Source of the DNA: a virus
Length of the DNA: 23,502 nucleotides
Reading direction: 5' to 3' (one strand)
IMG/VR virus record: IMGVR_UViG_3300028131_000043
Coordinates: 1-23,502 of that record
The notes beneath the pieces are model-generated. The model did no database searches and had not been told where the DNA came from. It saw nothing but the letters and a program-made list of their open reading frames with translations. Made by a program: the position numbers and the translations under genes. This document shows, one piece after another, positions 1-23,502 of the stretch. Every line of letters begins with the position of its first letter. Positions within the stretch are counted from its first letter, which is position 1.

Positions 1-4
1 TTTT

Positions 5-451
5 ATGAAACGTTTAGAGGCCAATGATATAAAGAATTTAAGCTTACTAAAGCATTACCGCATTATCAGGCGGTGGGCTTGCAGAAACAATGGGCTTTCT
101 GATGCAGATCTAGAGTTATTAATTTACCTAGACTGCATTGGTCTTTTTAACAGACTTGATTTTATAGATGGAGCTTATTCTTACAGTTGGGATAATAGAA
201 GATGGGCAAGATTAAAAGCGGATGATTGGATAAATGTGTTTGCTAAGAGAAACAGAACAACTACAAAAAGTAATGTGTATAAAGTTTCCTTTAAAGGCAA
301 GCAGCTAATAAATAAAATATATCGCATAATGTTAGGGGAAGAAGACATTCCAACTAGTACAAAAAGAAATGTTATAATGAAGGGTAAAAGATACTCTGAC
401 AAAGTCCTTATAAAATCAATTAAAAACGTAAACAACGATAAATCAATATAA
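5..451 (+). CDS. Putative winged-helix (MarR-like) protein
   Basis: 148 residues. The first ~60 residues are helical and hydrophobic (LLKHYRIIRRWACRNNGLSD, then a helix ending YLDCIGLFNRLDF). A Trp/Tyr/Arg-rich stretch follows (SYSWDNRRWARL), then a basic strand-like part (RTTTKSNVYKVSFKGK) and a closing helix (QLINKIYRIMLG). A helical core plus a basic beta-hairpin before a final helix is how a winged helix-turn-helix of the MarR type looks, so DNA binding is plausible. This is inference from pattern; no diagnostic motif proves it. It may control late genes or be a small virion protein. The start is four bases into the window, so its upstream signal cannot be seen and an earlier in-frame start cannot be excluded. 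It lies 9 bases before the next gene, as the first visible member of the operon. Confidence 0.6.
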   Translation: MKRLEANDIKNLSLLKHYRIIRRWACRNNGLSDADLELLIYLDCIGLFNRLDFIDGAYSYSWDNRRWARLKADDWINVFAKRNRTTTKSNVYKVSFKGKQLINKIYRIMLGEEDIPTSTKRNVIMKGKRYSDKVLIKSIKNVNNDKSI

Positions 452-460
452 ATAACTATT

Positions 461-673
461 ATGAATGAACTTGAAATGGAGCAAGCAAGGCTAGATGGCA
501 TGGCAAAAGCCGTACAGGGGGAAGCAAAGCCAGAAATTGCAATACCGCCAATAGCTCCTGTAGCACCTATTGTTGACCCACTAGTACAAGCAACTAATAC
601 AAATTTTTCACCACGAACCCAGTTTGCAGCCAATAATATTTTTGGCACTCCAAGCGACAGAGGGCTAGTATAA
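461..673 (+). CDS. Small Ala/Pro-rich hypothetical protein
   Basis: 70 residues, not recognised. It has an acidic helical start (MNELEMEQARLDGMAKAVQG), a Pro/Ala/Ile/Val-rich extended middle (IAIPPIAPVAPIVDP) and a polar C-terminal part with NFSPRTQFAANNIFGTP. There is no signal peptide or membrane helix. The Pro-rich middle looks like a flexible linker between two short structured ends, as in small virion or assembly-accessory proteins, but no function can be assigned. The ATG follows an AT-rich, Shine-Dalgarno-free leader (AAATAACTATT), the same initiation style as elsewhere in the window. Its position inside a tight same-strand operon and its regular codon use support it as a real gene. 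Confidence 0.6.
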   Translation: MNELEMEQARLDGMAKAVQGEAKPEIAIPPIAPVAPIVDPLVQATNTNFSPRTQFAANNIFGTPSDRGLV

Positions 674-682
674 ATAAAAGCT

Positions 683-904
683 ATGAAAAGTAAAAAAATG
701 GTAAAAACAAAAAGAATGTACAGCCCAGCTCAAGGGTCTGACGCGGTATGGGCAGGCCCATTAAATATGGATAACCAGCCACGAGGCTACGGATCTAGCA
801 GTGGTTGTAAAGGCATTCAGTTGCTAGCTAAAAATATGCCAGAATACATACCAGGCCCAATCTCAAAGATTGCTAAAGGCAAGGATGGAATGGGTATGAA
901 TTAA
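683..904 (+). CDS. Small basic Gly/Met-rich hypothetical protein
   Basis: 73 residues, not recognised. The N-terminus is strongly basic (MKSKKMVKTKRMYSP). A Gly/Ser-rich centre with a single Cys (YGSSSGCKGIQLL) follows, and the tail is Lys/Gly/Met-rich (GKDGMGMN). There is no membrane segment. It lies 9 bases after the preceding gene with an AT-rich leader (TATAAATAAAAGCT). Its stop codon shares a base with the next ATG (TAATG), so the following membrane peptide is probably translated by reinitiation. Composition resembles the other small cationic proteins of this cluster (1079-1234, 1701-2021, 2041-2343), which suggests nucleic-acid or envelope contact, but that is inference only. Confidence 0.6.
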   Translation: MKSKKMVKTKRMYSPAQGSDAVWAGPLNMDNQPRGYGSSSGCKGIQLLAKNMPEYIPGPISKIAKGKDGMGMN

Positions 905-1074
905 TGGTGATGGGAGACTTGAAGTTATATGCAGCCAACATGCTAGTAATGATGATTACTATGTCTGATATAGAAGTTATACTTAAAATACTTTTGCTAT
1001 TGGTAACCATAGGGTATACCGCATTTAAATGGATCTCAATTGCAAAAAAATATAAAAAACACAGCAAAAAATAA
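904..1074 (+). CDS. Small one-helix membrane protein, holin candidate
   Basis: 56 residues, read directly: ATG at 904 overlapping the previous stop (TAATG), ending TAA at 1072-1074. The N-terminal third is Met-rich and amphipathic (AANMLVMMITMSD). One clear hydrophobic helix follows at about residues 25-46 (VILKILLLLVTIGYTAFKWI), and the C-terminus is Lys-rich (AKKYKKHSKK). A single helix with a positively charged tail fits a small class III-type holin or lysis regulator with the tail in the cytoplasm. The endolysin lies just downstream and a second holin-like gene lies at 2688-3131, which supports a lysis role, but function is inferred. A second in-frame ATG at 910 is an alternative start. 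The gene is short enough to be missed by ordinary size cut-offs. Confidence 0.65.
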   Translation: MVMGDLKLYAANMLVMMITMSDIEVILKILLLLVTIGYTAFKWISIAKKYKKHSKK

Positions 1075-1078
1075 TATT

Positions 1079-1234
1079 ATGCCAGTAAAAAAAGCAGTAA
1101 AGAAAGCAGTAAAGAAAGGGGCAAAAGCAGGTGCAAAGAAAGCTACAAAAGCAGTAGTTAATAAAAAGCTAGATAAGCTGCCACCAGCATTAAAGAAAGC
1201 AATCTTAAAAGCGAAAGCTAAAAAGAAAAAGTAA
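1079..1234 (+). CDS. Tiny Lys/Ala-rich basic protein
   Basis: 51 residues from ATG 1079. The frame is open further upstream to a TTG at 1040, but that would run inside the preceding gene, and ATG 1079 has the usual AT-rich leader (AAATAATATT). The sequence is almost entirely Lys, Ala and Val: repeated KKAVKKA and GAKAGAKKATKA blocks, a short LDKLPPALKKAILKAKA segment, then a poly-Lys end. The composition resembles histone H1-like or AlgP-type tails and would bind DNA, RNA or anionic envelope polymers non-specifically. An amphipathic membrane-active peptide is the other possibility, given its place between a membrane peptide and the endolysin. No specific family is claimed. Confidence 0.55.
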   Translation: MPVKKAVKKAVKKGAKAGAKKATKAVVNKKLDKLPPALKKAILKAKAKKKK

Positions 1235-1239
1235 AAGCG

Positions 1240-1701
1240 ATGGATAAGATAAGTAAACACGTATCTTATAAAGAAGCTACAAGAAGTGCAACAGCTGCAC
1301 GAATGAACTTAAATAACGCTCCTGATGAAGACCAAATTAAATGTATGGGTATTTTATCAGAAAAGATATTTGAGCCCCTTAGAAAGCACGTGGGAGGCCC
1401 TATACGGATCAATAGCTTCTTTCGTTCTCCTGAATTAAACAAATCTGTTGGGGGTAGCACAACTTCTCAGCACTGCAAAGGCCAAGCTATGGATTTAGAC
1501 GATTCATACGGCCATGCAACCAATGCTGAAATGTATGAGTTCATAAAAGAGAACTTAGACTTCGACCAGATGATATGGGAATTTGGGGATGATGATAACC
1601 CAGATTGGGTTCACGTATCTTACATATCTTCAAAAGCAAACAGGAATAGATGCTTAGCAGCTTATAAAGAGCACGGCAGAACACGATATAAAATAATATA
1701 A
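1240..1701 (+). CDS. M15 family peptidase, probable endolysin
   Basis: 153 residues, the length of a single-domain Peptidase_M15_3 (D,D-carboxypeptidase/VanY-like) enzyme. It should cleave peptide cross-links in peptidoglycan at the end of infection. Visible hallmarks are the substrate-binding Arg motif INSFFRSPELN (R62), the zinc motif SQHCKGQAMDLD with H78 and D85, an acidic residue E114 in MIWEFGD, and the last zinc ligand H125 in WVHVSY. All expected ligands of the HxxxxxxD...H type are present, so it should be active. There is no signal peptide, so export would depend on a holin; membrane proteins that could serve lie at 904-1074 and 2688-3131. It overlaps the next gene by one base (TAATG). 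The same fold also occurs in virion-borne peptidases, but the genomic place favours lysis. Confidence 0.88.
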   Translation: MDKISKHVSYKEATRSATAARMNLNNAPDEDQIKCMGILSEKIFEPLRKHVGGPIRINSFFRSPELNKSVGGSTTSQHCKGQAMDLDDSYGHATNAEMYEFIKENLDFDQMIWEFGDDDNPDWVHVSYISSKANRNRCLAAYKEHGRTRYKII

Positions 1702-2021
1702 TGGCATATACACAACCATCGAGTCCGTTTTTTGCAAAAAGCAAACCACCGGCTCCATCAAAAAAGAAATCTTTAGGGTACTATAATAAGGCAAATAAAA
1801 CCGGGACAGGTGCTGCCGCAGGTGGCGGTATGACAGCGAAAGGTGTTGCAAAGTATAAAAGAGATAATCCTGGTAGTAAACTACAAACTGCTGTAACTAA
1901 AGATCCTTCTAAGCTAAAACCAGGAGGTAAGGCAGCAAAGCGTAGAAAAGCATTTTGCGCTAGGTCTAAAAGCTGGAAAAGTGAACGCGGTAGAGCCGCA
2001 AGAAGAAGATGGAATTGTTAA
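1701..2021 (+). CDS. Basic Arg/Lys-rich protein, DUF6321-like
   Basis: 106 residues. The N-terminus is Pro/Ser/Lys-rich and probably disordered (SKPPAPSKKKS). The C-terminal half from residue ~43 reads GMTAKGVAKYKRDNPGSKLQ, then SKLKPGGKAAKRRKAFCARS, and ends ARRRWNC, with two Cys (C86 and C106). From memory this pattern matches the phage-associated DUF6321 family; I could not check it. Its strong positive charge and paired Cys suggest nucleic-acid binding or a capsid-internal role; function is unknown. It starts at an ATG sharing a base with the endolysin stop codon, so it is translationally coupled to it. Confidence 0.65.
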   Translation: MAYTQPSSPFFAKSKPPAPSKKKSLGYYNKANKTGTGAAAGGGMTAKGVAKYKRDNPGSKLQTAVTKDPSKLKPGGKAAKRRKAFCARSKSWKSERGRAARRRWNC

Positions 2022-2040
2022 TAATAAATAAATAAACATT

Positions 2041-2343
2041 ATGAAAAAAAAGTACGATAACTCAGCAAAAGCTAAAATGATAAGAGTAGCAGCTGATGAA
2101 AAAGACAAGAAGAATGCTTCTGCCGCAGGCAAGGAAAGGTTAGATTATGATATTAAAAGCATGATCAATATGAAAGGAACTTCTATGGGATACGGTAAAA
2201 TGTCAAAAAGCGGCATTATGCAGTGCGGAAGCTGTATTGGTAAACACATGAAAGGTAGCAGCGGGCTTAAAATGAGTGCGGACCTTAAGTACATGCCAGT
2301 TATGGACAGAGAGAAGGACGCGATGAAAAAAGGCGATATGTAA
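2041..2343 (+). CDS. Met/Lys-rich hypothetical protein with a CxxC motif
   Basis: 100 residues, not recognised. The first ~40 residues are a charged helix (SAKAKMIRVAADEKDKKNAS). The rest is Gly/Ser/Lys/Met-rich, with 13 Met in the whole protein and one CGSC pair (C62, C65) inside MQCGSCIGKHM. A single CxxC next to a His could bind one metal jointly with another chain or form a redox pair, but there are too few ligands for a full zinc finger in one chain. There is no membrane helix. Its leader (AATAATAAATAAATAAACATT) is a clear A/T-rich Bacteroidota-type initiation region. It sits between the endolysin and zincin genes. Confidence 0.6.
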   Translation: MKKKYDNSAKAKMIRVAADEKDKKNASAAGKERLDYDIKSMINMKGTSMGYGKMSKSGIMQCGSCIGKHMKGSSGLKMSADLKYMPVMDREKDAMKKGDM

Positions 2344-2344
2344 T

Positions 2345-2695
2345 ATGGGGTTTAAGTTATCTAACCCGCCATATAAGACCGAACCCGTCCCGGTCTATGA
2401 AGCAGACTTGGGACCTGGTGTTCTTGGGCAGAGTAACAACAATGGCACTATCATAATAAATGAGAAGCTAGACCCTAAGTTTCACAAAGAGGTTATTAGG
2501 CACGAAGCTGTCCATATTAATCAAATGTCACGAGGCGACTTAGATTACGACGACAATAATATATATTGGAAGGGTAAGAAGTACTCAAAGAATAATCCCA
2601 AGATAGCTATGGCTAGCCCTGCTAATTCGCCTTGGGAAAAAGAGGCATATAAAAAGTCTAAGACTAAATATAAAGATACAAAATACAATGTCTAA
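2345..2695 (+). CDS. Small HExxH zincin-like metallopeptidase
   Basis: 116 residues. The centre carries HEAVHINQ with zinc ligands H53 and H57 and catalytic E54. Downstream PWEKEAY (97-102) offers E98 or E100 as the third ligand, the layout of gluzincin-like minimal domains such as DUF4157-type peptidases. The segment before it (GTIIINEKLDPKFHKEVIRH) is the strand-plus-helix that normally precedes the active-site helix. There is no signal peptide. It may cut peptidoglycan-linked peptides or process a virion protein; the lysis neighbourhood favours the first, but neither is shown. It starts two bases after the previous stop and overlaps the holin-like gene by eight bases. Confidence 0.75.
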   Translation: MGFKLSNPPYKTEPVPVYEADLGPGVLGQSNNNGTIIINEKLDPKFHKEVIRHEAVHINQMSRGDLDYDDNNIYWKGKKYSKNNPKIAMASPANSPWEKEAYKKSKTKYKDTKYNV

Positions 2696-3131
2696 AAAAT
2701 TTAAGGATACGAAGCTAGGTGCATTTTTAGGTAATACAGCTCCACATATATTAGATATAGCTGGGGACTTATTACCAGATGCAGGCGTATTAGGTATGGT
2801 AAAAAACCTCATTGAGAAAGATGACAAGATTAAGCCTGAGGATAAGAAAGTAGCTTTAACAAAGACAAAAGAAATGTATGAGCTGGAGGTTAAAGACAGA
2901 GACTCAGCAAGAAGCAGAGAGGTGGAAGTTAAAAAGACTGGTAGCAAAGATATTATGATGATGCTTACGGGCATTGTAGGTTTAGTATCATTCCTATTTA
3001 TCATATACGCGGTAGTTTACGAGGAAGGAGTTTTACATAATGAACTCTTTGTACACTTAATGGGCATGGTTGAAGGTGTTGTAATCAGTAACATATTTGC
3101 ATACTACTATGGTAGCAGCGCAGAAAAGTAA
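2688..3131 (+). CDS. Holin-like membrane protein
   Basis: 147 residues. The N-terminal half is soluble and partly amphipathic (GAFLGNTAPHILDIAGDLLP), followed by a charged helical linker (KEMYELEVKDRDSARSREVE). Two membrane helices follow at about 89-111 (IMMMLTGIVGLVSFLFIIYA) and 120-141 (LFVHLMGMVEGVVISNIFAY), with a short tail YYYGSSAEK. The ARDS-type linker followed by paired C-terminal helices matches the holin-like proteins (3TM-holin/GTA-holin type) often found in marine phages, from memory. It would permeabilise the inner membrane and so control release of the M15 enzyme. It overlaps the end of the zincin gene, indicating coupled translation. Confidence 0.72.
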   Translation: MSKKFKDTKLGAFLGNTAPHILDIAGDLLPDAGVLGMVKNLIEKDDKIKPEDKKVALTKTKEMYELEVKDRDSARSREVEVKKTGSKDIMMMLTGIVGLVSFLFIIYAVVYEEGVLHNELFVHLMGMVEGVVISNIFAYYYGSSAEK

Positions 3132-3181
3132 CAAAAAGCGAGTGATAATAAGAAGTAAGTAATCAAATTAAATTTAATATA

Positions 3182-3418
3182 ATGAGAATAACAGACGAAG
3201 AGCTAGAGCTCATCAGGGAGCAACAAACAAAAATTGCTCAAATTAAGCAAGACATCGGCACACTAGAACTTAGAAAGCACGAGGTCATGGGCGTAATGCT
3301 TGATGTAAATCAAGAAGTCGAAGAAACAAAAACCACACTAGAAGAAAAGTATGGTCGTGTAAACATTAACCTTGATGACGGTACTTATACTGCTGTTGAG
3401 GAAGAAGAATCTAAGTAA
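3182..3418 (+). CDS. Small coiled-coil hypothetical protein
   Basis: 78 residues. Residues ~4-58 form an uninterrupted charged helix with heptad-like hydrophobic spacing (ELELIREQQTKIAQIKQDIG, then LELRKHEVMGVMLDVNQEVE), followed by a short strand pair around YGRVNINLDDGTY and an acidic tail. It resembles small coiled-coil accessory proteins found before the packaging genes in aquatic phages, but no function is known to me. A 50-base AT-rich gap precedes it, containing AAATTAAATTTAATATA, the only break in this part of the operon, so a promoter could lie there. Its stop overlaps the next ATG by one base. Confidence 0.65.
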   Translation: MRITDEELELIREQQTKIAQIKQDIGTLELRKHEVMGVMLDVNQEVEETKTTLEEKYGRVNINLDDGTYTAVEEEESK

Positions 3419-3645
3419 TGAGTAGTGTTGTAAGAAAAATCAGTATAGGATCTGATTACAAAAATGATGCAATGCACTATTCTATAGGACAGCAAGTGTA
3501 TGGCGGTCATGAAATATCTGATATTCTTCTTGACGAGAAAGATAGTTCTTACAACATCTATATAAAAAAGGGTGAAGAAGTGCTACCTTGGAAAAAGTTT
3601 AATAGCAATATGGCTATTTCAGTTGAGTACGATTTACAGTATTAA
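3418..3645 (+). CDS. Small beta-rich hypothetical protein
   Basis: 75 residues, not assigned to a named family. It starts SSVVRKISIGSDYKNDAMHY, followed by a strand-rich stretch (IGQQVYGGHEISDIL, SSYNIYIKKGEEVLPWKKF), and ends SVEYDLQY. Alternating strands with little helix suggest a small beta-barrel or sandwich. It is joined at both ends by one-base stop/start overlaps (TAATG), so it is made together with the coiled-coil protein before it and the Cpn10-like protein after it. I recall similar small proteins in marine phages next to the packaging genes, always as hypothetical. Confidence 0.65.
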   Translation: MSSVVRKISIGSDYKNDAMHYSIGQQVYGGHEISDILLDEKDSSYNIYIKKGEEVLPWKKFNSNMAISVEYDLQY

Positions 3646-4241
3646 TGAAAAGTATTCACGATTTTATCGTAAAACCCATAGAGGGTCGATACAATAATAC
3701 TGTAAAGGTTAATGAGGTTGATCTCATAGTTAACACAAGAATTGAAGAGTTTAAAAGTGTAAGTAAAGTTGCTGAAGTAGTAGCTTTGCCATTAGCTATA
3801 AATACTAAAATAAAAGTTGGGGATAAAGTCATAGTACACCACAACGTATTCAGAAGATTCTATGACATTAGAGGCAACGAAAAAAACAGTAGAAGTTTTA
3901 TTAAAGAAGATATGTATGCTTGCTCACCTGAGCAGATTTATATGTATGGAGCAAATAAGACTAATCTTGATTATTGTTTTGTAAAACCTTTAGTAAGCCA
4001 CGACATTTTTTCTTTAGATAAAGAAAAGCCACTTGTTGGAATATTAAAGTATGGAAACAAAGGGTTAGCCAATGTAGGGATAAATGAAGAGGATTTAGTA
4101 TCTTTTAGACCAGAGTCAGAGTTTGAGTTTATCATTGATGGCGAACTATTATATTGTATGAAATTAAATAACATTGTTGCGAAACATGAACGTAAAGGAA
4201 ACGAAGAAGAATATAATCCAAGCTGGGCAAAGAGCAGTTGA
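3645..4241 (+). CDS. Double Cpn10 (GroES)-like co-chaperonin
   Basis: 198 residues that read as two Cpn10-like barrels in tandem. The first spans ~4-102. IHDFIVKP mirrors the GroES opening RPLHDRVIVKR, AEVVALP mirrors GEVLAVG, IKVGDKVIVHH mirrors VKVGDIVIF, and YACSPEQIYMY occupies the place of the closing strand. The second spans ~108-180. It opens with DYCFVKP, then VGILKYGN, EEDLVSFRPESEFEFIIDGE and LLYCMKLNNIVAKHE, close to the GroES ending EEVLIMSESDILAIVEA. L27-I28-V29 lie where GroES carries its GroEL-binding mobile-loop triplet (IVL, 25-27). Its likely role is to cap host GroEL during folding of a virion protein, as T4 gp31 does for its capsid protein. The match is by eye. Its 3' end overlaps the next gene by 56 bases, and it is the only gene here ending in TGA. 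Confidence 0.62.
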   Translation: MKSIHDFIVKPIEGRYNNTVKVNEVDLIVNTRIEEFKSVSKVAEVVALPLAINTKIKVGDKVIVHHNVFRRFYDIRGNEKNSRSFIKEDMYACSPEQIYMYGANKTNLDYCFVKPLVSHDIFSLDKEKPLVGILKYGNKGLANVGINEEDLVSFRPESEFEFIIDGELLYCMKLNNIVAKHERKGNEEEYNPSWAKSS

Positions 4242-4470
4242 GGAATTAATAAAGGTAGCTAAAGAGGCTATTGTTGATTCAGACGATGACTTATCTGCGG
4301 ATAAGTTAAAGAATGCAGCTGCAACTAAGAAGCTAGCAATATTCGATGCTTTTGAAATTCTAAACAGAATTGAGCAGGAGAAAGAGATGTTAGATGATAA
4401 GCCTAAAGACGACACCAAAAAGAAAAGTGAGTTTAAAGGGTTTGCAGAAGGTAGGGCCAAATTCAGTTAG
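4186..4470 (+). CDS. Putative small terminase subunit
   Basis: 94 residues from ATG 4186. An open TTG at 4174 is possible but ATG is preferred. The protein is all-helical and charged: NVKETKKNIIQAGQRAVEEL, KVAKEAIVDSDDDLSADKL, then KNAAATKKLAIFDAFEILNR. A disordered Asp/Lys-rich tail ends KGFAEGRAKFS. Its size, helical DNA-binding or oligomerising character and position immediately before the large terminase fit the small terminase subunit, which selects viral DNA and hands it to the motor. No helix-turn-helix is obvious, so the call rests mainly on context. It ends one base before the terminase ATG. Confidence 0.6.
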   Translation: MNVKETKKNIIQAGQRAVEELIKVAKEAIVDSDDDLSADKLKNAAATKKLAIFDAFEILNRIEQEKEMLDDKPKDDTKKKSEFKGFAEGRAKFS

Positions 4471-4471
4471 T

Positions 4472-6685
4472 ATGTACGAACAAACACTATATAAAGTTCT
4501 AGATAACTATATAAAGGCATCTACTATAAAAAAGAAAAACAGGCATAGGACCTGGAAGTATGGTTATGATGAAGACCATGACATGGTCATTATAAGTAAA
4601 ACGGGTAAGATAGGAGCGATTTATGAAATACAAAATCTTAAGATAGCCTTACCTGCTGAGTTTGAAACTCATAACTTTAAAGACAAGAAGTGGTCTCACA
4701 CAGAGTACCCTAAAGAATTAAATAGAATAAAAACAATCTTTGATTGGAAGGAGTACCCTGAAGATTTTAAAGAAAAATGGTACGATTATATTGAGAAAGA
4801 ATTTGAAAGAAGAGAACAGGGATTTTGGTTTAATAATAAGGGTAATCCTACTTACATTACTGGCACTCATTATATGTACTTGCAATGGTCAAAAATTGAT
4901 GTTGGGCCGCCCGATTTTAGAGAATCAAACAGGTTATTCTATATATTCTGGGAAGCCTGCAAAGCGGACCATAGAGCCTTTGGGATGTGTTACCTTAAGA
5001 ATAGACGGAGTGGATTCTCCTTTATGTCTTCAGGAGAGACAGTTAACCTTGCCACAATATCAGTTGATTCCAGATATGGAATACTTTCAAAGTCAGGGCC
5101 TGATGCAAAAAAGATGTTTACCGACAAGGTTGTACCAATCTCGGTTAACTACCCGTTTTTCTTTAAACCCATACAAGATGGTATGGATAGACCAAAAACA
5201 GAACTTGCATATAGGATACCTGCTTCAAAACTTACAAGAAGGAAACTTGATGCTAATGAAAACCCAGAGGATCTCAAAGGGCTGGATACTACGATTGACT
5301 GGAAAAATACAGGTGACAACTCCTATGATGGAGAAAAACTAAAGTTACTTGTACATGATGAATCAGGCAAATGGGAGAAGCCTAATAACATACTAAATAA
5401 TTGGCGGGTTACAAAGACTTGTCTTAGATTAGGTAGTAGAATTATTGGTAAGTGTATGATGGGTTCAACATCAAACGCGCTAGATAAAGGAGGAGATAAT
5501 TTTAAAAAATTATATTATGCATCAGACGTCACGAGGAGAAACAGCAATGGACAGACTGCTTCAGGATTATATTCTTTGTTCATACCTATGGAATGGAACT
5601 ACGAAGGATACATTGATTCTTATGGACTACCTGTATTCGATACACCAGAAGAGCCAGTAGAAGATCCTTATGGGATGCCAATTAAGCAAGGAGTTGTTGA
5701 GTTCTGGGATAATGAAGTTGCAGGTTTAAAAGATGATCAAGACGGGTTAAATGAATTTTATAGGCAGTTTCCGAGAACGGAACAACACGCTTTTAGAGAC
5801 GAAGCAAAAGAATCTTTATTTAATCTAACAAAAATATATCAGCAGATAGATCACAACGAATCTATGGCGGCAAGCACTCTTGTTACAAGAGGTAACTTCC
5901 AATGGGAGAATGGTATTAAAGATACTAAAGTGATGTTTATGCCAAACAAAGACGGGAGGTTTTATGTTTCATGGATACCACCAATTAGTTTGCAGAATAG
6001 AATTATATCTAAGCACGGAACGAATTACCCAGGCAACGAACACTTAGGGGCATTTGGATGTGATAGTTATGATATATCAGGAACAGTAGACAGCAGAGGT
6101 TCTAATGGTGCTTTACATGGGCTAACGAAGTTTAGCATGGAAGAAGCTCCAGCTAACCATTTCTTTTTAGAATACATTGCTAGGCCGCAAACAGCGGAAA
6201 TGTTTTTTGAAGATGTATTAATGGCATGCGTGTTTTATGGTATGCCAATACTAGCAGAGAATAATAAACCTAGATTATTATATCACTTTAAAAATAGAGG
6301 TTATAGAGGGTATTCAATGAATAGGCCAGATAAAGCATATAATAAGTTGTCTGTTACAGAAAGAGAAATAGGTGGGATACCCAACTCAAGTCAAGATATA
6401 ATGCAAGCACATGCTGCTGCAATAGAAACATATATAGAGGAACTTGTTGGAATTTTAGGTGATGATGAAATGGGGGATGTTTACTTTCAAAGAACATTAG
6501 AAGATTGGGCAAGATTTAATATAAACAATAGAACGAAGCATGATGCTTCTATTAGTTCCGGTCTGGCTATTATGGCTTGTAACAGAAACCGTTACGCGCC
6601 GGTAAACAAAGTAGTAAGAAAAAATATAAATCTAGGAATGAAGAGATACGACAATTCTGGGAATTATTCAAAAATAATAAATTAA
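4472..6685 (+). CDS. terL: Terminase large subunit (packaging ATPase/nuclease)
   Basis: 737 residues from ATG 4472 (MYEQTLYKVL), two bases after the upstream stop. An in-frame ATG at 4394 lies deep inside the previous gene and is unlikely. The ATPase domain has a deviant Walker A, NRRSGFS (R178-S183), Walker B LLVHDE (292-297 with catalytic E297) and a coupling motif GSTSN (331-335). The RNase H-like nuclease domain has D531 in FGCDSYD, E596 in ILAENN and D691 in KHDASISSG. The protein cuts concatemeric DNA and pumps it into the procapsid, docking on the portal encoded directly downstream with no gap. Length and motif style match crAss-like and related podovirus terminases. Confidence 0.92.
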   Translation: MYEQTLYKVLDNYIKASTIKKKNRHRTWKYGYDEDHDMVIISKTGKIGAIYEIQNLKIALPAEFETHNFKDKKWSHTEYPKELNRIKTIFDWKEYPEDFKEKWYDYIEKEFERREQGFWFNNKGNPTYITGTHYMYLQWSKIDVGPPDFRESNRLFYIFWEACKADHRAFGMCYLKNRRSGFSFMSSGETVNLATISVDSRYGILSKSGPDAKKMFTDKVVPISVNYPFFFKPIQDGMDRPKTELAYRIPASKLTRRKLDANENPEDLKGLDTTIDWKNTGDNSYDGEKLKLLVHDESGKWEKPNNILNNWRVTKTCLRLGSRIIGKCMMGSTSNALDKGGDNFKKLYYASDVTRRNSNGQTASGLYSLFIPMEWNYEGYIDSYGLPVFDTPEEPVEDPYGMPIKQGVVEFWDNEVAGLKDDQDGLNEFYRQFPRTEQHAFRDEAKESLFNLTKIYQQIDHNESMAASTLVTRGNFQWENGIKDTKVMFMPNKDGRFYVSWIPPISLQNRIISKHGTNYPGNEHLGAFGCDSYDISGTVDSRGSNGALHGLTKFSMEEAPANHFFLEYIARPQTAEMFFEDVLMACVFYGMPILAENNKPRLLYHFKNRGYRGYSMNRPDKAYNKLSVTEREIGGIPNSSQDIMQAHAAAIETYIEELVGILGDDEMGDVYFQRTLEDWARFNINNRTKHDASISSGLAIMACNRNRYAPVNKVVRKNINLGMKRYDNSGNYSKIIN

Positions 6686-9091
6686 ATGAACGTAGGCGCA
6701 AATCCAAACAGTGTATTCCCTAGCCAAGTGGTTAGTGATGAGGAAAAATCAAGCTATGAATATGGCGTTCAGGTTGGTAGAGCAATTGAAGCAGAATGGT
6801 TTCAGCAAGGCGGAGTTGGCAATAGATTTGCTACAAATTACAATCACTTCCACACGCTTAGATTATATGCAAGAGGCGAACAGCCCGTACAAAAATATAA
6901 AGATGAGTTAGCAATAAACGGTGACTTATCTTACTTAAACCTTGATTGGAAACCGGTCCCAGTGATTTCAAAGTTTGTAGATATAGTTTCTAATGGCATA
7001 ACAGAAAAAGAATACGAAATAAAAGCATATGCCCAAGATCCTGGCTCTACAAAGAAAAGGACCGACTATGCTGAAAAGATGTTACAAGACATCATAATGA
7101 AAGAGCAGCTTATTAAGCTTAAGGAACAAACAGGAATTGATGCGTTTAATACAGATAACCCTGACAAGCTTCCCGATACGCCCGAAGAATTGGCTACTCA
7201 TATGCAGCTTGATTATAAGCAATCAATAGAGATAGCAGAAGAAGAAGTTATAAACCAAGTACTTGCTAAAAACAAGTTTAATGAGGTTAGGAAAAGATAC
7301 AATTACGATTTAACTGTATTAGGCATAGGTGTAGTAAAAACAACTTGGAACAAAGCAAATGGGGTTGTTACAGAGTACTGCGACCCGGCTAATATGGTTT
7401 ATTCTTATACAGATGATCCAAACTTTGAAGACATATATTATGTTGGTGAAGTAAAATCAGTATCGATACCTGAGTTAAAAAAGCAATTTCCAAATATACC
7501 GGAAGAGGAGCTTAAGCGCATTGAAGAAATGCCTGGCAATAGAAACTATATTACAGGCTGGCAAGGGTATGATGAAAACACAGTGCAAATATTGTATTTT
7601 GAATACAAAACTTATAACAATCAAGTATTTAAAATAAAGCAAGGTGCAAATGGATTAGAAAAAGCAATACAAAAAACAGATAGCTTTAATCCACCAGAAA
7701 ACGATACGTTTAAAAGAGTATCAAGAAGTATAGAGGTATTATATAGTGGGGCGAAAGTATTAGGCAATAACCAAATGTTAGAATGGAAGCTTGCAGAGAA
7801 TATGACAAGGCCATTTGCAGATACCACTAAGGTAGATATGAATTATGTTATATGTGCCCCTAGAATATATAACGGTAGAATTGATTCACTAGTGAATAGA
7901 ATCACCGGATTTGCGGATATGATTCAATTAACTCACCTTAAGTTACAGCAAGTAATGTCAAGAATGGTTCCTGACGGGGTGTTCTTAGACGTCGATGGTT
8001 TAGCAGAAGTTGATTTAGGCAACGGAACAAACTACAATCCTGCTGAAGCACTTAATATGTATTTCCAAACGGGTAGTGTTTTAGGTAGATCTATGACACA
8101 AGATGGTGAATTAAACAGAGGCAAGGTGCCAATTCAAGAACTGCAGACATCGAGCGGAGGAGCAAAAATACAATCACTGATACAAACGTATCAATATTAT
8201 TTGCAAATGATACGGGATGTAACCGGGCTTAATGAAGCAAGAGACGGTTCTGCTCCAGCTAAAGATGCACTCGTAGGGCTTCAAAAGATGGCCGCTAATC
8301 AATCCAACGTAGCAACAAGACATATATTGCAAGCAAGTTGTTATTTGGCCCTTAGAACGTGCGAAAACGTCTCAAGAAGAATAGCAGACTCATTAGAATA
8401 TGCTTTAACCGCAAACTCATTAAAGAACAGTATAACACATTTTAATGTTGCTACGTTAGATAGTATAAAGGAACTTAACCTGCATGACTTTGGTATATTC
8501 TTAGAGTTAGAACCAGACGAAGAAGAAAAAGCACAACTAGAACAAAATATTCAAGTTGCTTTACAATCGGGAGGTATTGACTTAGAGGACGCGATAGATA
8601 TTAGACAAGTAAAAAATCTTCAATTAGCAAACGAGATATTAAAGACTAGAAGGAAAGAAAAAGCGGCGGCGGCTCAAAAAGCACAACAAGCTAATATACA
8701 GGCCCAAGCACAGGCTAACGCCCAGTTGGCAGAACAAACGGCAATGGCAGAAGTTCAAAAACAGCAAGCGTTGACAGCAGAAAAAGTAAATCTTGAGCAA
8801 GCTAAATCTCAGTTTGAGATACAAAGAATGCAAACAGAGGCTCAGATTAAGAGAGAACTTATGGCCGAAGAGTTTAACTTTAACATGCAGCTAGCCCAGG
8901 CAAGAATTAAGTCCGAGTCTGAAAGAGAAAAAGAAATAGAAGATAGAAAAGATAAGCGTGTAAAAATAACAGGTACACAACAGTCAGAAATGATTGATCA
9001 AAGAAAAAACAACTTGTTACCGAAAAACTTTGAAAGTTCAGGTAATGATGTATTAGGAGGCTTCGGGCTAGAAAAGTTTGGGCCTAGATAG
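6686..9091 (+). CDS. Portal protein
   Basis: 801 residues, starting on the base after the terminase stop. It would form the dodecameric ring at one capsid vertex through which DNA enters and leaves. The central region carries portal-like segments: VGRAIEAEWFQQGGVGNRF near the start, KRYNYDLTVLGIGVVKTTWN in the clip/stem region, and YLQMIRDVTGLNEARDGS followed by DALVGLQKMAANQSNVATRH, typical of the wing/crown part. The last ~120 residues are a long Gln/Ala/Glu/Lys coiled coil (from about nt 8640), like the barrel of long podovirus portals. Gene order (terminase-portal-scaffold-capsid) supports the call. Its stop is TAG. Confidence 0.9.
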   Translation: MNVGANPNSVFPSQVVSDEEKSSYEYGVQVGRAIEAEWFQQGGVGNRFATNYNHFHTLRLYARGEQPVQKYKDELAINGDLSYLNLDWKPVPVISKFVDIVSNGITEKEYEIKAYAQDPGSTKKRTDYAEKMLQDIIMKEQLIKLKEQTGIDAFNTDNPDKLPDTPEELATHMQLDYKQSIEIAEEEVINQVLAKNKFNEVRKRYNYDLTVLGIGVVKTTWNKANGVVTEYCDPANMVYSYTDDPNFEDIYYVGEVKSVSIPELKKQFPNIPEEELKRIEEMPGNRNYITGWQGYDENTVQILYFEYKTYNNQVFKIKQGANGLEKAIQKTDSFNPPENDTFKRVSRSIEVLYSGAKVLGNNQMLEWKLAENMTRPFADTTKVDMNYVICAPRIYNGRIDSLVNRITGFADMIQLTHLKLQQVMSRMVPDGVFLDVDGLAEVDLGNGTNYNPAEALNMYFQTGSVLGRSMTQDGELNRGKVPIQELQTSSGGAKIQSLIQTYQYYLQMIRDVTGLNEARDGSAPAKDALVGLQKMAANQSNVATRHILQASCYLALRTCENVSRRIADSLEYALTANSLKNSITHFNVATLDSIKELNLHDFGIFLELEPDEEEKAQLEQNIQVALQSGGIDLEDAIDIRQVKNLQLANEILKTRRKEKAAAAQKAQQANIQAQAQANAQLAEQTAMAEVQKQQALTAEKVNLEQAKSQFEIQRMQTEAQIKRELMAEEFNFNMQLAQARIKSESEREKEIEDRKDKRVKITGTQQSEMIDQRKNNLLPKNFESSGNDVLGGFGLEKFGPR

Positions 9092-9103
9092 AATTTTTTA
9101 ATT

Positions 9104-9120
9104 TATATTATATTATATTA
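9104..9120 (+). repeat. TATAT tandem repeat before the scaffold start
   Basis: A pentanucleotide TATAT is repeated a little over three times and ends on the A of the scaffold ATG. It forms the AT-rich leader between portal and scaffold. It may act as an unstructured ribosome-entry leader of the Bacteroidota type or contain a promoter -7 region. It may also simply be low-complexity slippage. Confidence 0.55.
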
Positions 9121-10313
9121 TGTCAGAAGAAGTAAAGCAAGAGGGCGACTTTAAAATAAAAAGTAAGCCTAAAATGAAAAAGCTTAATAAAGAAACTGAA
9201 ACCATTAAAGTAGATTTATCTGCTAAAGATAAGGTTGAAGAAGAAGTTATTAAGGTTGATTTAAACAAAAACAATGCCAATAAAGAGCAAGAAACAACAG
9301 CAGTGGTTGCAGATAAACCAGCCGAAACTGTACAAGAAGTGGATACAGAAGTACCATCAGGGGAAAGCACCGTTCAAGATGAAGGGTTTGCAGGCATCCA
9401 AGAAATAACTGAAGAAGAAGCTAAAGAAGTAAAAGAAGTTGTAAAGGAAGCTAAGGAAGCAATCAGGGATGAAAAGATTACGGGTAAGCCGTTACCTGAA
9501 AATGTTGAAAAGCTTGTTGCCTTTATGGAGGAAACGGGAGGAAATGTAGAAGACTATGTTAGGCTTAATGCAGATTACTCAAACGTTGACAATGATGTAC
9601 TTTTAAAAGAGTACTATAAAAAAAGTAAACCTCATCTAAACGATGAAGAAATAAAATTCCTTTTAGAAGACAATTTTTCGTATGACGAAGACATTGATGA
9701 AGAAAGAGACATACGTAAAAGAAAATTAGCGTATAAAGAAGAAGTTGCAGAAGCCAAAAGCTTTTTAGAAAACTTGAAGGGTAAATACTACGATGAGATT
9801 AAGTTAAGACCAGGCGTAACCCAAGAGCAGCAAAAAGCAATGGAGTTCTTCAACCGATACAATGAAGAAGCAAGCTTAACCGAGCAGAAGCACGACAGGT
9901 TTAAGAAAGCTACATCTAATCTTTTAAACGAAAATTTCAAAGGTTTTGAATACGAAGTCGGAGGAAAGAAATTTAGATATGGTATTAATAACCCAAGTAA
10001 AATTGCTGAGCAACAATCTAATATTGATAATTTTGTCAAAAAGTTTGTCGACGAACGAGGCGAGATAGTTAATCACGAAGGTTATCACAAAGCAATGCAT
10101 GCTGCTCAAAATATGGATCAGATTGCTAATCACTTTTATGAGCAAGGCAAAGCAGATGCTGTTAAGGATGTTGTAGATAGTTCTAAGAACATATCAAACA
10201 CTCCAAGACAAACAGCTGGCGATGCAGTTTTTGTAAATGGTATTAGAATTAAGTCCGTAACCGGAGCGGATTCTTCAAGATTAAAAATTAAAAAATCACA
10301 ATTTAACAATTAA
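9120..10313 (+). CDS. Probable scaffolding protein
   Basis: 397 residues, strongly charged and mainly helical. The first ~140 residues are low-complexity Glu/Lys/Val (EEEVIKVDLNKNN, EEAKEVKEVVKEAKEA) and likely disordered. A helical middle follows (LPENVEKLVAFMEETGGNVE, HLNDEEIKFLLEDNFSYDED, YKEEVAEAKSFLENLKGKYY). The C-terminal part ends in a basic region (TGADSSRLKIKKSQF) that could touch the capsid protein. A charged helical protein of this size between portal and major capsid genes is the usual place and type of a scaffold, which guides shell assembly and then leaves or is degraded. The assignment rests on context and composition; I do not recognise a named family. Confidence 0.75.
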   Translation: MSEEVKQEGDFKIKSKPKMKKLNKETETIKVDLSAKDKVEEEVIKVDLNKNNANKEQETTAVVADKPAETVQEVDTEVPSGESTVQDEGFAGIQEITEEEAKEVKEVVKEAKEAIRDEKITGKPLPENVEKLVAFMEETGGNVEDYVRLNADYSNVDNDVLLKEYYKKSKPHLNDEEIKFLLEDNFSYDEDIDEERDIRKRKLAYKEEVAEAKSFLENLKGKYYDEIKLRPGVTQEQQKAMEFFNRYNEEASLTEQKHDRFKKATSNLLNENFKGFEYEVGGKKFRYGINNPSKIAEQQSNIDNFVKKFVDERGEIVNHEGYHKAMHAAQNMDQIANHFYEQGKADAVKDVVDSSKNISNTPRQTAGDAVFVNGIRIKSVTGADSSRLKIKKSQFNN

Positions 10314-10327
10314 AAAAACAAAACAAA
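10314..10327 (+). promoter_or_regulatory. A-rich leader of the major capsid gene
   Basis: The short gap before the capsid ATG is A-rich (AAAAAAACAAAACAAA) with no Shine-Dalgarno match. A-rich, unstructured leaders of this kind drive strong translation in Bacteroidota, which fits the need for large amounts of capsid protein. The role is inferred from family knowledge; the composition is seen directly. Confidence 0.5.
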
Positions 10328-11806
10328 ATGGGACAATTTTTTCCAACAGCTAACGATCCACTAGGAAAGTTTAGCTTACAACCGATGCCTACTAAAAGCG
10401 CATCACCTTCTAACTATTTAAGTTTCACCGATGGTGACAATGACTTTGCACAGCAGTATTTGCCAGAGCTTTACGAAGCTGAGGTAGAGCGATACGGAAA
10501 CAGAACTCTATCAGGATTCTTAAGAATGGTAGGTGCTGAAATGCCAATGACTTCTGACCAAGTTGTATGGTCTGAGCAAAACAGATTACACATTGGGTAT
10601 GAAAATGGAGCAGGAGATTTATCTGTTACTGTTACAGATGCTGCTAACGGAGCAATTACTTTAGGATCAGAGCACATTAACTCAATTAGAATAGGTGCAA
10701 CTATTGTTATTCAAAACAAAGTGGCTTCACCTGATGTTGATGCAGGAAAAGTAGTTAAAGCTTATGTTAGCGGTGTTGCTGGCAATATTATTACAGCTTT
10801 ACCTTACACAGAAGCTAGCTTGAACGTTTCTTTTGATACCTCTGACCCAGTAAATTTATTTGTATTTGGTTCAGAGTTTGTTAAAGGATCTGACAGAATG
10901 CCAGGTTCTTTAGAAGCTTCATTTACACAGTTCAATAACAAGCCAATTATCATTAGAGACAATTACGAAGTAACTGGTTCTGATGCTGCACAAATTGGAT
11001 GGGTTGAAGTTGCTGCTGAAGATGGAACATCAGGATACCTATGGTACTTGAAGTCTGAAGGAGAAACAAGATTACGTTTCCAAGACTATTTAGAAATGGC
11101 AATGGTTGAAGGTGAGTTAAATACAAATGGAGTAACTGCAGGAACTGTTGGTGCTCTTTTAGGAGATAACTCTGGTACTGAAGGTCTTTTTGCTGCTATT
11201 ACTGCAAGAGGTAACGTATACCAAAACTACGCAAGCGGTGCTGGAGCCGGTGGTGCTGGAACACGAAGTGCTTTAGGAGACTTTGATTTAATTTTGGCAA
11301 ATCTTGATAAGCAAGGAGCTATCGAAGAGAACATGTTATTCTTAGACAGAGCTACTTCTTTAGACTTTGATGATATGTTAGCTGCACAAAATTCTTACGG
11401 AGCAGGTGGTACATCTTACGGTGTATTTGAAAACTCTGAAGAAATGGCATTGAACTTGGGATTTGACGGTTTCAGAAGAGGTTCTTATGACTTTTACAAG
11501 ACTGATTGGAAATACTTAAACGATGCTACCACTCGTGGTTTAGTTGATAATGTAGAAGGTGTATTAGTTCCTGCTGGAACAAGCACAGTATACGATCAAA
11601 TGTTAGGTACTAACATCAGACGACCATTCTTACACGTACGTTATAGAGCTTCAGAGGCTGACGACAGAAGAATGAAGTCTTGGATTACTGGATCTGTTGG
11701 AGGTGCTGCTACTTCTAGCTTTGATTCGATGACAGTAAACTTCTTATCTGAAAGATGTTTAGTTACACAAGCTGCTAACAACTTTGTATTATTTACAAAA
11801 TCATAG
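10328..11806 (+). CDS. Major capsid protein (HK97 fold, crAss-like)
   Basis: 492 residues, the size of crAss-like capsid proteins. The N-terminal third contains the stretch ERYGNRTLSGFLRMVGAEMP followed by MTSDQVVWSEQNRLHIGY, which I recognise as the conserved signature of crAss-like and related marine capsid proteins. A beta-rich insertion follows (INSIRIGATIVIQNKVASPD through FVFGSEFVKG), then a Gly/Ala-rich loop (GAGAGGAGTRSALG). The C-terminal half carries ENMLFLDRATSLDFDDML, a probable spine/A-domain part. It forms the icosahedral shell. Codon use is more biased than in its neighbours (Ala mostly GCT, Gly mostly GGA/GGT), as expected for a highly expressed gene. It ends in TAG and is followed by a terminator hairpin. 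Confidence 0.9.
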   Translation: MGQFFPTANDPLGKFSLQPMPTKSASPSNYLSFTDGDNDFAQQYLPELYEAEVERYGNRTLSGFLRMVGAEMPMTSDQVVWSEQNRLHIGYENGAGDLSVTVTDAANGAITLGSEHINSIRIGATIVIQNKVASPDVDAGKVVKAYVSGVAGNIITALPYTEASLNVSFDTSDPVNLFVFGSEFVKGSDRMPGSLEASFTQFNNKPIIIRDNYEVTGSDAAQIGWVEVAAEDGTSGYLWYLKSEGETRLRFQDYLEMAMVEGELNTNGVTAGTVGALLGDNSGTEGLFAAITARGNVYQNYASGAGAGGAGTRSALGDFDLILANLDKQGAIEENMLFLDRATSLDFDDMLAAQNSYGAGGTSYGVFENSEEMALNLGFDGFRRGSYDFYKTDWKYLNDATTRGLVDNVEGVLVPAGTSTVYDQMLGTNIRRPFLHVRYRASEADDRRMKSWITGSVGGAATSSFDSMTVNFLSERCLVTQAANNFVLFTKS

Positions 11807-11818
11807 TAGTTCATTATT

Positions 11819-11870
11819 GTAATGTTACCCTCGTCAATTAGGCGGGGGTAACTATTACTTTTATTTTTTT
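11819..11870 (+). terminator. Rho-independent terminator after the capsid gene
   Basis: The stem GTTACCCTCG (11824-11833) pairs with CGGGGGTAAC (11843-11852) with one G-U wobble around a nine-base loop. An outer helix GTAA (11819-11822) pairs with TTAC (11855-11858) across a small internal loop. The T-rich run CTTTTATTTTTTT follows. It lies 12 bases after the capsid stop in the + direction. It probably ends or reduces transcription after the capsid gene, and may protect the capsid mRNA 3' end. Confidence 0.8.
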
Positions 11871-11890
11871 ATTAAATTTTATTATATATT

Positions 11891-12763
11891 ATGGCAACAA
11901 AAGCCCCAAAAAGAAAAGCAGTACAAGCAAGTGCTGCTCCAAAAAAAGAAATTATTATTGAAGAGACTATAGTACAAGAAGAAGCTATAGCTCACCCTGT
12001 TAGTACTGAGCAAGAAAGCGCAGATCCTAGGTGGGAAATTAAAGACAGAAGATATTACTTAACAAGCAATAGGTCCCCGTTAAGCTTTACTTTAGCTGCT
12101 AAACATTCACAAAGACATCCTTTAATGTACTTTGATGAAGAGTTAGGCTACGAAAGAGAACTTAGATATGCAACAAATCAAGTATCTCCATTTGTTGACG
12201 AACAGAAAGGGCCTGTAACATTGGCTCATATTGTGTTTAAAGATGGCGTACTAATGGTACCTAAGAAAAAACAAAGCTTACAAAAGTTATTATCTTTATA
12301 TCATCCACAAAAAGGAATGACATATGCGGAGCAAGATGAGGTTGCCGAAGCGGTAGATGAACTAGAAGATATTAACCTTGAAATAGAGGCTTTAGTATTA
12401 GCGCAAGGATTAGACATAGATCATGCAGAAGCAATCCTTAGAACGGAGTTGGGATCTTCGGTTAATAAGATGACAAGTAAAGAACTTAAGCGAGACTTAA
12501 TGCTACTTGCTAAAAGTAACCCAGCTTTATTTATAAGCTTAGCAAATGACGAAAACGTAGAGCTTAGAAGCTTTGGTATCAGAGCAGTTGAAGCAGGGAT
12601 ATTATCTATATCTCCGGATCAAAAAACCTTTATGTGGGCATCAAATGGAAAGAAACTTATGACAGTTCCTTTTGAAGAGCACCCATACTCTGCACTAGCT
12701 CGTTGGTTTAAAACTGATGAAGGCATGCAGGTATATTCGAGCATAGAGAAAAAGTTCGGATAA
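11891..12763 (+). CDS. Virion-associated hypothetical protein after the capsid gene
   Basis: 290 residues. The N-terminal ~45 residues are low-complexity Lys/Ala, then Glu/Ile-rich (KAPKRKAVQASAAPKKE). A folded region follows with WEIKDRRYYLTSNRSPLSFT, a beta segment GPVTLAHIVFKDGVLMVPKK and LQKLLSLYHPQKG. The C-terminal half is helical (EELEDINL-type acidic helix, SKELKRDLMLLAKSNPALFI) and ends in a conserved-looking NGKKLMTVPFEEHPYSALAR segment. I recall this family directly after the capsid gene in crAss-like and other large marine phages, without a known role. A head-completion or head-decoration protein is the likeliest guess. Its leader is AT-rich and follows the terminator, so it probably has its own promoter or relies on read-through. 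Confidence 0.68.
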   Translation: MATKAPKRKAVQASAAPKKEIIIEETIVQEEAIAHPVSTEQESADPRWEIKDRRYYLTSNRSPLSFTLAAKHSQRHPLMYFDEELGYERELRYATNQVSPFVDEQKGPVTLAHIVFKDGVLMVPKKKQSLQKLLSLYHPQKGMTYAEQDEVAEAVDELEDINLEIEALVLAQGLDIDHAEAILRTELGSSVNKMTSKELKRDLMLLAKSNPALFISLANDENVELRSFGIRAVEAGILSISPDQKTFMWASNGKKLMTVPFEEHPYSALARWFKTDEGMQVYSSIEKKFG

Positions 12764-12782
12764 CACGTAACTATATTTATAA

Positions 12783-12812
12783 GGGTAGACTAGCTTGAAT
12801 GTTGGTCTACCC
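12783..12812 (+). other. Perfect 8-bp RNA hairpin without a T-tract
   Basis: GGGTAGAC (12783-12790) pairs perfectly with GTCTACCC (12805-12812) around a 14-base loop in which AGC and GTT could add three more pairs. The sequence after it is A-rich (ATATAATAAAATAAAATAAAA), not T-rich, so it is not a standard terminator on this strand. The T-rich stretch on the other strand lies on the wrong side for a minus-strand terminator. It ends 23 bases before the next ATG, so RNA processing, stability or start control are candidates. Confidence 0.65.
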
Positions 12813-12835
12813 ATATAATAAAATAAAATAAAAAT

Positions 12836-13870
12836 ATGGCAATAAATGTAAATACCGTATATAAGACTGTACTACTAATCCTTAACAAGGAGGAAAGAGG
12901 CTATGTAACTCCAGATGAGTTTAATAAGATCTCAGCACAGGTTCAATTAGAAATATTCGGCAATTATCACAACGATTTAAATCAACAATTAAGAGTGCCG
13001 CAAAGCGATACAGACTATGCTGATCGTGTAGCCTCAGTTGATGAACATTTGTCTATATTTAAAACAGAGGGGCCCGCAACATATGTTCCTACAGCTGGAA
13101 CAATACCGGCTCATTTTTCTTTGCCAACCACAGATATTTATGGCAACACAGTAGAGCTATTCACATTGGGGACTGTATCTTATAAAGAACAAGTTGAATT
13201 ACAAAGGCTTCAAAGAATGGAGTTCTACAACATCCAAAAATCTCCCCTAACAAAATCCACAGAAACATACCCAACATATTTGCTTGAGAACGACAGACTT
13301 TATGTGAAGCCTGATACGGTTACTAGCCAAATAAATGTAAACTTTTTAAGAAAGCCACTAGACCCTAGATGGGGATATTACATTGGCAGTGTTGGGCAAT
13401 TTATTTATGATACAACCGCTTATGGGGCAGACTTAATAAATACTGGTACTGGCACTTTAACAAGTAGCATCACTACGGCTTTAACACTGGGCGTTGCAGG
13501 CACTTATAATAGCATCGTTACTACAGGCGGCACTGGAACAGGACTTATAGTAAACGCAACTGTTTTTTCTGATACCGAAGTTAGAATAGATGTTGCTACA
13601 GCAGGGACAGGGTATATTTCAGGAGATGTGGTTAGTATTGCGGCAGGGTTATTAGGAGGTACTAGTACACAAGTAGACATCACATTAACCGACGCTAATT
13701 TTAATGCTAACAGTACTTATGGTTCTACCCAGATAGAATTAGATGTATCAGAGCAAACAGATGTAATACTTAAAACGTTGTTTTATTTTGGTGTTGTTGT
13801 TAAAGACCCACAAATTATACAGGTCGCAGCAAGCCAAGTGCAACGAGAAGAAATGAACGAAAAAAGCTAA
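12836..13870 (+). CDS. Ring/connector (tail tube) protein 1
   Basis: 344 residues. The N-terminal ~195 residues are the conserved core as I recall it from crAss-like ring proteins: AINVNTVYKTVLLILNKEER, GYVTPDEFNKISAQVQLEIF, a Leu/Gln-rich middle, and INVNFLRKPLDPRWGYY. The end of the core returns at IELDVSEQTDVILKTLFYFG with VKDPQIIQVAASQVQ. Between them, about 198-285, sits a Gly/Thr-rich beta module (GTYNSIVTTGGTGTG, GTGYISGDVVSI) that looks inserted. The protein should stack under the portal to extend the DNA channel, like the ring proteins of phi-crAss001 or P22 gp4. Which ring position it holds cannot be told from sequence. Confidence 0.75.
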   Translation: MAINVNTVYKTVLLILNKEERGYVTPDEFNKISAQVQLEIFGNYHNDLNQQLRVPQSDTDYADRVASVDEHLSIFKTEGPATYVPTAGTIPAHFSLPTTDIYGNTVELFTLGTVSYKEQVELQRLQRMEFYNIQKSPLTKSTETYPTYLLENDRLYVKPDTVTSQINVNFLRKPLDPRWGYYIGSVGQFIYDTTAYGADLINTGTGTLTSSITTALTLGVAGTYNSIVTTGGTGTGLIVNATVFSDTEVRIDVATAGTGYISGDVVSIAAGLLGGTSTQVDITLTDANFNANSTYGSTQIELDVSEQTDVILKTLFYFGVVVKDPQIIQVAASQVQREEMNEKS

Positions 13871-13876
13871 TAAGAT

Positions 13877-15055
13877 ATGCCAAATCCAAATGGTGGCTTA
13901 ATCACCGAAACTAATTCACAATACTACGCTGGGCAGCAGACTTTTACAGGTACTGGAGCTCAGTCAGACTTTGTTTGCACATTTAATACTGATTTAATTG
14001 CAACTATTCCAGGGGTTTCTAATACAAATTTTTCTGTAACACTTAGCGGAATTGTTGTAACTAATTATCAATTAGTAGGAAATGATACTATAAGATTTTC
14101 AGCCGAGACACCTCCAGATGAATTACCTCCTAATGGGTCTTCTATAGTTGTAAGCCTTATTGAGACTGCAAAAGAAAGTAACTATGGAGGTTATCAATAC
14201 ACATCGTTAAATGATGTTATCAATAACTTTATGGTTGCTTACATTGGAGCAGGTAAGCTTATCCCAAGTGCTAAGAGAACTGATATAATATTTCACGCAA
14301 AACGTGGGATGCAAGAGTTTAGTTACGATACACTAAAAACAATTAAGTCACAAGAACTAACCATATCTCCAAGTCTAACAGCAGTTATACCACAAGACTA
14401 TGTAAACTACGTTAGATTATCTTGGATTGATGCGTTAGGTGTAAAAAGAATTATATATCCAAATACAAACGTTACAATAAACCCAGCAGAAGCTCCTGAG
14501 CAAGACTCAACAGGCCAGATACTTCAAGATAACCTAGAAGAAAACATAGATACAGATCCACCACAAACAGTAGAAAGATGGAGAGAGGCTGACACCAAAA
14601 AGATAACAGGACTTTACAATGCAGATTCTTTGAATGAGGGATATGATATAGGCGACGAATATGTTGGAAATATTTATTGGGGCGCTGCGTATGGGCAGAG
14701 ATATGGGGAAGACCCTGCACTAACTCAAACAAACGGGTGGTTCGGTATAGATGAAGTAAGAGGAGTATTTACATTCTCAAGTAATTTAAAAGATCGTTTG
14801 ATCGTCATAGAGTACATCTCAGACGGCCTAGCGTACGATTTGGATACTAGGGTCCCTAAAATGATAGAAGACGCCATGTACGCCCATATAAGCCATGCGA
14901 TCATTTCTACACGCATTAATCAGCCAGAATATATTGTTCAGCGACTAAAGAGAGAAAGAAGTGCTAAGCTAAGGAATGCAAAAATAAGATTATCTAATAT
15001 TAAGATAGAAGAGCTTACTCAGCTTATGAGAGGCAAATCTAAATGGATAAAATAA
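13877..15055 (+). CDS. Ring/connector (tail tube) protein 2 with extra N-terminal domain
   Basis: 392 residues. The conserved core starts near residue 102 (YGGYQYTSLNDVINNFMVAY, GKLIPSAKRTDIIFHAKRGM, QEFSYDTLKTIKSQELTI) and continues through IPQDYVNYVRLSWID and EVRGVFTFSSNLKDRLIVIE to a helical, basic C-terminus (RLKRERSAKLRNAKIRLSN). Before the core is a beta-rich domain of ~95 residues (QQTFTGTGAQSDFVCTF, NFSVTLSGIVVTNYQ, NGSSIVVSLI) of the kind seen in phage head-appendage or adhesin proteins. The core should form a portal-adjacent ring; the extra domain probably faces outward. It lies six bases after ring protein 1. Confidence 0.75.
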   Translation: MPNPNGGLITETNSQYYAGQQTFTGTGAQSDFVCTFNTDLIATIPGVSNTNFSVTLSGIVVTNYQLVGNDTIRFSAETPPDELPPNGSSIVVSLIETAKESNYGGYQYTSLNDVINNFMVAYIGAGKLIPSAKRTDIIFHAKRGMQEFSYDTLKTIKSQELTISPSLTAVIPQDYVNYVRLSWIDALGVKRIIYPNTNVTINPAEAPEQDSTGQILQDNLEENIDTDPPQTVERWREADTKKITGLYNADSLNEGYDIGDEYVGNIYWGAAYGQRYGEDPALTQTNGWFGIDEVRGVFTFSSNLKDRLIVIEYISDGLAYDLDTRVPKMIEDAMYAHISHAIISTRINQPEYIVQRLKRERSAKLRNAKIRLSNIKIEELTQLMRGKSKWIK

Positions 15056-15061
15056 TATAAT

Positions 15062-18000
15062 ATGCCAGAAATTAAAAATATATTTGTTGGGGCTAAGATG
15101 AACAAAGATCTTAACCCAAGAATGATTTCAAATAAAGAATATATAGATGCAAGAAACGCAGCAGTAATAAATTCTGAAGGTAGTGATTCTGGCTTGCTCC
15201 AAAATGTTAGTGGCAATTCAGAATTAACAGATTTTGATTTAGTAGGAACTAATTTAGAAATTATAGGATTTTTTATAGACACCACTAGTAATAGAATATT
15301 TGCTTTTATAACAGATTGGAATGATGTGTCTAATGACCTACTATCTAACTTTGCTTCTGCAAATTCTCACCATTATATATGTGTATTTGACACAAGAACG
15401 AATATAGGCACAACTTTAGTTAGTGGCAGCTTTTTAAATTTTTCTAAATCGCATCCAGTTGTAGGAATTAATTTGCTTGAAGATTTATTGTTTTTTACAG
15501 ACAATAGGAATCAACCAAGAAAAATAAATATAAAAACCGCCCTTGCTAATACAAATTACTACTCTAAAGAGGAGCATGTGTCTGTTGCAAAATATTACCC
15601 TTATGAACCTCCACGTCTTGTAAAAGATAGAGGGGATGGTAGTCTATTAGTAAACAGCATATTTAGTATTACAACAAATGTTACTGGTATAGCCGATGGG
15701 ACATATACAACGGGCACTTTCACGGTTGCCCCGGCAGGAGGCTCTGGCGCTGAATTTGAAATAATAGCGGCAGGGAACCTAGTTACTACTATTAGAGCAG
15801 TTACTGCCACTACTTCTGAAAAATACTATGTTGGAGCAAACTTTTCTATAGGTGATGCAATAACCATACCAAGTGGCACATTAACAGGCCAAGTGGGCAA
15901 TTTAGTTTTTGTAGTTAAGGATGAAAACATAGCAAAAGAGGGGACAATGAAAGACGTTGTTTCTGAAAATCTTGTAGCATCAATAACGTCTACAGTAAAT
16001 TCTGTTACTGGCTCACCAACAACTTCTTTAGATGTGCCAAATGGTATTAATCCAAATTATGTTGGCGCAACTATAACACAAAATACAATAGGAGCTACTG
16101 AGCAGGTTACAATATCTAGTATAACAACTGCCGCCACTGATACAATTACGATAAATAACCCAAATTTAGTAACGTTTACTACAGACGACATAGTCATAGG
16201 CGCAAACCCATATTATAATCCAAGCTTTGATGGAGACTCTAACTTTTTATCAGACAAATTTGCTAGATTTAGTTATAGATTTAAATATGACGACGGAGAA
16301 TATTCATTAATTGCACCATTCTCTCAGATTGCATTTATACCAAAGCAAGACGGATATTTTTTAGAAAGCAGTATTCCAATAAATGTTAATGATGATACAG
16401 CTCTTTCTGATGAAAACGAAGCTATAAAAAGTACTATAATCAGTTTTTTTGAAAACAAAGTTAATTCACTTGAGCTTATTATAAATATGCCAGAGGGAAT
16501 TAGCGCTGTTAAAGATATAATAAATGATTTAAAGGTTTCTGAAATAGATATACTTTACAAACAATCTGACCAAAATATAATAAAGGTTATAGATACCATT
16601 GCTAGAGACGCTATTTCAACTAATTCTTCTTCAAAATTATCATATACATATAATTCTCAGCTACCCATAAAAACATTACCATCTAATGAAACCACAAGAG
16701 CTTCTGACAAAGTGCCTATTAAAGCAAAAGCACAAGAGATAGCTGGTAATAGGGTTATGTATGGTAATTATTTGGTAAGGACCGCTAGGCCAACCTCACT
16801 AGATTACTCTATATCTTCAGGTGAGAAGTCAGAGTTAGGCCAGCTAAATTCAGTTAATGAAATAGAGTACCCCAACAGTATATTAAAACAAAATAGATCA
16901 TACAAAGTTGGTATAGTTTTGGCTGATAAATTTGGCAGGCAATCCGATGTAATAACGTCAACAAATTCAACAGTGTATACGCCATACATTGGGCAAAATC
17001 CTGATTATATAATTAATCCAAATGGGGCAACTACTCCACGAACATTAGGGCAGGTATACAAAGGGGATTCATTGAAAATAAATTTCTTATCAGAAATACC
17101 TGAAACAATAACATCGGTTGGTTATGCTGGGCTTTATAGCGAAACAAACCCGACTGGCTGGTATAGTTATAAAATTGTAGTACAGCAAAGAGAGCAAGAG
17201 TATTACAATGTATATCTTCCTACAATTTTAAATAATAACCCACAAGACTCCGCGGGCGTAACCTCTACTAGCACCGCTTTTATAACATTATTTTCCGATA
17301 ATATAAATAAAGTGCCAAGAGATTTAAAAGAGGTTGGCCCATTAGACATGCAGTTTTCAAGCTCTGTTGAATTATACCCAAGAATATCAAACTCAACATT
17401 TGAAACAAGCGAAGCAACAACACAGCAAATAAGTGCTAGTAGAACACCAGATAAAGTTATATCTATTGGGACTAGAGATGATTTAGGATTAGATGTTACT
17501 TTAGCAGGAGCTGATTATAATACATCACCATTTTATAGTATACCGTTAGCCCCAGACGCTGGCACTGCTACTAACAATAGAGTTGTTAACTTAGGGTCAA
17601 ACCCATACATTGGCAGTATTGCAACAGAAAAAGAAATTGGAGCTGTAGGAGGAGATGCTACAACGGTAACATTTGAAAATGTAAGGCTTAATGTTTATGA
17701 AACGGAAGCCGTTGAATCCGCATTAGATATATATTACGAAACAAGTTCCTCTGGATTAATATCCGAATTAAATACAGACGTTAAAAATAGTCTTTCAGGC
17801 TTAGTTCCTTATGAAATATCTGACTGGACATTTGTTTTAAAAGAAAATTACAATTCTAACCAAGCCATTAGTACAGTGCCTTTTGATGTTTTAAATGCGT
17901 CAGGCGTATCATTAACATCTTTATATGGAACCAATGTAAGCGTTGAAATACTTTCTGTTTTTGATGGTAGCGACACAGATGTTACTAGCAAGAATTTATT

Positions 18001-18883
18001 TAAAGTTGTTCAGCTAATGTCAAATAGATTTGAATTAAGAACAGGGGACTTTAGCGACAATTTTGTTTATCTTTCACCAGCAGATGCTTATCTAATAAAT
18101 TTTAAATTAATTAATATCAATGCGGGCATTGAGTATACCTCTACTTACTCTATATCTTCAAATGTAAATAAGCTTGAAAATTTACCTGTTACAGAATCTA
18201 CTGGAGCTAGCGTTGAAACCGCAGCTGCTGATTATGCAACTCAACTTAGAATCCCCATCACTTTTCGGGATTTTTTTGGTAACTTAATTACCCGGCGTTT
18301 TCGTATTGTAAATCCAACATACAAAATAATAAACTGGAACGGCGCCAACGTTTTTGTCCCGCCACAATCTGGGCCAGGATGGGTAAAATTGCAAGACTTC
18401 CAGTTTAACAATGGGGCGTTTAATAGTGCTTTCCAAGATGAAGGGCTTAGTATTTCTATTGATAACCGGATTGACCGTAATGACGGTCCTGCAATACTTA
18501 ACTTCCCAGATATAATTACCCCCAATATTAGAATATCATTAACATTTATGCAGGAGGCGCTAGGTGTTGTCGCTCCAAGCTTTCTTGATACAGCTAGAGA
18601 TTATAGTGATAAAATTAGGTTAAGAAAAGTTATTGAATCTGGTGTTATTAAATATAGACTAGAATACTCCTCCCTACTAAGACCATATAATGAAAATGCT
18701 AAATCATACCAAGCTATCTACGTAGAGCCACCAGTAGGAGTACGCCAGGTGCCATTTGAAGTATTTCTTAGCGTTTCTGATGCAAATGGATTAGCTGGTT
18801 CATTGGGTATGGCTACAGCAGACATAGATGATAGCGTAAGATCTTTATTTAAATACAAATTTTATTTAAGCGATTTAGTTTAA
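15062..18883 (+). CDS. Tail stabilisation / muzzle-like protein, N-terminal part
   Basis: 1273 residues. The opening (EIKNIFVGAKMNKDLNPRMI, then ISNKEYIDARNAAVINSEGS and SGLLQNVSGN) is the signature of the large stabilisation proteins of crAss-like and other marine phages. Beta-rich repeats follow, including FTDNRNQPRKINIKTAL, and a Gly/Thr module at about 198-286 (GTYTTGTFTVAPAGGSGAEF, FSIGDAITIPSG). A second beta part has FARFSYRFKYDDGEYSLIAP. Such proteins close the tail channel beneath the rings (muzzle of phi-crAss001). Comparable proteins elsewhere continue with the sequence found in the next gene, so this looks like the front part of a split protein. Its stop at 18881-18883 is a plain TAA, with no slippery site visible. 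Confidence 0.78.
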   Translation: MPEIKNIFVGAKMNKDLNPRMISNKEYIDARNAAVINSEGSDSGLLQNVSGNSELTDFDLVGTNLEIIGFFIDTTSNRIFAFITDWNDVSNDLLSNFASANSHHYICVFDTRTNIGTTLVSGSFLNFSKSHPVVGINLLEDLLFFTDNRNQPRKINIKTALANTNYYSKEEHVSVAKYYPYEPPRLVKDRGDGSLLVNSIFSITTNVTGIADGTYTTGTFTVAPAGGSGAEFEIIAAGNLVTTIRAVTATTSEKYYVGANFSIGDAITIPSGTLTGQVGNLVFVVKDENIAKEGTMKDVVSENLVASITSTVNSVTGSPTTSLDVPNGINPNYVGATITQNTIGATEQVTISSITTAATDTITINNPNLVTFTTDDIVIGANPYYNPSFDGDSNFLSDKFARFSYRFKYDDGEYSLIAPFSQIAFIPKQDGYFLESSIPINVNDDTALSDENEAIKSTIISFFENKVNSLELIINMPEGISAVKDIINDLKVSEIDILYKQSDQNIIKVIDTIARDAISTNSSSKLSYTYNSQLPIKTLPSNETTRASDKVPIKAKAQEIAGNRVMYGNYLVRTARPTSLDYSISSGEKSELGQLNSVNEIEYPNSILKQNRSYKVGIVLADKFGRQSDVITSTNSTVYTPYIGQNPDYIINPNGATTPRTLGQVYKGDSLKINFLSEIPETITSVGYAGLYSETNPTGWYSYKIVVQQREQEYYNVYLPTILNNNPQDSAGVTSTSTAFITLFSDNINKVPRDLKEVGPLDMQFSSSVELYPRISNSTFETSEATTQQISASRTPDKVISIGTRDDLGLDVTLAGADYNTSPFYSIPLAPDAGTATNNRVVNLGSNPYIGSIATEKEIGAVGGDATTVTFENVRLNVYETEAVESALDIYYETSSSGLISELNTDVKNSLSGLVPYEISDWTFVLKENYNSNQAISTVPFDVLNASGVSLTSLYGTNVSVEILSVFDGSDTDVTSKNLFKVVQLMSNRFELRTGDFSDNFVYLSPADAYLINFKLININAGIEYTSTYSISSNVNKLENLPVTESTGASVETAAADYATQLRIPITFRDFFGNLITRRFRIVNPTYKIINWNGANVFVPPQSGPGWVKLQDFQFNNGAFNSAFQDEGLSISIDNRIDRNDGPAILNFPDIITPNIRISLTFMQEALGVVAPSFLDTARDYSDKIRLRKVIESGVIKYRLEYSSLLRPYNENAKSYQAIYVEPPVGVRQVPFEVFLSVSDANGLAGSLGMATADIDDSVRSLFKYKFYLSDLV

Positions 18884-18917
18884 TTAAATATAAAATATAC
18901 TGTTTAAAAAATAAATA

Positions 18918-20612
18918 ATGCCGTTAACAAAAGAAATAACATATTTTAATTCTTTCTTGGCCAAAAAAGTGGTTGAAGATAATGGGTCTAGTGAAGCTGG
19001 AAAAGCTACCTGGCCCGCATTGCCTTGGAACCCTACTGGGTACCCTACATTCCCCCTTTTAGCTGACGCCACACACAATGCTTATAATTGGTACATAGAA
19101 GAAGCTAGAATACGGGGTGGTTATAATAACACGACTGTAGACTTCGGAGCTAAAGCATTTATAACAGAGTCAGAGGATACAGAACTTATTCTTGGCAATG
19201 GTATTATATACTCTGGTCTATATAACTCAAGAACCGGGTTTAACGAAACAAATGTTTTTTCTACAGGAGAAAACATAACAAAAGAGGTTGATCCTAGATA
19301 TGGCAACATACAAAAATTATATACAACAGATACGAACTTAATAATCTTTCAAGAAGATAAAGTGAGTAACATGCTGGTAGACAAAGATGCAATTTATACG
19401 GCTGATGGCAACGCGGCCCTTACAGCATCTCAACTTGTTTTAGGGCAGGTAAATCAATACACCGGGGAGTATGGTATAAGTGATAACCCAGAATCATTTG
19501 CATTTAAGGGTTATAGAATGTATTTTTCTGACAAGAACAGAGGAGCAATAATGAGACTTTCAAGAGATGGAATTACTGAAATAAGTGCATATGGCATGAG
19601 AGATTTTTTTCGTGACACTCTTGCTAACATTTCTGAGCAGTTCCAAACAAAAGAGATTGTGCTTTCGCTTCCTGGTTCGCTAGAGCCTCAGCCCGTAATT
19701 CCTGGAACCCAAATAAATTTTAATGATTCTGAGTTTAATACTTTTAGTGAATTAGAATACGGTATGGAAGTTGTTGCTGGGGCTTTTGAGCCAAATGGTT
19801 TGTATGTTATTGATATAAATACAAATAGCAGACTTGTTACATTTAATGGAACTATTACATCAATAACCCCGTTTGGGAATGTAACATTTTATAAGCCGGT
19901 TAAGGACAAAATTGTTGGGGCATACGACAATTACTATGATACTTATGTTGTGTCAATGCAACAATCAGATTTATCTACATATAATACCTTATCATTTAAT
20001 GAAAGCAATAACGGGTGGAGCAGCTTTTGGGATTACGATCCTGCTTTTGGGGGCACATTAGATAATATTTATTATACAACAAAAGGTGGTTCTATATGGA
20101 AACATTACGATGAAAGTGTGATTAATAATAGAGGAACTTTCTATGGAGTATCATATTCCACTTCTGTTACATTATCTTTTAACCCGATGGTGTCTATCTC
20201 TAAAAACTTTAACACTGTAAACTACGAAGGCACAAATGGGTGGCAAGCAGATTTCTTTTTATCAGATCCAACAGGCAAGCTATTATTGGATTCACAAAGG
20301 AATGATTATAAAGACGAGGCATCGTCAGTAAGAAGCTACGAAGAAGGTGCATATGTAGAAGCGGGAGTTACTTATCGAGTTGGATTTAATATAAAAGAAA
20401 ACAAATATATGGCTAACTTAGTAAATAATGGCGTACAAGTAAATGGAAATGACAACATCCAATTTGGTATGCCTGGACAAGTAGCATCAAATATAAGTAT
20501 GAGTGGTATAAAAGGATTCTATGCTACAGTTAAATTAAGTACAGATAACACAACAGATCTTGGTGGATTTAAAAACTTATTTGCAGTGTCATCAAATTTT
20601 GTAAAATCATAA
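18918..20612 (+). CDS. Tail stabilisation / muzzle-like protein, C-terminal part
   Basis: 564 residues. It carries the second half of the stabilisation-protein signature: NWYIEEARIRGGYNNTTVDF, LIIFQEDKVSNMLVDKDAIY, GEYGISDNPESFAFKGYRMY, FSDKNRGAIMRLSRDGITEI and SAYGMRDFFRD. The remaining 300 residues are beta-rich (FKPVKDK-type strands, WSSFWDYDPAFGG, VSISKNFNTVNYEGTNGW). A clean ATG with a Shine-Dalgarno-free leader (TTTAAAAAATAAATA) and a different frame from the previous gene show that it starts on its own. It should assemble with the upstream protein at the tail tip. Splitting may be real in this lineage or reflect a frameshift or stop introduced in the assembly; the intact leader favours the first. 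Confidence 0.78.
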   Translation: MPLTKEITYFNSFLAKKVVEDNGSSEAGKATWPALPWNPTGYPTFPLLADATHNAYNWYIEEARIRGGYNNTTVDFGAKAFITESEDTELILGNGIIYSGLYNSRTGFNETNVFSTGENITKEVDPRYGNIQKLYTTDTNLIIFQEDKVSNMLVDKDAIYTADGNAALTASQLVLGQVNQYTGEYGISDNPESFAFKGYRMYFSDKNRGAIMRLSRDGITEISAYGMRDFFRDTLANISEQFQTKEIVLSLPGSLEPQPVIPGTQINFNDSEFNTFSELEYGMEVVAGAFEPNGLYVIDINTNSRLVTFNGTITSITPFGNVTFYKPVKDKIVGAYDNYYDTYVVSMQQSDLSTYNTLSFNESNNGWSSFWDYDPAFGGTLDNIYYTTKGGSIWKHYDESVINNRGTFYGVSYSTSVTLSFNPMVSISKNFNTVNYEGTNGWQADFFLSDPTGKLLLDSQRNDYKDEASSVRSYEEGAYVEAGVTYRVGFNIKENKYMANLVNNGVQVNGNDNIQFGMPGQVASNISMSGIKGFYATVKLSTDNTTDLGGFKNLFAVSSNFVKS

Positions 20613-20625
20613 AAAAATAAATAAT

Positions 20626-21402
20626 ATGCCAATAGGATTAGGAATAGCAATAGCATCCATAGCAGGCCCAACGATACTGAACGGCATTGTGGGAGCGGTT
20701 AACGGGCGTAAAGACGAAAAAAAAGCTAGGACAGCAAGAAGAAACTTAGACAAGACTTTGCAGGGCTTAGAAGAAAAAAGGCAAGAAATTATAAATCCAT
20801 ACGAGAATGTAACGGATTTATCTGGCAACTTAAGTAATGTTTACGCAAACCTAGGTGTTGCGACTCAAGCCGCTGAGATACAGATAGAGCAGACAGACAT
20901 TGCTTTAGCAAATACATTGGATACGATTAGAGCCACAGGTGGTGGTGCAGGTGGTGCTACAGCATTAGCTCAAGCGGCATTAGCAAGCAAAAAAGGTGTT
21001 GCTGCAAACATTGAAAGCCAAGAAGCGACTAATGAAAAGCTAAGGGCTCAGGGAGAGCAAGCATTACAACAACAAAAAATGCAAGAAGGTATACGACTAC
21101 AATCAGCAGAAACAGCCGGAGACATGTTTGTGTTTGAAAAAACAGAACAACGACAATTGGAAGGGTTAGACAGAGCACAAGCTATGATAGATGAGCAAAG
21201 AGCAAGAGAGATGCAAGGCAAAATAGATAAGAGAGCTGCTTTTTCTACCGCAATGTCTGGATTAAGTAGTAGCATGGGATCCTTAGTGGGAGCAGGGATT
21301 ACAGGTGGAGACATAGCAGCGGGAGGAAGTGTTAAGCGCCAGAAGAGAAAAGATATAAAAAATATTTCCTCGATACCTAGCCGCGGTTATATAGAAATGT
21401 AA
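20626..21402 (+). CDS. Internal virion (cargo/ejection) protein
   Basis: 258 residues. It begins with a hydrophobic, glycine-rich segment (IGLGIAIASIAGPTILNGIV) suited to membrane insertion. A long coiled-coil middle follows (RTARRNLDKTLQGLEEKRQE, TNEKLRAQGEQALQQQKMQE, QLEGLDRAQAMIDEQRAREM) with an Ala/Gly-rich hinge (ATGGGAGGATALAQAALASK). The end is small-residue-rich and basic (SGLSSSMGSLVGAGITGGDI, KRQKRKD). Hydrophobic ends around a coiled coil are typical of podovirus ejection proteins such as T7 gp14 or P22 gp7, which leave the capsid and form a channel in the cell envelope. The role is inferred from architecture and position; no catalytic motif is seen. Confidence 0.68.
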   Translation: MPIGLGIAIASIAGPTILNGIVGAVNGRKDEKKARTARRNLDKTLQGLEEKRQEIINPYENVTDLSGNLSNVYANLGVATQAAEIQIEQTDIALANTLDTIRATGGGAGGATALAQAALASKKGVAANIESQEATNEKLRAQGEQALQQQKMQEGIRLQSAETAGDMFVFEKTEQRQLEGLDRAQAMIDEQRAREMQGKIDKRAAFSTAMSGLSSSMGSLVGAGITGGDIAAGGSVKRQKRKDIKNISSIPSRGYIEM

Positions 21403-21417
21403 AAAATAAAAATAAAC

Positions 21418-23151
21418 ATGGGTACATATAGACAACCAGCATCTTTGGTGGATACACAATCGGGTAAAATATCTAGGCAGGCAACAAAAGAGGGATTTGC
21501 GGCTATTAGCAAAGTAGCAGCAATATCAATAGCTCAAGCAGAAAAAAGGGAGAAGAAAGCAAAGGAGATGGAAAACGCTGAAAAACGAATTTGGGAAGCG
21601 GCCGCAATAGCCCAAGGTAAGGGTAATGCTTTGCTAGATAAAAATAAGATTGACGGAGCAAGCTTAGGGACCGGTATAAGTAGTGTTATAAACGAACAGG
21701 CAAATGCAAGGATTGAAAATCTTAGATTATCTACTAGCGATCCTAGATACCAAGAAAACCTTAAAATAATAGGTAGCACACAGCAGTTTATTGAGGGCTT
21801 GCCATCTATGCTCGAGGGAGGAGTTTATATGGAAAGCATGATGCAGGACGCTATTGCTAATGGTGTTGGCAATAAGCCTGGACAAATTGCTTTTGGATCA
21901 ATGACAGCAGCGGAGCTTGAAGCAAATAGCCAAACAAGCCGCGTTGATCTAGGCTGGGCAACTTCATTCGAAACCGTTAAAGACGAAAATGGTAATTACG
22001 GGCTTTATACTGTTGCAAAAAAAGGTAATGATACTGTAAGAAACGCTATTAATTATATTCCAAAAGATGAGGATGGCTCAACACAATACAATTTTGGAAC
22101 TTATAGAATAGTGCCTGACGCTAGTAGCGAGACTAAAGCTATATTGATTAAGGAGAAAACTTTTAACTCGGATGGCACACCTTCAGATCAATATCTTGTT
22201 AAAACTCAAGAAACGATAGGTAACGAAGTATATGATATTACACGTATTAATACAGATCAACTTTTAAATCAATCAAATATTCCGGCCAGTGTAATAGGTC
22301 AAAAAATAATAAGCAATGGTACCGAGTCAATGGTAGACTATATGCAATCTAAAGGTGTTTTAGATCCTAATAATCCTGATCCTAAAGGTAGGATTCGCGG
22401 GTTCCTGCCTTATAAAGTAGATGCAAGTGGTAATGTTGTGAAAGAAAATGGAAAAGTAGTATTTGACGAATGGGTGCAGGTTACAGATGACAACGGACAA
22501 TTTGTACAAGATGCAACACAGTACAAAGCAAATACTGGTCATCTAAGCGATGAGCAGTACGATAAATTTATGCAGTTTGTTGAAGTAGCCACAGCGGCTG
22601 ACAATGGCGTATTTGCGCCAGAAAAAAGAGTACTTGATGGTGCTGCAACTGAAAGACTTAGAAAATCTAGAGCTAGTGCAGCTAAGGGTTATAAACCTAC
22701 AGATATGCAATCAAAAGCTACTAAAACGCAAGGTACAATTGATAGAGCATTTGAAAATTTAAAATCTAACGTTGCTGAAATACGGAAAATAAAAACCGCT
22801 AAAAGTGGCTTTCCAGTTAAAGCATCGGACATAGATGAGAAAGAAATAATAGATGCTTTTAGAAAAGAGATGGGTGGTTTAATTACTAAAGGTCTTAACT
22901 TTAAAATAGAAGACGGTAAATTTATACCTTTTAAAGAAACAATGAGAGCAGGCAAAGAAAAAGGCGAGACTACTATAATTGAAAACCCAATATTAGAAGA
23001 GGGGTATAATATATTTACAGAAATGGATAAGATAAAAACTTATTTAGAAGAAGAATTTATACCAATAGAAGTTAAAACAGAACCGGCTTCTCCACCACTA
23101 ATATATGGCCCATATTCTAACACAATATCCACAGGAAATAAATTATATTAG
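21418..23151 (+). CDS. Probable internal or structural virion protein
   Basis: 577 residues. The N-terminal ~80 residues form a charged helix (KVAAISIAQAEKREKKAKEM, ENAEKRIWEAAAIAQGKG) after a short YRQPASLVDTQSGKISRQ lead. The middle is beta-rich (VDLGWATSFETVKDENGNYG, YRIVPDASSETKAILIKEKT). The C-terminal part is helical (AATERLRKSRASAAKGYKP, IDEKEIIDAFRKEMGGLITK) and ends in a Pro-rich tail (EPASPPLIYGPYSNT). I do not recognise an enzyme domain. Its position after the ejection protein, in the same operon and with a leader AAAAATAAAAATAAAC, suggests a second cargo protein. A tail-hub or adaptor is the alternative. It ends with TAG two bases from the next ATG. Confidence 0.6.
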   Translation: MGTYRQPASLVDTQSGKISRQATKEGFAAISKVAAISIAQAEKREKKAKEMENAEKRIWEAAAIAQGKGNALLDKNKIDGASLGTGISSVINEQANARIENLRLSTSDPRYQENLKIIGSTQQFIEGLPSMLEGGVYMESMMQDAIANGVGNKPGQIAFGSMTAAELEANSQTSRVDLGWATSFETVKDENGNYGLYTVAKKGNDTVRNAINYIPKDEDGSTQYNFGTYRIVPDASSETKAILIKEKTFNSDGTPSDQYLVKTQETIGNEVYDITRINTDQLLNQSNIPASVIGQKIISNGTESMVDYMQSKGVLDPNNPDPKGRIRGFLPYKVDASGNVVKENGKVVFDEWVQVTDDNGQFVQDATQYKANTGHLSDEQYDKFMQFVEVATAADNGVFAPEKRVLDGAATERLRKSRASAAKGYKPTDMQSKATKTQGTIDRAFENLKSNVAEIRKIKTAKSGFPVKASDIDEKEIIDAFRKEMGGLITKGLNFKIEDGKFIPFKETMRAGKEKGETTIIENPILEEGYNIFTEMDKIKTYLEEEFIPIEVKTEPASPPLIYGPYSNTISTGNKLY

Positions 23152-23152
23152 T

Positions 23153-23502
23153 ATGAATGAAGAAATTTTATTAAAGTTATATAATGGGGCAACTAAACAT
23201 TTTGACATGCCCAGTTTTGAAGCCTTTAAAACGGATATGTTAGATGAGGAAAAGCTCATTAAAGTTAGAGAAGGTCTGGCTAATTATTACGACATACCTG
23301 ATATTGCTACATTAAAAAAAGATCTAGGGTTTAAGCCGGGAAAGAAAGATGTTGTTGTGGAGGAAGATGTGGCCGCAGCAACGGAAGAAGTTTCAGCATC
23401 TGGGGTTGGACCTTTAGCGTTAGAAGAAGAGGATCAATTTGATATTGGTAAGCAATTAGCGCCTTCAAAAACTTTTACTCCCAAAAGCCCTAAGCTAAGG
23501 GT
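23153..23502 (+). CDS. N-terminal fragment of a (probably large) cargo protein
   Basis: The first 116 codons of a gene cut by the window edge, translated by eye from ATG 23153, one base after the previous TAG. Residues 1-~60 look folded: MNEEILLKLYNGATKHFDMP, then FKTDMLDEEKLIKVREGLA, YYDIPDIATLKKDLGFKPG. An acidic, Val/Ala-rich linker follows (VVVEEDVAAATEEVSASG). From memory, this small N-terminal domain precedes very large internal virion proteins (transglycosylase, protease or RNA-polymerase-associated) in marine and crAss-like phages. The rest and its function cannot be told here. Confidence 0.65.
   Translation, partial: MNEEILLKLYNGATKHFDMPSFEAFKTDMLDEEKLIKVREGLANYYDIPDIATLKKDLGFKPGKKDVVVEEDVAAATEEVSASGVGPLALEEEDQFDIGKQLAPSKTFTPKSPKLR

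Follow-up and report, generated by a model that had tools for sequence, protein, structure and literature searches.

Among the hallmark proteins of crAss-like phages is the muzzle, which is believed to act as a gate for ejection. The muzzle of phi-crAss001, gp44 (PDB 7QOL, 7QOK; Pfam PF25731, PF25729), is one chain of 1371 aa, encoded next to other virion genes. In an excerpt of the structure paper (PMC10172136), Ig1 of gp44 is placed between blades 2 and 3 of the propeller, Ig2 spans residues 318-1021 and is inserted into blade 3, and the gate loop is located in blade 4. Of the six Crassvirales records that we examined, five have a single-chain muzzle of 1340-2031 aa; in the sixth one (Bohxovirus, L365), the muzzle region is annotated as short fragmentary ORFs only, and a reassigned stop codon may be the reason.

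A muzzle spread over two genes can be found in the Cellulophaga phages phi18:3 and phi19:3, where the C-terminal domain is a separate gene of 241 aa. Both phi18:3 products, gp114 and gp115, carry the record annotation 'experimental MS/MS proteomics analysis', thus, according to this annotation, a two-gene muzzle reaches virions in at least one isolate. Among the open-licence PMC papers, where the relevant matches included the structure paper, a review and articles on the nozzles of other phages, we found no description of a split or two-gene muzzle, and the excerpts of the structure paper (PMC10172136), a review (PMC10136315) and a flavophage paper (PMC8776804) make no mention of a split muzzle. 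Here, we analyze a virus record of 23,502 bases (the whole stretch, called the window below) in which two adjacent genes correspond to the two ends of this protein.

Two adjacent genes match the front and the back of the crassvirus muzzle

The window carries the large terminase, the portal and a structural gene block, in this order. A gene for a GroES-like co-chaperonin (3645-4241) is located immediately upstream of the large terminase. The two genes discussed here, both on the plus strand, are named A (15062-18883) and B (18918-20612). Gene A is preceded by a gene of a virion structural protein (13877-15055, plus strand; phrog_13977, 1.2e-43), and, judging by the ORF order, a similar-sized ORF is present upstream of A also in relatives. 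The product of A, an ORF of 1273 aa, begins with MPEIKNIFVGAKMNKDLNPRMI, and its N-terminal signature FVGAKMNKDLNPRMI (15083-15127, plus strand) aligns with the QGKMNKDLDERL-type starts of single-chain relatives. Next comes a 34-nt A/T-rich leader (18884-18917, plus strand), of the kind that precedes most genes in the window, and then the ORF of B, which encodes 564 aa and is shifted to frame +1 with respect to A. A TAA located two codons upstream of the B ATG closes the B frame, so no product can enter from A in that frame. The N-terminal strand of B, EITYFNSFLAKKV (18933-18971), is the conserved start of the second chain, and its counterpart in single chains is a strand of the LxLDYFNSF type. 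The WYIEEARIRGGYNN motif (19089-19130) corresponds to GNGVESNRIRDGFN of single chains, the YGISDNPESFAFKGYR motif (19470-19517) belongs to the B propeller, and the crAss_MUZ_C domain (PF25729) occupies positions 20127-20420 (E 1.4e-7, 32.3 bits, curated cut-off 27), all on the plus strand. These coordinates agree with the first-pass annotation, which had placed an N-terminal signature in the first gene and a C-terminal one in the second, in different frames and 34 bases apart; the A-rich leader that it gave to the second gene is the A/T-rich stretch described above.

Both products match the same PHROG family, each at a different end. Residues 4-189 of A match positions 1-182 of the phrog_14478 profile (1.5e-52), while B matches positions 934-1097 of 1474 (1.1e-45), which places the two-gene feature far beyond chance. 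Alignment of both genes to a single-chain homologue had been proposed as a check, and it gave a collinear cover with zero overlap. By using hhalign and a profile of single-chain relatives, A 1-754 was aligned to residues 1-604 of the single chain of contig L269 (E 1.8e-67), and B 60-441 to residues 1355-1646 (E 2.5e-70).

The main crAss_MUZ model (PF25731) gave no match in A or B at E 0.01. Since the single-chain phi38:1 relative was also unmatched, at E 1, it seems that this model does not reach into this branch. The N-terminal propeller of A is linked to gp44 by a weak profile match through single chains (hhalign probability 58%), and phmmer against PDB sequences returned nothing for A and only two weak antibody matches for B. 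What B shares with gp44 is PF25729 and the fold. A protein of the gp44 type is a single polypeptide and A/B are two ORFs; A and B thus belong to the muzzles as a split variant and are set apart from the single-chain proteins of the gp44 type.

The break lies at the return of the chain to the propeller

We assessed the structure of B by AlphaFold modeling of this chain alone, with an alignment of 93 rows. The mean pLDDT was 76, residues 1-120 being mostly poor and residues 121-564 mostly confident; a poor model of the first 120 residues is what one would expect if the B N-terminus packs on A. The best PDB match of the model was the phi-crAss001 muzzle (Foldseek, 7e-12), and a second aligner superposed B 85-563 on gp44 1024-1371 with Z 15.6 and an rmsd of 3.8 over 317 aligned residues. 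The next different proteins were GP4 (Z 12.1) and P22 gp10 (Z 10.5), and a T7 chain was also present among the Foldseek matches. The nozzle proteins of P22 (gp10), GP4, SU10 and T7 (gp12) have the propeller fold in common with B. Those of P22, GP4 and SU10 are single chains and are not known to have the Ig and crass insertions. The T7 nozzle is likewise described as a single chain without these insertions in the excerpt of PMC10172136.

As the match of B starts at gp44 residue 1024, and Ig2 of gp44 ends at residue 1021 according to the same excerpt, the break is located where the chain re-enters the beta-propeller from the Ig2/crass insertion. The start of B, EITYFNSF, is the LxLDYFNSF strand found directly before the GNGVES motif of single chains, and a variable insert separates the EITYFNSF strand from WYIEEARIRGGYNN. 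With the domain names transferred from gp44 (PMC10172136, excerpt), A is expected to supply blades 1-2, the first part of blade 3, Ig1, Ig2 and the crass-type tip regions. B is expected to supply the rest of blade 3, blades 4-7 including the gate blade, and the C-terminal domain.

With respect to the crass-fold tip, the middle of A was too diverged, and in a partial model from a relative the C-terminus of A resembled cadherin-like domains. This model was a read-through fold of the C-terminal part of A together with B from contig L231 (1200 residues), which was too poor at the A/B junction to show how the chains close (pLDDT below 50 over residues 731-928, pTM 0.45); the two cadherin-like domains at the A end (Z up to 9.6) fall within model residues 508-732. 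The predicted tandem pair makes up the last ~230 residues of L231 A and could be a free, host-facing extension. When the C-terminal 550 residues of 46 A proteins were compared with Pfam, there were three weak single matches and no named domain in common.

Conservation and probable single origin of the split

In the first scan, 10 relatives with 49-88% identity were recovered, and the split was identical in 10/10. The larger scans of viral contigs each covered the best 80 of more than 570 relatives, so their totals are lower bounds. In the split-type scan (best 80 of >570), the ORF table shows the B start in 79 of the 80 loci, with a few codons of the listed ORF preceding it in L094; in L084, it lies inside a longer ORF. 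After merging identical regions we were left with 302 distinct regions and at least 127 distinct B loci, the latter drawn from the window, L007-L016, L021-L100 and L181-L260, with the split loci of one further scan left out. L043, L063 and L247 missed the motif filter and are outside the 127, and the B start is the same in L043 and L063.

Among the matches listed, B begins with a start of its own, of the M...YFNSF type and at the same place, in each of the 127 distinct loci. A full-length, uncut A is found within 60 nt upstream of B in 112 of them; A is cut by the contig end in 7, and 8 are irregular. Five irregular loci have an additional ORF (136-296 aa) inserted between the two genes (L042 5827-6306, L075 5552-6226, L083 5911-6321, L209 5211-5960 and L214 5073-5963), none of which resembles A. 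Pfam gave weak nucleotidyltransferase-type matches, below the cut-off, for the extra genes of L042 and L083 and no match for those of L075, L209 and L214. By eye, and as an impression only, the extra genes of L209 and L214 look like phage fibre or head-decoration proteins. In the other irregular loci, A is truncated by a break further upstream (L195), A ends in another frame (L031), or the gap is 235 nt long (L238). Purifying selection acts on both genes, dN/dS between the window and L007 being 0.12 in A and 0.07 in B.

The conserved region was used as a profile against 362 sources and was matched in 361, the crAss001 stretch remaining below the threshold. The length of the ORF part that precedes this region was bimodal, with fewer than 200 residues in 184 sources, more than 450 in 177, and no source in between. 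Three of the 184 short-lead cases are not real splits: L280, where the contig ends, and L318 and L355, which are single chains with a frameshift. In an unrooted tree of 121 representatives, all split rows (34/34) fell into one clade (SH-aLRT 95), corresponding to one change. The split clade stayed intact in the presence of five single-chain Crassvirales outgroup rows (four gut, one marine isolate), and its sister then consisted of 32 L269-type rows (31 single-chain, one frameshifted), with a support of 98 for the union of the two; both support values come from a quick search, with the outgroup on long branches. About 54 further single-chain rows, as well as all five outgroup rows, were placed outside the split and sister clades. 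Such a clade, nested among single-chain relatives, indicates an old, clade-wide, derived fission.

The first-pass annotation had proposed that the protein was divided in this lineage. Its core is upheld, since one ancestral chain is now two genes, with a collinear cover of L269 and no frameshift artefact; the division is, however, not confined to this virus but extends over a whole clade of IMG/VR contigs. As the contrary case it had named homologues that are separate genes throughout the family, and this is what we see inside the clade (34/34 rows), whereas the wider family has single chains as a rule. The single-chain environmental muzzles (phi38:1 gp97, elemoviruses and the L269-type contigs) are homologous over both A and B and differ in being one chain, of 1289 to >3000 aa, instead of two; the chain length of 1,800-2,000 residues given for relatives in the first-pass annotation was therefore too narrow (about 1,290 to >3,000 aa).

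The break in phi18:3 (gp114 and gp115) and phi19:3 resembles A/B in that the muzzle extends over two adjacent genes, but it is further C-terminal, with only the crAss_MUZ_C part being separate, and it belongs to a different tree lineage. Lone crAss_MUZ_C genes representing this more C-terminal split are present in lineages other than the split clade, namely in L003 (8104-8829) and, beside other environmental single-type loci, in 7 of 8 downstream ORFs tested (those of L121, L132, L120, L117, L103, L118 and L110). Together, the phi18:3-type and A/B breaks indicate that the muzzle can be divided at more than one position. Maribacter phage Panino (L002, ~6240-6400) was considered as a second natural split and rejected, as it shows a frame break with homology continuous across it; its muzzle is annotated as two genes, and the record may hold a frameshift. 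A crAss-like structural block, with capsid-family and muzzle homologues, was also present on large scaffolds of Aquimarina longa (L274) and Aquimarina algiphila (L277), which suggests an integrated or carried crAss-like relative in these two genomes.

A proposed two-chain muzzle and its alternatives

We propose that A and B are the halves of a crassvirus-type muzzle which underwent one ancient fission at the return from Ig2/crass to the propeller, and that they most likely come together in a two-chain protomer; we give this reading a probability of roughly 0.8. Each half would be translated from its own start inside the structural gene block, and A and B would pair as the two-chain protomer of a hexameric muzzle at the tail tip. 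In such a protomer, A would contribute the Ig-like and host-facing tip domains together with blades 1-2 and the beginning of blade 3, and B the remaining propeller with the gate loop and the C-terminal domain at the ring-side end, the beta-propeller being closed in trans by both. Homology, collinearity, the breakpoint, conservation across the clade, the single derived origin and selection come from the comparisons above, and from these we infer co-assembly, its stoichiometry and the closure in trans. Assembly of the halves in the virion, also put forward in the first-pass annotation, is helped by a precedent at another breakpoint, phi18:3 gp114 and gp115.

Simpler origins of two ORFs may be considered. 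Sequencing or assembly frameshifts that break one gene do exist among relatives (Panino, L318 and L355), where homology continues in the other frame without a start of its own. In the 127 B loci, however, the break falls at the same protein position in every case, with variable spacing, three frames, intergenic DNA and, in five loci, an inserted ORF, while low dN/dS is kept in both genes (window vs L007); the chance of such an artefact is close to nil. Alternatively, programmed frameshifting or read-through of the stop could join the two ORFs into one product, and some relatives do have A and B in a single frame, separated by nothing but TAA codons. Against this, the A-B spacing ranges from -1 to 58 nt (median 32) in 124 of 127 loci, the frame offsets of B vs A among these 124 are divided 57/36/31, and in 116 of 127 the frame of B is interrupted at the A end or beyond it. 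With variable spacing and all frames used, no fixed recoding signal fits, and, given also the conserved own start of B, we find recoding extremely improbable.

The direction of the change and the fate of the halves leave room for two other readings. An unrooted tree alone cannot separate gain from loss, so the two-gene state could be ancestral and single chains could be later fusions. Yet single-chain rows stand on both sides of the split clade, in its sister group, among the ~54 further rows and in all five outgroup rows, which makes later fusion very unlikely; most simply, the split is derived, old and of single origin. The halves might also have parted functionally, one still serving at the tail tip and the other having a different role or place. 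The length of A, which varies between 922 and 1847 aa, and the high variability of its C-terminal half would be compatible with such parting. On the other hand, A holds the N-terminal propeller signature and B the remainder, neither alone should form seven blades, and the A-B adjacency is kept in nearly all loci. We therefore consider functional parting improbable and favor two halves that assemble into one muzzle.

A more specific version of the two-chain protomer can be put forward only tentatively, and we think it rather unlikely. The gate could be an obligate two-chain one, in which the propeller and the last Ig2 strand are completed in trans by the B N-terminus, and host contact made by A, the tip chain, could pass to B, the gate chain, via strand exchange or A release. 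If true, this would be a triggering route closed to a single-chain muzzle.

The natural, conserved break parts the host-facing tip from the gate-bearing propeller, and it thereby offers a ready two-component system in which to study the opening of the gate upon tip contact. For annotators, it means that many environmental phages may have a muzzle that is overlooked or named only in part, and the split muzzle can be used as a clade marker. In comparison to gp44 of phi-crAss001, the chain is encoded here by two genes with the break near the end of Ig2. Thus, it can be said that A and B represent a conserved natural two-chain form of a known phage gate, and not a new kind of system.
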